From Arcanobacterium pluranimalium (lineage in GTDB: Bacteria; Actinomycetota; Actinomycetes; Actinomycetales; Actinomycetaceae), in contig NZ_JAFBCS010000001.1 in the NCBI RefSeq assembly GCF_016907845.1, positions 1 to 64,000 on the forward strand: 64,000 bases of DNA, in the 5' to 3' direction. The stretch's first letter is position 1. Every line of letters starts with the position of its first letter. A program made the position numbers and the translations under genes. The notes under the pieces are model-generated. The model made no database searches. It was not told where the DNA came from and saw only the letters and a list, made by a program, of their open reading frames with translations. This document shows positions 1-64,000 of the stretch, in pieces.

Positions 1-215
1 TTCCAGCTGGTGATCAGCGCGCTTCTTGGCGTACTGAGATTGATGATGTATCCGAATTCCACCGCCTGGAAATCCAACACTTCTTCGAAGTGTACAAGGA
101 TCTCGAGCCAGGTAAATCTGTAGATGGCGCCCACTGGGTTGGCCGAGAAGAAGCTGAAGCCGAAATTGTTCGTTCCTTTAAGCGAGCAGAAGAAACCGGG
201 TATTACAATCACTGA
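1..215 (+). CDS. ppa: Inorganic pyrophosphatase, C-terminal part (partial)
   Basis: The frame entering the window reads PAGDQRASWRTEIDDVSEFH and ends in TGYYNH. It contains FFEVYKDLEPGK followed by a WVGREEAE segment, which matches the C-terminus of soluble family I inorganic pyrophosphatases (EIxHFFExYKDLEPGK). The enzyme hydrolyses PPi to phosphate in the cytoplasm and pulls biosynthetic reactions forward. The start and the metal-binding aspartates lie upstream of the window, so only about 70 residues are visible. A strong hairpin follows the stop. Confidence 0.9.
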   Translation, partial: PAGDQRASWRTEIDDVSEFHRLEIQHFFEVYKDLEPGKSVDGAHWVGREEAEAEIVRSFKRAEETGYYNH

Positions 216-235
216 GCTTAAGTGATATGAGCTGG

Positions 236-280
236 GAGCGGGGTATCAACCTTTTGGTGTTGATACCCCGCTCGGCTTTT
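236..280 (+). terminator. Rho-independent terminator after ppa
   Basis: A perfect 15-bp stem (arms 236-250 and 259-273, GAGCGGGGTATCAAC) with an 8-base loop is followed by a short T run (277-280). It lies 20 bases after the ppa stop. Confidence 0.8.
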
Positions 281-407
281 ACGAGATACAACCCGCTCGA
301 TTATCCTCGCGCTGCTTAGGGCTACTAAGAGATACTTAGAAAGAGCTTAGAGACGTTTAGAAGAACTGTGCAATCAGCTCGTCGGTTATCGAGCATAGGA
401 CATTAAT

Positions 408-465
408 GAACTGCTCCCCGAAAGAAGAAACCAAATTAATCGGTTCAACTTTCAGGGAGCAGTTC
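408..465. terminator. Long-loop hairpin downstream of the NlpC/P60 gene
   Basis: Arms of about 17 bases (408-424 and 449-465, GAACTGCTCCC core) pair with one G-T wobble. The loop holds a second weak pairing (AACC/GGTT). It sits about 60 bases past the leftward endopeptidase stop and may end that transcript. There is no clear U run, so the role is inferred. Confidence 0.45.
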
Positions 466-528
466 AATCGTTTAACACCACTACGCCACACATCGCGATT
501 TTGGCGAAGTTACCGAAACGGCGCTTGT

Positions 529-2133
529 TTAGAGCACACGCAGGTAGATTGGCCTACCCCAGATCGGAGCCTCAGAGGTGCCGCGTGATGGATCGTGCGC
601 CGCGATATGACGACCATTTCCAGTGTAGATGCCCACGTGACCTGGCCAGTAGAGAATATCTCCTGGGCGAGCCTGGGAGGGCGACACTTCATATGCGCCG
701 TATGCGGCAAAGATTCGCGCTGAGGAATGAGGAATCGAATATCCGAAATGCCGGAACACGAAGCTCACAAAGCCTGAACAATCCCAACCGTTAGGCGTGC
801 TTCCACCCCAAACATAAGGCACACCGGAGAATTGGCGTGCGTAGCTGATGAGTGATGCACCAGTCGAGCCATCCGATGGCGGAGCGGCTGGACGCTGTGC
901 TGCTGCTGCCGCAGCGGCAGCAGCAGTTGCGGCAGCAGCCGCAGCCGCTGCTTGTTCCTCGGCTCGCTTTTGCTCGGCTCTGCGAGCAGCTTCTTCGCGA
1001 GTACGCTGATTAGCAGCGTCTTGCGCAGCCTTTTCTGCAGCCGCCCGCTCCGCAGCAAGGCGCTGAGCCTCAGCACGCTGACGTGCCTCTTTTTCAGCTT
1101 GAGCAATGGCAGCGGCAGTTGCTGCTGCAGCATCTGCTTCTTTCTTCTTTTGCGCAGCGAAAGCGGCGGCCTCTTGTGCAGCCTTTTCTTTCAAAGCTTT
1201 CAAATCACCATCGGCGTTAGCAGCTTCTTTTGCGAGCTGAGCAGCCGAAGCGGCAGCCGACTGGGCAGCAGCTTCCGTTGCTTTGACGTTTGTGTTTGCC
1301 TGAGACAATGCAGCAGAAGCTTGTGCAGCAGCTTTCTTTCCAGATTTGCTGTTTGCTTCGGCGATAACCAAATTTGCAGCAGCTTGTGCTTTTGCCACAC
1401 GAGTAGCTTCGAGCTGATCGAGACGCTCTCGCTCCAGTTCAACAGTTGTGCCACGCTGGCTTGCAAGTGCAACAACTAGCTCGGCTCGGCGTGAATTGGC
1501 CTGAGAAATCTGATCTTGAGCAGCTTTGATTGCTGCCTCAGTTTCATTTGCAGCAGCTTCTGCTTTCTCAGCAGCTTCACTTTGCTTGTCAGCTACTGAA
1601 TCGGCTTTCTTTTGAAGAGTGGTAGCAATTTCTTCTAGAGCTTTGTAATGCCGCACGTTGTTATCAGCATTAGATGCAAGCGACTCAAATGCTTTGCTAC
1701 GCGAAGTAGCGCTAGCCATATTGTCGGCACCAAAGAGATAGTGCGCGTTCGTTAGCTGACCAGCAGAATCCTGGTACATCGCCTGCGCAACGCTTCCCAT
1801 GGCTTGCCGTGCTTTATCTAGCTCCGCCTTCGCCTGATTGGCTTTATCTTGTGCAATCACGGCCTGATCAATGGCCTGAAGCAGCGCCGATTCAGCTTCA
1901 ATTTGAGCAGCTTTTTGCTTCGCTGCAGCAAGTTCAAGCTCATTGCTCTTCGCCGACAGCTTTGTTAATTCAAGCTCGATTCCTGCAATAGAGTTGGCAG
2001 TGCTATCTTGCTTCCCATGAGCAGCTTCGATATCGGAATCGTCAACCGGATCGGCGTACGAAACTGGAGCTATCGTGACTGTTAAGCCAACGACGCTCGC
2101 TGTTGCCAGCACGCGCTGAATTCCTCGTTTCAC
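529..2133 (-). CDS. Secreted NlpC/P60 peptidoglycan endopeptidase with coiled-coil stalk
   Basis: A 534-residue exported cell-wall hydrolase of the RipA/RipC type, expected to cut within peptidoglycan stem peptides during cell separation. After a signal peptide (hydrophobic stretch, cleavage near SYA-DP) comes a long Ala/Glu/Lys/Gln-rich coiled-coil (about 40-400) with a poly-alanine run. The NlpC/P60 domain is at about 425-534. The catalytic triad is visible: Cys in DCSGF (about 452), His in GHVGIYTG (about 499) and His in RHIAAHD (about 509). The GTG at 2133 is chosen because GGAGGA (2141-2146) sits 7 bases before it. A GTG five codons upstream lies inside or before that Shine-Dalgarno. In related proteins the coiled coil holds the domain inactive until FtsEX-type activation; that is family knowledge and not shown here. 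Confidence 0.92.
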   Translation of the reverse strand: MKRGIQRVLATASVVGLTVTIAPVSYADPVDDSDIEAAHGKQDSTANSIAGIELELTKLSAKSNELELAAAKQKAAQIEAESALLQAIDQAVIAQDKANQAKAELDKARQAMGSVAQAMYQDSAGQLTNAHYLFGADNMASATSRSKAFESLASNADNNVRHYKALEEIATTLQKKADSVADKQSEAAEKAEAAANETEAAIKAAQDQISQANSRRAELVVALASQRGTTVELERERLDQLEATRVAKAQAAANLVIAEANSKSGKKAAAQASAALSQANTNVKATEAAAQSAAASAAQLAKEAANADGDLKALKEKAAQEAAAFAAQKKKEADAAAATAAAIAQAEKEARQRAEAQRLAAERAAAEKAAQDAANQRTREEAARRAEQKRAEEQAAAAAAAATAAAAAAAAAQRPAAPPSDGSTGASLISYARQFSGVPYVWGGSTPNGWDCSGFVSFVFRHFGYSIPHSSARIFAAYGAYEVSPSQARPGDILYWPGHVGIYTGNGRHIAAHDPSRGTSEAPIWGRPIYLRVL

Positions 2134-2140
2134 CGGCTTT

Positions 2141-2146
2141 TCCTCC
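2141..2146 (-). promoter_or_regulatory. Shine-Dalgarno deciding the NlpC/P60 start
   Basis: GGAGGA on the minus strand lies 7 bases upstream of the GTG at 2133 and cannot serve the GTG at 2148. It therefore fixes the shorter reading frame, which begins with KRGIQRVL and gives a normal signal peptide. Confidence 0.75.
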
Positions 2147-2425
2147 ACGTTCCCTGAGTCAATTAAGATTTTTCGACATTACACGATCGGGCGTGTCGCT
2201 CTTGACTTTCGCCAAATTACCCACTCGCACTTCTGAGGGTATACCAAAACTGTCAAAAATGAAACACTAGAAACATAATTCACTAAATTAGCATCAATCA
2301 CTCAATTCACAAGTGTCACATTTTTTACAGGCACAACAAGATTAACATCATTCACAGTTGCAGCTCACAGCGTTGTTTTCCTAACATTTAGGCTTCGGTA
2401 CGCGCCTCCCCTACTCATCACCAAC

Positions 2426-2475
2426 TTTTGGGGCGATTCCGCAAACATCTCGATATATATCGAGAACATGCTCGA
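2426..2475. repeat. Dispersed palindrome, degraded copy 1
   Basis: The left arm is recognisable (TTTTGGGGCG, then GCAAACATCTCGATATAT), and the central TCTCGATATATATCGAGA palindrome is intact. The right arm has diverged beyond CGAGAACATGC. It resembles the full copies at 22103, 28549, 41794 and 50921. Confidence 0.65.
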
Positions 2476-2656
2476 TTCACACCAAAGTTTTGTGGCACCT
2501 TGTGATCACACCACCCCACACCTCTTCGCCACACACCTGCACCACCCACACCCATACGCCCACACCTCCCCGCCCACGCCGATGCACATCCGTCTCACCC
2601 ACGCCCGCGCCACACCTCCACCTCCGCACCCACCTGCTATTTCCCCGCTCATCTGG

Positions 2657-2662
2657 CACAAT
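2657..2662 (+). promoter_or_regulatory. -10-like hexamer of probable leaderless promoter
   Basis: CACAAT, within TGGCACAAT, ends 6 bases before the ATG at 2669. No Shine-Dalgarno precedes the ATG. The same TGGCACAAT string precedes the GTG at 28048. Confidence 0.4.
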
Positions 2663-2668
2663 GAACTT

Positions 2669-3706
2669 ATGGAAGAATCAATTCAGTGGGCTGAGGATAT
2701 GCTCGGCGCAGGCTTCACCTCCACGATCATCAATCTCGACCCCGTCGCTGGCACGCAGCAACGATGCGCGATCACTAAATATCTTCCCCAGCGCGATCCG
2801 CACCCTTTTACCCCAGCTCAACTCCCTATGAGCACCCCACAAAAAGAGTTCATCCTGATCACAATTCACGGCTGGAATGATTATTTTTACCACAAGGAAT
2901 TCTCCCGTTTCATCGGCGCTATAGGCGGCCATCTATACGCTCTTGACCTGCGCCGTTACGGCAGATCGCACCAACCTGGTGAACCCTGGGGCTACACCGA
3001 TTCGCTCGCCGTTTACGACGAAGAAATTCAGCAGGCCATCACAATTGCCCGCTCCGAGCACCCTGGCTGCCCCGTCATCATGTACGGCCACTCTACCGGC
3101 GGCCTCACCGTCTCTCTCTGGGCAGATCGCCACCCTAACAGCTTCGACGGTCTCATCCTCAATTCGCCATGGCTATACACCGATTTGTCCGGCGTGAAGA
3201 TGCGCGTCCTCAAGCCAATCGCCAAATTAATGGCCAAAATCAAGCCGCTCCATATTTTTAAAACGCACGACGACGGCTTCTACCAGAAAATCCTTAGCGG
3301 CCAACACGCTCTCAGCGCCGACGACGATCCCAACGATCCGTTCTTCACAACCGGTTGGGAAGCCGACCCACGTCTGCGCCACTTTCCCACCTTCCCTGTC
3401 CGAGCCGGCTGGATCAACACAGTACTTGCTGGTCAGAAACGTATCGCGCAAGGACTCAATATCCAGCAGCCTATCTTGGCTCTCACATCGAGCCGATCCT
3501 TGATCACCACCTCATGGTCACCGGAAGTACTCGAGGTAGACAACGTGCTCGACCTCGAGCACACCTGGCCATTGATCGAAAACTTAGGCAATGACGTCAC
3601 GCTTTGCAAAATCGACAAGGGAATTCACGACGTCGTATTCTCACGCGGCAGCGCCCGCACGCAAGCTTACCTCGCAATTACGCAGTGGATTCACGACAAG
3701 CTCTGA
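2669..3706 (+). CDS. Alpha/beta hydrolase (serine aminopeptidase S33/lysophospholipase-like)
   Basis: A 345-residue cytoplasmic hydrolase. It has an oxyanion-region ITIHGWNDYF segment, a DLRRYGRS strand-turn, the nucleophile elbow GHSTGG (catalytic Ser) and a late GIHDVVFS containing the likely catalytic His. Together these match the monoacylglycerol lipase/S33 hydrolase fold. The substrate cannot be read from sequence. The ATG at 2669 is preferred over the longer frame from 2468 because the extra 67 codons come from a C-rich low-complexity tract. The start lacks a Shine-Dalgarno but has a -10-like CACAAT 6 bases upstream, which fits a leaderless mRNA. The gene converges with the dehydrogenase, 20 bases away. 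Confidence 0.82.
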   Translation: MEESIQWAEDMLGAGFTSTIINLDPVAGTQQRCAITKYLPQRDPHPFTPAQLPMSTPQKEFILITIHGWNDYFYHKEFSRFIGAIGGHLYALDLRRYGRSHQPGEPWGYTDSLAVYDEEIQQAITIARSEHPGCPVIMYGHSTGGLTVSLWADRHPNSFDGLILNSPWLYTDLSGVKMRVLKPIAKLMAKIKPLHIFKTHDDGFYQKILSGQHALSADDDPNDPFFTTGWEADPRLRHFPTFPVRAGWINTVLAGQKRIAQGLNIQQPILALTSSRSLITTSWSPEVLEVDNVLDLEHTWPLIENLGNDVTLCKIDKGIHDVVFSRGSARTQAYLAITQWIHDKL

Positions 3707-3726
3707 ACCTCGAGCTTGCCCAACCA

Positions 3727-6700
3727 CTAGTCAGCACGCCTGCGCACGTCTTTGCCTCGCAAGAGCAGCTCCGCCAGATGCACGCCGTTCGCACCCGCGA
3801 GCTGCTGCGCCTGCGTACGACACGAGAAACCATCAGCTAGGAAGACGGCATCCTTCCGCGCCGCCCGCAACTTTGGCAAAAGCGAATTTTCAGCAATTTT
3901 CGCCGAAATTTCGTAATGCCCCTGCTCCATACCGAAATTGCCAGCGAGTCCGCAGCAGCCGCTCAGTATCGTGAGCTCAGCGCCACAGTCACGCAATAGC
4001 TTGGCGTCGGCCGCCCAACCCATCACCGAATAATGGTGGCAATGCGGCTGCGCCACAACTTCCACACCCCGCAAATCCGGCAATTTCTCCTGCTCACCAA
4101 TCCCATAGTCCACATGTGTTAACAGCTCAGCTAATGTGAAAGTCATGGCAGAAACGAGACCTGCGCGGGCGTCGTCGGGCAATAAATCGAGCACGTCGTC
4201 GCGCAAAACTGCTGTACACGATGGCTCCACGCCCACAATCGGAATCCCACTGGCGGCAAACGGTGCCAGCACTTCCAACAACATGTACAATTTCTTCTTC
4301 GCAGTACCCAGCTGACCAGTGGTAATCCACGTCAGGCCGCAACAAAGGTCGCGCGGCGGAATGAGCACCGTGTACCCCATACGCTGCAAGAGCCGCACTT
4401 GCGCTTGCGCACCACGCGTGTCGAGCGTTTCGGAGAACGAATCCGCCCAAAGCATCACATATTTCGCATTTTCTTGAGGTACGACGCCGGTGTGAGCCAT
4501 TCGCCCAAACTCACCCACATGTGTACCTGAGTCGATAAGCTTGCTGGCGATAGTCGAAAATCGCGTGGCGGCAAATCCTGGCATAGACCGCCTAGCGTCA
4601 ATTCCGACCACGGTAAATGCGGCTTTCTTGATGAAACCAATGCTCATGAGTTTATTTGCGAGGCGCGACGCCCCAGGAATTGAGGTGGCCAGACGCGCAA
4701 GAGTCGGCAAATTTCCCAGCACATAGTGGGTGCGTGGGCGAATTTTCCTCCGATAACGTCTAAAGAGCACCTCAGAGCGATAGCGCGCCATATCGACGCC
4801 AGTCGGGCAATCCGCTGAGCAGGCTTTGCATGCGAGACACAGGTCAAGCGCTCCGGCCACTGCGGAGTCGGCGAACCCGGTAACTAACGTACCGTTGGCT
4901 ACCTCTTGCAAAACTCGCATTCTACCTCGGGTAGCGTCTTTTTCTTCGCGGGTTGCCAGATACGACGGACACATGAAAAAGCCGGCGGCAGTGCGATCTG
5001 CCCGGCAATTTCCCACACCAGTGCAGCGGTGAAGGGCGTTCGTGAAGTTGCCGGCATCGTCGTGAAAATGGAAACCGCCAGCATAATCCATCTTATGAGC
5101 AGCCGGGCGGCGCAAATTCTTATCAAAAGGAACCGGATCAACCAACACGCCCGGATTCAAGAAATTCTCTGGATCAAAAATCCCTTTTACCTGCGAAAAC
5201 AATTCCACCGAATGCGGGTCAAACATGCGGGGAAGTAACTCCGATCGTGCCCGCCCGTCGCCGTGCTCCCCAGAAAGCGAGCCACCAAAGCGCGCCACCA
5301 GATCAGCCGCTTCCTCCATAAAACCGCGAAATACCTGCACACCGCTTTGCTCATCGAGCGGAAAATCGATTCGCACATGCATGCAGCCGTCGCCAAAATG
5401 CCCATACATCAAGCCCGAGAGCTGGTAAGACTCCATGAGCGCCTGCAGTTGGCGCAAATACTCCCCCAGGTGTTCGGGAGGTACGGCGCTGTCCTCCCAG
5501 CCTGGCCAGGCTTGAGAACCACTGGGTGTGCACCCACCTAATCCTGCCCCATCTGCCCGAATTCTCCACAGCTCAGAGGCCTGGGCGCCAGCAGGCAGAA
5601 TACGAACCGCATCCGTGCCAGCATCTGCGGCGAGAGCTGCAGCACGCGCGGGAACTGCAGCGGCGTCGTCACCCTCCTCGGCCCCTACCTCGATAAGCAA
5701 CCACCCACCACCTGCTGGCAAATCAGGAACACTCCCTTTTGCACGGCGGACGACGTCCACGAGCTGCGCGTCGATGCCTTCAATCGCCAAGGGCTTATGT
5801 TTGAGCAGGTCTGGCACGTGATCGGCCGCAGTGGGCATGTCAGGGTACCCCAAAACCACCAGCATTGGCGCTTGGGCGAGAGGCACGAGCCGAAGGCGCG
5901 CTTTGAGGATCGTAACAAGCGTACCCTCACTTCCTACCAGCATTTTTGCAAGATTTTCACCATTTTCTGGCAGCAGATGCTCAAGAGAATACCCCGAGAC
6001 TTGCCGCGAAAACTGCCCAAAGTTGTGCCGGATATGAGCGAGATTCTCAGAAATGAGGGTTTTAAGCTCAGGGCTCGCGTCTAGACCACGTTCAGAAGCA
6101 GTGAATTCGCGCCCCTGCCCGTCAATGCAATCGAGTTCCACCACGTTATCTGCAGTTCTGCCCCAGGCCACGGCATGAGGACCACAGGCGTTATTTCCAA
6201 TCATTCCGCCCATTGTTGCACGATTTTGGGTGGACGGATCGGGGCCAAAGCGCAGGCCATATTTCGCCGCTTCCCGTTGCAGATCACTCATGACGACGCC
6301 GGGCTCAACGAGCGCAGTGCGGGTTGCAGGGTCTATTTCCACGATGCGATTCATATGCCGCGAAAAATCGATCACTGCACCTGCCCCGATTGAGTTACCG
6401 GCTACCGAGGTGCCACCGCCACGCGAAGTAATAGGAATTTGATACTTGCGGCAGATACGTAAAGTAGAGACGACGTCGTCACGCGAGCGCGGAAACACCA
6501 CGAACGCAGGAGGAACTCGGTAATTTGAGGCGTCGGTGGAGTACTGGGCTTGGGCGAGCACCGAAGAATCGACGCTTCCAGTAATTGCTGCATTAATTTC
6601 GGTGATGGCGCTCTGTACTGCTTGAACGTCGTGTGGGGCGACGACGGATTGCTGGTGCCCGATAACGCGCTGGTGCCCAGGCACGTCACGTTGGCGCCCT

Positions 6701-6768
6701 GTGCCGCGTAGATACCCAGCGTCGTCGTGGCTCATAGCCTTGCCCTGTGCGTGCTGATTCTCATGCAT
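3727..6768 (-). CDS. FAD-linked oxidase/Fe-S oxidoreductase fusion (YdiJ-like D-2-hydroxyacid dehydrogenase)
   Basis: A 1013-residue two-part flavoprotein, the length of E. coli YdiJ. The N-terminal half carries a PCMH-type FAD domain (VVFPRSRDDVVSTLR, then TSRGGGTSVAGNSIG and DPSTQNRATMGGMIGNNACG) and the FAD-oxidase C domain ending at GSLSGEHGDGRARSE. The C-terminal half has ferredoxin-type cysteines (DLCLACKACSADCPTGV) and two CCG-type cysteine-rich motifs (DLCCGLTW, SGCCGLAGNFG). The family oxidises D-2-hydroxyacids such as D-lactate or D-2-hydroxyglutarate and passes electrons to the respiratory chain; the exact substrate here is unknown. GGAGGA lies about 11 bases before the ATG at 6768, and an internal ATG (6735) is possible. 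Confidence 0.85.
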   Translation of the reverse strand: MHENQHAQGKAMSHDDAGYLRGTGRQRDVPGHQRVIGHQQSVVAPHDVQAVQSAITEINAAITGSVDSSVLAQAQYSTDASNYRVPPAFVVFPRSRDDVVSTLRICRKYQIPITSRGGGTSVAGNSIGAGAVIDFSRHMNRIVEIDPATRTALVEPGVVMSDLQREAAKYGLRFGPDPSTQNRATMGGMIGNNACGPHAVAWGRTADNVVELDCIDGQGREFTASERGLDASPELKTLISENLAHIRHNFGQFSRQVSGYSLEHLLPENGENLAKMLVGSEGTLVTILKARLRLVPLAQAPMLVVLGYPDMPTAADHVPDLLKHKPLAIEGIDAQLVDVVRRAKGSVPDLPAGGGWLLIEVGAEEGDDAAAVPARAAALAADAGTDAVRILPAGAQASELWRIRADGAGLGGCTPSGSQAWPGWEDSAVPPEHLGEYLRQLQALMESYQLSGLMYGHFGDGCMHVRIDFPLDEQSGVQVFRGFMEEAADLVARFGGSLSGEHGDGRARSELLPRMFDPHSVELFSQVKGIFDPENFLNPGVLVDPVPFDKNLRRPAAHKMDYAGGFHFHDDAGNFTNALHRCTGVGNCRADRTAAGFFMCPSYLATREEKDATRGRMRVLQEVANGTLVTGFADSAVAGALDLCLACKACSADCPTGVDMARYRSEVLFRRYRRKIRPRTHYVLGNLPTLARLATSIPGASRLANKLMSIGFIKKAAFTVVGIDARRSMPGFAATRFSTIASKLIDSGTHVGEFGRMAHTGVVPQENAKYVMLWADSFSETLDTRGAQAQVRLLQRMGYTVLIPPRDLCCGLTWITTGQLGTAKKKLYMLLEVLAPFAASGIPIVGVEPSCTAVLRDDVLDLLPDDARAGLVSAMTFTLAELLTHVDYGIGEQEKLPDLRGVEVVAQPHCHHYSVMGWAADAKLLRDCGAELTILSGCCGLAGNFGMEQGHYEISAKIAENSLLPKLRAARKDAVFLADGFSCRTQAQQLAGANGVHLAELLLRGKDVRRRAD

Positions 6769-7085
6769 CCGGCGCCCACTCCTCCTAGCAGCCCACCCAC
6801 TGTGACTTATTACTATTGTGCATTCATTTGTGGGTTCATGGGCAGTGATGCCATATTGTGGGCTCGAGCGGATTAGATTCTTGGTGCAGAACTAGTGCCA
6901 GGCTAATAGCCAAAACTGGACTATCTAGCTTCGATCATTTCAGCACCGAAGCAACACATGCCATCGAAGAAAGGCGCAATGAGCCTGTCGCTGAATCCTA
7001 CGCAGAAAGATCATCCTCTAGCGTACTCGATCTTTATTACTCTGTTTTATTCACTTACACAAGCTTCTGACATAAGCAGCAAATA
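6769..7085. other. Intergenic region without assigned gene
   Basis: These 317 bases lie between the end of the feo operon and the start of the dehydrogenase, both leftward. I see no credible gene. A weak 7-bp inverted repeat, AAAGATC/GATCTTT (7006-7012 and 7029-7035), is the only structure noticed. The dehydrogenase promoter should lie in the A/T-rich part near 6800-6840. Confidence 0.5.
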
Positions 7086-7439
7086 CTACCCGAGATTTTT
7101 CGGCAGTTTCAGCGGGCAGCCCGCACATGCGATCTGCGCCTGCATCGACAGTGCCTCGCCCGAGCTACTGCATGCGCCCAGACCCGACGAACACAAAGAC
7201 GCCGCCGACCGCGCCATACCAATCCGCTCAAAATGCTCAAGCATAACTTTCACGAATACTTCGGACGTGCCCGTCTGCATCGCAACTTGATGCACGGTTT
7301 TCCCCTCACGCAACAGCGAAAGCACGCGATCCGAGGCGTGGGTGGAAGCACCAGAGAGCGCAGCCATGCCCTCCGGCACAGGCGAACCCGCCCGACCGTC
7401 GTCTTTCCCTCGCCAGGGCAAACGAAAACCAGCCATCAC
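7086..7439 (-). CDS. FeoC-like small winged-helix protein with cysteine cluster
   Basis: A 117-residue protein at the end of the feo operon, 10 bases after feoB. The middle (about 38-75) reads as a helix-turn-helix (VLSLLREGKTVHQVAMQTG). The tail contains four cysteines (SLCSS, GACSS, IACAGCPL). Enterobacterial FeoC is a small winged-helix protein with a cysteine cluster that modulates FeoB, so position and layout suggest an analogous role. Sequence similarity to E. coli FeoC is not evident, so homology is an inference. The first codon is GTG with ATG immediately after, and the ribosome site is weak. Confidence 0.65.
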   Translation of the reverse strand: MMAGFRLPWRGKDDGRAGSPVPEGMAALSGASTHASDRVLSLLREGKTVHQVAMQTGTSEVFVKVMLEHFERIGMARSAASLCSSGLGACSSSGEALSMQAQIACAGCPLKLPKNLG

Positions 7440-7449
7440 GTCAATCTAC

Positions 7450-9759
7450 TCAACCGAGGAAAAGCTTTCCGATTTGGAACACTCCCACAGCCAGCAGCCA
7501 TGCCACCACGAGCTGCACTCCTACCGCAATAGACGTGAGCTTGCCGCCGATGAGTCGAACCTGCTCACCCACGGTCGCCATACACGGCGTGTACGTGAGC
7601 ACGAAAACCAAGAACGCTAGGGCTGCGAGCTGCTCAAGTCCAGCTCCCGCCGTCTGTTTGAACGTCTCGCCAAGGAGATTCGGTAAGACGCCGAGATCGT
7701 CGCCGTTGTCTTCTGCATCACCAGCAGCTTCGGCGTCCATATTGTACGAAACAACAATCGACGAAACCACAGTTTCTTTCGCCACGAAGCCAGTCATCAA
7801 AGCGCCGGTCATATGCCAATCGCCGAAACCTGCCGGCGCAAATACTGGCTCGAGTCCGCGGGCAACCAAACCGTAGGCGGATTCAGACATCGGCAACTCA
7901 GGATCAGCAAAACCATGCTCGCCCGAACTACTCGTTGGAATCGCGCCAAGCAGCCACACCAGCATCGCCATCGTGACGATAATCTTCCCTGCTCCACGCA
8001 CGAACGTGAAGGTGCGCTGCACGGAAATTTTCCCGAGCACGAGCACTCGTGGCAGCTGGAACGACGGCAAGATCAGCATCAACGGCGCCTGCGATTCGCT
8101 GCGAGTAAAGAAGAATTTCAGCACCCACGCGGCCAGCACCACCATAGTCACCGACAGCACGTACATCACAAACACAACCGTGCCCGTATTATTGGGGAAG
8201 AAAATCTTGGCGATCATCAGGTAAATGGTTAAACGCGCGGAACACGAGGTATAAGGCGTGATAATTGCGGTGATCAGGCGGTGGCGCGCCGAGGGCAGTG
8301 ACCTTGCCGCAGCAAGTGAGGGCAAGTTACAACCAAATCCCATGATCAGCGGTAGCACCACGCGCCCGTCAAGACCGATCTTGCGCATGAGCCGGTCGGC
8401 GAGGAATGCCGCGCGCGCCATATATCCTGAATCTTCAAGCACAGAGATCGCCACGAAGATCACGAACATCAGCGGCACAAAGGATGCCACCACGCCGAGT
8501 CCAGTCGCCAGACCATTTACCAGCAAAGACTGTACCCACGTGCCGTCCAGACTCAGTTGCGTCAGGACCCACACCACGCCGTTGGCCAGGGAAATTTCGC
8601 CGTCGTCGGTACTAGAGAACCAGCCGTCAAACATATCTTGCAGCGGCGAAACCCATTCTCCCGCAAGGTGGAAAAGAGTCCACATCAGGCCGAAAAAGAC
8701 GGCGGTACCGAAGAATGGATTGAGCAAGATCCTATCGGCTTGGTCTGATCGCGAAAGTTTCGTCGGATCTTCCCGGTGCTTCAAGACGGCGGATTCCACC
8801 TTGTCTACCCACGCGAACAGGGTTTTCGCGCGTTCAAGTTGGGCTTCTGATTCGTCAGCGTTAAGTAGGGCCGCGGTTTCGTCGTTGAGTTTTAGCGACG
8901 ACGCCGGTGCATGTCCGCATCCACACGCGTTACGTGTGCCTTCTTTTGCGCAGTCTTCTCCAGGCACGAGCTCGTTGGCACACCCACACAGTGTTTGGGC
9001 GAGGAGATTGCGTTCGTCGATCGTGACGCTGCCACAGCAATTGCGCGGAGTTTTACATTGGGCATGCCCATGCTGAGCTGCTTCTTCACAGTAACCTGGC
9101 GCTTCAGGATCAGGCTGCAAACCGCGAATATACGACGGCGCTTCCAATGCATTACGCACGAATTCGTCTAATACCGGATAGAGTTTGGGTTTGCGCGCAT
9201 CAAAGATCATCACCGGAATACCCAGTTCTTTCGAGAGCGCCGAGGGATCGATTTCGACGCCGTGGTGTTGCGCCACGTCCGCGAGGGAAATTAGCGCAGC
9301 AACAGGATGCCCCGTTTGGGCGATCTGACCAAGCAGGTAGAGCGACCGCGTCAGTGAACTACCATCGAGGATTGCCAATACGAGATCGGTGTGATGCCCC
9401 TGGCTAGGATCGGTGAGGGTGCCTGGGCGTCCAGCGATCGTTTCTTCCACTACTTCTTCGTCGGGACTCGTGGGGATGAGTGAGTAAGTGCCCGGCAGAT
9501 CAAGGATGCGCACGCCAAGGGTGCGCCACTTGCCGGCCATTACTTCTACTGTGGTGCCAGGAGCGTTGATCATCGCTTGATGAGCGCCAGTTACACCATT
9601 GAACAAGGTTGATTTTCCAACGTTGGTGTTGCCCACCAAGAGTACCGTTTGTGTCTCTTTGGAGATTTTTGTAGCGTCTCCGCCAAGGTTGTTGTACGGC
9701 TGCGATTTCAGATTAACTTGGCTGCTCAAGGTGTTACTTTCTACTGCTTTAGTACTCAA
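7450..9759 (-). CDS. feoB: Ferrous iron transporter FeoB
   Basis: A 769-residue GTPase-coupled Fe(II) uptake permease of the cytoplasmic membrane. The G domain shows the P-loop GNTNVGKST (43-51), switch region PGTTVE (67-72) and DLPGTYSL (87-94). The usual G4 motif N-x-x-D appears as SLAD (158-161), so a key guanine-contact residue is altered. A cysteine-rich insert follows (nine Cys between 224 and 281, with CGC and ACGCG), then Gate-type membrane segments containing LPLIMGFGCNLP and GFVAKETVVSS. The start is a TTG with a poor ribosome site, possibly coupled to feoA. feoA lies upstream and the FeoC-like gene downstream. An IdeR-type box upstream of feoA suggests repression by iron. Confidence 0.93.
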   Translation of the reverse strand: MSTKAVESNTLSSQVNLKSQPYNNLGGDATKISKETQTVLLVGNTNVGKSTLFNGVTGAHQAMINAPGTTVEVMAGKWRTLGVRILDLPGTYSLIPTSPDEEVVEETIAGRPGTLTDPSQGHHTDLVLAILDGSSLTRSLYLLGQIAQTGHPVAALISLADVAQHHGVEIDPSALSKELGIPVMIFDARKPKLYPVLDEFVRNALEAPSYIRGLQPDPEAPGYCEEAAQHGHAQCKTPRNCCGSVTIDERNLLAQTLCGCANELVPGEDCAKEGTRNACGCGHAPASSLKLNDETAALLNADESEAQLERAKTLFAWVDKVESAVLKHREDPTKLSRSDQADRILLNPFFGTAVFFGLMWTLFHLAGEWVSPLQDMFDGWFSSTDDGEISLANGVVWVLTQLSLDGTWVQSLLVNGLATGLGVVASFVPLMFVIFVAISVLEDSGYMARAAFLADRLMRKIGLDGRVVLPLIMGFGCNLPSLAAARSLPSARHRLITAIITPYTSCSARLTIYLMIAKIFFPNNTGTVVFVMYVLSVTMVVLAAWVLKFFFTRSESQAPLMLILPSFQLPRVLVLGKISVQRTFTFVRGAGKIIVTMAMLVWLLGAIPTSSSGEHGFADPELPMSESAYGLVARGLEPVFAPAGFGDWHMTGALMTGFVAKETVVSSIVVSYNMDAEAAGDAEDNGDDLGVLPNLLGETFKQTAGAGLEQLAALAFLVFVLTYTPCMATVGEQVRLIGGKLTSIAVGVQLVVAWLLAVGVFQIGKLFLG

Positions 9760-9878
9760 CGGATGAATTAGCTCGTGGCGGTTTTTGCGTTTTCCGCATT
9801 ACCTGCCCGCGTGGGAGCGTTTGGTGTGCGCCACTTCTCGAATATTGCGGGGTTTTAATGCTCGAATCCCTCAACGGT

Positions 9879-10103
9879 TCATTCGACGATCTGCGCCTCA
9901 ATACGCTTTGCCCATTTGTGGTCTACTGCAATGCGCGACCCAGCGATATTCACAATCAGACCACCGAATGCGGCTTTTTGCATAATCACTGCTTCGGCTC
10001 CTACGCGCACTCCAAGTTCTTGCATCCGGAGCACATTTTGGCGCGGCAAAGGAACGCTTGTTAAGCGAATCGGTACCCGGAGCGGGCAGTCCTTGAGAAT
10101 CAT
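9879..10103 (-). CDS. feoA: Ferrous iron transport protein A
   Basis: A 74-residue SH3-like protein that supports FeoB. It starts MILKDCPLRVPIRL, contains RMQELGVRVGAEA and ends with VDHKWAKRIEAQIVE, the normal FeoA length and order (cf. LGxxxGxxV). The frame is open to 10262, but those extra residues are outside the family. The ATG at 10103 has GAGAAAG about 8 bases upstream; an ATG at 10124 is an alternative. A 5' untranslated stretch of roughly 190 bases separates it from the iron box. It is the first gene of the feo operon. Confidence 0.85.
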   Translation of the reverse strand: MILKDCPLRVPIRLTSVPLPRQNVLRMQELGVRVGAEAVIMQKAAFGGLIVNIAGSRIAVDHKWAKRIEAQIVE

Positions 10104-10290
10104 TGGGAAGTCTTTCTCAATCATAGTGTCAGTTATCGTGCCGAAATATGCGAGTGCACTGCACGGATTGGTGGCACTCAATTCAACATATTGAAAAGGC
10201 GCTGCACAAAAGTGTTCTTCGAGGTTCTTTCTGATGGCGATTAACCACCAAGGGAAGCTCACAAAGGCACAGCACCTTTCACTTCTCCAT

Positions 10291-10309
10291 TTAGGTTACC
10301 CTTACCAAA
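10291..10309. promoter_or_regulatory. DtxR/IdeR-type iron box upstream of feoABC
   Basis: TTAGGTTACCCTTACCAAA matches the 19-bp consensus TTAGGTTAGCCTAACCTAA at 16 positions and keeps the dyad. It lies upstream of the leftward feo operon. A -10-like TAACCT overlaps it on the minus strand, as expected for repression by iron-loaded DtxR/IdeR. Confidence 0.8.
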
Positions 10310-10375
10310 GCGAATTAGGAAAGCCAAAAGTCCCTTAATTCTTCCAATTTCCTACAAATACTGCGATACGCAGGT

Positions 10376-10413
10376 AAAATGCGGGCAGATTGGAAGAACT
10401 CCAATCTGCCCGC
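10376..10413 (-). terminator. Terminator of the csbD-like gene
   Basis: A perfect 14-bp stem (10381-10394 with 10400-10413, GCGGGCAGATTGGA) and 5-base loop is followed on the minus strand by ATTTT. Confidence 0.75.
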
Positions 10414-10505
10414 AAGACGATCAAGCACATGCACAGTTCAGCATTTCAGCAAGAACCGGCATCGACGGTTCGTAGAGTGCATGCAGAACTAGCAACTAAA
10501 CCAGT

Positions 10506-10739
10506 TCACTTATCTTTCTTCATGGAATCGCCAATTCTTTCAGCAGCTTCTTTCACATATTCCACTGCCCCTTCAGCCTTTTCAGAGACCTTATTAGCAA
10601 CTTCCTTCAGCTTGCTTTCGTCTTTCTGTACTCGGCCTTCTGCCTCAAGCTCCGGATTATCTGTTGCTCCTCCAACAAATTCCTTTGCTGCTCCGCCGAG
10701 TTCATTAGCTTTATTCTTTGCAGTCTCTTCGATACCCAT
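10506..10739 (-). CDS. CsbD-family stress-response protein
   Basis: A 77-residue hydrophilic, Lys/Glu/Ala-rich protein starting MGIEETAKNKANELGG, with the CsbD-type core AAKEFVGGATDNPELEAEG and a helical tail ending SMKKDK. CsbD proteins are small, abundant general-stress proteins of unknown biochemical role. The ATG at 10739 is chosen because GAAAGGGG lies 6-7 bases upstream and the family starts here; the longer frame to 10841 adds unrelated residues. It is a single gene between two terminators. Confidence 0.85.
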   Translation of the reverse strand: MGIEETAKNKANELGGAAKEFVGGATDNPELEAEGRVQKDESKLKEVANKVSEKAEGAVEYVKEAAERIGDSMKKDK

Positions 10740-10905
10740 TGGGAACCCCTTTCCATTGGAAACACCACAACCAAATGAGTTAGGTGCCTTGTACTTAAGT
10801 ATCCTCGCCTCACTAAGCAGGAAATAACCGCTGTACACCAATAGCCCAATATTAAGCTCGCAGTGAATGCCACTGGCACATAGCAGCTAAATATAGCTAG
10901 CACAC

Positions 10906-10945
10906 AAAAGCGGGTGGATGCCCCCATATCAGGGCATCCACCCGC
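10906..10945 (-). terminator. Terminator of ppdK
   Basis: A perfect 14-bp stem (10910-10923 with 10932-10945) is followed on the minus strand by TTTT. It lies 66 bases after the ppdK stop. Confidence 0.85.
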
Positions 10946-11011
10946 AAGCAGCCATCACCTAGCCACTCATATTGATAGCGCTAGATTTTGCACCGCAATC
11001 TCAAGCGATTA

Positions 11012-13759
11012 TCACGCTGTGGTAGCGCGCTGTGCTCCGCGCTCGATTGCCGCTGGCGACTCATTCGAAATCGCTGCGCGACCAGCTTCGAGACGAGCAA
11101 CTGGCACACGGAATGGCGAACAAGAAACGTAGTCCAACCCGATCTCGTGGAAGAAGTGGATCGATACTGGATCGCCACCATGCTCACCACAAACACCGAG
11201 GTGAAGATCTGGGTTAGCAGCGCGTCCACGCTTTGCACCCATCTTCACCACGGAACCAACTCCGCGCCAATCGATCGACTCGAATGGCGAATCTCCGAAT
11301 ACGCCGTAATCGAAGTACTCGTTGAAGAACGCCGCCTCGACGTCGTCGCGAGAGAAGCCCCACGTCGTCTGGGTAAGATCGTTCGTGCCGAACGAGAAGA
11401 AGTCCGACTCAACTGCGATGCGGCCAGCGGTCACAGCTGCACGTGGAAGCTCGATCATATTGCCGATTGGCAGCTCCAGCTCCACGCCGAACTCTTCGGA
11501 AACTTCCTTGATGATCTCCAAGGCCATATCGCGAACGATCTGCATTTCACGAACAGAACCAATAAGCGGAACCATGATCTCTGGGCGAGGATCCTTACCC
11601 TGCTTCTTCAATTCAGCACATGCCTCAGCGATTGCACGAACCTGCAGCTTGATCAAGCCAGGAAGCTTCAGACCAAGGCGCACACCACGCAAACCGAGCA
11701 TTGGGTTCTGCTCATGGTTGGCCTTCACTGCAGCGAGCAGCTTCTTCTCAGCCTCAGTAACTTCTTCACCCTTAGCTTCCTTAACAGCAAGCTCAACGGA
11801 AAGCTCGGTGAGATCTGGCAGGAACTCATGCAGTGGCGGATCGATCAGGCGCACCGTAACCGAAAGGCCGTCCATCGCATCGAAAATGCCGATGAAATCG
11901 CCCTTTTGAAGTGGCATAAGCGCATCGAAAGCAGCCTGCTGCTCATCTTCAGTCTCGGCGAGAATCACAGATTCGATGAGCTTGCGGCGATCACCGAGGA
12001 ACATGTGCTCAGTACGGCACAGGCCAATACCCTCAGCGCCGAATTCGCGAGCGCGCTGAGCGTCCTCTGGGTTGTCGGCGTTAGCGCGAACCACCAAGCG
12101 ACGCTTCTCATCTGCGTGCGAAAGAATGTGATCAACAGCGGTGACGAGTTCCTTCGTGTCCTCATCTGGAGAAGCAGCCAAACCAGCCTCAAGACCCTTC
12201 GAAATATAGGTCATTACTGGCGAATCAGTAACTGGAACTTCACCTTCGAAAATCTCACCCGAGGTACCGTCGATAGCGATCACATCGCCAGCCTTGTAGG
12301 TAGCATCTTGAGACTTCACGTAAACGGTGCCAGCTGCTTCATCAACCAAAAGGTCTTCGGCGCCGACAACGCAGCAGCGACCCATTCCGCGCGCCACCAC
12401 AGCAGCGTGGGAAGTCTTACCACCACGAGCGGTAAGAACGCCCGAAGCCACAACCATACCCTGCAAATCATCTGGGTTGGTTTCGCGACGAACCAAGATC
12501 ACCGAAGCGCCAGCTTGGGTGCGAGCAACAGCCTGCTCGTTGTTGAGCACGATCTCGCCCACTGCAGCGCCAGGAGAAGCCGGCATACCCTTAGAAATAA
12601 CTTTCTTTGGTGCAGACTTGTCGAACTGTGGGAACAGCAGCGAGGTGAGCTGATCACCGGTAACGCGGGTGACCGCTTCGTCGTGCGTAATGAGACGCTC
12701 GTTCACGAGCTGCTCAGCGATACGGAACGCAGCCGAAGCTGTGCGCTTTCCAACGCGGGTTTGCAGCATCCACAGCTTGCCACTTTGAATCGTGAACTCA
12801 ATATCGCACATATCGCGGTAGTGAGTCTCGAGCTTGGTCATGATTTCGCGAAGCTCATCGTAAGACGTCTTATCAAGCTTCTCAAGATCCGCGAGCGAAA
12901 GCGTGTTGCGGATACCTGCAACGACGTCCTCACCTTGTGCGTTCTCAAGGTAATCGCCGTAAACGCCGGAGTGGCCGGTAGATGGGTCACGAGTGAAGCA
13001 CACACCGGTACCTGAACCCTCGCCCATGTTTCCGAATACCATGGTCTGCACGTTCACTGCAGTTCCGAGGTTGTTTGGAATGTGCTCACGACGACGGTAA
13101 ATGCGGGCACGATCGGTGTTCCACGAGCGGAACACAGCCTCAACGGCCATATCGAGCTGGAAGCGTGGATCTTGTGGGAAATCCTGGCCGGTTTCTTTCT
13201 TTACGATTTCTTTGTATTCCACAACGAGTTCTTTAAGATCCTCGGTGGTCATATCAAGGTCACCCTTGTAGCCCTTACGTGCCTGCAGGCCATGCAGAGC
13301 ATCGGAGAAAAGATCGCCCTCGATATCCATAACTGTCTTGCCGAACATCTGGATGAGACGACGGTAGGAATCCCACGCAAAACGCTCATTTCCAGACTTT
13401 TCTGCCAAACCTTGCACAGACTCATCGTTCAAACCGATGTTCAAAACGGTTTCCATCATGCCTGGCATCGAGAACTTCGCGCCAGAACGAACCGACATCA
13501 ACAAAGGATCAGCCGCATCGCCTAGCTTCTTGCCCATCGTCTGCTCAACGCTACGAATCGCAGCGGTCACCTCAACATCCAGTGTTTCTGGAACGTTCCC
13601 CTGACTCAGGTATGCACGGCAAGCTTCAGTTGTGATGGTAAATCCGGGAGGAACTGGCAGACCAAGGTTGGTCATTTCCGCAAGGTTCGCACCCTTACCA
13701 CCGAGCAGATCCTTCTGATCTTTATCTCCCTCGGTGAAGTTATATACATACTTCGTCAT
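11012..13759 (-). CDS. ppdK: Pyruvate, phosphate dikinase
   Basis: A 915-residue cytoplasmic enzyme interconverting pyruvate + ATP + Pi with PEP + AMP + PPi. The N-terminal nucleotide-binding domain begins VYNFTEG and has LLGGKGANLAEM. The phosphohistidine swivel domain contains GGKTSHAAVVARGMG. The C-terminal TIM barrel has EIMVPLIGSVREMQ, GNMIELPRAAV, SFGTNDLTQ and HLGVCGEHGGDP with the catalytic Cys. The length is typical. GGAGGG lies 6-8 bases before the ATG. A -10-like TATAAAA (13861-13867 on the minus strand) lies about 100 bases upstream. With pckG near the window end it gives a second enzyme at the PEP/pyruvate node. Confidence 0.96.
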   Translation of the reverse strand: MTKYVYNFTEGDKDQKDLLGGKGANLAEMTNLGLPVPPGFTITTEACRAYLSQGNVPETLDVEVTAAIRSVEQTMGKKLGDAADPLLMSVRSGAKFSMPGMMETVLNIGLNDESVQGLAEKSGNERFAWDSYRRLIQMFGKTVMDIEGDLFSDALHGLQARKGYKGDLDMTTEDLKELVVEYKEIVKKETGQDFPQDPRFQLDMAVEAVFRSWNTDRARIYRRREHIPNNLGTAVNVQTMVFGNMGEGSGTGVCFTRDPSTGHSGVYGDYLENAQGEDVVAGIRNTLSLADLEKLDKTSYDELREIMTKLETHYRDMCDIEFTIQSGKLWMLQTRVGKRTASAAFRIAEQLVNERLITHDEAVTRVTGDQLTSLLFPQFDKSAPKKVISKGMPASPGAAVGEIVLNNEQAVARTQAGASVILVRRETNPDDLQGMVVASGVLTARGGKTSHAAVVARGMGRCCVVGAEDLLVDEAAGTVYVKSQDATYKAGDVIAIDGTSGEIFEGEVPVTDSPVMTYISKGLEAGLAASPDEDTKELVTAVDHILSHADEKRRLVVRANADNPEDAQRAREFGAEGIGLCRTEHMFLGDRRKLIESVILAETEDEQQAAFDALMPLQKGDFIGIFDAMDGLSVTVRLIDPPLHEFLPDLTELSVELAVKEAKGEEVTEAEKKLLAAVKANHEQNPMLGLRGVRLGLKLPGLIKLQVRAIAEACAELKKQGKDPRPEIMVPLIGSVREMQIVRDMALEIIKEVSEEFGVELELPIGNMIELPRAAVTAGRIAVESDFFSFGTNDLTQTTWGFSRDDVEAAFFNEYFDYGVFGDSPFESIDWRGVGSVVKMGAKRGRAANPDLHLGVCGEHGGDPVSIHFFHEIGLDYVSCSPFRVPVARLEAGRAAISNESPAAIERGAQRATTA

Positions 13760-13900
13760 TTATTTCCCTCCGTTGGGGCTGTTTCTATCGCAGCTGGTCA
13801 TCGCCGCTTTCTTCAGTTGCCGAAATATTCGGTCCGCGATACATATTACCTCACCCGCGATTTTATAGGGTAACCGAGCCGTTTATTCGAGTTGGAACAA

Positions 13901-13929
13901 TTGTGCTTCTTCATGAAACAATGTAGTTA
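13901..13929 (+). promoter_or_regulatory. Possible promoter for the MFS gene at 14017
   Basis: TTGTGC and TAGTTA are separated by 17 bases in the divergent ppdK/MFS intergenic region. The match to the vegetative consensus is partial. Confidence 0.3.
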
Positions 13930-14016
13930 AATTTTCATTATTTCAGTCTTAGCGCACAATGACGCCCCGATCGTAGCGGTTTCCCATCCGTTCAGCACAG
14001 CACTTAAGGACTCACC

Positions 14017-15186
14017 ATGACGCTCTTGCTCGCCGTCATCTACGCAGCTTTCGTTTCACTCGGACTTCCCGACGCCGTCGTCGGAGCCTCGTGGCCCTCA
14101 CTTGCGTCTTCACTCCATGTCGATCCCGCCGGTGCAGGAGTCGTCTCCATGATCGTATGTATCGGCACGATCACAGCCTCTTTTGCGTCAGCCGCTCTCA
14201 TTGCGCGTTTCGGTACCGTAAAAATCTCTATCACCTCGGTGGCACTGACGGCGGTGACCCTCCTCGGTTACGCGCTTGCGCCGTCTTTCCTCTGGCTATG
14301 CATTTTCGCTCTCCCGCTCGGATTGGGTGCCGGCGCCATCGATGCTGCTATTAACGCTTTTGTATCGCTCAACTATTCGACGCGACACAACAATTGGCTC
14401 CACGCTTTTTGGGGCGTCGGTGCCTCACTTGGCCCGCTCATCGTGGGATTTTGGCTCAACTGGCGCGGCCAATGGCGTCCTGCTTACGTCACCGTGGCGC
14501 TATTGCAGTTCGCGCTGATGTTTTTACTCATCGCTTCTCGCAAGTTGTGGGCGAGCACGGAGCGTTCGAGTACTGCAGATGATTTTTCGCACGACGACGC
14601 CGCAGCCCAGCTCACGCCGTGGTACCGGCTGCCACATATCGCACCGATTTTATGCGGATTCTTCTTTTACTGCGCAGTCGAATTGACCACTGGCCTGTGG
14701 GGTGCCACTTTCTTAGTGAGCTATCACGGCGTGACGCCCTCGCTCGCTGCCGCAGGATCAGCCGGCTTCTATATCGGGATTACCGGCGGACGTTTCATTG
14801 CCGGTTTTGCCGCTAAAAAACTTTCCAACCTCGCACTTTTACGAGTTGGATCGGTGATCATGGCGATTGGGGCTGTGATTTCGTTATTTTCACCCCTGGC
14901 TTTGGGCGCAGTGGCAGGGTTCATCATGATCGGTTTAGGTTGCGCGCCAATTTACCCAGTGATTCTCAAAGAGACTGCACGCCGGCTCGGCGCAGCCAAT
15001 ACACAGCGTGCGATGGGTTTGCAGATGGGATTCGCTTACACAGGGCAGCTTTTGATGCCACCAGCGGTGGGCTATCTCATGACGCGCATCGACCCCGTGT
15101 TGATGCCAATTTTCGCACTGCTCGGCACCCTTGCAATGATCGGGTGTCACGAGTACGTAGAAAAAACCGTGCGCGAGAAAAAATAG
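14017..15186 (+). CDS. MFS transporter (fucose-permease/GGP-like)
   Basis: A 389-residue membrane protein with about 12 hydrophobic helices. It opens VIYAAFVSLGLPDAVVGASW, which recalls sugar permeases of the FucP/YfkF-type MFS branch (FxSLGLPDAxxGxxWP). A central hydrophilic loop (about 175-205) precedes helix 7. The substrate is not readable; a sugar or drug is possible. The ATG is preceded by AAGGA about 8 bases upstream. It is transcribed away from ppdK and is separated by 200 bases from the glycosidase gene, so co-regulation is uncertain. Confidence 0.8.
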   Translation: MTLLLAVIYAAFVSLGLPDAVVGASWPSLASSLHVDPAGAGVVSMIVCIGTITASFASAALIARFGTVKISITSVALTAVTLLGYALAPSFLWLCIFALPLGLGAGAIDAAINAFVSLNYSTRHNNWLHAFWGVGASLGPLIVGFWLNWRGQWRPAYVTVALLQFALMFLLIASRKLWASTERSSTADDFSHDDAAAQLTPWYRLPHIAPILCGFFFYCAVELTTGLWGATFLVSYHGVTPSLAAAGSAGFYIGITGGRFIAGFAAKKLSNLALLRVGSVIMAIGAVISLFSPLALGAVAGFIMIGLGCAPIYPVILKETARRLGAANTQRAMGLQMGFAYTGQLLMPPAVGYLMTRIDPVLMPIFALLGTLAMIGCHEYVEKTVREKK

Positions 15187-15371
15187 CAGATAAGCGATTG
15201 TCGTATCGATCAAACGTCGTACGGAAAACTCACGGATCGAAGCAACCGGATCAATACAGTATCCATTGTAACATCGCGGTTTCTCGGTAAAAATCCACGT
15301 CATAAGCCAATAGTATGAGTAGCACTCCGCAATTTCCAATACGGAAAGTATCACATTAACGAGAAATATGC

Positions 15372-15377
15372 TCTACA
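15372..15377 (+). promoter_or_regulatory. -10-like hexamer of probable leaderless promoter (GH1 gene)
   Basis: TACACT, 7 bases before the ATG at 15387, fits the TAnnnT actinobacterial -10. No Shine-Dalgarno is seen before that ATG. Confidence 0.4.
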
Positions 15378-15386
15378 CTTGAATGC

Positions 15387-16667
15387 ATGGAAACAATGGC
15401 GTTGACATTCAAGATTGGTACAGCTTCTGCAGCCGTCCAAATTGAAGGTGATTTACCGCAAACAAATTGGCACACGTGGGCTGAAAAGCCCGGAAATATC
15501 AAAGATGGAACCACCCCAGAACCAGCAACCGGCCACTGGCGACGCTGGCGAGAAGACAACGCGCTCATGCAGGAATTGCACCTGCAAATCGCGCGCATTT
15601 CACTCGACTGGACCCGCATCGAACCGCAGCGCGGCAAGTGGGATGAAACCGCCGTCGCCCGATACCGCGAAGAACTCGTTGACCTCAAAAAACGCGGAAT
15701 AGAACCCCTCGTGACCCTCCACCATTTTAGCCACCCACAGTGGTTCGAGGACATGGGCGGATTCGCTAAGGAACAGAACATCTGCCTGTTCATACGCTTT
15801 GTAAATAAAATCGTGGAGAATTTTGGCGATCTGGTCAGCGACTGGAACACTATTAACGAACCCAACGTATTTTCCACCCAGTCGTTCCTCTACAACGAGA
15901 CTCCTCCAGGCGGAAAGAGCGTGCGAAAAGCCCTCGTGACCATGCGCAACTTCGCAATCGCACACATTCGCGCATACAAACTTATCCATCGCAAACTCGA
16001 CTCACCTGGCCGCACCATCAATGTAGCAATCGCACACCATATCCGCGGATTCACACCGCTCAACCCAAAGAATCCCATGCATCGAGCTTTCGCGAAAATA
16101 GACGACTACCTCTACAACCGTCTGATCGAAAACGCGTGCTACAACGGAACTTTCCACCCGCTCTTGGGACGGCCGCCACGCGACATTCAACGCGGACACT
16201 ACTGCGACGTCGTCGCCATCAACTACTACACCCGCTCCACGGTACACGGGTTGAGCGACGGAGTATTTCCCGGAGCCGCCGTCAACGATCTTGGCTGGGA
16301 AATCTATCCGCAAGGAATCGTTGAATGTGCCCGTGAACTCTACGAACGCCACCATCTGCCCATTTGGATCACCGAAAACGGCACCGCAGACAACGGCAGC
16401 GAAACCGAACTAGAACGATTCCGCCCCAAATTCTTGCTGGAGCATTTCGCCGCCATGGCATCGAGTGGCCTGCCCTTTGAGCGGTACTACCACTGGTGTT
16501 TCGTAGACAATTGGGAGTGGTCGGAGGGGATGATTCCACACTTCGGCATCGTTCACCTCGATCCCGAAACTTTGGAGCGCACCCCCAAACCCTCGGCATA
16601 CATGCTGCGCGACATCATAGACCAAGGAAAAATCAACGACGATATTTACCAAAGGTACGTAAAATGA
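15387..16667 (+). CDS. Glycoside hydrolase family 1 (beta-glucosidase/beta-galactosidase-like)
   Basis: A 426-residue cytoplasmic retaining beta-glycosidase. GH1 landmarks in order: FKIGTASAAVQIEG, RISLDWTRIEP, TLHHFSHPQWF, acid/base Glu in NTINEPN (E158), NYYTR, nucleophile Glu in ITENG (E330), and HWCFVDNWEW near the end. GH1 enzymes usually run 440-480 residues, so this one is slightly short. No signal peptide is seen. The ATG overlaps a leaderless-type promoter; a second ATG three codons later is possible. The stop overlaps the start of the next gene (ATGA) and indicates a beta-glucoside uptake-and-cleavage operon. Confidence 0.92.
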   Translation: METMALTFKIGTASAAVQIEGDLPQTNWHTWAEKPGNIKDGTTPEPATGHWRRWREDNALMQELHLQIARISLDWTRIEPQRGKWDETAVARYREELVDLKKRGIEPLVTLHHFSHPQWFEDMGGFAKEQNICLFIRFVNKIVENFGDLVSDWNTINEPNVFSTQSFLYNETPPGGKSVRKALVTMRNFAIAHIRAYKLIHRKLDSPGRTINVAIAHHIRGFTPLNPKNPMHRAFAKIDDYLYNRLIENACYNGTFHPLLGRPPRDIQRGHYCDVVAINYYTRSTVHGLSDGVFPGAAVNDLGWEIYPQGIVECARELYERHHLPIWITENGTADNGSETELERFRPKFLLEHFAAMASSGLPFERYYHWCFVDNWEWSEGMIPHFGIVHLDPETLERTPKPSAYMLRDIIDQGKINDDIYQRYVK

Positions 16668-17935
16668 CCGAAATTATTTACGACGACGGTATCGAAACGA
16701 ACCGCCGTCCAGACGTGAAAAAGAGCTGGGTGAGCGCATACGGGCTGCTCTACTTCGCAACCTGCGTCTCCTGGGCGGCACCAAGCCAGCTGCTTTTGGG
16801 AATGCAAATGCAGCAGCTGGATGCCTCAAACAAAGAAGCAATGCTGGGCATGCTCATGACCATTGGCGGAACTGTGCAGGTCATTGCCTCGATTTTCGCT
16901 GGAACACTCTCTGATCGCACCAAAACGCGCTGGGGGAAACGCCTGCCGTGGATACTCGTTGGCGGTTTTGGCGCCTGCGCTACCCTGTTCCTCATCTCAT
17001 TTACCCCAAGTTATTGGGTAATGGTCTCGGCATGGGCTGCATTCCAGTTTTTCACCGTGCTCAGCACGAATAATATCCTCACACTCACTCCAGACACCGT
17101 CCCACAACGGCAATACGGCATGGTGTCGGGCGTGCTGGGCGCGACATTCACATTTGGCCTGGTCGGCGGCACGATCATCGCTGAGGCTTTCCCGCTTCAA
17201 ACTGCATACCTGGTGGTAGTTGGCCTGTTTGTGGCAATACTCCTGACCTACACCCTCACCGGCACCTGGAAACATTCACGCGACGTTCATGCAGCTGAAG
17301 CCGAAGAACGCGCCCGTGCGGAAGCCGATAATCTAGCGAATAATATTGCAGCTATAACTCGTTCGATACACGACTATGTCGATTACCTGTGGGTTTTCGC
17401 TGCGCGCTTCGTTGTACATTTGGGAAACTATGTAGCGCTCTTCTTCTTGTACTACTACCTGCAAGATCAGATTAAACTCGACGATCCTGAAGGTGGGGTG
17501 CTAATTCTCACCGTTATCTACGCGGCGGTGACGATCCTCTCGGCAATCGTGGGTGGAAAATGGTCTGATCGAGTGCAAAAGCGCAAGATTTTCGTGGTGG
17601 CTTCGGCACTATTGGCTGGTGGCGCCGCAATCATGATGGCATTCGTGCACGCTTGGCCGATGGTCATCACGGCAGGGATAATTCTCGGTATCGGCTGGGG
17701 CACATTCACTTCGGTGGACCAAGCGCTCATCAACGAAGTTCTTCCTCACGCACAGACGCGAGCTCGAGATATGTCGATTATGACTCTGACTGTGGGCATC
17801 ACAAATATGCTCGCAGGTATTTCAGCCACATTTGCTCTCAAAGCTTTCGGTGGATACCCCGGACTCTACATCTGTACCGGCATTATCACGGTGATTGGTG
17901 CATTGTTGGTGCTACCGGTCAAGCGCAGCCGCTAA
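16664..17935 (+). CDS. GPH-type MFS sugar transporter
   Basis: A 423-residue permease with about 12 transmembrane helices. Loop 2-3 carries GTLSDRTKTRWGKRLPWI, the typical GPH/sucrose-cotransporter pattern (SDRTxxRWGRRxPW). It starts at an ATG overlapping the GH1 stop by four bases, and AAAGG lies a few bases upstream. The frame is open further upstream, but that is glycosidase sequence in another frame. Its position after GH1 implies uptake of the glycoside that GH1 cleaves; the specific sugar is unknown. Confidence 0.87.
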   Translation: MTEIIYDDGIETNRRPDVKKSWVSAYGLLYFATCVSWAAPSQLLLGMQMQQLDASNKEAMLGMLMTIGGTVQVIASIFAGTLSDRTKTRWGKRLPWILVGGFGACATLFLISFTPSYWVMVSAWAAFQFFTVLSTNNILTLTPDTVPQRQYGMVSGVLGATFTFGLVGGTIIAEAFPLQTAYLVVVGLFVAILLTYTLTGTWKHSRDVHAAEAEERARAEADNLANNIAAITRSIHDYVDYLWVFAARFVVHLGNYVALFFLYYYLQDQIKLDDPEGGVLILTVIYAAVTILSAIVGGKWSDRVQKRKIFVVASALLAGGAAIMMAFVHAWPMVITAGIILGIGWGTFTSVDQALINEVLPHAQTRARDMSIMTLTVGITNMLAGISATFALKAFGGYPGLYICTGIITVIGALLVLPVKRSR

Positions 17936-17960
17936 GCAGTGGCAACTCAGGGTTTGGTGG

Positions 17961-17989
17961 CTAGCGGCGGATAAGTTATTCTCCGCTAG
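17961..17989 (+). terminator. Weak hairpin after the GPH transporter
   Basis: CTAGCGG (17961-17967) pairs with CCGCTAG (17983-17989), with an alternative GCGGA/TCCGC pairing inside. No U run follows, so the terminator role is uncertain. Confidence 0.35.
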
Positions 17990-18050
17990 TGGTTGGTAAC
18001 TCTTCCTCCGCTAGCCATCAAGTACTTCAGTTTCCGAGCACTTCAGCTCC

Positions 18051-18142
18051 CAAGTAGTTCAGAAGCCAAGTAGTTCAGAAGCCAAGTAGTTCAGAAGCCA
18101 AGTAGTTCAGAAGCCAAGTAGTTCAGAAGCCAAGTAGTTCAG
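18051..18142. repeat. 16-bp tandem repeat at the 3' end of kbl
   Basis: Five exact copies of CAAGTAGTTCAGAAGC plus a 12-base partial copy. The last copy contains the kbl stop codon (TCA at 18139-18141 on the plus strand). The segment CAGTTTCCGAGCACTTC of the kbl 3' end recurs at about 18028-18044 on the other side of the array, so the array is bracketed by a duplication of the gene's end. Confidence 0.9.
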
Positions 18143-19374
18143 TTTCCGAGCACTTCCCGGCGCGCATCCACAAAAGCGGCAATTGCCCGATCCAAATCCT
18201 CACGGGTCAATTTGGCATTGAGCTGCGTGCGGATGCGCGCTTTGCCCATTGGCACCACCGGATAGGAAAAAGCGCGCACATAGACGCCACGGGCGAGAAT
18301 CGCATCCGCCATTTTCGCAGCTACCACGGCATCTCCGAACATCACCGGAACAATCGGGTGAGTGGACTGCGGAATCTCAAAGCCCTCTTCACCCATGCGC
18401 TTGCGGAAATACTCGGTGTTTTCTCGCAAACGTACGAGCAACTCAGAAGACCCTTTGAGTAGCTCAATCACTTTCAATGTAGCGCCGGTGATCGCAGGAG
18501 CAAGAGAGTTCGAGAACAGATATGGACGCGATTTTTGACGCAGCGTCGCTACAATTTCACGGCGCGCACACGTGTAGCCACCCGAGGCGCCACCGAGAGC
18601 TTTACCTAACGTACCAGTGAGAATATCGATTCGATCGCTCACGCCAAAATACTCAGGCGTACCTGCACCCGTTTCACCCATAAACCCAACCGCGTGAGAA
18701 TCGTCCACCATCACGAGTGCACCATATTTTTCTGCCAAATCGCAGATTTCCGGCAGCGGTGCCAAGTAGCCATCCATGGAAAATACGCCGTCGGTGGCGA
18801 TCACGGTAAAGCGAGCAGACGCCGTCGCCTCCTGTAATTTCTCCTCCAAATCAGCCATATCCCGATTTTTGTAACGGAACCGCGCCGCCTTAGATAAGCG
18901 CACGCCGTCGATAATTGAAGCATGGTTTAATTCGTCAGAGATAATTGCGTCCTCGGCGCCAAACAGGGTTTCGAATAGACCGCCGTTTGCATCGAAACAG
19001 GACGAATACAAGATCGTATCCCAAGCGTCGTCGGAAGCGCTGCTGGCAGCATCACGCGGGTGCAAAAACGACGTTAGTGCAGCTTCTAAAGCCGTATGCT
19101 GGGTCTGCGTGCCACAAATGAAACGCACGGAACTCATTCCAAAGCCCCACTCGTCCATGGCAGTTTTCGCTGCCCCGATGAGCTGGGGAGAATCGGCAAG
19201 ACCGAGGTAGTTATTGGCGCAGAGATTGAGCACTTCACGGCCGTCCTCAACTCCAATATGCGCGGCTTGCGCGGTGGTGAGCGCCTCCTCGTTTTTATAT
19301 AAGCCCTGTTCACGCAGAGCATTTAATTGTTCGTCGAGGAAAATACGCATCGGCTCAAAAGTGTGTGCACTCAT
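18139..19374 (-). CDS. kbl: Glycine C-acetyltransferase (2-amino-3-ketobutyrate CoA ligase)
   Basis: A 411-residue PLP enzyme that cleaves 2-amino-3-oxobutyrate with CoA to glycine and acetyl-CoA. Alpha-oxoamine synthase features are present: [13 protein letters not shown], the [10 protein letters not shown] motif, VDDSHAVGF with the PLP-binding Asp/His, and the Schiff-base Lys in [15 protein letters not shown] short insert (about 104-120, with SSASDD) is unusual. AGAGG lies about 7 bases before the ATG. It follows tdh by 20 bases, forming the two-step threonine degradation operon. The last codons merge into a 16-bp tandem array. Confidence 0.95.
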
Positions 19375-19394
19375 CTTATGACCTCTTTTTCTTT

Positions 19395-20423
19395 CTAATT
19401 TTCCCAGTTCAGTACTACTTTTCCAGATTTTCCATTTGCGGCGATAGCGAAAGCTTCTTCGAAATCTGTGTACGGCAGGCGATCTGTGATCACGCCCGAG
19501 ATATCAAGCCCGGAGCTCACCAGGGCAGACGCCGCGTACCACGTTTCAAATATGCGCCGTCCGGTTACGCCTTGGATCGTGAGCATATTGAAAATGACGG
19601 TGGTGAGGTCCAGCGAAACTTCCGCAATTGGGGTGCCCAGCAGCGCCATTCGACCGCCGTGCACCATATGATCGATCATCGACCGAATGGCCACTGGTGA
19701 GCCGGACATCTCGAGGCCCACATCGAAGCCCTCTTTGAGACCAAGCTTACCGAACACCTCTTTAAGCTGGGAGTTTCCTACATTGATGGTGTTTTTGATG
19801 CCGAGTTTCTTGGCAAGTTCGAGGCGTTCATCAGAAAGGTCGGAAAGCACCACGTTACGCGCGCCCTGGAACTGAGCCACCAGTGCCGCCATAATGCCAA
19901 TCGGACCTGCTCCAGAGACAAGCACATCCTCCGCTAAGCAGGGAAATTGCAATGCCGTGTGGACTGCATTGCCGAATGGATCGAAAATCGCGGCGACGTC
20001 GAGGTCAATATCTTGCGGATGCACCCACACATTCGCGGCAGGAAACACAAAGTACTCGCTCATCGCTCCGTCGACGGCGTAGCCAATCCCTTTCGTATTA
20101 GCACACACTTCGCGCCGACCGGCCAAGCATGCACGGCAACGTTCGCACACATAATGTCCCTCACCGGAGACTATCTGCCCTGGTTCAAGACCCGTAACGA
20201 GTTCGCCCACTTCAACAATCCGCCCACAAAACTCATGGCCAATGATGCGCGGCGTCTGCACGGCCTTTTGCGCCCATGGATCCCACCGCTGGATATGCAC
20301 GTCCGTGCCACAAATACCGGTGCGAAGCACTTGGACTTTGACGTCATTTGGCCCTACAACAGGCTCAGGAATATCGATAAGTTCCAGGCCTACCTGTGGC
20401 TTTGTTTTTACTAGGGCTTTCAT
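19395..20423 (-). CDS. tdh: L-threonine 3-dehydrogenase
   Basis: A 342-residue zinc-dependent medium-chain dehydrogenase oxidising L-threonine to 2-amino-3-oxobutyrate with NAD+. Visible motifs are [10 protein letters not shown] (catalytic zinc Cys), [12 protein letters not shown], the structural zinc cluster [15 protein letters not shown], and the Rossmann turn [15 protein letters not shown]. The length equals the E. coli enzyme. GGAG lies 7 bases before the ATG. It is the first gene of the tdh-kbl operon. Confidence 0.95.
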
Positions 20424-20550
20424 ATGAACTCCATGTTGTTGCGCTTCAGCTTGATTGCTGTGTGGTTAAATATCCAAGTTCTCACCAGCAAAACTCACTG
20501 GCGAGTTGCCGGCTGGCTGTGCAGTTTTGAGCGAGCAACGTTGCAACTGG

Positions 20551-20994
20551 TCAGCCACGCGTAGCGAGTAGGCGTTCGCCCAGCTCCTGCACACGCTCAT
20601 ACAGTTCATCGCGGATCATATCCATCCGCTCCGCACCGTCGATACCGCGCAAGGAAGGCTCGTCTGTTTCCCAGCGCTCAATCTGCGCTTTCATGCCGGG
20701 CACAGGTTCAACCTGCGCTTCCTTCCCGATGATGACGACGGCGTCTGCGCACCGCAACGTATCGGCGTCGATAGCTTTGGGAAACTCGCCCTCAAAACTC
20801 GCTCCAATTCCTCGCACACTCTGCTCTGACTCGGAGTTGAGGTTTGTGCCCGGATGCGTACCAGCTGATGTGACGTCAACACGCTCGGCATACATATGTC
20901 GCATCAAAGCAGCAGCCATCTGACTTTTCCCTGCATTTTTCACACAAATGAAGAGCACCTTGGGCCTCGGGTGAGTGATCTCCGGTTGAGTCAT
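20551..20994 (-). CDS. Low-molecular-weight phosphatase/arsenate reductase-like protein
   Basis: A 147-residue protein of the LMW-PTP/ArsC fold. The P-loop reads LFICVKNAGKSQMAAALM: the catalytic Cys is present, but the CX5R arginine is Lys, a variant seen in actinobacterial arsenate-mycothiol transferase-like proteins. AGTHPGTNLNSES and the later EPSLRGIDG follow the family order. Given the mshD gene in the window, a mycothiol-dependent arsenate reductase is reasonable but unproven. AGAGGAG lies 6 bases before the ATG. Confidence 0.75.
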   Translation of the reverse strand: MTQPEITHPRPKVLFICVKNAGKSQMAAALMRHMYAERVDVTSAGTHPGTNLNSESEQSVRGIGASFEGEFPKAIDADTLRCADAVVIIGKEAQVEPVPGMKAQIERWETDEPSLRGIDGAERMDMIRDELYERVQELGERLLATRG

Positions 20995-21182
20995 ATTGTC
21001 TCCTCTGAGCAGAGTTCGATGAGTGGTCTACCTCCAATATCCTATCCTCAATCAGAGTAGAAAGCTCCGCCCAATTTCAGCATGTGCGAATTTGTTGAAA
21101 CAGGCATTAACACGAGCTTTTGAGAGGAGGCGCATTGTAAAATGGCTTTGAGACTGGCAATGCCCGCTATGAAAGGAACGAC

Positions 21183-22067
21183 GTGAATACGTTTCCCTCG
21201 GATGCACAATCAATCAATGAATCTCAACTTCGCAATCTTGCACGTCAGATGGGGAAACTAGACGCAATGGCCTTCGATGTGGATGGCACTATTGCTGACG
21301 GCGAATCCTACGTGTCTGATCGCACTATCGCGGCGTTGCGAGCATTAAGCGAGCGAGGCATTGAAATCATCATCGTTACTGGTCGTCTTTGGGATTCTGC
21401 AGCTGAGATTATGCGCAGAGCAGAGCACGACGGAATCGCAATCGGTTCAAATGGAGCTATTATCGGGCACTCTTCCACTGGTGAGATTTTCCACTCACAA
21501 CCGCTCACGGCTGACGAATCACGCACGATCATTGAGATCGGTAAAAAATACGATCTCATCACAACCATATTTTCTGAGGATTCCATCTACGTGGAACAGC
21601 TCGACATGAGCAGTGATTTTTTGAAGGGCGCTCATCAGAATCTCCCTATCAAAGTGCAAGATTTCTCTACGATTGAACCGCGCCACATCTTCAAGATGAT
21701 GTTCGGGCACATGGATGCCTCCTATCTTGACGAGATCTCTCCTGAAATTCTCAAGCATTGTCCAAGCGCACAGCGCTCAATCGACAACTTTTTTGACATC
21801 GCTTCGCTCAGCGAGGGGAAAGGAAAAGCAATGCGCATTGTGGCAGAAAAGACGGGTATCTCACTTGATCGCGTTGCCGGATTTGGCGACGGTGGCAACG
21901 ATGTTGATTGGCTAGGAATTATCGGCTGGCCAGTGGCAATGGGCAATGCTCGCGCTGAGGTAAAAGACATTTCGCGTGCGTGCATTGGGCATCATGCAGA
22001 CGATGCAGTCGCGCAGTTCTTGGAGATTTACGTGCAGGAATTCGACCAAGGCTTCACCGGCATGTGA
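21183..22067 (+). CDS. Cof-type HAD-IIB hydrolase
   Basis: A 294-residue cytoplasmic phosphatase. HAD motif I is FDVDGTIAD (nucleophile Asp), motif II is VTGR, motif III is the Lys in GKGKAMRIV, and motif IV is GFGDGGNDVDWL. The cap sits between motifs II and III, as in IIB (Cof/YbiV-like) enzymes acting on sugar phosphates or cofactors. The start is GTG with AAAGGA 6 bases upstream. It is a single gene, followed by a palindromic element. Confidence 0.87.
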   Translation: MNTFPSDAQSINESQLRNLARQMGKLDAMAFDVDGTIADGESYVSDRTIAALRALSERGIEIIIVTGRLWDSAAEIMRRAEHDGIAIGSNGAIIGHSSTGEIFHSQPLTADESRTIIEIGKKYDLITTIFSEDSIYVEQLDMSSDFLKGAHQNLPIKVQDFSTIEPRHIFKMMFGHMDASYLDEISPEILKHCPSAQRSIDNFFDIASLSEGKGKAMRIVAEKTGISLDRVAGFGDGGNDVDWLGIIGWPVAMGNARAEVKDISRACIGHHADDAVAQFLEIYVQEFDQGFTGM

Positions 22068-22102
22068 GCTTCAATGCCGGCAGACATCGCAGCTTTGATA
22101 TT

Positions 22103-22162
22103 TTTTGGGGTGCTTTTGGCAACTAGTCGATATGTGCAGATGTTGCGAAAAGCGCCCCAAAA
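22103..22162. repeat. Dispersed palindrome, copy 2
   Basis: A 60-bp inverted repeat. Arms TTTTGGGGTGCTTTTGGCAA and TTGCGAAAAGCGCCCCAAAA pair with two mismatches. The centre (CTAGTCGATATGTGCAGATG) is the reverse orientation of the 28549 copy. It lies 35 bases after the HAD gene stop. Confidence 0.9.
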
Positions 22163-22218
22163 CTTCGGCAGTGCTCGATTCCAGTGATCTCTTGCTGAGA
22201 TATGTGCTGGCAATGTAA

Positions 22219-22246
22219 GGGGCGGTGTGGAAATCCACACCGCCCC
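22219..22246. terminator. Hairpin between HAD gene and clpC
   Basis: A perfect 12-bp stem, GGGGCGGTGTGG/CCACACCGCCCC, with loop AAAT. It can end the leftward clpC transcript, though only two Ts follow on that strand. Confidence 0.55.
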
Positions 22247-22262
22247 CAACAATTAGCACATT

Positions 22263-22283
22263 GCAAAGCTACGTTAGCTTTGC
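22263..22283 (-). terminator. Small hairpin after clpC stop
   Basis: An 8-bp stem, GCAAAGCT/AGCTTTGC, with a 5-base loop lies 15 bases after the clpC stop. It probably acts with the hairpin at 22219-22246. Confidence 0.4.
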
Positions 22284-22297
22284 ACAGTTAGCACTGC

Positions 22298-24901
22298 TTA
22301 TTCAGTAAGGTCAGCCTGTACTGTGGCTTCTTCAACTCCCGAATCGTCCACATCAGTCTGTGGGACCAGATTAGTGGGCTGAGCTAAACCATCAATCTGC
22401 TCTCCACCACTGCCACGTTTCACACCTTCTGGGAGCTGGAAATCAGAATCATATCCCGTGAATGTAAAGCTCATCGGAATATCATCCTCGTCCACGTCCA
22501 CCACGATCGTCTGACCAGCAGAAAACTCTCCAAAGAGTAATTTCTCAGAAAGAACATCTTCAATATCGCGTTGAATAGCGCGGCGCAAAGGACGCGCGCC
22601 AAGCACCGGATCATAGCCACGATCAGCCAAAAGCTGCTTAGCATCTTGCGAAAGAGCAAGCGACATTCCCTGATCGTTGAGACGCAAATCCAGCTTGCGA
22701 ATCATCAAATCGACGATCTGCAGAATCTCCGGGCGCTCCAGCTGTGGGAATACGATGATATCGTCCACACGGTTGAGGAACTCAGGCCGGAAGTGGTTCT
22801 TCAGCTCCTCATTCACACGCAACTTCATACGCTCATAAGAGGTCGAAACATCGCCGTCCATCTGGAAACCAGTAACAACGCCTTTGGCAATATCTTTCGC
22901 ACCTAAGTTCGTCGTCATAATGATAATGGTGTTCTTGAAATCGACCACGCGCCCCTGAGAATCCGTGAGCCGGCCCTCTTCCAAAATCTGCAACAAAGAG
23001 TTGAACAGATCCTGATGAGCTTTTTCAATCTCGTCAAAAAGCACTACCGAGAAAGGCTTACGCCGCACTTTCTCCGTGAGCTGGCCACCCTCGTCATACC
23101 CCACATATCCCGGAGGGGCACCAAAGAGCCGCGACACCGTGTGCTTCTCCTGGTACTCGGACATATCCAAAGTGATCAAAGCTTCTTCATCGCCAAACAG
23201 GAACTCGGCAAGAGCCTTGGCAAGCTCCGTCTTACCCACACCTGTTGGACCGGCAAAAATGAACGATCCACCCGGACGGTTCGGATCTTTCAGCCCAGCG
23301 CGCGAGCGACGAATCGCCTGCGAAATCGACTTTACCGCCTCGTGTTGGCCAATAACGCGCTTATGCAGCTCGTCTTCCATACGAAGCAACTTCGCCGATT
23401 CAGCCTCAGTGAGCTTGAATACTGGGATACCAGTAGACATCGACAGCACTTCTGCAATGAGATCCTCATCCACCACGGAGACGACGTCCAAGTCGCCGTC
23501 TTTCCACGCCTGCTCGCGTTCCGCGCGCTGCGTACTCAACTGCTGCTCCTTGTCGCGCAAAGCAGCAGCTTTTTCAAAGTCTTGACCATCAATAGCCGCT
23601 TCTTTATCGGCACGCACAAGAGCGATCTGCTCATCCAGTTCGCGCAACTCAGGAGGCGCAGTCATCTTCTGAATTGCCAAGCGCGCTCCGGCTTCGTCGA
23701 TAAGATCAATCGCCTTATCGGGCAAGAAACGATCATTAATATAACGATCAGCCATAGTCGCAGCAGCTTCGAGCGCCTCATCAGTAATAGTTACGCGGTG
23801 ATAAGCCTCGTAGCGATCTCGCAAGCCCTCCAGGATCGCGATAGTCTCTTTCACTGTGGGCTGCTCAACCTGAATCGGCTGGAAACGACGCTCAAGCGCA
23901 GCGTCTTTCTCAATATACTTACGGTACTCGTCGAGAGTGGTGGCACCAATAACTTGCAACTCACCACGCGCCATCATCGGTTTCAATAACGACGCCGCGT
24001 CCAACGCGCCCTCCGCCGCACCGGCTCCCACCAGGGTATGAATCTCATCGATAAAGAGAATAATATCGCCGCGCGTATTGATTTCCTTGAGAATCTTCTT
24101 CATGCGATCCTCGAAATCGCCACGATAGCGAGAACCGGCCACCAAAGAGCCCATGTCAAGGGAATACAACTGCTTCTCTTTGAGTGTCTCGGGCACATCG
24201 CCAGCAGCAATCGCCTGAGCGAGCCCCTCAACAACAGCCGTTTTACCAACTCCAGGCTCACCAATGAGCACTGGATTATTCTTCGTACGACGTGAAAGCA
24301 CCTGCATAACTCGCTGAGACTCATTGTGCCGGCCAATCACGGGATCAAGCTTATTCTCACGAGCCGACTGCGTTAAATTACGACCATACTGATCGAGAAT
24401 CGTTGAACCGCTCTTACCGCCGTCGCGCTGCGAACCTGCACCAACACCAACCGCTTCCTTGCCCTGATAACCGGACAGCAGCTGGGTGACCTGGTTGCGC
24501 ACCTTAGTCAGATCCGCGCCAAGCTTAACGAGAACCTGCGCTGCAACACCTTCCTGCTCACGGCAAAGGCCGAGCAAAAGGTGCTCAGTGCCGATGTAGG
24601 AATGACCCAACTGCAAACCCTCACGCATCGCATATTCGAGTACTTTCTTGGCTCGTGGCGTGAAAGGAATGTGCCCCGATGGCTCTTCTTGTCCCTCGCC
24701 AATGATGTCTACTACCTGCTCACGGACAGCATCAAACGAAACATCGAGCGCCTCAAGCGCCTTTGCAGCCACGCCTTCGCCCTCTTTGATAAGACCAAGC
24801 AGAATATGCTCCGTCCCCAAATAGTTGTGTTTCAGGCTACGCGCCTCTACCTGAGCCAATACAATGACCCGGCGAGCCCGATCTGTAAACCGTTCGAACA
24901 A
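22298..24901 (-). CDS. clpC: ATP-dependent Clp protease ATPase subunit ClpC
   Basis: An 867-residue HSP100 unfoldase that feeds substrates to ClpP. Two N-terminal repeats ([26 protein letters not shown]), AAA-1 Walker [14 protein letters not shown], a UVR domain in the middle (about [15 protein letters not shown]), AAA-2 Walker [15 protein letters not shown], and the IGF-like ClpP loop region follow in order. The start is a TTG at 24901 ([12 protein letters not shown], the usual ClpC N-terminus) with AAGGAGAG ending 4 bases upstream; the frame upstream to 24973 is not part of the family. It is a single gene about 150 bases after dtd. Confidence 0.96.
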
Positions 24902-25052
24902 TGTGCTCTCCTTGATAGGAATTAGAAGATCCTGCGCCATGAGGGCGCGCATACAAAAGCTGCGCTTAGGCAACTTGACTACCTAAACCATATGCGTTGA
25001 CTATCAAGCAACCAAAACCATTTCGCCGCTGGCGTGACTTACCAGCACACGG

Positions 25053-25520
25053 CTAAACCTCAGCAATAATCGTGAACGGCCCGTCATTAACTAAGGCCAC
25101 GTCCATCATTTCGCCAAACTCACCCGTTTGCACCTCGATGCCATAACCGCGCACAGCTGCTACGACGTCGTCAAACAGCGGCTGAGCCACCGCGCCTGGC
25201 GCCGCCTTCGACCACGATGGCTTCCTCCCTTTGCGCACATCCGCATAGAGCGTGAACTGGGAAACGAGCAGCACAGAAGCGCCACTTTCTTCAACCGACA
25301 CCCGCTCATTAGGTTCATCCGACCCCTGCGGCGAACGCAACAGTTTGAGCTGAGCAATCTTGCGGGCCATTTTCTCAACCTGCTCCGGGCCATCGTCATG
25401 CGTTATGCCTAGCAGCACGCACAACCCGGCATCAATTGCCCCAGCCTGATGCGACTGACCAGTCTCTTCATCAATAACAGTCACACTCGCCTGCTTCACA
25501 CGTTGAATAACTGCTCGCAT
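25053..25520 (-). CDS. dtd: D-aminoacyl-tRNA deacylase
   Basis: A 155-residue enzyme removing D-amino acids mischarged on tRNA. It starts MRAVIQRVKQASVTV, contains the SQFTLYAD motif and ends near NDGPFTIIAEV, where the family has NxGPxT. Its ATG immediately follows the ygfZ stop, and the Shine-Dalgarno GGAG lies in the last ygfZ codons, so the two are translationally linked. The normal length is about 145-150. Confidence 0.94.
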   Translation of the reverse strand: MRAVIQRVKQASVTVIDEETGQSHQAGAIDAGLCVLLGITHDDGPEQVEKMARKIAQLKLLRSPQGSDEPNERVSVEESGASVLLVSQFTLYADVRKGRKPSWSKAAPGAVAQPLFDDVVAAVRGYGIEVQTGEFGEMMDVALVNDGPFTIIAEV

Positions 25521-26606
25521 TTACTTCGCTCCTTTTCGCAATTCCGATCCGGGACGCTCCTGCGGCGAAACCGAAGATTTCCCCTCAGCCGAGACGATTT
25601 CCTCTTGCACCGCCACAAAATCGCCTACTCTAAGCTGGTCACTTACCGGAGTTGACCGCTTAATGAGCGCCAAACCCACCGGCCCTTCTTCAAAATCGCG
25701 CGCCACCGACGTCAGCACGCCAACACGCCGCTCACCCCGGAAGACCTCGGTTCCAGGAGCAGGCAAATCACCTTCTGGGCCTTCGAGATACAAATAGGTA
25801 AATCTCCGCGGTGGCCTGCCCAAATTCACCAATTTCGCCACCGTTTCCTGACCACGGTAGCATCCCTTGTTCAGATGCACCGCCGTGCGAATCCAATCAA
25901 GTTCGTGCGGAAGTGGCGAATCGGCACCATCAAGCGCTAATCGCGGACGGCGGTCTACGATACGAGCAGCTTCCCACGCAAGCAGACCTGCCGGCATCAT
26001 CCCCTCCTGCAAGAGTTTTTCGACGACGCCGGGCGCGCGCTCAGGCGGCAACACAAGTAGCGTACGTTTTGCGTTGCGAGCCGGGTGTGCGTCGTCGGCA
26101 ATTCCGTAATGCGCACCGCCTGGCAAAGTGTGTGGCCACGGATCTTGCCACGTGATAAGCGCAGCTTCGCGTACACTCGCCTGCAGCTCAGACGCTGAGA
26201 TAGCTAAGCCAAGCACCACCGCCGGCACCGCCTTAATCTCCACACGCAGCATGAATTTCATCGACTCGAGGAAGTCTATCAGCGGCTGAGCTTTGCCAAT
26301 ATCAGTGATCAGCCAAATCGACTCGCCGTCGTCCGTTACGGCCGCCGCGTGTTCGATATGTCCATGCGGATCCAAGATGAGCATCTCGCGTGACTCACCA
26401 GGAAGCATATCGTTAAAAGGGCAGGTAGAAAGGTTGTGAAGCCAATTTTTCCGATCTGCACCTGTTACAGTCACAACTTCCAAAAGCGACAAATCAGTGA
26501 GCGTACGCCCACTGCGCAAGGCTTCTTCTTCCGCAAAAGGATTGCCAAAATGCGCGGGTACGCCGGCATCATCATCCAAAACTGCACCTTTGAGCAGCGA
26601 ATACAT
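25521..26606 (-). CDS. ygfZ: YgfZ/GcvT-domain folate-binding protein
   Basis: A 361-residue tetrahydrofolate-binding protein involved in assembly or repair of Fe-S enzymes. The signature KGCYRGQETVAKL is present (YgfZ K-G-C-Y-x-G-Q-E), with GcvT-like segments before it and a C-terminal barrel. The ATG at 26606 has GAGGAGAG about 6 bases upstream and overlaps the end of the nitrobindin-like gene. The open frame continues to 26837, but that part is antisense-frame sequence of the upstream gene. Confidence 0.92.
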   Translation of the reverse strand: MYSLLKGAVLDDDAGVPAHFGNPFAEEEALRSGRTLTDLSLLEVVTVTGADRKNWLHNLSTCPFNDMLPGESREMLILDPHGHIEHAAAVTDDGESIWLITDIGKAQPLIDFLESMKFMLRVEIKAVPAVVLGLAISASELQASVREAALITWQDPWPHTLPGGAHYGIADDAHPARNAKRTLLVLPPERAPGVVEKLLQEGMMPAGLLAWEAARIVDRRPRLALDGADSPLPHELDWIRTAVHLNKGCYRGQETVAKLVNLGRPPRRFTYLYLEGPEGDLPAPGTEVFRGERRVGVLTSVARDFEEGPVGLALIKRSTPVSDQLRVGDFVAVQEEIVSAEGKSSVSPQERPGSELRKGAK

Positions 26607-26607
26607 C

Positions 26608-27255
26608 TCAGCTCTCCTCAGGCTGATCAGCGTTTTCTGAGGCTGCGGCGCCGGTTTCGACGCGCTGTGCATCGACCGAATCGTCAAACTGGCGCGAGAG
26701 TCTGCCGGCGAGGTAATTGCGCATCTCAAAGCCGAAAGCTTCCATATCGTAGGCGTAGAAAAGATCCGATGCCACATTACCGGCAATAATCTTGGCGCCG
26801 TTAAGCTCCGCACCCGACTCCGAGCGAGCAATCGCATCAGTAATCAGTTGCAAGCGCGGACCATTCACAAGACCGAACCAGACCTGACTCGTGCCCGCAG
26901 GAGAAGCGATCATAGCTTCGAGTTCGACAGCGCCATCATCACGCTTTTTCGCATTGGGATTCGCACGTAGATATCCGGTGGAAGTCGACCACTGGATATC
27001 TTTCGTCAGACGGTCATAGGTGACCTGACCGGAGGCTTCCTTATCTACCGAGCTGGCAGGCTCTTTGGCCAGCCAGATCGTCGACTGGAAACGCAGATAC
27101 GGACCACCGTCGTTATTATCAATTCGTAGTTCATGCACATACGCCGAGGCTGGAACGTTGTCGTATTCGAGCACGCCGCCACCGCACCACGAATCCACAA
27201 GCCACCCAAGCGGATAATTTTCTGGCGCCAAATTTTCAGGAAGTCTCATAACCAT
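26608..27255 (-). CDS. FABP-family (nitrobindin/THAP4-like) beta-barrel protein
   Basis: A 215-residue protein of the family annotated as FABP or peroxynitrite isomerase. It shows LGWLVDSWCGGG (cf. GxWxGxG), YLRFQSTIWL and the terminal YDMEAFGFEMRNYL. In heme-binding members a His near the C-terminus ligates iron; the comparable stretch here reads RNYL and lacks His, so heme binding is doubtful. The C-terminal 40 residues are acidic and disordered. Two in-frame ATGs (27255, 27249) are possible; a TAGCCT lies 7 bases before the first, and no Shine-Dalgarno is seen. It overlaps the ygfZ start region. Confidence 0.8.
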   Translation of the reverse strand: MVMRLPENLAPENYPLGWLVDSWCGGGVLEYDNVPASAYVHELRIDNNDGGPYLRFQSTIWLAKEPASSVDKEASGQVTYDRLTKDIQWSTSTGYLRANPNAKKRDDGAVELEAMIASPAGTSQVWFGLVNGPRLQLITDAIARSESGAELNGAKIIAGNVASDLFYAYDMEAFGFEMRNYLAGRLSRQFDDSVDAQRVETGAAASENADQPEES

Positions 27256-27262
27256 AGAATTA

Positions 27263-27268
27263 AGGCTA
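27263..27268 (-). promoter_or_regulatory. -10-like hexamer of probable leaderless promoter (FABP gene)
   Basis: TAGCCT on the minus strand is followed by 7 bases and the ATG at 27255. The 16-base context TAGCCTTAATTCTATG is almost identical to that of the MscS gene. Confidence 0.45.
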
Positions 27269-28048
27269 ATCGACTAAGAGCCCAATCGCTAAAGCAACCA
27301 TCCCTAATGCTGAAAACGGCACAAAAGTACGGGAAATATTTGCTTGCAAGCGGCCAGGTCTGAGCACATCAGCGACGGCACGTTGCGTCAATTGGAAAGC
27401 GAGCGGCACAGCCACTCCGGCAAGAATACCCGACCACCAGGGCAAAGACAGGATCAGCGCCGAGGCGCCACCCACGACGATGCCATTTATCAGCGACACA
27501 AATTCCAGCGTGCGTGACTGAAAAGCATGGAAAATCGACACAATGCCGCTTATGAGAGCAATCATCACCGATATACGAATCCCGTCGACCAAATTAGCTG
27601 CATGGATCCACAAAGTTGCCGAGGTCAGAAGCGTAATTCCTAAATAAGTTCCCGCCAGCTGTTCGAGACGACGAAAAGCGTCTGCCGGACGCATCATTTC
27701 AGTAGCAAAAACGACGACGATGCCAAATGCCGCTGCAAGCGCACTGAGCGTGAGCGATCCCCAAATCCCCGCTGCGAGCAGCAGGAGAAATACTAAACTC
27801 ATCGCCAAACGCGTGGTAGAGCGGTTGGGGAGGTTGAGCAGAACTGGCCAGCCGAGAATCAGCAGCGAACCAATGATCATGACCACGACGACGATTCCCC
27901 ACGGCGCAGTTACCGCGCCAACGGCCAGGAAAGTCGCTGCGACGATGCTCAGCAGGGCACGCACGTAGAGGAAACTGAGTCCAGCAAATTCACCGTCATC
28001 AAGATGATATGAAACGGTATCTTTTGGCTCATTGTTCTGCTCAGTCAC
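27266..28048 (-). CDS. Polytopic membrane protein of unknown function
   Basis: A 260-residue protein with about eight hydrophobic helices (for example FLAVGAVTAPWGIVVVVMII, LVFLLLLAAGIWGSLTLSAL) and a short hydrophilic N-terminus (TEQNNEPKDTVSY). I do not recognise the family. The GTG at 28048 is preferred over an upstream start at 28117 because a CACAAT hexamer lies 7 bases before it and the extra residues do not resemble a membrane leader. It precedes the FABP/ygfZ/dtd cluster by 10 bases. Confidence 0.7.
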   Translation of the reverse strand: MTEQNNEPKDTVSYHLDDGEFAGLSFLYVRALLSIVAATFLAVGAVTAPWGIVVVVMIIGSLLILGWPVLLNLPNRSTTRLAMSLVFLLLLAAGIWGSLTLSALAAAFGIVVVFATEMMRPADAFRRLEQLAGTYLGITLLTSATLWIHAANLVDGIRISVMIALISGIVSIFHAFQSRTLEFVSLINGIVVGGASALILSLPWWSGILAGVAVPLAFQLTQRAVADVLRPGRLQANISRTFVPFSALGMVALAIGLLVD

Positions 28049-28055
28049 AGTGAAA

Positions 28056-28061
28056 ATTGTG
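28056..28061 (-). promoter_or_regulatory. -10-like hexamer of probable leaderless promoter (membrane gene)
   Basis: CACAAT in TGGCACAAT, 7 bases before the GTG at 28048. The same nonamer precedes the hydrolase at 2669. Confidence 0.4.
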
Positions 28062-28167
28062 CCATGTATGCGCTCAAAGTGGCAATTAACAGCTGTTATC
28101 ACCGGTTTTCCTCGCACGTTCGTTCACCGTTTCTCAAAATCAAAGGAAAATGTGCGCGAGTTTCGCG

Positions 28168-28196
28168 TAGACGCAGCGCATGAGCTGCGTTAGAGT
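28168..28196 (+). promoter_or_regulatory. Candidate promoter of a structured small RNA
   Basis: TAGACG (28168-28173) and TAGAGT (28191-28196) are spaced by exactly 17 bases. The predicted transcription start (about 28203-28205) coincides with the first base of the closing helix GACACCG. Confidence 0.5.
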
Positions 28197-28203
28197 ATTG
28201 GCA

Positions 28204-28332
28204 AGACACCGGATCGCGAAAGCCCCGGGCTCCAATAATTTGCCGCTACGAGCGGCCTTCGCGCCGACAGGCGCTCTCGGGTTCGGTGTCCTAAGCTTTT
28301 CGGGCGAGAACCGTGGTTCTCGCCCGATTTTT
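28204..28332 (+). ncRNA. Candidate structured small RNA of unknown family
   Basis: About 130 bases with nested pairing. P1 is GACACCG (28205-28211) with CGGTGTC (28284-28290). P2 is CGCGAA (28215-28220) with TTCGCG (28258-28263). A hairpin GCCGCT-ACG-AGCGGC (28242-28256) sits inside P2. An arm GCGCC-GACA-GGCGC (28261-28274) competes with P2's edge, or CCGA/TCGG pairs instead. An intrinsic terminator (28301-28332) follows immediately. I could not match it to SRP RNA, tmRNA, RNase P, 6S or a tRNA. No open frame with a ribosome site covers it. Whether it is trans-acting or a leader is unknown; the next gene starts 450 bases later. Confidence 0.5.
28301..28332 (+). terminator. Terminator of the candidate small RNA
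   Basis: A perfect 12-bp stem (28301-28312 with 28315-28326, CGGGCGAGAACC) is followed by ATTTTT. The loop is only two bases, so the last pair probably opens. Confidence 0.8.
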
Positions 28333-28344
28333 GTGCTCTCACCC

Positions 28345-28545
28345 GATTTGCACCCTCGCCCGAGGTGCCCCCACGCACACATGCCCCACCCAAGGCACCA
28401 ACCTCCCCCGAGCTCGCACGCTCACCCAAGACCCCCACACACGCCCCAAGGCCCCAAGTGTCAGACCAGCACAAACACCCTGACCCCCAAACCAACACGT
28501 GCCCCGCCCGAAACGCCCACGCCCTTGTACCAACACAAACCCCGA
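28345..28545. other. C-rich, strand-asymmetric low-complexity tract
   Basis: Two hundred bases dominated by CCC, CAC and CCA on the plus strand, with no supported gene. It ends just before a palindrome copy, as the similar tract at 2505-2640 lies just after one. The complementary strand is G-rich with many runs of 3-5 G. Confidence 0.6.
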
Positions 28546-28548
28546 GAA

Positions 28549-28610
28549 TTTTGGGGCGCTTTTGGCAACATCTCGATATATGTCGACTAGTTGCCAAAAG
28601 CGCCCCAAAA
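28549..28610. repeat. Dispersed palindrome, copy 3
   Basis: A 62-bp inverted repeat. The arms (TTTTGGGGCGCTTTTGGCAA and its exact complement) are perfect over 21 bp, and the centre is CATCTCGATATATGTCGACTAG. It lies between the C-rich tract and the phosphate-uptake genes. Confidence 0.92.
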
Positions 28611-28786
28611 CTTCACCACGTACACTCTGCCACCCACACCCCGTGGGCTAAACGTCCTACAAAGACGTCGGTTTTGTAGTGATTTTTCCCCTGATCATGC
28701 ACGAGTTCTTCCTTGCACTAAGCTCTGAAGCCAAAGTTGTTTTATCCTTAGTTTGTCAATCGTTCACCTGTTGTTTAGGGGAAACT

Positions 28787-29410
28787 GTGGGACTTCGTAA
28801 GTTCTCGGGCGGCCCAACCGTCACTCAACTCATTGCTGACCAGTCTGAACATCTCGTTCGCGCCGCCAAAGTGCTGGTGCAAGTCGCTGAAGCCAGCCCA
28901 GAATCGCGCGTTGAACTCAACAAAACGCTCCACGATATTGAAAACGATGCCGACGAAGCGTGCCATCGCGTACTTCAGAAAATAAACTCCAGCTTCGTGC
29001 TCCCCTATGATCGTGAAGATCTTTTTAGCCTGTCATCTCTGATTGATGACTGCGTGGATTTGATCGACGAGTCGGGCGATAACATGGTGCTTTACAACGT
29101 CGATACGCTCCCAACTGAAGCCCATAAATTGGTTGCAATCATCAACGACTGCGCACGCATCACATTTGATGCCCTGTCGAAAGTTGATTCAATCGACGAA
29201 CACATGCGCGCATATTGGGTCGAGATCAACCAGCTTGAAAACCACGGCGACACCGTCTACCGCGGCCTCATTTCCGAACTTTTCGCCTCCTCAGACAATC
29301 CAATGGAAGTTCTGAAGATGAAATTCGTCCTCGACCGCCTCGAGTCGGCAATTGATCGTTTTGAGACTCTCGCCGCCGTCGTTGAAACCATTGCCATCAA
29401 GGAGTCCTAA
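28787..29410 (+). CDS. DUF47 PhoU-like protein, partner of Pit
   Basis: A 207-residue all-helical protein of the DUF47/PhoU-related family. It starts GLRKFSGGPTVTQLI and has acidic metal-binding-type motifs (DIENDADEACH, LENHGDTVYR), ending LAAVVETIAIKES. Such proteins are commonly encoded directly before a PiT phosphate transporter and are thought to modulate it. The GTG at 28787 has AGGGGA 5-6 bases upstream; the open frame extends to 28679 without a ribosome site. It is followed by pit after 2 bases, with the Pit Shine-Dalgarno (AAGGAG) spanning its stop. Confidence 0.88.
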   Translation: MGLRKFSGGPTVTQLIADQSEHLVRAAKVLVQVAEASPESRVELNKTLHDIENDADEACHRVLQKINSSFVLPYDREDLFSLSSLIDDCVDLIDESGDNMVLYNVDTLPTEAHKLVAIINDCARITFDALSKVDSIDEHMRAYWVEINQLENHGDTVYRGLISELFASSDNPMEVLKMKFVLDRLESAIDRFETLAAVVETIAIKES

Positions 29411-29412
29411 TC

Positions 29413-30411
29413 GTGGATGTCACCTTACTTTTGGTGAGCTTGATTGTTGTTATTGCGCTCGTTTTTGACTTCACTAACGGTTTTCACGACGCCGCAAATG
29501 CTATCGCTACCTCCGTTGCCACCAATGCGCTCTCACCGCGCGTAGCACTGGGAATGGCAGCAATCATGAACTTTATTGGAGCCCTGCTTGGCACTGGCGT
29601 GGCAGAGACAATCGGCTCCGGTATCATCAGTCCTCCTAAAGACGACGCCGGTCTAGTCGTCGTCCTCGCAGGCTTACTTGGCGCCATTGCTTGGAACCTT
29701 ATCACCTGGTGGTTTGGCCTGCCGTCGTCGTCATCCCACGCATTGATCGGAGGGTTGACGGGCGCAGGCGTCGTCGCATCGGTAACCGTGTACTGGGGAG
29801 TTATCGGATCGAAAGTTATCGTACCGATGTTCCTCTCACCTGTTGTGGGCTTTGGTTTAGCTTTTCTCCTCATGAAAATTACGCTGAAAATTTTCCAGCA
29901 CGCCACCTATCGCAAAACGATGCGCAACTTCCGTCACGCACAGACCGTTTCTGCTGCTGCAATGGCCTTGGGGCACGGTTTGCAAGACGCACAGAAAACG
30001 ATGGGCGTTATTGTGTTGGCACTGGTCGCAGGCGGGTATTGGCACGATACGTCAATCCCCACTCCAATTAAGCTGGCTGCCGCAGCAGCTATCTCACTTG
30101 GCACTTACACAGGCGGTTGGCGCATCATGAAGACGCTCGGTTCCAAGATTATTGATCTTGATCCAGCGCATGGCTTCGTGGCTGAAGGTGTGGCTGCCGG
30201 CGTGCTCTACACGACGGCTTTCTTGTGGCACGCCCCCATTTCGACGACGCACACCATCACCTCGGCAATCATGGGCGTAGGTGCTACCAAGCGTAAATCG
30301 GCAGTTCGTTGGGGCGTAGCAGGCAATATCGTTGGAGCATGGTTCCTCACGATTCCGGCAGCAGCGTTCTTTGCAGCGATCTTCTATCTAGTGTTTGCAA
30401 TGTTCGTCTAA
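29413..30411 (+). CDS. pit: Low-affinity inorganic phosphate transporter (PiT family)
   Basis: A 332-residue membrane phosphate symporter with about ten helices. The two PiT signature repeats are clear: FTNGFHDAANAIATSVAT near the N-terminus and the GLPSSSSHALIGG segment, plus a second-half WHAPISTTHTITS. The length is typical of bacterial Pit. The start is GTG with AAGGAG about 9 bases upstream, overlapping the DUF47 stop. A 20-bp hairpin follows. With pstSCAB opposite, the cell has both constitutive and inducible phosphate uptake here. Confidence 0.94.
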   Translation: MDVTLLLVSLIVVIALVFDFTNGFHDAANAIATSVATNALSPRVALGMAAIMNFIGALLGTGVAETIGSGIISPPKDDAGLVVVLAGLLGAIAWNLITWWFGLPSSSSHALIGGLTGAGVVASVTVYWGVIGSKVIVPMFLSPVVGFGLAFLLMKITLKIFQHATYRKTMRNFRHAQTVSAAAMALGHGLQDAQKTMGVIVLALVAGGYWHDTSIPTPIKLAAAAAISLGTYTGGWRIMKTLGSKIIDLDPAHGFVAEGVAAGVLYTTAFLWHAPISTTHTITSAIMGVGATKRKSAVRWGVAGNIVGAWFLTIPAAAFFAAIFYLVFAMFV

Positions 30412-30480
30412 GCACGCAAAACACTTATATGAGCATGCAAATGTAACTTATACAGGCACGTAATAGTGCCGGTGCGTAAT

Positions 30481-30527
30481 TGTGTTGGTGGGGAGCAGTT
30501 CGAACTGAACTGCTCCCCACCAACACA
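30481..30527. terminator. Bidirectional terminator between pit and pstB
   Basis: A perfect 20-bp stem (30481-30500 with 30508-30527) with a 7-base loop, followed on the plus strand by a T-rich TGCTTTTCTG. Confidence 0.8.
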
Positions 30528-30543
30528 ATCTGCTTTTCTGTGC

Positions 30544-30591
30544 CAATCAGCTAATCAGCTAATCAGCCAATCAACCAATCAGAAAATCAGC
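30544..30591. repeat. 8-bp tandem repeat at the 3' end of pstB
   Basis: Six units of an 8-mer near CAATCAGC (CAATCAGC, TAATCAGC, TAATCAGC, CAATCAAC, CAATCAGA, AAATCAGC). The last unit contains the pstB stop codon (30587-30589). Confidence 0.8.
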
Positions 30592-31366
30592 CGAAACGCC
30601 CAGATACGTAATCTTCAGTTTCTTTCTTGGCCGGATTGGAGAACATCTTTTCTGTGTCGTCATATTCGACCAAATGACCAGGCTTCCCAGTCCCCTCAAT
30701 ATTGAAGAAACCAGTCTTATTAGACACGCGTGCAGCCTGCTGCATATTGTGGGTCACAATCACGATTGTGTAATCCTTCTGCAGCTCCTGCATGAGGTCT
30801 TCAATAGCTAGCGTGGAGATAGGATCGAGCGCCGAGCAAGGCTCATCCATCAGCAGCACATTCGGTTTTACTGCAATTGCTCGGGCGATACACAGACGCT
30901 GCTGTTGTCCTCCAGAAAGTGAGGAACCCGGACGATCGAGGCGATCTTTCACTTCATCCCACAGGTTCGCTCCCCGCAAAGATTCTTCAACAACCCGATC
31001 CGCATCCGATTTGGAAATCTTGCGATTATTAAGTCGAAGACCAGCCAAAACATTATCGGCAATCGACATCGTTGGGAATGGGTTAGGACGCTGGAACACC
31101 ATACCTACATGCTCACGCACGCGTACCGGATCCACGCCCTCAGCGTAGATGTCTTCACCGTCAATAATCACTGAACCCTTGGAATAAGCTCCCGGAATAA
31201 CTTCATGCATACGATTGAGCGAACGCAAGAAAGTCGACTTTCCACAGCCAGAAGGGCCAATAAGCGCCGTAATTGAACGTGGTTCAATCTCCACGTTCAC
31301 ATTCTCAACCGCAAGAAAATCGCCGTAGTAAATGTTGAGGTCTGAAACCTGTATTCCCTCTTGCAC
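30587..31366 (-). CDS. pstB: Phosphate ABC transporter ATP-binding protein
   Basis: A 259-residue cytoplasmic ATPase of the high-affinity Pst importer. Walker A is GPSGCGKST, the signature LSGGQQQRL and Walker [14 protein letters not shown], followed by the switch His in VTHNMQQ. The length and ending (YVSGRFG) are canonical. The start is GTG with AAAGGAT 6 bases upstream. It is the last gene of pstSCAB, 54 bases after pstA. Confidence 0.97.
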
Positions 31367-31420
31367 GTCATATCCTTTCTGCGCGGCACTAGCCGCAATA
31401 ATAATGCGGTGTGTAGCCGC

Positions 31421-32536
31421 TTACTCACCCTTAGGTGCGAATCGCTTTGCGATCCAGCGGGCTAAAAGATTGAGAATTAAAACTATGAGAATGAGGAGCA
31501 ATGCGCCAGCCCACGCAGTTACCTGCGAACCTTTCGTGTATTCGTTGTATACATACACTGGCAAGGTGAGCATCTGCCCCTCAAACATATTCATATTGTA
31601 AACATCAGTGGTACCAGCAGTAATCAAGAGCGGCGCCGATTCGCCAATAACGCGGGCCACAGCGATCACGATTCCCGACACAATGCCCGAAAGCGAGGTA
31701 CGCAAAACAATCTTCACAATCGTTGCAGATTTGGACACACCAAGTGCGTAGGAAGCCTCGCGTAAGTCTTTCGGCACGAGTCGGAGCATTTCTTCGGTAT
31801 TTCGTACGACGATCGGCGTCATCAGTACTACCAGAGCCACCGACCCCATGAATCCAGACTTAAATTGCGTGCTTCCAAACAGCTGCAAGTTGATCATCGG
31901 AATCATGGCCGCGGCAAACAAACCAGCAACAATTGATGGAATACCGGTCATAACATCGACGAGGAACGTGATAACTCGCGCGAAAGTTCCACGGCCGTAC
32001 TCAACCAGATATACGGCTGTGAGCACGCCGAATGGAATCGATATTAACGCAGTAACACCAGTAATAAGCAAGGTGCCCACGATGGCGTGCCCGGCGCCGA
32101 CAATTGCGCTTGGGTCCGACGATCCAAAGGTAGTGGCCGTGAGGTAGCCACCGCTCGAAAGCTTTTCCCAACCGTGCGCAATTACCGTGTAGAGCAGCGA
32201 AACTAGTGGAATCACTGCCATCACAAACGCACCGACGATCACGTTTGTTGCGATACGATCATTTCCGTATCGGCGACCTTCCACCACATAACCAGCAATG
32301 CCAGCCACAATGAGGAAAATCAGCGCAGCAACTAAGCCCGCACCCACATAATCTGGCTCTTCTTGCCCAAAAACTAAGAACGTGGCAGAAATACCAATCG
32401 CAATGGCACCGGCCACCAGATTGAACCATTTGGGAAGTGTACGCTGCTTGCGTGACTGCTTCTGCGGCAGCGTTGCAGGCATTTTTGGCTCTTGCGTTCC
32501 GTTGGAACGAATTTGAGAAGTAACTGTAGTGCTCAT
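31421..32536 (-). CDS. pstA: Phosphate ABC transporter permease PstA
   Basis: A 371-residue inner-membrane permease. About 60 polar N-terminal residues precede two extra hydrophobic helices. The BPD-type permease core begins near HAIVGTLLITG and contains EASYALGVSKSATIVKIVL, the EAA loop that docks on PstB. It overlaps the pstC stop by four bases (ATGA), so the two permeases are translationally coupled. Confidence 0.95.
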   Translation of the reverse strand: MSTTVTSQIRSNGTQEPKMPATLPQKQSRKQRTLPKWFNLVAGAIAIGISATFLVFGQEEPDYVGAGLVAALIFLIVAGIAGYVVEGRRYGNDRIATNVIVGAFVMAVIPLVSLLYTVIAHGWEKLSSGGYLTATTFGSSDPSAIVGAGHAIVGTLLITGVTALISIPFGVLTAVYLVEYGRGTFARVITFLVDVMTGIPSIVAGLFAAAMIPMINLQLFGSTQFKSGFMGSVALVVLMTPIVVRNTEEMLRLVPKDLREASYALGVSKSATIVKIVLRTSLSGIVSGIVIAVARVIGESAPLLITAGTTDVYNMNMFEGQMLTLPVYVYNEYTKGSQVTAWAGALLLILIVLILNLLARWIAKRFAPKGE

Positions 32537-33702
32537 GCATTCGCTCCTGAGAATTCTGCATAACGGCTAACAATTGCTCGCGCGATAAAGTTCACCACGA
32601 AAGTGATCACGAACAAGATAAAGCCCAAAGCGATCAAGAAATCCGATTCTAAACCGGAAGCTTCGGGGAATCGCAGTGCAATTTGAGAAGCAATTGTTGA
32701 ATGCTGACCTGGCGAGAATATCTTGAAATTCACCATGAGACCCGGCGATAGGACCATCAACAAGGCCATTGTTTCGCCCAGTGCGCGGCCAAGTCCGAGC
32801 ATCGAGGCCGATACGATTCCTGAGCGTCCATGCGGAAGTACCACCATCTTAATCATTTCAAAGCGAGTGGCACCCAAGGCGAGTGAGGCTTCTTCTTGGA
32901 GGCGCGGCGTCTGGAGAAAAACTTCACGCGCAAGTGAGGTGATGATCGGAAGAATCATCACCGCAAGAATGATGCCGCCCATCATGATGTTTCGCGCTGG
33001 CGGAGTGAAAGCTAAAATGTCTGGATTAAGTGGCCACCAGTCGTAACTCTGTGCCAGGCTCTTAAATCCGGGCAAACCTCCCGACCACACTTCTTGGCCA
33101 TCAAGCATTTCTTTTTTACCAGAGATGAACTGCAATACGGGAGTAAAAGTGGTGGAGATCCACTGCAAGATCTGGCGCATCAATGGCTCAAGTGACCACA
33201 TTCCCCACAGGCCGAACACCACAGAGGGAATTGCCGCCAAAAGATCAATAACATATCCGAAAAACGATGCCAAACGGCGAGGAGCGTAATGCGAGATAAA
33301 CAGCGCAATGCACACTGCAAAGGGAACTGCGATCAGCAGCGCAATTACTGAAGCCAGCAAGGTGCCGAATATCGCTGCACCAGCAAAACCCCAAAATCCG
33401 GTGTCCTTTGCGAATCCGACTTCCGAAGTGATCGTCTCACTCGAAGCGAATAATGCGTTCTTTGACGAAAGCAGTAAGAAGATGGCAACTGCAGCTAAAA
33501 GAACCAAAATGAGCGCACCAGCGCCAGAAGAGAACCAACGAAATATCTGGTCAGCCCGACTCCCCTTAGCCACCGGCGACCAAATCGCGTGCGGTTTTGA
33601 TTCTTCGTAAACGCTTTGTTGAGAATTCACACTCGTACTTTTCTGTGTTGGTGTTACATCGTTAGGCAATGACGTCACCGATCCTATACACGTCCTTGAC
33701 AT
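32533..33702 (-). CDS. pstC: Phosphate ABC transporter permease PstC
   Basis: A membrane permease of about 389 residues pairing with PstA. The core has IFGTLLASVIALLIAVPFAV and the EAA-like EEASLALGATRFEMIKMVV. The start is uncertain. The ATG at 33702 lies four bases after a strong hairpin (33707-33742); a GTG at 33678 and a TTG at 33717 are alternatives, none with a good Shine-Dalgarno. The N-terminal 45 residues before the first helix are polar and poorly conserved. Confidence 0.9.
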   Translation of the reverse strand: MSRTCIGSVTSLPNDVTPTQKSTSVNSQQSVYEESKPHAIWSPVAKGSRADQIFRWFSSGAGALILVLLAAVAIFLLLSSKNALFASSETITSEVGFAKDTGFWGFAGAAIFGTLLASVIALLIAVPFAVCIALFISHYAPRRLASFFGYVIDLLAAIPSVVFGLWGMWSLEPLMRQILQWISTTFTPVLQFISGKKEMLDGQEVWSGGLPGFKSLAQSYDWWPLNPDILAFTPPARNIMMGGIILAVMILPIITSLAREVFLQTPRLQEEASLALGATRFEMIKMVVLPHGRSGIVSASMLGLGRALGETMALLMVLSPGLMVNFKIFSPGQHSTIASQIALRFPEASGLESDFLIALGFILFVITFVVNFIARAIVSRYAEFSGANA

Positions 33703-33706
33703 GACT

Positions 33707-33742
33707 CTGTGGACCAACCCCGCTGTGAAGGTTGGTCCACAG
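33707..33742 (-). promoter_or_regulatory. Intercistronic hairpin between pstS and pstC
   Basis: A perfect 13-bp stem, CTGTGGACCAACC/GGTTGGTCCACAG, with a 10-base loop lies just after the pstS stop. There is no U run. It probably stabilises the pstS message or partly ends transcription, and it could hide the pstC ribosome site. Confidence 0.6.
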
Positions 33743-33752
33743 AAAATCTAGG

Positions 33753-34847
33753 TCAGCCCTTGATCTGCTTCAGAGCACTCTCGACTTTGCCACGAAGAGT
33801 GTCGGAGATTGGAGCGTTTCCACCCTTTGCCTTCGAAGCTGCTTCCTGGCCTTCCTTCGATGCTACGTAGCTGAAGTATGCCTTGACGTTAGCAGCGTCT
33901 TTAGCATCCTTGTACTCAGTACAACCGATGAGGTAGGAAACCATAACGATCGGGTATGCACCCTTGATCGAACCGTCACGCTTGAGGTCAACGGTGAGAC
34001 GACGCTCGCTCGCGTCCTTGGTTGGTGCCGAACCGTCGACGATCTTTGCAGCTGCCTCAGGTGAGTACTTGAGGAACTCACCAGAAACTTCAACAGCAGC
34101 AGTGCCGAGCTCGCCCACCTGGGAAGCGTCAGCGTAGGTGACTGCACCCTGAGTGGACTTTACCAAGTTCACAACGCCGGAAGTCTTTTCTGCCGACTGC
34201 GTACCAGTGCGTGGCCATACGTCTGCAGGCTTGTGGGTCCAGCTTCCTGGAGCTGCAGCTGCGAGGTACTGCTGGAAATTCTCAGTGGTGCCGGACTTAT
34301 CTGCGCGGTTAACAGGAATGATGGCGAGATCTGGAAGCTTTGCATCCTTGTTGAGATCTGCGATTGCTTTGTCATTCCACTTGGTGATCTTGCCGTCGAA
34401 AATCTTTGCGATAACGTCGGCTGAAAGGTTGAGCGACTTAACGCCGTCGAGGTTGAACGCAACCGCAATTGGTGAGATGTAGAGCGGAAGCTCGAGTGGC
34501 TCTTGCCCGGAGCAACGCTCGGTAGCCTTCTTAACTTCTTCTGGCTTGAGCATCGAATCAGAACCAGCAAAAGCAACCTTGCCTGCGATGAACTGGTCAC
34601 GGCCAGTACCAGAACCGGTTGGATCGTAGTTAACTACTACACCAGAGTCTTTGGTGAAGTTGTCACGCCATGCCTGCTGTGCATTAACCTGTGACGATGC
34701 TCCTGAACCATTGAGGGTTCCGGTGGATTTGCTTGAGGAGGACTTCGTCTCCTCGTTATTCTTCGAATCAGCTGACGAGCACGCTGCGAGTCCCAGCGTG
34801 AGAACTGCCAAAGACGCAACTGCTGCGTATCCACGTTTGATGTTCAC
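33753..34847 (-). CDS. pstS: Phosphate-binding lipoprotein PstS
   Basis: A 364-residue periplasmic-face solute-binding lipoprotein. The signal peptide ends in the lipobox LAAC (Cys 23), followed by a Ser/Lys-rich linker. Phosphate-site motifs are present: NGSGASSQ, DPTGSGTGRDQF and NRADKSGTTENF. It delivers phosphate to PstCAB. The start is GTG with AAGGA 8 bases upstream. Upstream direct repeats resembling a PhoP box suggest induction under phosphate starvation. Confidence 0.97.
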   Translation of the reverse strand: MNIKRGYAAVASLAVLTLGLAACSSADSKNNEETKSSSSKSTGTLNGSGASSQVNAQQAWRDNFTKDSGVVVNYDPTGSGTGRDQFIAGKVAFAGSDSMLKPEEVKKATERCSGQEPLELPLYISPIAVAFNLDGVKSLNLSADVIAKIFDGKITKWNDKAIADLNKDAKLPDLAIIPVNRADKSGTTENFQQYLAAAAPGSWTHKPADVWPRTGTQSAEKTSGVVNLVKSTQGAVTYADASQVGELGTAAVEVSGEFLKYSPEAAAKIVDGSAPTKDASERRLTVDLKRDGSIKGAYPIVMVSYLIGCTEYKDAKDAANVKAYFSYVASKEGQEAASKAKGGNAPISDTLRGKVESALKQIKG

Positions 34848-34936
34848 TATTTATTCCTTCGTGTACGGGAGCGGAGGGAAAACCCCTCAACCAATCCACA
34901 CTCTAAAGAAAGAAATTTAAATCAAATCCGTTAATT

Positions 34937-34974
34937 GGTTAACGCATGGTAAACACTTTGCGTCGGTGGTTTAC
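34937..34974 (-). promoter_or_regulatory. Putative PhoP box upstream of pstS
   Basis: On the minus strand GTTTACC and GTTAACC recur with an exact 11-base period (34954-34948 and 34943-34937), like the GTTCACC direct-repeat units bound by actinobacterial PhoP. A further element of this type in inverse orientation (GGTTTAC, plus strand) lies at 34968-34974. It sits about 90 bases before the pstS start. Confidence 0.55.
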
Positions 34975-34998
34975 CTCCCACTAACCACAAGTAAATAT

Positions 34999-35988
34999 CT
35001 ATTCAAATTCACTGGTCACGTGCTCAGTGGCGACGATTTTCGACTTCTTCCCACGCCTTGATGCGATATGCATCACAAACATATCGCCCGGTTTCAACCA
35101 CGGGTCAGCATAGGGAAAAGTCTCGAGCACCGAATGAGATGCGAATTCACTAAAAGTCTGAAAGGTCAGCGCCAAGGTTGGACGGTGTAAACAGATAACG
35201 TACGGATCGCGCGCAGTCTCCACCACATTCCTTATTTCTCGCGAAAAATGCTGCGGTTCCACAACATATCCGCGTTCGGTCAGTACCATTTGCGTTCGCA
35301 GCGACGACGCCGTTATCCGTGCGTAGTCTTTGACCGTATCTTTACACCGTTTCCACGGAGAGCTCAGCACCTCTTTAACCCCGTAAGCTGATAGGTCGCC
35401 ATTAATTTGGGTCACTCGCTTCTTTCCAGACGGCGCCAATGGGCGCGTGTATTCTGGCCCGGCACCGTTTTTCCACGATTCGCGTTTAATCGCTTTGGCG
35501 TGGCGCAATACGATAACTGGCGTGGTCACGAGCTCACCACGGTCAAAGTATTTCTTCAGCTTTCCAAGCATCTTTTTGTCATCGCTGGACGTGAGCATAC
35601 GGCGCGCTCGACGAGCACTCACCCACCGGCGCTGATCGACTTCGCTCGCCCGCGCCAAATGCGCTTTCGGACGTGCGCTGAGAACGGTGTCGGAATCGTT
35701 GATAACGCGAGCAGACCAGTAGCGGACGGCTTTGGATCTTCCGTCCCCAACGACGTACCGCTGCCAACCGAGCGGACGGCCTAAGACGACGTTCACGCCG
35801 CCTTCTTCAAATAGCTCACGCACGCAACATGCCCGCAGCGTCTCACCTGGTTTGACCTTTCCTTTCGGAAAAGACCAGTCACTCCAATGCGGGCGATGAA
35901 CGATAAGCACTTCGAGCGTGCCGTCGTTCACTCGCCATATGAGCGCACCGGCAGCATAAATATCGGCGTTTTTGCTGATCTTTGCCAC
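34999..35988 (-). CDS. mutT1: MutT1-like NUDIX hydrolase/histidine phosphatase
   Basis: A 329-residue two-domain protein. The NUDIX box reads GKVKPGETLRACCV then RELFEEGG, matching GX5EX7REUXEEXGU. The second half is a SixA-type phosphatase with the RHG variant VLRHAKAIKRESW and a later CLHRP. This matches mycobacterial MutT1, which degrades 8-oxo-GTP/dGTP and dinucleoside polyphosphates. The start is GTG with GGAGGG about 10 bases upstream. It lies directly after ppk, as is common in actinobacteria, and is last of four leftward genes. Confidence 0.92.
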   Translation of the reverse strand: MAKISKNADIYAAGALIWRVNDGTLEVLIVHRPHWSDWSFPKGKVKPGETLRACCVRELFEEGGVNVVLGRPLGWQRYVVGDGRSKAVRYWSARVINDSDTVLSARPKAHLARASEVDQRRWVSARRARRMLTSSDDKKMLGKLKKYFDRGELVTTPVIVLRHAKAIKRESWKNGAGPEYTRPLAPSGKKRVTQINGDLSAYGVKEVLSSPWKRCKDTVKDYARITASSLRTQMVLTERGYVVEPQHFSREIRNVVETARDPYVICLHRPTLALTFQTFSEFASHSVLETFPYADPWLKPGDMFVMHIASRRGKKSKIVATEHVTSEFE

Positions 35989-36041
35989 CGCTTATTTACC
36001 CTCCGCTTGCGCTACTGCCGCGGGACGACTCCTCTGAGGCA

Positions 36042-38315
36042 TCATTGCTCGGCGACTCGCGAGCGCGCACGCTGCATAAGAATCTCTTGCACGTGCGCGA
36101 GACGGTTGCCGGCGTCGTCGTGCGTCACACGATGCCAACCGTCTTCGTAAAGATGCCACGACTGCGTCTCATCTGAACACGCAATCTTCACCAGATCGAT
36201 AAGATAATCCTTCATCTCCTGGTCAGTGATCGAAATGAGCGCTTCGATGCGTCGGTCAAGGTTACGATGCATGAGGTCTGCTGAGCCGATGAAGACTTCC
36301 GGATCGCCGTCGTTACAGAACGCGTAAATGCGCGAATGTTCAAGGAAGCGCCCCAGAATTGAGCGCACCTTGATGTTCTCCGACAGTCCCTCAATCCCGG
36401 CGCGCATGCAGCAAATGCCGCGCACCTGGATTTCGACCTCGACGCCTGCCTGGGAGGCGCGGTAGAGAGCGTCAATGACTTTCTCGTCGACGAGCGAATT
36501 GCTCTTGAGCCGAATCCATGCTGCTTTACCTTGCCGTTTGTTGGCGATCTCGCGTTCAATACGCTCGATCAGACCATCGCGGATACCGAGCGGCGCGACG
36601 AGCAAGCGATGGAATTTTGCCTTGGGCGAGTAGCCAGACAGCTGGTTAAACAGACGCGTGAGGTCTTGACCGACGTTGCGGTCACAGGTAAACAAGCCAA
36701 GATCTTCGTACCCTCGGGCGGTCTTGGGATTGTAATTTCCGGTTCCCACGTGGCAATACCTGCGCAAACCGTCGTCTTCCTGCCGCACGACGAGGCACAG
36801 TTTGCAGTGAGTTTTTAAGCCAACGATGCCATAGACGACGTGCACCCCGGCTTCTTCGAGCTTACGAGCCCATTCAATGTTGTTTTGCTCGTCGAAGCGC
36901 GCCTTGATTTCCACTACTGCCAGCACCTGTTTGCCCGCATATGCAGCTTTAATAAGCGCATCGACGATGGGAGAATCGCCTGAGGTGCGATATAGCGTCT
37001 GTTTGATCGCCAAGACTTTCGGATCTTCGGCAGCTTGACGAATAAACTGCTGAACAGATGTGGAGAAAGCGTCGTAGGGGTGCTGAACCAAAATATCGCG
37101 ACGCCGGATTGCTTCAAAGACGTCGGCCGCTCGTGAACTTTCCACTTCGGCAAAGCCGCGCGCTGTGACCGGCACAAACTTCTTGTACTTCAGTTGCGGG
37201 CGGTCAAGATCGTGAATGGCATTAAGGCCGGTAAGATCAAGCGGAGCCGGCAATCGGAATACGTCCTCTTCCCGTACACCCAGCTCACGCACGAGCATCG
37301 CGAGCACGTGTTGGGAGATGTCCTCTGCCACCTCTAGTCGCACGACAGGTCCAAAACGACGCCGGAGCAGCTCTTTCTCGAGCGCTTTGAGCAAGTTTTC
37401 GGCGTCGTCTTCCTCGACTTCTAAGTCCTCGTTGCGGGTGATTCGGAATGTGGAATGTTCCACCACTTCCATTCCTGGGAACAACGTGCCTAAATGCGCG
37501 CCAATGACTTCTTCGAGTGGGATGTAGGCAGTGCGACCTTCCGAATTCGCAGGCACATCTTCTGGGCTGTACGGAATTCCGTCGGAGTCTACAGCGATAA
37601 AGCGTGGCAGAAGCGGCGGAACTTTTACTCGCGCAAAAAGCTCTTTGCCAGTGTTCGGGTTGCGCACGATCACGGCAAGATTGAGGGAAAGTCCCGAAAT
37701 ATATGGGAAAGGGTGAGCTGGGTCTACGGCAAGTGGAGTCAGCACTGGGAAAATCTGTTTGCGGTAGAACTTACGCAAGCGTTCTTTCTCAGCTTCGCCC
37801 AGGTCTTTCCAATGCAAAATATCAATGCCTTCTTGGGCGAGTTTCGGCTGGATATCTTGAGCGAAAACTTGTGCATGCCGCTGCATCAGTTCTTGAGCGC
37901 GTTTGTTGATCCCCTCAAGAACCTCGCGTGGGCTCAGACCCGAAGCTTTTGTAACGGCCATACCGGTAGCGATTCTGCGCTTCAATCCAGCCACACGCAC
38001 CATATAGAATTCGTCGAGGTTGGAGGCAAAGATCGCGAGGAACCACGCGCGCTCAAGGATCTGTAAATCCTGATCCTCGGCCTGCTCTAAAACTCGCTCG
38101 TTAAATGCAAGCCACGACAACTCACGATCAGCGAATCGCCCTTCAGGCAGAGAGATTTCTTCAATATCGTGCTCTTCGCGCACAGCTTGCGTCCATGTTT
38201 CCTGGAGTGCCGCTCCGAGAGTGCCATCGGGAATAGGTGAGCCGAGGCGGTCTATCGTGTCGGGAGTGCCGGGAACGTCGTCGTCATTAGGATGGGGAAA
38301 AGACTCTTCGCTCAT
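36042..38315 (-). CDS. ppk: Polyphosphate kinase 1
   Basis: A 757-residue enzyme reversibly polymerising the ATP gamma-phosphate into polyphosphate. The N domain begins at [19 protein letters not shown], followed by [14 protein letters not shown]. The catalytic half has [20 protein letters not shown] and the autophosphorylated His in [14 protein letters not shown]. An acidic N-terminal extension (about 60 residues) is typical of actinobacteria. A TATAAAT lies about 20 bases upstream. It is flanked by mshD and mutT1 and close to pst and pit, so the area is a phosphate-metabolism neighbourhood. Confidence 0.97.
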
Positions 38316-38368
38316 AGTTTGATCATCCCAGATTTATACACAAATTTGCACCGGAAAACGAAAATACC

Positions 38369-39367
38369 TCATACTTGAAAACATGTGTGCAGTTCAGAGA
38401 GTTGAAATCCGGCACGTTCATAGGTACGAACGGCCGCAGTATTTGCTCGATCCACATAGAGTTTCATCGTTGTGAAACCAGATACGAGCATATTCGCTTC
38501 TAACCAGTCCATGATTGCGCTGGCAATTCCTTTACCCTGCTGTTGCGGACTCACTCCCAAAACATAAAGTTCTACACATTTATCGCTTTCTGGCTTAAGC
38601 CACGCAAATGCCGCTGGTTCACCTGTGGTTTCGTCAACCGCCCATTGCAGCAGCTCACTTGAGAACCAGGGCTGCGCAAAGCGCTCAAGAAAATCTGCAC
38701 GCTGTAGTTTCCCCTGCTCAGGGTGGGAATGAAATGCGCGAGTATTGAGATCGACGAGCCTGTCAATATCCGCATCTTGGGCTGTATCGATTGTGCGCAT
38801 TCTGAGTCCACGAATGCTGAATTCTAGGTCTTTACCCTGCTCAAGAGTTTTTTCCATCACGAGCAACTCACGTGTTGGGATCATCGAGAGTTTCTTCGCT
38901 ACCTGGAGCGACGCCGGTAAGGTGCCATGCGCCCACACAGAAAGAGCACTCTCGCGCAAATGCGTTTTCATTTGTGCAATGAGCTGCGTAGCAATTCCAC
39001 GATTTCTATGCGATGGACGAACTGCGATGTCGGCGGTTGCGCTAGATTCGTCAAGACTTGCTGCACCGAGCAATAGTGCGTCGTCACGACTCGACAGTAG
39101 CGCGTCGTCACGACCCGGCAGTAGCGCGTCGTCACGACCCGGCAAGGTGGCGTACTCAGGCGCAGAGCCGTCGGCTTCGTAGGCTAAAAAGTACTGCCGG
39201 CCAGCAGGTTTGCGCAGATCAAGATGAGTTTGCTCGTCGAATGGCGCGAAGCCATCGCAACTGGCCGCGGCCTGTGAAAGCGCTTCGATTGCGCGCGCCT
39301 GCCCCTCAGTCAAGGAACTCAAATGAGAGAAAACGAAACTGGTGGGATTATCTGCTCGTTTACTCAA
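38369..39367 (-). CDS. mshD: Mycothiol synthase
   Basis: A 332-residue protein with two GNAT acetyltransferase domains, as in MshD, which acetylates Cys-GlcN-Ins in the last mycothiol step. The N-terminal GNAT has RPSHRNRGIATQLIAQM. The C-terminal active GNAT has LYVLGVSPQQQGKGIASAIM and ends LYVDRANTAAVRTYERAGF, a hallmark of MshD. An in-frame 24-bp repeat in the first domain (about residues 76-99) inserts three RDDALL-containing octapeptides. It overlaps the preceding hypothetical gene by 8 bases. Confidence 0.92.
   Translation of the reverse strand: MSKRADNPTSFVFSHLSSLTEGQARAIEALSQAAASCDGFAPFDEQTHLDLRKPAGRQYFLAYEADGSAPEYATLPGRDDALLPGRDDALLSSRDDALLLGAASLDESSATADIAVRPSHRNRGIATQLIAQMKTHLRESALSVWAHGTLPASLQVAKKLSMIPTRELLVMEKTLEQGKDLEFSIRGLRMRTIDTAQDADIDRLVDLNTRAFHSHPEQGKLQRADFLERFAQPWFSSELLQWAVDETTGEPAAFAWLKPESDKCVELYVLGVSPQQQGKGIASAIMDWLEANMLVSGFTTMKLYVDRANTAAVRTYERAGFQLSELHTCFQV
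39072..39143. repeat. In-frame 24-bp tandem repeat inside mshD
   Basis: Three 24-base units (AGTAGCGCGTCGTCACGACC plus CGGC; the first unit has four changes) encode PGRDDALL, PGRDDALL and SSRDDALL. The repeat lengthens a loop in the first GNAT domain without shifting the frame. Confidence 0.9.
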
Positions 39368-39992
39368 GAGAGCCCTTGATCAGTAGTTCACCCGAATTGA
39401 AGAATTCTTGAGCGGTATGACGCATTGCAGTGTCACGACGCGTCACATAGGTCGCGAGCGGGTGGGCGTCGTCGTCAATCCATGCTGGTTCAACGTGCGC
39501 CAAAAAATCAGTAAAGCGAGCTGAGGAGCGCAATACGTTCGCAAAATCGCCCCGGAAATCGCCACGAAAGACTTCATCCCACAAGGCCAATACGTCCTCA
39601 TAGCCGGGCACCAACTCACTATTAGCTTTAAGCTTGGCAGTATCCTGCTCGTGTGCAAAGAGTCGAGCTGCAGCCAGTCGCTCTCGCACAACGTCTGGAA
39701 AACGGCGTATCCATTCACGCAACAGATATCCACGCCATAAAATCCCTGGCAGCGACTCCGCAGGAGCATCAGCCCAGGATTGGGCAATCACATCAATGCC
39801 CTCTGCTACGATTAACGTCTTGACCCGAACGATTACGTCCGCATCAGCCATAGGATGTTGACCAAGAGGCACTACCGCCTGAGCCGTAGTGTGGGAAAGC
39901 TCAGAATTTGCCGCCGTATCAGCATTACCTGCAATGAGCTCAACTTGCTCTGGCTTTAATTGAGCAGGGCGACGTGGTTTGTAGGTGGACAT
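39360..39992 (-). CDS. Conserved actinobacterial hypothetical protein
   Basis: A 210-residue soluble, mostly helical protein. It starts STYKPRRPAQLKPEQVELIA and contains WRGYLLREWIRRFPDVVRER and FTDFLAHVEPAW. I do not recognise a catalytic motif. A small duplication, FRGDFRGDF, occurs near residue 150. The ATG at 39992 has a strong AAGGAGG 5-6 bases upstream; the frame is open to 40070. It overlaps mshD by 8 bases, so it is probably co-translated with mycothiol synthase. Confidence 0.75.
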   Translation of the reverse strand: MSTYKPRRPAQLKPEQVELIAGNADTAANSELSHTTAQAVVPLGQHPMADADVIVRVKTLIVAEGIDVIAQSWADAPAESLPGILWRGYLLREWIRRFPDVVRERLAAARLFAHEQDTAKLKANSELVPGYEDVLALWDEVFRGDFRGDFANVLRSSARFTDFLAHVEPAWIDDDAHPLATYVTRRDTAMRHTAQEFFNSGELLIKGSLE

Positions 39993-40241
39993 ATCTTTCC
40001 TCCTTCGCTTTCCCTCTATTATCCCGCATTCGCTCAGCTTATGCCCAGTATTTGTAGTTTTTTCGCCCATAGCTCGATATGCTGCCCAAAAATGGCATGA
40101 GCGCTACGCCGAGTGACCGCATAAACCTTACATCAACAGTGACTTAGCACAACTTTTCCTAGTCTCCATTTCCTAATTTAGGCAAAGATGGATAGAATAA
40201 CTTATCGTTCCACGGAACAACATGCTGTTCTACGGAAGTGC

Positions 40242-40313
40242 GGGCCTCTAGCTCAATGGTAGAGCTCCGGACTTTTAATCCGTAGGTTGCGGGTTCGAGT
40301 CCCGCGGGGCCTA
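40242..40313 (+). tRNA. tRNA-Lys (UUU anticodon)
   Basis: A full cloverleaf: acceptor GGGCCTC with GGGGCCT (one G-U at the end, one T-G), D arm around AGCTCAATGGTAGAGCT, anticodon loop CTTTTAA (anticodon TTT), and T arm GCGGGTTCGAGTCCCGC. No CCA is encoded. A terminator follows directly. Confidence 0.95.
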
Positions 40314-40319
40314 CCGCAC

Positions 40320-40359
40320 GAAGTTCCCCACCACATTGTGGTGGGGAACTTCCTTTTTT
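40320..40359 (+). terminator. Terminator of tRNA-Lys
   Basis: A perfect 15-bp stem (40320-40334 with 40338-40352) with a 3-base loop is followed by CTTTTTT. Confidence 0.92.
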
Positions 40360-40399
40360 GTGTTCGCGTCGAATCGACGCCACCCACATGAGGGCTATA

Positions 40400-40567
40400 G
40401 GACAAATCGTGTTGGTTTTTGGGTGTGTTTTTGTTGGTGTGGTAAGCAATAGTCGGGTTTGAAGTCGGTTTGGCTCGAGTTTTTGGTTGGACATTTCGTG
40501 TTGGTTTTGGCCTGGTTTTTTGTTGGTATTGCGGGTGAAAGTAGGGTTTGAACTCGGTTGACTTGAG
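40400..40567. repeat. Tandem duplication of the IS-A left end
   Basis: Within IS-A the stretch from GGACAAATCGTGTTGG (40400-40479) is repeated in diverged form from GGACATTTCGTGTTGG (40489-40567), at a period of about 89 bases. Both units end in a GGTTTGAA-xTCGGTT motif. The element therefore carries a second, subterminal copy of its inner left repeat. The same applies to the other two copies. Confidence 0.8.
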
Positions 40568-40570
40568 GGT

Positions 40571-41686
40571 ATGGGAAATCCTCGTTGTTCATTGTGTGGT
40601 TCAGTTACCCAAAAGTGGGGCAAGAGTGGTTCTGGTCGGCCCCGATTCCGTTGTCTGTCGTGCCGGGCGAGTCAAAGTCGTTCTAATGATGTCACTGCTC
40701 GTTATTTCGCAGCTTTTCTCAATTTCGTGACCTCGGATCTGCGTTATCGGGATCTGCCTGGTCAGGGGCGAAATGCTCGGCGTCGATTCCACCAGTTTTG
40801 GCAGTTATGGCCAGTGAGTCCAGTTGTTGAGGAGGTTCATCACGTGGTTTTTGTGGATGGGATATATCTGTCACGCAAACTTGTTGTGCTGATCGCTTGT
40901 ACGAAAACACATGTTCTTGGCTGGTATGTAGCACGTCGTGAGACAACGGCTGCGTGGCAAGCATTGTTTTCACGTATTGCACCACCAGATGTTGTTGTAT
41001 GTGATGGTGGTCCAGGAATTGCTTCGGCTGTGAAAATTTCATGGCCCACTACCCGTATTCAACGCTGTGTCTTTCACGCTTTTAGCACTGTCAAGCGCTA
41101 TACCACGAGCCGGCCACGTACTCGTGCTGGTGTTGAGCTTTATGGTCTTGCGAAAGACTTATTACACATCCACACGCGTGAGGAAGCGCTTGCATGGATG
41201 GGTCAGTTAGCGGTGTGGAATACGGCATGGAAGGCGTTCCTTGCTGAGAAAACTCGCCTTGCGAACGGTCAGATTGTTCCCACTCATGCACGGCTTATTC
41301 GTGCTAAAAATTCGCTTAATACTCTGGTACGTCATGGAACGTTATTTACCTATCTTGATCCGAGTCTGAGTATTGATGATGACCCGATTCCTGCAACGTC
41401 TAACCTGATTGAATCCCTGAACTCGCGTTTACGACATGTGTTGAGATCGCATCGTGGAATGCCGATCGATCACCAGGTCAAGACGATTTTATGGTGGTGT
41501 TATCAACACACGGAGTTTCCTAACACGCCAGCGCAGTTACTGGAAACTACCTACACGGATAGCCAAATCGAAGCCATGTTCACCCGAGCCAGTCACCACC
41601 ATGCCCAAGAAGAAATCCAGCGATGGGGAACAGCAGCGAACTGGACCGATTTCCACCACAACGGCCAATGGCAAGGACCGGTATAA
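40571..41686 (+). CDS. IS-A transposase, copy 1
   Basis: A 371-residue DDE transposase of the IS1249-like group. An N-terminal zinc ribbon (CSLCG ... CLSC, residues 6-31) is followed by the catalytic Asp in VFVDGIYLS, Asp in VVCDGGPG, and Glu in SNLIESLNSRLR. A conserved RCVFHAF follows the second Asp. GAGGG lies just before the ATG. The encoded protein is identical to copies 2 and 3. Confidence 0.95.
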   Translation: MGNPRCSLCGSVTQKWGKSGSGRPRFRCLSCRASQSRSNDVTARYFAAFLNFVTSDLRYRDLPGQGRNARRRFHQFWQLWPVSPVVEEVHHVVFVDGIYLSRKLVVLIACTKTHVLGWYVARRETTAAWQALFSRIAPPDVVVCDGGPGIASAVKISWPTTRIQRCVFHAFSTVKRYTTSRPRTRAGVELYGLAKDLLHIHTREEALAWMGQLAVWNTAWKAFLAEKTRLANGQIVPTHARLIRAKNSLNTLVRHGTLFTYLDPSLSIDDDPIPATSNLIESLNSRLRHVLRSHRGMPIDHQVKTILWWCYQHTEFPNTPAQLLETTYTDSQIEAMFTRASHHHAQEEIQRWGTAANWTDFHHNGQWQGPV

Positions 41687-41793
41687 AAAACCAACACGAT
41701 TTGTCCTATAACCCCCACATGAACCGCCGCGAACAGACACGAACCGCCGCCAACCGCGCAGGCCAACACGAACATAGACACAAACCAACACAC

Positions 41794-41853
41794 TTTGGGG
41801 CGTTTTTGGCAACATCTCCACATATATCGAGATGTTGCCAAAAACGCCCCAAA
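41794..41853. repeat. Dispersed palindrome, copy 4
   Basis: A 60-bp inverted repeat. Arms TTTGGGGCGTTTTTGGCAAC and the exact complement; centre ATCTCCACATATATCGAGAT. It lies between IS-A copy 1 and the end of the leftward EamA gene, 38 bases beyond its stop. Confidence 0.92.
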
Positions 41854-41890
41854 ATTCAGCACCGTACCATCACACGCCTTTGGAGATTCG

Positions 41891-42739
41891 TCATTTTCGA
41901 GTTGCCAGAGCCACCGCAATAGAAATAAATGCCAATCCAACCACCTCACCAAATGTAGGAATCTGCCGCAAAACCACCATTCCTACTACCAGCGACGTCG
42001 CCGGATACAACGAGGTTAACAACGCATAATTTGAGGTCGGAATCCGGCTCATCACTCGCAGTTCCATCACATATGGCACCACCGTAGAAAACAACGCCAC
42101 ACCCACCATAAAAAGCAGCAGATGCCAATCGACGATCACCGGCTTGAAATCAGGAATAGCTAAAGGAAGAAAAACCATCGCTCCCGTCACACAACCAATA
42201 GCCAGCGCATTTGCACCTGAACCATTCCACGCCACTCGCCGTCCCAAAACGATATAAACCGCCCAAAACACACCAGCGAGCAAGCCGTAAAATACGCCCC
42301 ACCCGATATTCGGATCGGAAATATCGACGCCAATCCACGAGATCATAAATACGCCAACGAGCGCACATACGATTCCGAGCCGAACTCTCCAGCCACGCCC
42401 CGTCACCGCGGACAACGCCACCGGACCAAGAAATTCCAGGGCAACCGCCGTTCCAAGCGGAATCCGGCTGATGGCCAGATAGAACACAACGTTCATACTG
42501 GTCAGCGCCAAGCCGAACACAATCGGAATCCACAATTTCCTCAAAGCGATGCGTGGCCGTTTCCAAACCATTAGAATTAGACCTGCAAAGGCAAATCGCC
42601 CCCACGCCACGGCACCCGCTGCCACCTGCTCAAATAGTGTGACAGCCAATGAAGCGCCAATATACTGCACCACAGCGGCCGTCATCAGTGTCAAAGGTGC
42701 ACCACAATTACTTGACCAAACTTTATTGGGCAACGTCAC
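41891..42739 (-). CDS. EamA-family (DMT) exporter
   Basis: A 282-residue protein with ten hydrophobic helices arranged as two EamA halves. Typical pieces are AISRIPLGTAVALEFLGPVA in half 1 and the matching SRIPTSNYALLTSLYPATSL in half 2, as in RhtA/YdcZ-like amino-acid or metabolite exporters. The start is uncertain: GTG at 42739 abuts GGGAGA, and a TTG two codons later has better spacing. The palindromic element beyond its stop may serve as its 3' structure. Confidence 0.85.
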   Translation of the reverse strand: MTLPNKVWSSNCGAPLTLMTAAVVQYIGASLAVTLFEQVAAGAVAWGRFAFAGLILMVWKRPRIALRKLWIPIVFGLALTSMNVVFYLAISRIPLGTAVALEFLGPVALSAVTGRGWRVRLGIVCALVGVFMISWIGVDISDPNIGWGVFYGLLAGVFWAVYIVLGRRVAWNGSGANALAIGCVTGAMVFLPLAIPDFKPVIVDWHLLLFMVGVALFSTVVPYVMELRVMSRIPTSNYALLTSLYPATSLVVGMVVLRQIPTFGEVVGLAFISIAVALATRK

Positions 42740-42843
42740 TCTCCCGCTTTTCGTGTCGCTCGCACCAGTATTAATCCATTACTGATTGCACTGCCAACTC
42801 ATGTCGCACCCGCACGCCCACGGCACTCACGGCACCGCCGTCG

Positions 42844-43803
42844 TCATGCCGCATCGCCGTCGTCATCAAAACGCAAATCGGCAATGAGCGCGCGGTGATC
42901 GGAAATACTGAACCTCTCCGTGCGCATCTGAGCAGCAGAAAGACCCGACCCGAGCAGAAAATCGATCTGTTTTTCGGGCGCATCGCTCGGATAAGTGTTG
43001 CCGGTCGCTAAAGAAACAAAATCAGAGAGCACAACCTCCGTGCTCAGCAGCTCATCGACGCTTTCCGAACCGAGGTTAAAATCGCCGCCAAGCAAGAAAC
43101 GCCCGTCTTGAATCCCGTTTCGCTCACTCAACACCTGGAAACCGCCCGCCGCAACTGCAAGCTGCTCACACGCGGCGCTATATTTCGTCGACAAATGGGT
43201 ATTGCCCACCACCAAACTTGGCTTACCAGGGATATCAATCACCGCGTACGCACAGGCGCGCGGCTCCGTCACATGCACGTACCACCCATTAATCCCCTTA
43301 GTTTTCTGCGCCGAATGACGCAAAAACTCGGTTTTCTCTGGAAGCGCAAGTTTCAGACACCCCCGCATCGGATAACGCGACAGGATCGCCAAACCGTAAG
43401 CACCGCGTCGTCGCCACGGCACGAACGACGACGCCGGCGAACCCAGCACACTACGCTCAACCGGAATGAAGTACCGATCCATTTCGAGCAAATCTGCGAT
43501 CAGATCAGCTTGCGGGATCAACGTGGAGCGCATCCGCACATCGTCAACCTCTTGCAGTAGCACAATATCCGGGTTGAGCTGGGCAAGTTCTGCCGCGAAT
43601 ACTTCGAGCGCGTCTCTGCGGGGCATCTCGGCAAACTTCGCTTGTAGGAAATCCACAGCTCTTGCCGTTGGTCCGCTATCCCGATCGGAGCGATCGGAGC
43701 GGTCGGAGTCGTTAGACAAAGCGAGTGCGGGTTTGCCGTATTGCATGTTGAATGTACACACACGCACATACTCAGGATATTCGGTGGCGGAATTCTCAGT
43801 CAT
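42844..43803 (-). CDS. Endonuclease/exonuclease/phosphatase-family protein
   Basis: A 319-residue Mg-dependent phosphoesterase. EEP motifs in order: VCTFNMQYG, LLQEVD (metal Glu), GNTHLS, LLGGDFNLG (Asp/Asn), KQIDFLLG and SISDHRALIAD (catalytic Asp-His). No signal peptide is seen, so it is probably cytoplasmic; DNA, lipid and sugar phosphates are possible substrates. A short SDR repeat lies at about 32-42. The ATG has only a weak GAAG upstream. Confidence 0.83.
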   Translation of the reverse strand: MTENSATEYPEYVRVCTFNMQYGKPALALSNDSDRSDRSDRDSGPTARAVDFLQAKFAEMPRRDALEVFAAELAQLNPDIVLLQEVDDVRMRSTLIPQADLIADLLEMDRYFIPVERSVLGSPASSFVPWRRRGAYGLAILSRYPMRGCLKLALPEKTEFLRHSAQKTKGINGWYVHVTEPRACAYAVIDIPGKPSLVVGNTHLSTKYSAACEQLAVAAGGFQVLSERNGIQDGRFLLGGDFNLGSESVDELLSTEVVLSDFVSLATGNTYPSDAPEKQIDFLLGSGLSAAQMRTERFSISDHRALIADLRFDDDGDAA

Positions 43804-43845
43804 TTTTCTTCACTTTTCACTGGGATTTGAGAACGGCAAGTGAGG

Positions 43846-44259
43846 TTATTGCTGGTCAGGCACAAATTTGAGCGCCACGGAGTTCATACAGTACCGGTTT
43901 CCAGTAGGCGTCTGTGGCGCGTCCGGAAAGACATGCCCTAAATGGGAATGGCAATTTGCGCATCGCACTTCCGTCCTCTCATAGCCGAGCAACGTGTCCG
44001 TGCGATAGATAACTGCACCTTTTTCATTTGGATCGAAGAACGACGGCCATCCGCAAAATGAATCAAATTTGGTTGCAGATGAGAACAGTTCAGCCCCACA
44101 AGCTCGGCACAGATACATCCCCGAGCGCTTTTCGTTCAGCAATTCACCAGTTCCAGGACGCTCTGTACCTGCTTGGCGAAGCACCAAATACTCCATCGGA
44201 TTGAGGAGTTTCTTCCATTCCTCTTCGGATTTTACAATTTTGGGTTGCTCATCCATCAT
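43846..44259 (-). CDS. msrB: Peptide-methionine (R)-S-oxide reductase
   Basis: A 137-residue repair enzyme reducing methionine-R-sulfoxide. Zinc-binding pairs are YLCRACG and VRCANCHSHLGHVF, with FCGWPSFF between them. The catalytic Cys is in GNRYCMNSVALKF. The family length is normal. GGGGAGG lies 8 bases before the ATG at 44259, with another ATG next to it. It follows the MscS gene by 64 bases on the same strand. Confidence 0.96.
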   Translation of the reverse strand: MMDEQPKIVKSEEEWKKLLNPMEYLVLRQAGTERPGTGELLNEKRSGMYLCRACGAELFSSATKFDSFCGWPSFFDPNEKGAVIYRTDTLLGYERTEVRCANCHSHLGHVFPDAPQTPTGNRYCMNSVALKFVPDQQ

Positions 44260-44323
44260 GCCTCATGCCTCCCCTTCACTGCAGTACCGCATTTTGTCAT
44301 TACCATACACGTTTTACCAGCGA

Positions 44324-46264
44324 TTATTCACTTATGTCGCCGCTTGATTCTGTGCCGTGTGCCGCAGAATCTTCGTGGTGCATATCGGAATTTGCTTCCA
44401 TCGATTTATTTGCGTGGTTAAGCGTCCTCTTGGCAGGCTCTTGACGCTGGTCACGAGTTAATTCTGCGCCCGTTTGCGCCTGGTTATGCGCGTGGCCCTG
44501 CGCCTGGTTATGCGCCGTGCCAGAATCACTGCTAACCGATGCTTGTGCCACATCGCTGGAGCGCTTCACGTCCACTGCGTCACGCGCGTCTTCGGTGCCG
44601 CGTCCACCCTCTGCGTCACGACCACTCTCGGAGGATTGCTCAGAACCTTGCTCAGGATTTTCAGAAGAGGAAAAGTTCTTGCTACCGCCCTTTTCTGCTT
44701 CCTCGATCTCTTCAATCTTGCGATTGCGCTCAGCAAAAGCTTCTTCACCCGGACCAGAAAAATGTTGCTTGCGCATCTCTGCACTTGGAGAACCACTAAA
44801 CAAAGACGCCTCATGCCCAGCACGCACATCGGTGTTCGTCAGCTCACCAGAATCGGAAGTGCGCAGCTCTCGCGAATTGGAGCTAGATTGATCACTTGCC
44901 GGCTTCTTCTTTCGCGGGTCTTCCATATCCGGAGTAATTGGCGCCATCACAATAGTTTCTGCTGGCGAATCTTGCGGTAGTGGCGGAATATCGCGCATTT
45001 CCTTAATATCCTTGACCGACAGCACCGTCGTGCGCTGCCGATCTTGGGCTACTGCGGCCGGATTCCCAACCGATTCAGGCCAAACATCAGGCAAATACTG
45101 TACCGGCTCTTCTCGTTCGATGCGATCTTCTAGCTGCTTATTCGTTTGATGAGCCGCTTCGACGATCTCCACCGGCTCATCAAAGTATCGGCGCTGACGC
45201 GGAATCGCTTGCGGCGCTTCTGTTTGAATCCAATGAATCATCTGCTCACGCAAATAGTTTTTCAAGTCCACCAGGGTGGCCGAATCTTTTGCAGAAATCA
45301 CTGCGCGCATCTGCAGCGTTCCACCTGCTGCGTTACTAATTTGCAGAACTCCGGTTTCGCCGTCCCAAAGATCAGTGTTACGCAGCAGGAATTCGAGCTG
45401 CTTTCGCGCTGCGGTGAGCGGCAAGGCCCAATCGACCTCCCACGTTACGTCGCCTAACATCTCCGGCGCGCGACGCGTCCAGTTTTCGAAAGACTGAGTC
45501 GTCATCAACGACGACGGCACGATGATTCTTCGCCCATCCCAGACGGCGAGCACGACGTACGTGAGAGTGATTTCTTCAACAGTGGTGTAATTATCTTTGT
45601 AATAAACGATATCGCCGACACGAATCGAATCTGAAAAGGCCAGTTGAAGTCCCGCAAAGACGTTACCCAACGTCGTCTGGGCAGCAAGACCAGCGACCAC
45701 TGACACAAGACCTGCCGAGGCGAAAAGCGATGCGCCTGCCGTCCGCGCCGACGGGAACGTCAGTAAGACGCCACCTATACCAAGAATCCAAATAACAACA
45801 ACAATGACCCTGTTCAGAATTTGGGTTTGCGTTTGCACGCGCTTCGCGCGCCGCTCAGAAGATTCACGCATTTTGTTGTGAATAACACCCATCGCGCCAT
45901 TCACAACCCCCACGGCAAGCCACGTACCTGCCAGAATGACCAAAACCAGGAAAGCATGATCGACATTTTCCAACCATGCTGGAGCTGCAGCGGTGTTGAC
46001 GCGACCATCAGCAAAATTGAAGCCTATCCAAGCACCTACCAGCATTAACGCAACAATTGACGGCCGAGAGGTCGCATTCATCAGCGGCTGAATTTGACTG
46101 CGTCGTCGAACGATCATTCTTCCAATCGCAAGGAGAAGCAGGCCTGCGATAAAACCACCAAGGGCGCCGAGCACCACACCCAAGACCACTTGCAGCACGT
46201 CAAACGTCGCTTCTACAGCTTCCGACGTCGCACCGTCACCAGTTGTTGCCATCCATTGATTCAT
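44324..46264 (-). CDS. MscS-family mechanosensitive channel with long acidic tail
   Basis: A 646-residue membrane protein. Four hydrophobic helices lead into the MscS pore helix (SAGLVSVVAGLAAQTTLGNV) and the beta domain (RVGDIVYYKDNYTTVEEITL, IIVPSSLMTTQSFENWTRR). From about residue 385 the C-terminus is a long Ser/Glu/Asp-rich disordered tail ending SSGDISE. It should relieve hypo-osmotic stress or export small solutes. The ATG at 46264 has no Shine-Dalgarno but a TAGCCT 7 bases upstream; the frame to 46366 is outside the family. Confidence 0.9.
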   Translation of the reverse strand: MNQWMATTGDGATSEAVEATFDVLQVVLGVVLGALGGFIAGLLLLAIGRMIVRRRSQIQPLMNATSRPSIVALMLVGAWIGFNFADGRVNTAAAPAWLENVDHAFLVLVILAGTWLAVGVVNGAMGVIHNKMRESSERRAKRVQTQTQILNRVIVVVIWILGIGGVLLTFPSARTAGASLFASAGLVSVVAGLAAQTTLGNVFAGLQLAFSDSIRVGDIVYYKDNYTTVEEITLTYVVLAVWDGRRIIVPSSLMTTQSFENWTRRAPEMLGDVTWEVDWALPLTAARKQLEFLLRNTDLWDGETGVLQISNAAGGTLQMRAVISAKDSATLVDLKNYLREQMIHWIQTEAPQAIPRQRRYFDEPVEIVEAAHQTNKQLEDRIEREEPVQYLPDVWPESVGNPAAVAQDRQRTTVLSVKDIKEMRDIPPLPQDSPAETIVMAPITPDMEDPRKKKPASDQSSSNSRELRTSDSGELTNTDVRAGHEASLFSGSPSAEMRKQHFSGPGEEAFAERNRKIEEIEEAEKGGSKNFSSSENPEQGSEQSSESGRDAEGGRGTEDARDAVDVKRSSDVAQASVSSDSGTAHNQAQGHAHNQAQTGAELTRDQRQEPAKRTLNHANKSMEANSDMHHEDSAAHGTESSGDISE

Positions 46265-46271
46265 AGTATTA

Positions 46272-46277
46272 AGGCTA
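46272..46277 (-). promoter_or_regulatory. -10-like hexamer of probable leaderless promoter (MscS gene)
   Basis: TAGCCT on the minus strand, 7 bases before the ATG at 46264. The context TAGCCTTAATACTATG differs by one base from that of the FABP gene. Confidence 0.45.
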
Positions 46278-46439
46278 TTCCAGAGTGCTAAAAAACGCTC
46301 GTTTGCGTTATATTTACTTGCCAAGAGCCAAACGTGACCAAGGACACATACCCTGCGATTTTGCATTTACCCCCGTTTACCCCTTAAGCTTATATCCGTT
46401 CCACCAACGAGGAACCGAGAAAAGGACGCGAGTTCTTTT

Positions 46440-46512
46440 GCCCCTATCGTCTAGTGGCCTAGGACACTGGCCTTTCACGCCGGCAACACGGGTTCGAATC
46501 CCGTTGGGGGTA
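46440..46512 (+). tRNA. tRNA-Glu (UUC anticodon)
   Basis: Acceptor GCCCCTA with TGGGGGT, anticodon stem CTGGC/GCCGG, loop CTTTCAC (anticodon TTC), T arm ACGGGTTCGAATCCCGT. No CCA is encoded. A small hairpin (CTTCTTG/CAAGAAG, 46516-46537) separates it from the next tRNA, consistent with one processed transcript. Confidence 0.95.
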
Positions 46513-46564
46513 CTGCTTCTTGGAAAGATTCAAGAAGTTGGCACGAAAGTGTCGCCATGAAAAT

Positions 46565-46638
46565 GGCCCTGTAGCGCAGTTGGTTAGCGCGCCGCCCTGT
46601 CACGGCGGAGGTCGCGGGTTCAAGTCCCGTCAGGGTCG
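46565..46638 (+). tRNA. tRNA-Asp (GUC anticodon)
   Basis: Acceptor GGCCCTG with CAGGGTC, anticodon stem CCGCC/GGCGG, loop CTGTCAC (anticodon GTC), T arm GCGGGTTCAAGTCCCGT. No CCA is encoded. A terminator-like hairpin follows. Confidence 0.95.
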
Positions 46639-46646
46639 CTGAGAAG

Positions 46647-46668
46647 CCCCGGGAAACCGGGTGTTTTT
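46647..46668 (+). terminator. Hairpin with T run between tRNA-Asp and tRNA-Phe
   Basis: CCCGG-GAAA-CCGGG is followed by TGTTTTT. It may partially terminate before tRNA-Phe. Confidence 0.7.
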
Positions 46669-46674
46669 CTATCT

Positions 46675-46747
46675 GGCTCTGTAGCTCAGTTGGTAGAGCG
46701 TTCGACTGAAAATCGAAAGGTCACCGGATCGACGCCGGTCGGAGCCA
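46675..46747 (+). tRNA. tRNA-Phe (GAA anticodon)
   Basis: Acceptor GGCTCTG with CGGAGCC, anticodon stem TTCGA/TCGAA, loop CTGAAAA (anticodon GAA), T arm ACCGGATCGACGCCGGT. No CCA is encoded. The T-loop starts ATCGA in place of the usual TTCGA. Confidence 0.95.
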
Positions 46748-46754
46748 CAAGGTT

Positions 46755-46783
46755 AAGCCCCTGCTCAGCAGGGGCTTCTTTGT
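46755..46783 (+). terminator. Terminator of the tRNA cluster
   Basis: A 10-bp stem, AAGCCCCTGC/GCAGGGGCTT, with a 3-base loop, then CTTTGT. IS-B begins about 20 bases later. Confidence 0.75.
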
Positions 46784-46853
46784 ATATACGCGGGGCCTGT
46801 TGGGGGTTAAGCGCCAAAATGGGGCTATAGGACAAATCGTGTTGGTTTTTGGG

Positions 46854-48176
46854 GGGCTATAGGACAAATCGTGTTGGTTTTTGGGTGTGTTTTTGTTGGT
46901 GTGGTAAGCAATAGTCGGGTTTGAAGTCGGTTTGGCTCGAGTTTTTGGTTGGACATTTCGTGTTGGTTTTGGCCTGGTTTTTTGTTGGTATTGCGGGTGA
47001 AAGTAGGGTTTGAACTCGGTTGACTTGAGGGTATGGGAAATCCTCGTTGTTCATTGTGTGGTTCAGTTACCCAAAAGTGGGGCAAGAGTGGTTCTGGTCG
47101 GCCCCGATTCCGTTGTCTGTCGTGCCGGGCGAGTCAAAGTCGTTCTAATGATGTCACTGCTCGTTATTTCGCAGCTTTTCTCAATTTCGTGACCTCGGAT
47201 CTGCGTTATCGGGATCTGCCTGGTCAGGGGCGAAATGCTCGGCGTCGATTCCACCAGTTTTGGCAGTTATGGCCAGTGAGTCCAGTTGTTGAGGAGGTTC
47301 ATCACGTGGTTTTTGTGGATGGGATATATCTGTCACGCAAACTTGTTGTGCTGATCGCTTGTACGAAAACACATGTTCTTGGCTGGTATGTAGCACGTCG
47401 TGAGACAACGGCTGCGTGGCAAGCATTGTTTTCACGTATTGCACCACCAGATGTTGTTGTATGTGATGGTGGTCCAGGAATTGCTTCGGCTGTGAAAATT
47501 TCATGGCCCACTACCCGTATTCAACGCTGTGTCTTTCACGCTTTTAGCACTGTCAAGCGCTATACCACGAGCCGGCCACGTACTCGTGCTGGTGTTGAGC
47601 TTTATGGTCTTGCGAAAGACTTATTACACATCCACACGCGTGAGGAAGCGCTTGCATGGATGGGTCAGTTAGCGGTGTGGAATACGGCATGGAAGGCGTT
47701 CCTTGCTGAGAAAACTCGCCTTGCGAACGGTCAGATTGTTCCCACTCATGCACGGCTTATTCGTGCTAAAAATTCGCTTAATACTCTGGTACGTCATGGA
47801 ACGTTATTTACCTATCTTGATCCGAGTCTGAGTATTGATGATGACCCGATTCCTGCAACGTCTAACCTGATTGAATCCCTGAACTCGCGTTTACGACATG
47901 TGTTGAGATCGCATCGTGGAATGCCGATCGATCACCAGGTCAAGACGATTTTATGGTGGTGTTATCAACACACGGAGTTTCCTAACACGCCAGCGCAGTT
48001 ACTGGAAACTACCTACACGGATAGCCAAATCGAAGCCATGTTCACCCGAGCCAGTCACCACCATGCCCAAGAAGAAATCCAGCGATGGGGAACAGCAGCG
48101 AACTGGACCGATTTCCACCACAACGGCCAATGGCAAGGACCGGTATAAAAAACCAACACGATTTGTCCTATAACCC
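46854..48176 (+). mobile_element. IS-A copy 2, inserted in the left end of copy 3
   Basis: A complete 1323-bp element with both inverted repeats, in the same orientation as copy 3. It is flanked by the 8-bp duplication TTTTTGGG (46846-46853 and 48177-48184), which is part of the IS-A terminal sequence. Copies 2 and 3 thus form a head-to-tail tandem, with copy 2's right end next to the remaining leader of copy 3. Confidence 0.95.
47033..48148 (+). CDS. IS-A transposase, copy 2
   Basis: A 371-residue DDE transposase identical in sequence to copy 1 (zinc ribbon CSLCG/CLSC; Asp in VFVDG, Asp in VVCDGG, Glu in NLIESLNS). It lies in an IS-A whose two ends are intact, so it is potentially fully active. 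Confidence 0.95.
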   Translation: MGNPRCSLCGSVTQKWGKSGSGRPRFRCLSCRASQSRSNDVTARYFAAFLNFVTSDLRYRDLPGQGRNARRRFHQFWQLWPVSPVVEEVHHVVFVDGIYLSRKLVVLIACTKTHVLGWYVARRETTAAWQALFSRIAPPDVVVCDGGPGIASAVKISWPTTRIQRCVFHAFSTVKRYTTSRPRTRAGVELYGLAKDLLHIHTREEALAWMGQLAVWNTAWKAFLAEKTRLANGQIVPTHARLIRAKNSLNTLVRHGTLFTYLDPSLSIDDDPIPATSNLIESLNSRLRHVLRSHRGMPIDHQVKTILWWCYQHTEFPNTPAQLLETTYTDSQIEAMFTRASHHHAQEEIQRWGTAANWTDFHHNGQWQGPV

Positions 48177-48331
48177 TTTTTGGGTGTGTTTTTGTTGGTG
48201 TGGTAAGCAATAGTCGGGTTTGAAGTCGGTTTGGCTCGAGTTTTTGGTTGGACATTTCGTGTTGGTTTTGGCCTGGTTTTTTGTTGGTATTGCGGGTGAA
48301 AGTAGGGTTTGAACTCGGTTGACTTGAGGGT

Positions 48332-49447
48332 ATGGGAAATCCTCGTTGTTCATTGTGTGGTTCAGTTACCCAAAAGTGGGGCAAGAGTGGTTCTGGTCGG
48401 CCCCGATTCCGTTGTCTGTCGTGCCGGGCGAGTCAAAGTCGTTCTAATGATGTCACTGCTCGTTATTTCGCAGCTTTTCTCAATTTCGTGACCTCGGATC
48501 TGCGTTATCGGGATCTGCCTGGTCAGGGGCGAAATGCTCGGCGTCGATTCCACCAGTTTTGGCAGTTATGGCCAGTGAGTCCAGTTGTTGAGGAGGTTCA
48601 TCACGTGGTTTTTGTGGATGGGATATATCTGTCACGCAAACTTGTTGTGCTGATCGCTTGTACGAAAACACATGTTCTTGGCTGGTATGTAGCACGTCGT
48701 GAGACAACGGCTGCGTGGCAAGCATTGTTTTCACGTATTGCACCACCAGATGTTGTTGTATGTGATGGTGGTCCAGGAATTGCTTCGGCTGTGAAAATTT
48801 CATGGCCCACTACCCGTATTCAACGCTGTGTCTTTCACGCTTTTAGCACTGTCAAGCGCTATACCACGAGCCGGCCACGTACTCGTGCTGGTGTTGAGCT
48901 TTATGGTCTTGCGAAAGACTTATTACACATCCACACGCGTGAGGAAGCGCTTGCATGGATGGGTCAGTTAGCGGTGTGGAATACGGCATGGAAGGCGTTC
49001 CTTGCTGAGAAAACTCGCCTTGCGAACGGTCAGATTGTTCCCACTCATGCACGGCTTATTCGTGCTAAAAATTCGCTTAATACTCTGGTACGTCATGGAA
49101 CGTTATTTACCTATCTTGATCCGAGTCTGAGTATTGATGATGACCCGATTCCTGCAACGTCTAACCTGATTGAATCCCTGAACTCGCGTTTACGACATGT
49201 GTTGAGATCGCATCGTGGAATGCCGATCGATCACCAGGTCAAGACGATTTTATGGTGGTGTTATCAACACACGGAGTTTCCTAACACGCCAGCGCAGTTA
49301 CTGGAAACTACCTACACGGATAGCCAAATCGAAGCCATGTTCACCCGAGCCAGTCACCACCATGCCCAAGAAGAAATCCAGCGATGGGGAACAGCAGCGA
49401 ACTGGACCGATTTCCACCACAACGGCCAATGGCAAGGACCGGTATAA
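48332..49447 (+). CDS. IS-A transposase, copy 3
   Basis: A 371-residue DDE transposase identical to copies 1 and 2. Its coding region is intact, but the element's outermost 24-32 bases lie on the far side of copy 2. The 155 bases before the ATG still include the subterminal repeat, so expression may continue. Confidence 0.95.
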   Translation: MGNPRCSLCGSVTQKWGKSGSGRPRFRCLSCRASQSRSNDVTARYFAAFLNFVTSDLRYRDLPGQGRNARRRFHQFWQLWPVSPVVEEVHHVVFVDGIYLSRKLVVLIACTKTHVLGWYVARRETTAAWQALFSRIAPPDVVVCDGGPGIASAVKISWPTTRIQRCVFHAFSTVKRYTTSRPRTRAGVELYGLAKDLLHIHTREEALAWMGQLAVWNTAWKAFLAEKTRLANGQIVPTHARLIRAKNSLNTLVRHGTLFTYLDPSLSIDDDPIPATSNLIESLNSRLRHVLRSHRGMPIDHQVKTILWWCYQHTEFPNTPAQLLETTYTDSQIEAMFTRASHHHAQEEIQRWGTAANWTDFHHNGQWQGPV

Positions 49448-49505
49448 AAAACCAACACGATTTGTCCTATAACCCCCAAAATGCGTTGCTTTTGACGGCG
49501 TGTTG

Positions 49506-50690
49506 TTAGCGTCCGGCCCAGCTTTTTCGGATGTGGAGGCTGTCTTCCCATGGTTGTTCGTGGTTGATGGTGGTGTCGATTTCGACGGGTCCGGGTTGTT
49601 CTTCTTGGACTGGTTGCTTTGGGGGTTGCGTGATGTTGTCGATGAAGCTTTCTAAGGGTTTGGGGTCGATACTGTTGGTGTATAGCCAGTAATTGATTGC
49701 GGTGAGCATGTGTTCTTCTGACCAGCCTCGGTGAGCGTGAAGGAAAGCTTTCAGGGGCGAGTTGATCCCACCTTCAAGCTTATTAGTCGTCGAGGCAAGG
49801 ACAGTGGTTGTGTCTAGGTCGTCTCTGAGGTAGGTAAACAAGACCTGGTCTTTGACGTATCGGTCGAGAGATTTTATGATGCGTCTGGTCTGGTAGTGTG
49901 TGTACCACCATTTCTTATTATTTCTTGCGAAAGTGGGAATATCACTGATGGACACATCGGTGCGGTATGTTTTCTCTTCCAACCAGTCATCGTAGAGCTG
50001 GTGGAACGCTGCTAACGCTTTGACCCAAGTGATAGCGTGCTCTGCTGTGTTTATGCGGGTCAGGTCGCGTCCGAGTTGGTGTAGAGCCTTGTGTTGATCG
50101 GTTTTCGGGTTGATGGTTGTCACGCGTCGAATATTGCGTTGGATATGGACAAGGCAGCGTTGAATACGTGCTTCTGGCCAGCATTGTCTAATCGCCCCTA
50201 GTGCTCCTTTATCCCCATCAGTGACTACCACGATTGGAGCGGGGATACGTGAAAGTAGAGCCGTATAGGAGGCTTTGTTTTCACGTTGGCATACCTGATA
50301 AGTGATCACGCCCTTAGTGGTGGATGCGATCAAGATGCACCAACCATAGGGAATATAGGTCCCGTCAATAAAGACCTGGTCATATACCTCGCCTGTCACC
50401 TGCCATGCGGGTCTGGTGTGCCAGCACCAGGCATGCGTACGGTCCCAGGTGCGTAACGAGGATCCTTGGACGCGCCTGGGCGCGGTGTCCGTGACATAGG
50501 CAAGGAACTGGCGAAACTGACGCTGACGTTGTTGACGGTAATCGCGCGATGTTGAACTGTAGCGACAATCAGGGCAATACCAGCGTTGAGTACCGGACTT
50601 GTTCTTCCCGTTTTTCTTCATCATGCTTTGACATAAAGGACACCGTCGGGCTCGAATACTACGTTTTCTCACCCAAAGTACATAACCCAA
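49506..50690 (-). CDS. IS-B transposase
   Basis: A 394-residue transposase related in layout to IS-A but clearly diverged. It has an N-terminal zinc ribbon (CPLCQ ... CPDC), the catalytic Asp in VFIDGTYIPYG, Asp in VVTDGDKG, RCLVHIQ, and Glu in TNKLEGGINSPLK. It has an extended Gln/Pro-rich C-terminus. The start is a TTG at 50690 or a GTG six codons later; a TTGACA lies just upstream. The frame is intact although its left inverted repeat is interrupted. Confidence 0.88.
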   Translation of the reverse strand: MGYVLWVRKRSIRARRCPLCQSMMKKNGKNKSGTQRWYCPDCRYSSTSRDYRQQRQRQFRQFLAYVTDTAPRRVQGSSLRTWDRTHAWCWHTRPAWQVTGEVYDQVFIDGTYIPYGWCILIASTTKGVITYQVCQRENKASYTALLSRIPAPIVVVTDGDKGALGAIRQCWPEARIQRCLVHIQRNIRRVTTINPKTDQHKALHQLGRDLTRINTAEHAITWVKALAAFHQLYDDWLEEKTYRTDVSISDIPTFARNNKKWWYTHYQTRRIIKSLDRYVKDQVLFTYLRDDLDTTTVLASTTNKLEGGINSPLKAFLHAHRGWSEEHMLTAINYWLYTNSIDPKPLESFIDNITQPPKQPVQEEQPGPVEIDTTINHEQPWEDSLHIRKSWAGR

Positions 50691-50802
50691 GCCATGTCAA
50701 GGAACCTACCGTATAGAGCTCCTATACCTCAATAACACCGACTTTCCATTACCATGCCAGTGAAAAGTCGGATCTTAAGCAACGCTTTTTGGCGCTTAGC
50801 CC

Positions 50803-50920
50803 TGGTCTGGTGGCGTGGACAGGCCTGGTGTCCCCGTACGCGGGTCTGGTGGCGCATACTCAGGCCTGGCGAGGCGCCGAGCCACAGCCATCGCGGGTCT
50901 GGGTCGAATCCCGAACGTCT
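50803..50920. other. CTGG/GGCG-rich stretch between IS-B and palindrome
   Basis: About 120 bases with repeated GGTCTGGTGGCG-type words (50805-50816 and 50852-50863) and no gene. It lies directly before palindrome copy 5. Confidence 0.5.
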
Positions 50921-50980
50921 TTTGGTGCTCTTTTTGCAACATCTCGATATATCTCGAGATGTTGCAAAAAGAGCACCAAA
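50921..50980. repeat. Dispersed palindrome, copy 5
   Basis: A 60-bp inverted repeat. Arms TTTGGTGCTCTTTTTGCAAC and the exact complement; centre ATCTCGATATATCTCGAGAT. Both arms differ from the other copies at matching positions (GGTGCTC/GAGCACC), so the pairing is preserved while the sequence drifts. Confidence 0.92.
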
Positions 50981-51026
50981 TTATCACACTAAGCTTCTCT
51001 TCAACAGCTGCGCCAGCTTCGCCGTG

Positions 51027-51032
51027 TAAAAT
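51027..51032 (+). promoter_or_regulatory. -10 hexamer of probable leaderless promoter (murJ)
   Basis: TAAAAT, 7 bases before the ATG at 51040. There is no Shine-Dalgarno. This is the best -10 match among the seven leaderless candidates. Confidence 0.55.
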
Positions 51033-51039
51033 TCGAAGC

Positions 51040-52935
51040 ATGCGCCAATCGCACAATTACAAACCACGTCACGCCGCAGGAGAAGTCCCATTCTTTCCGC
51101 GGCGCAAACCGCGCGCACTGCGCTCTCGCTCCTTAAAAGAACCGCAGCGCACGTCATCACAAACGCCTGCTCGCATCTCAACTCCATCAGCAGCGTCTAC
51201 CAATGCAGCCACCAATGCCACACACACCACTCCCGCAGCCAGTACCTCAACCACACTCAACACCTCAACGCAGACCCGCACCTCAACCGTAGCCCGGTCG
51301 TCATTAGTGATGTTTCTTGGCACGTTCACCTCGCGCCTCCTTGGTCTAATCCGCTCCCCAATCCTGCTTGGCGCTGCGCTTGGCCTAACCTCACCCGTCG
51401 CCAACTCTTTCGACATCGCCAATCGTCTCCCGACGCTCATATACATGATCATCGCTGGCGGCCTGGTCAATGCGGTGCTCGTACCAGCCATCGTGCGCGC
51501 CTCCAAAGACGCACAAGACGATGGCGCCGCTTTCATCAACAAACTCTTAACGATCACGATCGTGGTTCTGGGTGGAATCACCCTGCTTTTGACGCTCTGC
51601 GCACCGATAATTGTTAAAGCATTCGCTGCCACTTTAAGCCCTGAGTGGTATCACTTAACGGTCGTTTTTGCCTATTGGTGTCTGCCACAGATTTTCTTCT
51701 ATGGCTTATACACGGTGCTGGGTCAAATTCTTAATGCGAAAGAGAACTTCGGCCCCTATATGTGGGCACCTGCTCTCAATAACGTAGTGGCAATTGCAGG
51801 ATTGCTGATCATTTTGTCTTTCTACGGCAGTTCTCGCTCCACCTCCCCTGGCTCGGCGCAAGAGTGGCTCGGATTGAGTGGCATGCTACTAGGCGGCTTC
51901 TCTACCTTGGGTATCGCAGCGCAGGCGCTGATTTTGATCTTGCCGTTGCGTAAAATTGGCATTCATTTCCGGCCAGATTTTGCGTGGCGAAATTCAGGGC
52001 TGGCAAACGCCGGTAAGGCCTCTGGCTGGATGCTAGCTCTCATGATCTTGTCAATTCTGCCCACTGCGCTCCTGTCCAACGTGGCGGCGGACGCTACACA
52101 GCGCGCATTGGAGTCTGGCCAATATACGGAAGGTGTAGCTGGCAATTCGGTGTATACGGCGGCATATACGCTCTATTCTTTGCCGACGTCGCTGGTCACA
52201 GTCTCGATCGCGACGGCGATTTTCACCCAACTCGCCAAGGCTGCGGCCGATCGGGATTTCGCTTCGATCCGCTCTGACACGTCTTTAGCGCTTCGCACAG
52301 TAGCTACTTTCAATTTCCTGGCTTTGGCGGGCATTCTCGTCTTGGCGATGCCAGCTTCCCGCCTGCTGGGCTTTTTCGTCTCCAACGCCGAGGTACAGGC
52401 TCTTGCTCCCGTGTTAATGGTGATGTCGATTGGCCTGCTTGGAGTCGGTGTGCAGACGGTACTCAATCGGGTCTATTTCGCCTTTGAGAATACACGAGCC
52501 GTGTTCTTTATCGACGTGCCAATTACTATTTTCATGGCGCTCGGCTATTTCGCGGTTGGCTTCTTAGCACCTCAGTACGTGGTAATTGGCATTGCCGGAA
52601 TTATGGCTTTCACCAATACGCTCGCCGCGGTAGTGATGTTTATGCATTTGCGGGGGCGTCTGGGCGGTCTGGATGAGCGCAGACTGCTGCTCACCCATGC
52701 GAAGCTGGCCTTGATTTGCCTGGTCACTGTGGGAGTTGGCGAAATTCTCATCCAGCTTTTTGGCGGATCTGCAGCGCTTTCAAGCAGTCAAGCTCTGTCT
52801 TTGGTGGCAATTCTTGTGGTGGGCACGCTCATGACCGCCACTTTTATCGGGCTCATGTTCGCATTCAAAATGGATGAAATTGGTCCGATTCAAAAAATAG
52901 TGAAAAAATTTACTTCCAAGTTCGCTGGTCGCTGA
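51040..52935 (+). CDS. murJ: MurJ/MviN lipid II flippase
   Basis: A 631-residue membrane protein of the MOP superfamily that flips lipid II across the membrane for peptidoglycan synthesis. After about 85 polar Thr/Ser/Ala-rich residues comes SLVMFLGTFTSRLLGLIRSP, then NSFDIANRLPTLIYMIIAGG and KENFGPYMWAPALNNVVAI, all MurJ landmarks, with about 14 helices. It lacks the C-terminal pseudokinase found on mycobacterial MviN. It starts at an ATG 7 bases after TAAAAT, close to IS-B and a palindrome. A second murJ elsewhere cannot be excluded. Confidence 0.93.
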   Translation: MRQSHNYKPRHAAGEVPFFPRRKPRALRSRSLKEPQRTSSQTPARISTPSAASTNAATNATHTTPAASTSTTLNTSTQTRTSTVARSSLVMFLGTFTSRLLGLIRSPILLGAALGLTSPVANSFDIANRLPTLIYMIIAGGLVNAVLVPAIVRASKDAQDDGAAFINKLLTITIVVLGGITLLLTLCAPIIVKAFAATLSPEWYHLTVVFAYWCLPQIFFYGLYTVLGQILNAKENFGPYMWAPALNNVVAIAGLLIILSFYGSSRSTSPGSAQEWLGLSGMLLGGFSTLGIAAQALILILPLRKIGIHFRPDFAWRNSGLANAGKASGWMLALMILSILPTALLSNVAADATQRALESGQYTEGVAGNSVYTAAYTLYSLPTSLVTVSIATAIFTQLAKAAADRDFASIRSDTSLALRTVATFNFLALAGILVLAMPASRLLGFFVSNAEVQALAPVLMVMSIGLLGVGVQTVLNRVYFAFENTRAVFFIDVPITIFMALGYFAVGFLAPQYVVIGIAGIMAFTNTLAAVVMFMHLRGRLGGLDERRLLLTHAKLALICLVTVGVGEILIQLFGGSAALSSSQALSLVAILVVGTLMTATFIGLMFAFKMDEIGPIQKIVKKFTSKFAGR

Positions 52936-52955
52936 GTTGCGCTTTTCAATGCACA

Positions 52956-52998
52956 CTGGCCGCTGTCGAGACTCTTGGACTCGATAGCGGCCAGTTTT
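52956..52998 (+). terminator. Terminator of murJ
   Basis: A 15-bp stem (52956-52970 with 52980-52994, one G-T) is followed by TTTT. It lies between convergent murJ and tpx. Confidence 0.85.
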
Positions 52999-53012
52999 GC
53001 GTTTAGCTTAGG

Positions 53013-53507
53013 TCAGATTGCAGCCAGTGCGGCGTCGTAATCTGGTTCAGTAGCGATTTCCGGCACGAGTTCGGTGTAGCTCACGTTTCCATCCGGATTG
53101 ATGACGACGACGGTGCGCGCAAGCAAGCCTCGGAGCGGTCCGTCGATTTGTTCTACGCCGTAGGCAGATGGGAAATCTGAACGGAATGCGGATGCTGAGA
53201 CGACGTTGTCTAGTCCCTCTGCAGCACAGAAGCGATCAAGGGCGAATGGTAAGTCCTTGGAAATACATAGAACCGTGGTGTTATCGAGTTCGGATGCTCG
53301 TTTATTAAACTCTCGCACCGATTGTGCGCACACTCCCGTATCCACGGAGGGGAAAATATTGAGAACTACTGTTCTCCCAGCGTAGTCAGAGAGTTTTACG
53401 TCAGATAGGTCTGTCGCAGTGAGCACGAAATCTTGTGCTTTTTGGCCTAATTCAGGCAGTTCTGCACAGGTATTTACGGGTTGTCCTTTGAAATGTGTTG
53501 TAGCCAT
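53013..53507 (-). CDS. tpx: Thiol peroxidase
   Basis: A 164-residue atypical 2-Cys peroxiredoxin reducing peroxides with thioredoxin. The peroxidatic Cys is in [13 protein letters not shown] and the resolving Cys in DRFCAAEGL. The N-terminus [16 protein letters not shown] and the length fit Tpx. A TACAAT lies 6 bases before the ATG with no Shine-Dalgarno, so the mRNA may be leaderless. Confidence 0.95.
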
Positions 53508-53513
53508 ACTGTG

Positions 53514-53519
53514 ATTGTA
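53514..53519 (-). promoter_or_regulatory. -10 hexamer of probable leaderless promoter (tpx)
   Basis: TACAAT on the minus strand, 6 bases before the ATG at 53507. Confidence 0.45.
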
Positions 53520-53711
53520 GACACTTCTGTGACGAATGACCTAGTGTTAGTTCTGTAATTTTCCGTTAGCTGAATAGCAAGGAAAGGGTAACACGCGCAT
53601 AAATTATTGCGTAGACTTGTTCTATCTACGCTGGTAGCAGTTAGTGCTTGTCGCTAGCGGTACTGCTGCAAGTGAATGCAGGCTGTTCATATAGCCATGA
53701 AGGGACTAATT

Positions 53712-54167
53712 GTGAGCACTACTAACCAATCGCAAGACGGACACAAAGTTGAAACAGGATCAATGTCTAGGTCGGCACTCAAGAGCGGTTCGCCAACGAT
53801 CGGCGAACTTGTAGCAAAGATTACGGCTCAGTTTTCCGCATTGATTCGTGACGAAATTAAGTTCGCCGTAGCACAGGCTAAAAGCAAAGTGGCGAAACTT
53901 GGAACCGCCGGAGCACTCTTTGCAGTTGCTGGAATTTTGGCGCTCTACATGCTCAGCATGCTGTTGATGGCAGCGGGATTCGGTCTCGCAAATGTGGTGA
54001 GCACATGGCTTGCATTCCTCATCGTGGCAGGTGGATTGCTAGTTATTATCTTGATTCTCGCTTTGGTGGCGATGTCAAAGATCAAATCTGCCCAAAAAGA
54101 TACCATCGACCCTAAAGCAGGTATCAATAAAGATGTTGAGGCTATCAAGAAGGGATTCAACAAGTGA
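53712..54167 (+). CDS. Holin-X/DUF1469-type membrane protein
   Basis: A 151-residue protein. A polar N-terminus is followed by an amphipathic stretch (TIGELVAKITAQFSALIRDE) and two membrane helices (LFAVAGILALYMLSMLLMAA; LAFLIVAGGLLVIILILALV), then a Lys-rich tail. This layout matches the actinobacterial phage-holin superfamily III proteins, which are chromosomal and of unclear role. The GTG at 53712 has AAGGGA 6 bases upstream. It overlaps the DUF3618 gene by four bases, its usual partner. Confidence 0.85.
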   Translation: MSTTNQSQDGHKVETGSMSRSALKSGSPTIGELVAKITAQFSALIRDEIKFAVAQAKSKVAKLGTAGALFAVAGILALYMLSMLLMAAGFGLANVVSTWLAFLIVAGGLLVIILILALVAMSKIKSAQKDTIDPKAGINKDVEAIKKGFNK

Positions 54168-54538
54168 CTCAGGATACGAACCGAATTAATCCACACGTCG
54201 TAGCCGAGGCACGACTTGCAGCAAGCGTAAAGAAAGCTGTTGATTACGACGCTCCAGAAGGAGAGGATAATCGCAGCGCTGCACAGATCGAATCTGATCT
54301 GCAAAGAATCCGCCTCGAACTCACTGCCACAGTTGATGAGTTAGCAGCTCGACTCGATCCAAAGAATTTGCAAGAAGAAGCCAAGGTTAAGGCACAGAAT
54401 GCCTTTGCTAACGCTTCTCAAAATGCGCGCAGTTTCTTAGACGCCGTGGCAAATGGCGATCCAAAGGCCTTGAAGATCTTTGGTGGTTGCGTTGCCGCAA
54501 TCCTTGGTTTGATTATCGTGAAAATCATCAAACGCTGA
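54164..54538 (+). CDS. DUF3618-domain membrane-associated protein
   Basis: A 124-residue protein with the DUF3618 core (RSAAQIESDLQRIRLELTAT then VDELAARLDP), an Ala/Gln/Asn-rich helix, and one C-terminal membrane helix (FGGCVAAILGLIIVKIIKR). The function is unknown; it typically follows a holin-X protein, as here, with GTGA overlap. Its start codon is GTG. A long G/C hairpin follows. Confidence 0.88.
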   Translation: MTQDTNRINPHVVAEARLAASVKKAVDYDAPEGEDNRSAAQIESDLQRIRLELTATVDELAARLDPKNLQEEAKVKAQNAFANASQNARSFLDAVANGDPKALKIFGGCVAAILGLIIVKIIKR

Positions 54539-54582
54539 TGAGCACTTGTCCAGTTAAGGTACTTAAGTAACACCTCTGATAC

Positions 54583-54642
54583 ATGTGGTTTTTTTGGGGG
54601 GGGCGACACCCGCACTGGGTGTCGCCCCCCCCCCAACCACAT
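54583..54642. terminator. Hairpin with homopolymer G8/C10 stem
   Basis: ATGTGGTT ... GGGGGGGG CGACACCC pairs with GGGTGTCG CCCCCCCCCC ... AACCACAT, giving up to 24 bp with unequal G and C runs. It terminates the DUF3618 operon and faces the bldC gene. Confidence 0.7.
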
Positions 54643-54717
54643 AGCTAGCATCATTAATTCTGCGTATTTCTTATAGCCACGAATAGCAATGATATGAAGC
54701 TAGGATGAATAACTAGC

Positions 54718-54921
54718 CTATTCAGAATCGATATTTTCAGTGTTACCGTCGAGGATCGCCTGAATATCTTCCCGACGGAAACGGCGATGCCCACCCAATG
54801 TACGGATTGAAGGAATCTTCTTCGAATTCGCCCAGCGTGCAACCGTTTTAGGGTCGACTCTAAAAAGCGCCGCTACTTCAGCTGGCGTCATCAGCTCACC
54901 AGAAGGTTTTTCCTCGGTCAT
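54718..54921 (-). CDS. bldC: BldC-like MerR-type DNA-binding protein
   Basis: A 67-residue protein with the BldC/excisionase winged helix: LMTPAEVAALFRVDPKTVAR, then WANSKKIPSIRTLGGHRRFR. BldC controls developmental timing in Streptomyces; in unicellular actinobacteria its targets are unknown. AGGAGG lies 6 bases before the ATG. It is a single gene with a long upstream region. Confidence 0.92.
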   Translation of the reverse strand: MTEEKPSGELMTPAEVAALFRVDPKTVARWANSKKIPSIRTLGGHRRFRREDIQAILDGNTENIDSE

Positions 54922-55261
54922 GTTTCCTCCTATTTCAACGTCCCCTTAAACGGCTTGGTGAGCTAAGGAAACGCTATACACAAGTCTCGCATGTTTTAGT
55001 TCTGAATACCTTCACATATCCATATTTCACACATGCATTCACCCTGCACAGCAGGGTGAATTCTTAATACCAAAATAATTGTAATTTATATATGGCAAAT
55101 TCCACAAATCAGAGCTATTGGAAACACAACAGTATAATTTTATGGATCACATGGAGTTCTAAGCCGTTTCAGGGTATCGTATGTTCACGTAGAATAAATT
55201 GCAAGCAGTTGGGTGCGTGAGTTCACGCATCCTCATTCGATGATTGAGGGGGGTCGACCCT
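54922..55261. other. A/T-rich divergent intergenic region (bldC / DUF3073)
   Basis: No gene is seen in these 340 bases. A perfect 11-bp hairpin, ATTCACCCTGC-ACA-GCAGGGTGAAT (55037-55061), lies in the middle and could be an operator or an RNA element. The A/T-rich stretch 55070-55195 should hold promoters in both directions; none is certain. Confidence 0.55.
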
Positions 55262-55498
55262 ATGGGGCGCGGCCGTCAAAGAGCCAAACAGCGAAAAGTC
55301 GCACGTAACTTGAAGTATTTCAGTCCTGAAACGGATTACGCTGCTCTCGAGCGCGAATTAACATCCTACGGCAGCGAGCCAAAGGCTGAGTACGACGACG
55401 ATTTCGACGACGACTACGATGCGTATGCAGAAATCGCAGCTAAGTACGACATTCCTGAAGACGACGAATCCGAAGATTGGGAGTCCGGGAAACGCTAA
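55262..55498 (+). CDS. DUF3073 protein
   Basis: A 78-residue protein beginning MGRGRQRAKQRKVARNLKYF, the invariant DUF3073 opening, followed by SPETDYAALERELTS and a very acidic Asp/Glu/Tyr tail. The basic head and acidic tail suggest nucleic-acid or ribosome contact, but the function is unknown. The ATG at 55262 is chosen because the family starts there and GAGGGGGG lies about 8 bases upstream. Confidence 0.9.
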   Translation: MGRGRQRAKQRKVARNLKYFSPETDYAALERELTSYGSEPKAEYDDDFDDDYDAYAEIAAKYDIPEDDESEDWESGKR

Positions 55499-55520
55499 TT
55501 AGTTGTAGCGTTGATCAGTC

Positions 55521-55564
55521 AGATATGGGTTGTGGTCACCAGTCGGTGGCCACAACCCATATCT
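55521..55564. terminator. Bidirectional hairpin between DUF3073 and RNB genes
   Basis: A 20-bp stem (55521-55540 with 55545-55564, one T-G) with loop AGTC between convergent genes. No long U run follows on either side. Confidence 0.65.
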
Positions 55565-55625
55565 ACACCCAAGTCAATGAGCTCAGCGTCAAAGTGGAAT
55601 TACAGCCAGCCTAAGAACAAAGCTC

Positions 55626-57119
55626 TTACAACTCCTGATCAGGCTGATAGCGGAAATAACTCTTTCCCTTGGCAATGTCAACACGTTCCAGCTCAACCTC
55701 AATCTGCTGCCCTAACGGCAGCGCAGGTCCACTCACCGAAGCTTCCAAAGCTGGACTGGCTAACATAATCTTTCCTCGCTGCATACCAGGCTCATCTTCG
55801 CGCGGCTCCCGCAGCTCAATCACAGTAGCCGTGAATTTCTCCCCCTCACGCCCGCGCAAGATTAACGCTTCCACGGCTCCCAAAGCACGCTTCTCCAAAG
55901 AACTCACCTGGTGATTTGAATCATTCATAATCTTTGGCAACTGCGACAAAACGCGAAGCACCCAATCGGGAATCGGCTCCTTTGCACAGACGCATCTGCA
56001 CACCTCTAAACCGTATCTGTCTGCAAGACGCCGGAGAGGCGCCGTAACATGCGCGTATTCGGCCGCAATTGCTCCATGCACGCGATTTTGAGCAGCTTGG
56101 GTATCATCACCTATCCCTGGCAAAGCAAGATAGCCTGCGCCGCGAAATAGACCCGCCGCCTGATTCAAGAAAACCAGAGCCGGGCCAGCGGAAGAATCAA
56201 GAGTGCGCAAAAAATCTGGATAACTCTGATCGCTGCGCCAATCCAAACCCAACGCAGCTGCCACTCGGCGCAAACGCTCCACATCGACGTCTTGAGCAGG
56301 AGGAAGAGTGCGTAAAAGTCCAATATTTGCACGCGTCATCAAAGACGCCGCTGCCATCCCCGTGAGAAGTGAGATTTGCGCATTCCAATTTTCGACCTGC
56401 GTCAACTCACGAAACACCAGCTTGAAGCCCCGATCCGTGGATTCAATCCGCTGTTCTGGAAGATCGAGCGAAATGCCACCCCGAGCAGCCTCAACAGCAA
56501 TGCGAAGTTCGCCTACAGTCTTCAACAGCGAGGCCAACGACACCGGCACGCTATCGGGAAGCTCGCCACCGCCGTCGACATGCGCTTGTACCTGCATATA
56601 CGAAAGCTGAGCACGCGAACGCACCTGCACCAATTCAACGTTCGTGCGCTCTAATTCACCCGTTCGATTCAAATAATGCGTCCACAAATATGCAGCGCGA
56701 TCCTGATCCGGAAGAAGCGAGGCAGCACCCTCCGAAATCACTCGTGGATGTAGCGGAATTGACGCATCAGGAAGATAGATCGTCTGCCCACGCTCGCGCA
56801 GTTCACGGTCAAGAACACCATCAGGTTCAACGTAGAGGTGCAAAGCGGCAATCGCATAATAGACCACGAAACCTTGCTCGCAATCCTCGATATACACAGC
56901 CTGATCGAGATCGCGCGACCCCTCTGGATCGATCGTCACTAACGGAATATCACGCCGATCCGGAAGAAAACTAATATCAATACTGCTGTGTCGCTGAGCT
57001 TCTTCCAAAGCCTGCGGAGAAAAATCTTTCGCAATTCCAGCTTCGGCTTTCAAATGTGAAATAGCCTCTGCAACAGCGCTTTTCGTGGCTTCATTGGCTT
57101 GTAATGCAATCTTGGGCAC
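55626..57119 (-). CDS. RNB-domain ribonuclease (RNase II/R-like)
   Basis: A 497-residue 3'-5' exoribonuclease. The RNB domain shows the metal-binding IDPEGSRDLDQAV, YAIAALHLYV and, later, YAHVTAPLRRLADRY. It lacks the N-terminal cold-shock and C-terminal S1 domains of RNase R (about 800 residues), ending in a short S1-like strand region, as in the compact actinobacterial RNB proteins. The start is GTG with AGGG about 8 bases upstream. It follows the SCP_3 gene by 18 bases on the same strand. Confidence 0.9.
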   Translation of the reverse strand: MPKIALQANEATKSAVAEAISHLKAEAGIAKDFSPQALEEAQRHSSIDISFLPDRRDIPLVTIDPEGSRDLDQAVYIEDCEQGFVVYYAIAALHLYVEPDGVLDRELRERGQTIYLPDASIPLHPRVISEGAASLLPDQDRAAYLWTHYLNRTGELERTNVELVQVRSRAQLSYMQVQAHVDGGGELPDSVPVSLASLLKTVGELRIAVEAARGGISLDLPEQRIESTDRGFKLVFRELTQVENWNAQISLLTGMAAASLMTRANIGLLRTLPPAQDVDVERLRRVAAALGLDWRSDQSYPDFLRTLDSSAGPALVFLNQAAGLFRGAGYLALPGIGDDTQAAQNRVHGAIAAEYAHVTAPLRRLADRYGLEVCRCVCAKEPIPDWVLRVLSQLPKIMNDSNHQVSSLEKRALGAVEALILRGREGEKFTATVIELREPREDEPGMQRGKIMLASPALEASVSGPALPLGQQIEVELERVDIAKGKSYFRYQPDQEL

Positions 57120-57137
57120 GTCTATACCCTACCGGTT

Positions 57138-57503
57138 TTAAACACCAAGCACATTAGATAGTGGAAAATACTCACTCAGGTCTGCCCGTACGCCTGAATA
57201 CTGAACGCGCCCGCCACCAGTGTGCCCAGTTAAAACGAGATTAAGCCACGTAACTCCGTCCATTTCAACCACATTAGGTGGAGTTCCCCTCTTGTGAGCA
57301 GGGCCTGCAATGGCCTGCACAGCGCCAATCCAAGGCACCCGAATCTCCACGCTCTTGCCCGGAAAACGCTCGGCGAACTCTTCTAACGTGTAGCGAACCG
57401 CATCACGAACACACTGCGGATCAGCCGCTTCATCGGAGCCGAAATTCTCAACATAAGCGCGCAAAGCGGCTTGTCCACACGCAATATCCATTTTGCGCTT
57501 CAT
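57138..57503 (-). CDS. Sterol-carrier-like protein (SCP_3)
   Basis: A 121-residue soluble protein with [20 protein letters not shown] then [16 protein letters not shown], characteristic of the bacterial SCP ortholog family. It probably binds a hydrophobic ligand; the substrate is unknown. GGGGAG lies 7 bases before the ATG at 57503; an ATG four codons in is possible. An upstream open frame with 30-bp repeats ends in an ATGA overlap with this start. Confidence 0.82.
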
Positions 57504-57550
57504 ATTTGCTCCCCTTTGCTCCTGGCTGAATCGTTCGTGGATGACTCATT

Positions 57551-57630
57551 CACGTACGGCTTGCTCCCGGAAGTCTTGTGCACGTATAGCTTACTCCCAG
57601 AAGTCTTGTTCACCGGTGACTCGCTCGCGG
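57551..57630. repeat. 30-bp tandem repeat upstream of the SCP_3 gene
   Basis: Two 30-base units (57551-57580 and 57581-57610; CACGTAxxGCTTxCTCCCxG core) and a degenerate third (57611-57630). On the minus strand they read in frame as KTSGSKLYVH and KTSGSKPYVN within an open frame that ends ATGA at the SCP_3 start. No convincing start codon for that frame is seen. Confidence 0.75.
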
Positions 57631-57690
57631 ATAACTCCCGCAACCCACTTAAATATGCATGCCAATCATATAAAAATCCACTGAAGAACA

Positions 57691-57739
57691 CAGGGGCGTT
57701 TGCGCCGTGCCTTGCGGCATTATGGCGCAAACGCCCCTG
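57691..57739 (-). terminator. Terminator of the 5'-nucleotidase gene
   Basis: A perfect 16-bp stem (57691-57706 with 57724-57739) with an inner TGCC/GGCA pairing lies 49 bases after the stop. The U run is interrupted (TGTTCTTC). Confidence 0.65.
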
Positions 57740-57787
57740 CTAAGCCTGCTCATGCACAATTAACATGCACACTCAAGCAAAGTTATC

Positions 57788-60139
57788 TCAAGATCGACTG
57801 CGGCGCACAATTCCAACCACGCCTAATCCTGAGAGCACCAACAGTACAGCGATAGCGGCAAGCGAACTATTCTTAGCACCTGTTTCGGCCAATAGTTCAG
57901 TGCCAACACCTGGAGCTTCGCCAACCACGATCCGCAGTATTGCAAAAGACCTATCGGCAGTCTGCGCCACCGCGTAATGCGTACCTAACGCAATATCTTG
58001 CGGAATCGTATAGGAAACCTTGAGAACGCCGTCGGCACCCACAGTTTGCGTCGCAATGAGCTTGGCAAGCGAGTAGAAATACACATCAGCTTGAGCATTG
58101 GCCGCTAAACCTGGGAACACCAAATCGATCTTCTGCCCCCGCACTGCAGCAACGTTGACCACTGAAACACCGGAGGCGTCAATGAAACCCTTCACTGCGG
58201 CGTCGTCCGCAAAAACCGGACCGGTAGCCTGCTCAGCCGCCTTGATCATAATCTGCTTTGTAACCTCAGAAACCATCCCGTTTGGCAGTTTGGCCGACAC
58301 TTTCACCGTGTATTTTCCAGCCGGCGTATTGGCAGGAATTGCAATCACGGCTTTGCCGCGGCCCGTCTCATCAAGTTTAGCTATGATCGCGTTATCGAGC
58401 GTGACAGCTTGCGAGCCCACGCCCTCAATAGACACCTCAGCCTGTGTGGCCTTTGGTTCATTAGCGGTCATAGACAGCGAAGAAATCTCAATGTTCGCAG
58501 TTGTACCTGCAACGAGCTCGGCTGGGAGTGTCAAACCATAGGAACGCTGCGAATAGTCAACGAGGTAAGGCCCCTGCTCACCAGTCGCTTTCGTGAGAAA
58601 GTCGTTAAAAGCATCATTATCTTTCATGCCGGTATCAACGAATCCAGTACCCTCTTTGAACACGGTAAACCCATCTCCACCGCCGAGGAGGAACGTATTC
58701 GACGCCACCGTGTATACCTTTGAGGCATCATTTGGAACGAGCTGACCGTCAACGTAGATCTCCGAAACCATCTTGCCCAGCTGAGCAGCCGGATCGTATA
58801 CATACTTCACGTTCTTCGACAGCCCCAGTCGCAGCAATGGATGTGAGACCTTTGGATCAGGGTTGTGCGGATCCGTCTTCCACTGCTGTTCAAGCAGCTT
58901 GTAGAGCTGTGCACCGGTCAAATCTTTCGTCCCGAAAACGTTACCGAACGGCTGTACCGTAAACGATTGACCTTTCGTGACCTGCCCCTGCTCAAAATCT
59001 GCGCGCACTCCACCAGGATTCATAATTCCGATCTGAGCCGGCTTGGAGAATTTCTTTGAGTACTGGTAGAAAACCTCTGCTAAAAGGTTACCTGCCGAAG
59101 ATTCAGTGCCGCGGTTGCCGCCGATCCCGATTGCCTCAGGCTTTGTTGGATCAGCGCTTGGTGCCGCGCCGCGCCAGGCTCCATTAGCCAAAGTGCCAAC
59201 AGGCTCTTTTCCAAGATTATCTGCCTTAGTTTTAGCAGCCTCGTAGAGTTTCTTGATATCGTCGCTCTCGCCGACCTTCGGATCGATATTGACCAATTCG
59301 CACGTTGCAGTCACTTTTTTGTGATCAGCACTGACCACGATATGCGCCTTGGCAAAATCCGCTCCCGCATTCACAGTTTGGCAGGTAGGAGCACCGGAGG
59401 CAGTTTTCCCTGTCTGGGAAAGATGCGAATGGCCCGCGAACGCAATGTCTACTTTTGGTCCGAGTTGATTCGCTGCCGCGATATCTTTATGAATGAGGGC
59501 GACGACGACGTCGGCCTCACCGTTCGTATCGTTGCCGTCCTTGAGTTGTTCCGCTACTTTATTGGTTGCGGCAACCGGATCGGTGAACGTCAATCCTTTG
59601 ATCGCCTCTGCAGAGACGAGCGTCGGCATCTCGTCAGTAACAGTGCCGACATAAGCGACCTTGACGCCTGCGATAGTCTCAATATGGTACGGCGGCGTAT
59701 TGAGATCCGCAGCTCCCACAAGATTCGCCGCGAGCACTGGTACGCCCAAACCTGGCTTAATACGATCAACGAGATCTCTGTAGCCCTTATCGAATTCGTG
59801 GTTACCCGCAGCAGTTACCGATAGCTGCATTGCTTTGAGGATCTCCAACGTTGGCGTATCGTTGTCGATCGACGACACATACGCCGAACCACCTACCGAA
59901 TCACCAGCAGAAACGAACCGCGTATTGGGATTGGCGGTACGCATCGCATCAATCTGAAAATCTAGCGCTGCAGCTTTGTCTATCTGACCATGAAAGTCAG
60001 AGATAGCTGCCAAATCAATGGCAATATCGCCATCTGCAGCTGTTGCAGTAGTACCAGTTATTCCCACCAGCCCCAGCATGAGTGCCGATACCGCACCCAC
60101 TGCTTTTGACGCACGGGAATGCAACAAATGAGAATTCAT
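57788..60139 (-). CDS. Cell-wall-anchored 5'-nucleotidase/metallophosphatase
   Basis: A 783-residue exported protein. The signal peptide ends near TATAADG. The metallophosphatase domain has ISDFHGQ, SAGDSVGG, AAGNHEFD and FAGHSHLS. The 5'-nucleotidase C-terminal domain has MNPGGVRADF and LLGGGDGFTVF. Then come Ig-like linkers, and the tail carries LAETG, a hydrophobic helix and RRSRS, a sorting signal of the LAxTG type used by class E sortases. It should dephosphorylate extracellular nucleotides for nucleoside and phosphate salvage. The ATG at 60139 has AAAGGGG 5 bases upstream; an ATG at 60178 is less likely. Confidence 0.93.
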   Translation of the reverse strand: MNSHLLHSRASKAVGAVSALMLGLVGITGTTATAADGDIAIDLAAISDFHGQIDKAAALDFQIDAMRTANPNTRFVSAGDSVGGSAYVSSIDNDTPTLEILKAMQLSVTAAGNHEFDKGYRDLVDRIKPGLGVPVLAANLVGAADLNTPPYHIETIAGVKVAYVGTVTDEMPTLVSAEAIKGLTFTDPVAATNKVAEQLKDGNDTNGEADVVVALIHKDIAAANQLGPKVDIAFAGHSHLSQTGKTASGAPTCQTVNAGADFAKAHIVVSADHKKVTATCELVNIDPKVGESDDIKKLYEAAKTKADNLGKEPVGTLANGAWRGAAPSADPTKPEAIGIGGNRGTESSAGNLLAEVFYQYSKKFSKPAQIGIMNPGGVRADFEQGQVTKGQSFTVQPFGNVFGTKDLTGAQLYKLLEQQWKTDPHNPDPKVSHPLLRLGLSKNVKYVYDPAAQLGKMVSEIYVDGQLVPNDASKVYTVASNTFLLGGGDGFTVFKEGTGFVDTGMKDNDAFNDFLTKATGEQGPYLVDYSQRSYGLTLPAELVAGTTANIEISSLSMTANEPKATQAEVSIEGVGSQAVTLDNAIIAKLDETGRGKAVIAIPANTPAGKYTVKVSAKLPNGMVSEVTKQIMIKAAEQATGPVFADDAAVKGFIDASGVSVVNVAAVRGQKIDLVFPGLAANAQADVYFYSLAKLIATQTVGADGVLKVSYTIPQDIALGTHYAVAQTADRSFAILRIVVGEAPGVGTELLAETGAKNSSLAAIAVLLVLSGLGVVGIVRRSRS

Positions 60140-60324
60140 ACTTACCCCTTTTAAGTACGTATACATGTGCTTTTTCATGGTACGTGAATTTTTGGGGCAT
60201 TACAGGCAAAATGATGAAACTGTTACTAGCGATTTACAGGGAATTTACTATTGAGGCATGCCGCCACTCGCAAATTTCTCCCATGCGAGAGCAGAATTCT
60301 TCACAGCCCAATACACCCACAACC

Positions 60325-60352
60325 ATGACACTCATTAACTAGTAGATATAAT
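60325..60352 (+). promoter_or_regulatory. Near-consensus promoter pointing into the 3' end of the TetR gene
   Basis: ATGACA (60325-60330), a 16-base spacer and a perfect TATAAT (60347-60352) on the plus strand. No plus-strand gene follows; a transcript would be antisense to the TetR gene. Confidence 0.4.
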
Positions 60353-60369
60353 GAGCACAATAGGGGTGC

Positions 60370-61146
60370 TTATCGGAAGTTACCTAGCACTCCACCCTCA
60401 ACACAAGCGTAGATGTAATCCTTGATCTCATCTTGGCTCAACTCCGCCACTAAACGATCCGCCTCATCGAGTTCGAAACCTGGATAATCAGCAGGCCGCT
60501 CCACAATACGCTTCGAAAAAAGCCACGTCTCCGCAACTGACCGAATCACAGAAACCAAAGCAACCGAGCCAATATGGCTACGAACCAACTTTTGCTTGCG
60601 ATTGCCCTCAGTACCCTCGCCGAAATCTACTTTTCCGTCGCCCACATTCGCATCGAGCCGCGAGCCATGTACGTAATCAAGCTGGTCATCGACAGCTGTA
60701 CCCACCGCCGTCGAAAGGAATACCTCATCGAAATTCAACAGCTTCGAAGTGCCCGGCTCACCCTCAAGATCGCCAATGCGCACAAAGATATAGAGGTCAA
60801 GATCTTTAAGCATGAAATCGAGATAGACGTCGATGGCGGACTTGATCATACACTCAGGTGAAGTCTCTTCCATCATAGCCGACTTAATTCGCCCAACGAG
60901 GTCCCCTACGATGTAAGAACCCACCGTATACTGCAGACTTACCTTATCCGGGAAGTAGCGGTACAAAATCGATTTCGACGTCTTTGCATAGTCAGCAATT
61001 TGATCCATCGACACCTGATAGCCATATTTACGCACCACATCGCACGTAATTTCAACGAATTTACGCGTGCGTTCCTCGCGGTGACGAACCCAGCGCAGCG
61101 CACGACCGTCCTGTTTGTTTCCATTATCCGGCATCATCGTTGGCAT
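60370..61146 (-). CDS. TetR-family transcriptional regulator
   Basis: A regulator of about 258 residues. The N-terminal helix-turn-helix is YGYQVSMDQIADYAKTSKSI followed by LYRYFPDK, the TetR signature. The large ligand-binding domain (about 200 residues) has no recognised family. The start is uncertain: ATG at 61146 has GGGGAAG 4 bases upstream, while ATG at 61158 and GTG at 61164 lack a ribosome site. Its target is unknown; the neighbouring nucleotidase gene is one possibility. Confidence 0.82.
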   Translation of the reverse strand: MPTMMPDNGNKQDGRALRWVRHREERTRKFVEITCDVVRKYGYQVSMDQIADYAKTSKSILYRYFPDKVSLQYTVGSYIVGDLVGRIKSAMMEETSPECMIKSAIDVYLDFMLKDLDLYIFVRIGDLEGEPGTSKLLNFDEVFLSTAVGTAVDDQLDYVHGSRLDANVGDGKVDFGEGTEGNRKQKLVRSHIGSVALVSVIRSVAETWLFSKRIVERPADYPGFELDEADRLVAELSQDEIKDYIYACVEGGVLGNFR

Positions 61147-61302
61147 TAACTTCCCCATAAACACGAAATCGAGTAAATCACATAACCATATTGGCTATTA
61201 TAGTCCTCAAAATAGACTTAATAAACATAGCATTCAATTACTTCGCGCAGGCGCAAAATCCAGCAAAATGAACGTGATATTTCTCCACTAAACAGCACAT
61301 TT

Positions 61303-62208
61303 TCAGTCTGTTAAAGTGTGCACAACCGCGAGATATGCTTCTCGAGTTTTATTCACTATATCTTGCGGTAGTTGCGGTGGCGAAAGGCGCGACGACGGCG
61401 TCCACACGCTCTCCTCAGACACCAACCAGTCGCGCACTACCTGCTTATCGAAAGATGGCTGCGGTCGACCAGGGTGATATTTATCGACGTACCAAAAACG
61501 GGACGAATCCGGCGTCAGAAGCTCGTCCCCCAACACGACGTCGTCTTCCCCGTTATCGTAGGGAACCCCGTACTCAAGCTTGGTATCTGCGAGAATCAAG
61601 CCCCGCTCATACGACGTGCGATAAGCCTGGCGATACACAGTGAGCGAATAATCGCGTATCAATTCCGCATTACTCGCGCCAACAATCTCTTTAAACTGGG
61701 CGAACGTAATATTCTCGTCGTGCTCACCGCGCGCCGCTTTAATCGACGGCACAAAAATCGGTTCGGCAAGTTCTTCCGAATCGGCGATACCAGTAGGAAG
61801 TTTCTGCCCAGCTACAGCACCCGTCTGCTGATACTCCTCGTAAGCCACACCCGCCAAATATCCGCGCACCGTGCACTCCACCGGAAACATCTTCAATCGC
61901 TGTGCAACCAAAGCCCGATCTTGCACCGCCTCGGGAATCTCGCAGTCGAGCAGATGATTAGGCACAATCCCTGCCAACTCCTGAAACCACCAGCGCGAAA
62001 GGAAAGTCAGAAACTTCCCCTTGTCTGGAATCACAGAGGGCATCACGAAATCAAACGCGCTTATCCGATCAGAAGAGACCATCATGATAGTTTCCATGCC
62101 AAAATACGAATCCGCGCTGGTTGGCACATACAAATCACGAACTTTGCCGCTAGACGTATGTGACCATCCCGGAATTGATGCAATGCCCGAAGAAAAGGCG
62201 CTCATCAT
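61303..62208 (-). CDS. purC: Phosphoribosylaminoimidazole-succinocarboxamide synthase
   Basis: A 301-residue purine-biosynthesis enzyme joining CAIR and aspartate with ATP. Motifs are SSGKVRDLYV, SSDRISAFDFVMPSVIPDKG, VECTVRGYLAG, and LILADTKLEYG with PDSSRFW. The length matches the actinobacterial/yeast-type PurC. The ATG at 62208 (followed by another ATG) has GAGGAAGAGAGG just upstream; a GTG at 62232 is less likely. It is a single gene here. Confidence 0.95.
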   Translation of the reverse strand: MMSAFSSGIASIPGWSHTSSGKVRDLYVPTSADSYFGMETIMMVSSDRISAFDFVMPSVIPDKGKFLTFLSRWWFQELAGIVPNHLLDCEIPEAVQDRALVAQRLKMFPVECTVRGYLAGVAYEEYQQTGAVAGQKLPTGIADSEELAEPIFVPSIKAARGEHDENITFAQFKEIVGASNAELIRDYSLTVYRQAYRTSYERGLILADTKLEYGVPYDNGEDDVVLGDELLTPDSSRFWYVDKYHPGRPQPSFDKQVVRDWLVSEESVWTPSSRLSPPQLPQDIVNKTREAYLAVVHTLTD

Positions 62209-62294
62209 ACCTCTCTTCCTCGTCGAAGCCACTAGTGCAAGCGTACTGGTTGCTCACCGAAAATAACACACGAACGTGCGCATATCTCACTAGA

Positions 62295-62331
62295 ACATGA
62301 GGGCTGGAGCAAATTGCTCCAGCCCTCATGT
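62295..62331 (-). terminator. Terminator of pckG
   Basis: A perfect 16-bp stem, ACATGAGGGCTGGAGC and its complement, with a 5-base loop, 30 bases after the pckG stop. Confidence 0.7.
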
Positions 62332-62360
62332 CGCTTAAGTTCTAGCTCTTACTATTCAGC

Positions 62361-64000
62361 TCACTTGGCATCAGCGATGCGTGCGCGAAGCTTGTCAAGC
62401 TCAGCTGCGATAGCAGCAGGAAGCTTGTCGCCGAACTGCTCGAAGTACTTGGCCGAATCTTCAGCTTCAGCACTCCATGCCTCTGGATCAGTAGCGTAGA
62501 GCTTTGCCCAATCCTCAGCAGTGATGTCAAGGCCTTCGAGGTTGAAGTCCTCAAACTTCGGGTAACGGCCAGTCATGCCCTCAATTGCATCAACTTCGCC
62601 TGCGCAACGACGCACAACCCAGTCAAGAACGCGAGCGTTCTCGCCGTATCCTGGCCACATGAACTTACCGTTCTCATCCTTGCGGAACCAGTTAACCTGG
62701 AATACCTTCGGGAACTTCTCGCCAAGCTTCTCGCCCATCTCGAGCCAGTGACCCCAGTAGTCGGCCATGTTGTAGCCACAGAATGGGAGCATAGCGAATG
62801 GGTCGTGACGCAGGGAGCCAACGGCACCTTCTGCTGCTGCGGTCTGCTCGGAAGCAACCGTTGCGCCAACGAATACGCCGTGGGTCTGGTCGAATGCTTC
62901 TGCAACAAGTGGAACGTTGCTTGCGCGGCGTCCACCGAAGAGAATTGCGTCAACAGCAACACCCTGTGGTGCCTCCCAATCCTCACAGATAATTGGGCAC
63001 TGAGCAGCAGGAGCAGTGAAGCGCGAGTTAGGGTGAGCAGCCTTCTTGCCCGCTTCGGTATCAGCCTTGGTGAAATCGTTACCTTGCCAATCAATGAGGT
63101 GTTCTGGCTGCTCGGCGTCAATGCCTTCCCACCACACGTCACCGTCGTCGGTCAATGCGACGTTGGTGAAGATTACGTTCTCCTTCATGGAGTCCATAGC
63201 CATTGGGTTGGTATCGTACGAGGTTCCTGGAGCAACACCGAAGAAGCCTGCTTCTGGGTTGATTGCGTAGAGGCGTCCGTCTGGACCTGGACGCATCCAA
63301 GCGATGTCGTCGCCAACGGTCTCAACCTTGTAGCCCTCGATGGTTGGCTGGAGCATGGCGAGGTTGGTCTTGCCACAAGCCGATGGGAATGCAGCGGTTA
63401 CGTGGTACTGCTTGCCAGTCTTTTCATCGGTAAGACGCAGGATGAGCATGTGCTCTGCCATCCAACCATCGCGACGTGCCATCGTCGAAGCGATACGCAG
63501 TGCGAAGCACTTCTTGCCGAGCAGTGCGTTACCGCCGTAACCGGAACCGAAGGACCAAATCTCGTTCGTCTCTGGGAAGTGGGTGATGTACTTTTCATCG
63601 TTGCATGGCCATGCAACGTCAGCTTCACCTTCAGCGAGCGGCTTACCAACCGAGTGAACTGCTGGAACCCAAGCTCCACCTTCACCGATGAGCTTCAGTG
63701 CCTCAGCGCCCATGCGGGTCATGATACGCATGTTGACGACGACGTATGGGGAGTCGGTGAGCTCAACACCAAGCTGCGAAATTGGGCCGCCGAGTGGTCC
63801 CATTGAGAAAGGAACAACGTACATGGTACGTCCAGCCATCGAACCACGGAACACGCCGTTCTCGCCAATGAGGGTTTCCTTCATTTCCTTTGGATCTGCC
63901 CAGTTGTTGGTTGGGCCTGCATCTTCTTCCTTTTCGGAGCAGATGTAGGTGCGGGACTCAACACGTGCAACGTCAGATGGAAGGGAACGAGCCAAGAAAG
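62361..64000 (-). CDS. pckG: Phosphoenolpyruvate carboxykinase (GTP), partial
   Basis: The C-terminal 546 residues of the roughly 600-residue GTP-dependent PEPCK, which converts oxaloacetate + GTP to PEP + CO2. Seen are [22 protein letters not shown], the hyper-reactive Cys loop [13 protein letters not shown], and the metal/nucleotide segments VGDDIAWM and [11 protein letters not shown]. The reading frame stays open across the window edge, so the TTG at 63995 is internal and the start lies outside. With ppdK it controls flux between TCA intermediates, PEP and pyruvate. Confidence 0.96.

What the first reader, a model, noticed from the sequence alone, without database searches (positions are those of the whole stretch)
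46804..50802. Three-level nested insertion sequences with exact target duplications
IS-B (leftward transposase) has its left inverted repeat split by an IS-A, leaving CCAAAATG at 46814-46821 and 49476-49483. That IS-A has its left inverted repeat split by an identical IS-A, leaving TTTTTGGG at 46846-46853 and 48177-48184. The order of events is IS-B, then copy 3, then copy 2. Both inner hits fall within a terminal repeat, in the same relative place and on the tRNA side, which suggests that IS-A targets IS ends. The head-to-tail tandem may form composite or circular intermediates. Assemblers could also collapse this array.
Basis: seen in the sequence. Interest (0 to 1): 0.75.

Follow-up and report, generated by a model that had tools for sequence, protein, structure and literature searches.

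The report
Jumping genes homing behind tRNA genes
The nested insertion sequences are real, and they are probably stacked there because their transposon family tends to insert just past the end of tRNA genes, in an orientation set by lineage, so that nesting is a side effect of repeated hits on one landing zone.

Summary
The nest is real: IS-B (1337 bp) is split by IS-A copy 3, itself split by an identical copy 2 (1323 bp), with exact 8-bp duplications; IS-B itself lacks one. Both are IS1249-family elements. IS ends are not the main target. All 9 IS-A copies have exact duplications, but only the two nested ones hit IS ends. Instead 9 of 12 IS-A/IS-B copies lie within 200 bp downstream of a tRNA 3' end, a zone covering 0.41% of the genome. 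Of 114 insertions from many genomes, 46 have a tRNA gene within 300 bp (intergenic control 6.1%; related IS256 elements 0 of 12). At all 46 the tRNA 3' end faces the element, on the side expected for its lineage in 44. Insertions without a nearby tRNA still favour terminators on that side (17 of 68 versus 5 opposite). A self-nest behind tRNA-Ser in another genus (L128) shows the same geometry. Best reading: the transposase is directed just past terminators, chiefly of tRNA genes, and nests are repeat hits. Ten searches of an open library found no report of this. The recognition mechanism is inferred.

The parts
46675..46748 (+). tRNA-Phe gene whose 3' end faces the nest
   Evidence: ARAGORN; Rfam tRNA 46675-46747
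46755..46784 (+). intrinsic terminator of the tRNA unit (AAGCCCCTGCTCAGCAGGGGCTT, T-rich tract from 46777)
   Evidence: terminator scan in script
46804..50802 (-). IS-B, 1337 bp without its insert (46804-46821 plus 49484-50802), IS1249 family; transposase-downstream end faces tRNA-Phe; no flanking duplication
   Evidence: NCBIfam NF033544 390.2 bits, cut-off 300
49506..50690 (-). IS-B transposase, 394 aa, open reading frame intact
46814..46821 (+). target duplication CCAAAATG, left copy (right copy 49476-49483)
49476..49483 (+). target duplication CCAAAATG, right copy
46822..49475 (+). IS-A copy 3, split: 46822-46853 plus 48185-49475 (1323 bp)
48332..49447 (+). IS-A copy 3 transposase, 371 aa, open reading frame intact
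46846..46853 (+). target duplication TTTTTGGG, left copy (right copy 48177-48184)
48177..48184 (+). target duplication TTTTTGGG, right copy
46854..48176 (+). IS-A copy 2, complete, identical to copy 3; subterminal copy of the terminal repeat at element position 95
47033..48148 (+). IS-A copy 2 transposase, 371 aa
   Evidence: NF033544 452.5 bits, cut-off 300
40242..40315 (+). tRNA-Lys gene whose 3' end faces IS-A copy 1
40392..41714 (+). IS-A copy 1, 1323 bp, duplication CCACATGA, 78 bp from the tRNA 3' end

Best explanation
IS-A and IS-B are IS1249-family elements whose insertion is directed to the DNA just past intrinsic transcription terminators, above all those of tRNA genes. The transposase-upstream end faces the tRNA in the IS-A lineage; the transposase-downstream end faces it in the IS-B lineage. 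The nest is three successive hits on the landing zone behind tRNA-Phe. IS-B begins 56 bp past the tRNA. Copy 3 begins 74 bp past it, inside the near end of IS-B. Copy 2 begins 106 bp past it, inside the near end of copy 3. Shown: nesting, duplications, tRNA and terminator proximity, facing, side by lineage, spacing. Inferred: that the cause is target choice by the transposase; that it reads the terminator, or the RNA polymerase stopping there, rather than the tRNA sequence (duplications commonly start 11-40 bp past the start of the T tract, near where the front of a terminating polymerase would be; footprint recalled); and that transposition goes through copied-out circles, as in the related IS256 family.
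For: Own genome: 9 of 12 copies (6 of 9 IS-A, 3 of 3 IS-B) within 200 bp downstream of a tRNA 3' end, zone 0.41% of the genome, binomial 7e-20 (8 of 11 without copy 2, 1e-17); four IS-A ends at 74, 74, 74 and 78 bp. Wider set: 114 duplication-bearing sites kept from 186 examined places plus 10 own copies. 46 of 114 have a tRNA within 300 bp versus 6.1% of 9979 intergenic control positions, where facing and reversed tRNAs are about equal (3.5% and 2.9%). None of the tRNAs at the 46 sites is reversed; 44 of 46 are on the lineage side, Fisher 1e-10. Distance 41-79 bp in 25 of 46. T-tailed terminator within 50 bp, pointing at the element: clade A of the window's bacterial family left 19 of 50, right 3; clade A outside it with left end TATAGGACA left 8 of 17, right 2; other clade A outside it left 0 of 23, right 8; clade B left 0 of 24, right 7; intergenic controls 3.3% and 4.3%. 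Sites without tRNA: lineage side 17 of 68, opposite 5. Places dropped for lack of a duplication: 17 of 39 have a facing tRNA. IS256 control: tRNA at 0 of 12 sites and 1 of 30 loci. Self-nest behind tRNA-Ser plus terminator in L128, inner hit 67 bp past the T tract versus 69 bp here.
Against: Three of nine IS-A copies (119429, 930207, 1844241) have no tRNA nearby; 119429 sits in a hairpin loop rather than behind a terminator. 68 of 114 sites have no whole tRNA within 300 bp, and 51 of those also lack a scored terminator on the lineage side. The strict hairpin test was weak in the second set (left 5, right 3 of 31) and failed in the outside set (left 2, right 5 of 35); terminators were recovered there only with a T-tail test, and the side only after a split by terminal repeat, both chosen after seeing those data. 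The side is not absolute: 2 tRNA exceptions, and 8 side changes on the tree versus 15.9 in shuffles. The subterminal left-end repeat of clade A does not predict the side. tRNA and T-tract distances are correlated 0.94 over 31 pairs, so the true landmark is not resolved. The IS256 control is small. No transposition was observed.
Confidence: 0.82

Rival explanations
1. IS-A recognises IS ends (its own and related terminal repeats) as targets, as IS30 does, and nests form for that reason.
For: IS1249-type termini lie within 45 bp of 12 of 114 duplications, about 1 expected. IS30 targets its own inverted repeats (PMC9333248, passages). Self-nests in two genera. Two sites (G197:1930480, G217:1796724) lie in or beside a short end remnant whose tip points away from the tRNA, and L168 has extra termini on both sides.
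Against: 7 of 9 IS-A insertions have no IS1249 terminus nearby; offsets within ends are scattered; most reconstructed nests are on the tRNA- or terminator-facing end, which end-targeting alone does not predict; IS30-type adjacency is not the rule.
Confidence: 0.08
2. Insertion is random and selection leaves only harmless sites; the zone behind a tRNA terminator is a safe haven.
For: Such sites do not cut the transcript, and a bias toward harmless places is expected for any surviving insertion.
Against: Intergenic control positions give 3-4% for terminators and 6.1% for tRNAs, about half of them reversed; the sites give 40% with none reversed. IS256 elements of the same bacterial family show 1 of 30. 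Safety does not predict opposite sides in two lineages or spacing of 41-79 bp.
Confidence: 0.1
3. The array is an assembly error or a tandem duplication by recombination or slippage rather than nested transposition.
For: Copies 2 and 3 are identical, and no reads could be examined.
Against: Both inner levels carry the exact 8-bp duplication predicted; the split copy lacks nothing; the genome is one contig; the same architecture occurs in L128 of another genus.
Confidence: 0.02

Closest known systems
IS1249 family (NCBIfam NF033544; IS256 / Mutator superfamily)
   Same: Both transposases pass the family cut-off; terminal inverted repeats and 8-bp duplications.
   Different: No target preference found in print in my searches; here a tRNA/terminator preference with a side set by lineage. 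A 2014 survey says IS256 insertion appeared random and does not hold the words IS1249 or terminator in its main text (PMC3942029, passages).
TnGBS / ISLre2 / ISKra4 (Mutator-superfamily elements inserting 15-17 bp upstream of sigma-A promoters)
   Same: Transposases of the same superfamily; oriented insertion at a short distance from a transcription signal (PMC3942029, passages).
   Different: They use the start of transcription units; the IS1249 elements here use the end.
ISAjo2 group of the IS1202 family
   Same: Single-transposase IS in one orientation a few bp from a fixed landmark (PMC10132070, passages).
   Different: Landmark is a dif/pdif site; duplication 5 bp; other family.
Type V-K CAST and TniQ-guided Tn7-like elements
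   Same: Use tRNA genes as insertion landmarks (PMC11406308, passages).
   Different: They use guide RNA or TniQ-type proteins; IS-A carries one transposase gene.
IS30
   Same: Tandem copies; inserts at its own ends (PMC9333248, passages).
   Different: IS30 inserts next to its inverted repeats or in a hot-spot sequence; here positions within ends are scattered and a tRNA is the landmark.
IS1272 (stem-loop replacement); group IIC introns (recalled: insert behind terminators)
   Same: Stem-loops or terminators as landmarks (IS1272: PMC5678879, passages).
   Different: IS1272 replaces the stem-loop and makes no duplication; here duplications are exact and the terminators beside the sites remain.

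Membership tests
IS1249 family | Transposase matches NF033544 above its curated cut-off (300 bits) | tested here: met
   452.5 (IS-A) and 390.2 bits (IS-B)
IS1249 family | Conserved acidic catalytic residues and N-terminal cysteine cluster | tested here: met
   D96, D145, E281 and C6, C9, C28 over 97% conserved in 47 proteins; their roles are inferred
IS1249 family | Terminal inverted repeats and 8-bp target duplication (typical values recalled) | tested here: met
   9 of 9 IS-A copies; IS-B 1 of 3 directly and 1 more with a 9-bp repeat outside a doubled end; the window IS-B has none
IS1249 family | Copy-out/paste-in through a circle | not testable with these tools
   known for IS256 relatives (PMC7780238, passages)
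IS30-type targeting of own ends | Insertion next to an inverted repeat as one of two defined target types | tested here: not met
   hits scattered at positions 5-12 to 34-41 or outside; 102 of 114 sites have no IS1249 terminus within 45 bp
IS1272-type stem-loop replacement | Loss of the target stem-loop, no duplication | tested here: not met
   9 of 9 IS-A duplications exact; terminators present beside most own sites
CAST / Tn7-like | Accessory targeting proteins and guide array | tested here: not met
   one transposase-length ORF per element; no search for guide arrays was made
TnGBS-type promoter targeting | Insertion 15-17 bp upstream of sigma-A promoters | not tested
   no promoter scan was made at the sites

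The most novel reading that the evidence does not exclude
IS1249-family transposases are guided by the transcription machinery: they contact RNA polymerase (or a factor) as it stops at strong terminators, chiefly of tRNA genes, and insert at its leading edge. They would be the end-of-gene mirror image of the Mutator-superfamily elements that insert at promoters, and a single-protein insertion-sequence family homing to tRNA gene ends in general rather than to one tRNA.
Probability: 0.3. Interest if true: 0.82.

Novelty: new variant of a known kind. Interest (0 to 1): 0.62.

Why it matters
How simple one-protein transposons choose safe sites is largely open. This family offers a strong, easily measured bias: many different tRNA genes, one facing, a side set by lineage, short spacing. 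Related lineages prefer opposite sides, so the determinant can be sought by swapping transposase domains or ends. It also explains why IS1249 elements pile up beside tRNA genes, and suggests a route to elements with doubled ends, such as IS-B at C1:404883-406219 and L182.

Tried and rejected
Tried and dropped: (1) IS-A targeting of palindromes centred on the duplication. Suggested, but sites inside T-tailed hairpins were not in excess (3 of 50, p 0.38; 2 of 40; 1 of 24). (2) A sequence motif in the target: only a weak preference (A at bases 2-4 and T at bases 4-6 of the duplication, G two bases past it). (3) The strict hairpin threshold as the only test: left 18, right 3 of 50 in the first set, 5 and 3 of 31 in the second, 2 and 5 of 35 in the third. 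The T-tail test was added after that. (4) The left subterminal repeat as cause of orientation: present in most clade A elements whichever side they use. (5) tRNA versus terminator as landmark: not separable. (6) Other stable RNAs: Rfam on 40 loci in two calls of 20 gave tRNAs, several beyond or cut by my 300-bp limit, and one RNase P. (7) A count of sites lying inside ORFs of 60 aa or more (81 of 114) is uninformative, as such ORFs are everywhere in this DNA. (8) Literature: ten searches of an open-licence library showed no report of IS1249 target choice in the listings seen; subscription papers were not searched.

Cautions: hairpin energies use my own simplified stacking table, typed from recall and applied equally to sites and controls. 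Coding regions in the controls are plain ORFs of 100 aa or more. Clade and side labels rest on a FastTree tree and on the terminal repeat; the split of the outside set by terminal repeat was made after seeing the data. In the IS256 control 6 of 30 loci are cut short, so parts of their flanks were not seen.
Full report
OBSERVATION. IS-B runs 46804-46821 and 49484-50802 (1337 bp). It is split by IS-A copy 3 (46822-46853 and 48185-49475) with CCAAAATG at 46814-46821 and 49476-49483. Copy 3 is split by IS-A copy 2 (46854-48176) with TTTTTGGG at 46846-46853 and 48177-48184. Copies 2 and 3 are identical over 1323 bp, as is the copy at 40392-41714. The genome is one contig of 2,095,799 bp with nine IS-A copies, three IS-B copies and one diverged relative of IS-B. 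All nine IS-A copies have exact 8-bp duplications. IS-B in the window has none, so its original boundary is changed or lost.

IDENTITY. Both transposases are IS1249 family (NCBIfam NF033544, 452.5 and 390.2 bits, cut-off 300), 34% identical to each other, and fall in two clades of the family. D96, D145, E281 and a cysteine cluster are conserved over 47 proteins.

FIRST LEAD. Rebuilding the empty sites showed that most IS-A insertions lie shortly downstream of an intrinsic terminator, on the left (transposase-upstream) side. I tested this on copies from other genomes. Of 64 places (60 regions), 40 had a duplication; with 10 own copies this gave 50 sites. Of 56 further places (42 in the regions in named genomes), 31 had one. 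Of 66 places in a third set, 35 were kept, 27 had none and 4 were repeats or too short. After removal of 2 repeats 114 sites remained, 90 of clade A and 24 of clade B.

TERMINATORS. With a strict hairpin threshold the first set gave left 18 of 50 and right 3 of 50, against 3.1% of 6837 intergenic control positions. The second set gave 5 and 3 of 31, the third 2 and 5 of 35. With a T-tailed terminator within 50 bp, pointing at the element: clade A of the window's bacterial family, left 19 of 50 and right 3; the own IS-A copies among them, 6 of 9 left and 0 right; outside clade A sites whose left end reads TATAGGACA, left 8 of 17 and right 2; other outside clade A sites, left 0 of 23 and right 8; clade B, left 0 of 24 and right 7. 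Intergenic controls were 3.3% (5473 positions) and 4.3% (2718 positions). The left/right contrast between the two kinds of lineage has Fisher p 2e-8, but the split of the outside set was made after the data were seen. On a tree of 47 proteins the observed side changes 8 times, against a mean of 15.9 and a minimum of 8 in 1000 shuffles.

tRNA GENES. Reading the nests showed a tRNA gene behind several of them. Over all 114 sites, 46 have a tRNA gene within 300 bp. The control is 1.4% of all positions (15 tRNAs in 500 kb) and 6.1% of 9979 intergenic positions, with facing and reversed tRNAs about equal there (3.5% and 2.9%). At the 46 sites none is reversed, and the side fits the lineage in 44; the exceptions are G138:285608 and L273. 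The nearest tRNA end is 41-79 bp away in 25 of 46, and 16 kinds of tRNA are used. The count is a lower bound: Rfam found further tRNAs beyond or cut by the 300-bp limit. Among 103 places of the window's bacterial family (3 of the 106 examined were left out), 47 have a facing tRNA within 600 bp of the transposase match, including 17 of the 39 without a duplication; none has only reversed tRNAs, though two have reversed ones besides. IS256 elements of the same bacterial family, fetched as a control, have a tRNA at 0 of 12 duplication-bearing sites and at 1 of 30 loci within 700 bp (6 of the 30 are cut short). In the own genome, with 46 tRNA genes, 9 of 12 IS-A/IS-B copies lie within 200 bp past a tRNA 3' end, in a zone that is 0.41% of the genome (binomial 7e-20). 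Four IS-A ends are at 74, 74, 74 and 78 bp. The IS-A left end and the IS-B transposase-downstream end face the tRNA in all nine.

NESTS. The window nest sits behind tRNA-Phe and its terminator: IS-B 56 bp, copy 3 74 bp and copy 2 106 bp past the tRNA. L128, another genus, has an element split in its left end by an identical element, same orientation, duplication GATCTTTT, behind tRNA-Ser and a terminator; the inner hit is 67 bp past the T tract there and 69 bp here. L165 has, behind a terminator, a 20-bp clade-A left end, then the downstream-end part of a clade-B-like element with its end toward the terminator, then a complete clade-A element. Doubled downstream ends face a tRNA or terminator in L160, L180, L182 and in IS-B at C1:404883-406219. 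L319 lies in the end of an older element that had used the same site, past a tRNA-Phe, as L280 in another genome. Exceptions: L168 has a doubled end toward a terminator but also a terminus-like stretch on its far side, and G197:1930480 and G217:1796724 lie in or beside a short remnant whose tip points away from the tRNA. Only the 64 places were scanned for extra ends on both sides. IS1249-type termini lie within 45 bp of 12 of 114 duplications, about 1 expected. Repeated use of one landing zone predicts such an excess, so IS-end recognition is not needed, though it is not excluded as a second preference.

MECHANISM. Shown: site, facing, side and spacing. Inferred: target choice rather than selection, because related lineages use opposite sides, no tRNA is reversed at the 46 sites, spacing is short, and IS256 elements do not share the bias. 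Terminators without tRNA are also used (17 of 68 on the lineage side, 5 opposite), which favours the terminator, or the polymerase stopping there, over tRNA sequence. The excess at tRNA genes suggests that heavy transcription matters. tRNA and T-tract distances are correlated 0.94 over 31 pairs, so this is not settled. Most clade A elements carry a second copy of the terminal repeat at about position 95 (184 in some) of the left end, and the clade B elements examined do not; it does not predict the side.

COMPARISON. Mutator-superfamily elements TnGBS, ISLre2 and ISKra4 insert upstream of promoters, while IS256 appeared random (PMC3942029, passages). ISAjo2-type elements insert, oriented, beside dif sites (PMC10132070, passages). 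CAST and Tn7-like elements use tRNA genes through guides or TniQ (PMC11406308, passages). IS30 uses its own ends or a hot spot (PMC9333248, passages). None of these is the same. Ten searches of the open library listed no description of IS1249 target choice. I therefore call it a new variant of a known kind.

TANDEM AND CIRCLES. There is no abutted right-left junction in the array; there are two left ends 32 bp apart. Pairing of the outer left end with copy 2's right end would give a 1355-bp element with a doubled end. Doubled-end elements bearing an outer 8-bp duplication exist in relatives (L168, L182), so such mobility is plausible but not shown here.

Noticed in passing
window 50921-50980: A 60-bp near-perfect palindrome (TTTGGTGCTC..GAGCACCAAA) beyond IS-B; similar TTTTTGCAACATCTC stretches lie beside IS-A at C1:1389931 (L035 5273) and IS-B at C1:404883 (L038 4305). 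Possibly a small repeat family.
   Followed up: partly
C1:404883-406219 (L038): IS-B copy with an extra, slightly diverged transposase-downstream end and an outer 9-bp repeat (CATGTTTTC), next to an IS-A-like end remnant and facing tRNA-Arg.
   Followed up: partly
C1:800845-801999 (L031, L049): Diverged IS1249-family copy (66% DNA identity to IS-B) with one TAG in frame; no tRNA within 25 kb by the list.
   Followed up: no
window 46854-47021 and relatives: Most clade A elements carry a direct second copy of the terminal repeat about 95 bp (184 bp in G139, G138, G125) inside the left end; clade B elements examined lack it.
   Followed up: partly
window 50803-50880: Flank of IS-B carries repeats of GGTCTGGTGGCG; it does not duplicate the other flank, so this side may have been rearranged.
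   Followed up: no
L160, L156, L157, L159 (G181): Elements with two or more right ends in series, partly shared by several copies, as if a doubled-end form had itself spread.
   Followed up: no
L067, around the element at 3001-4076: Clade A element inserted at the centre of a long inverted repeat (arms of at least 37 bp).
   Followed up: no
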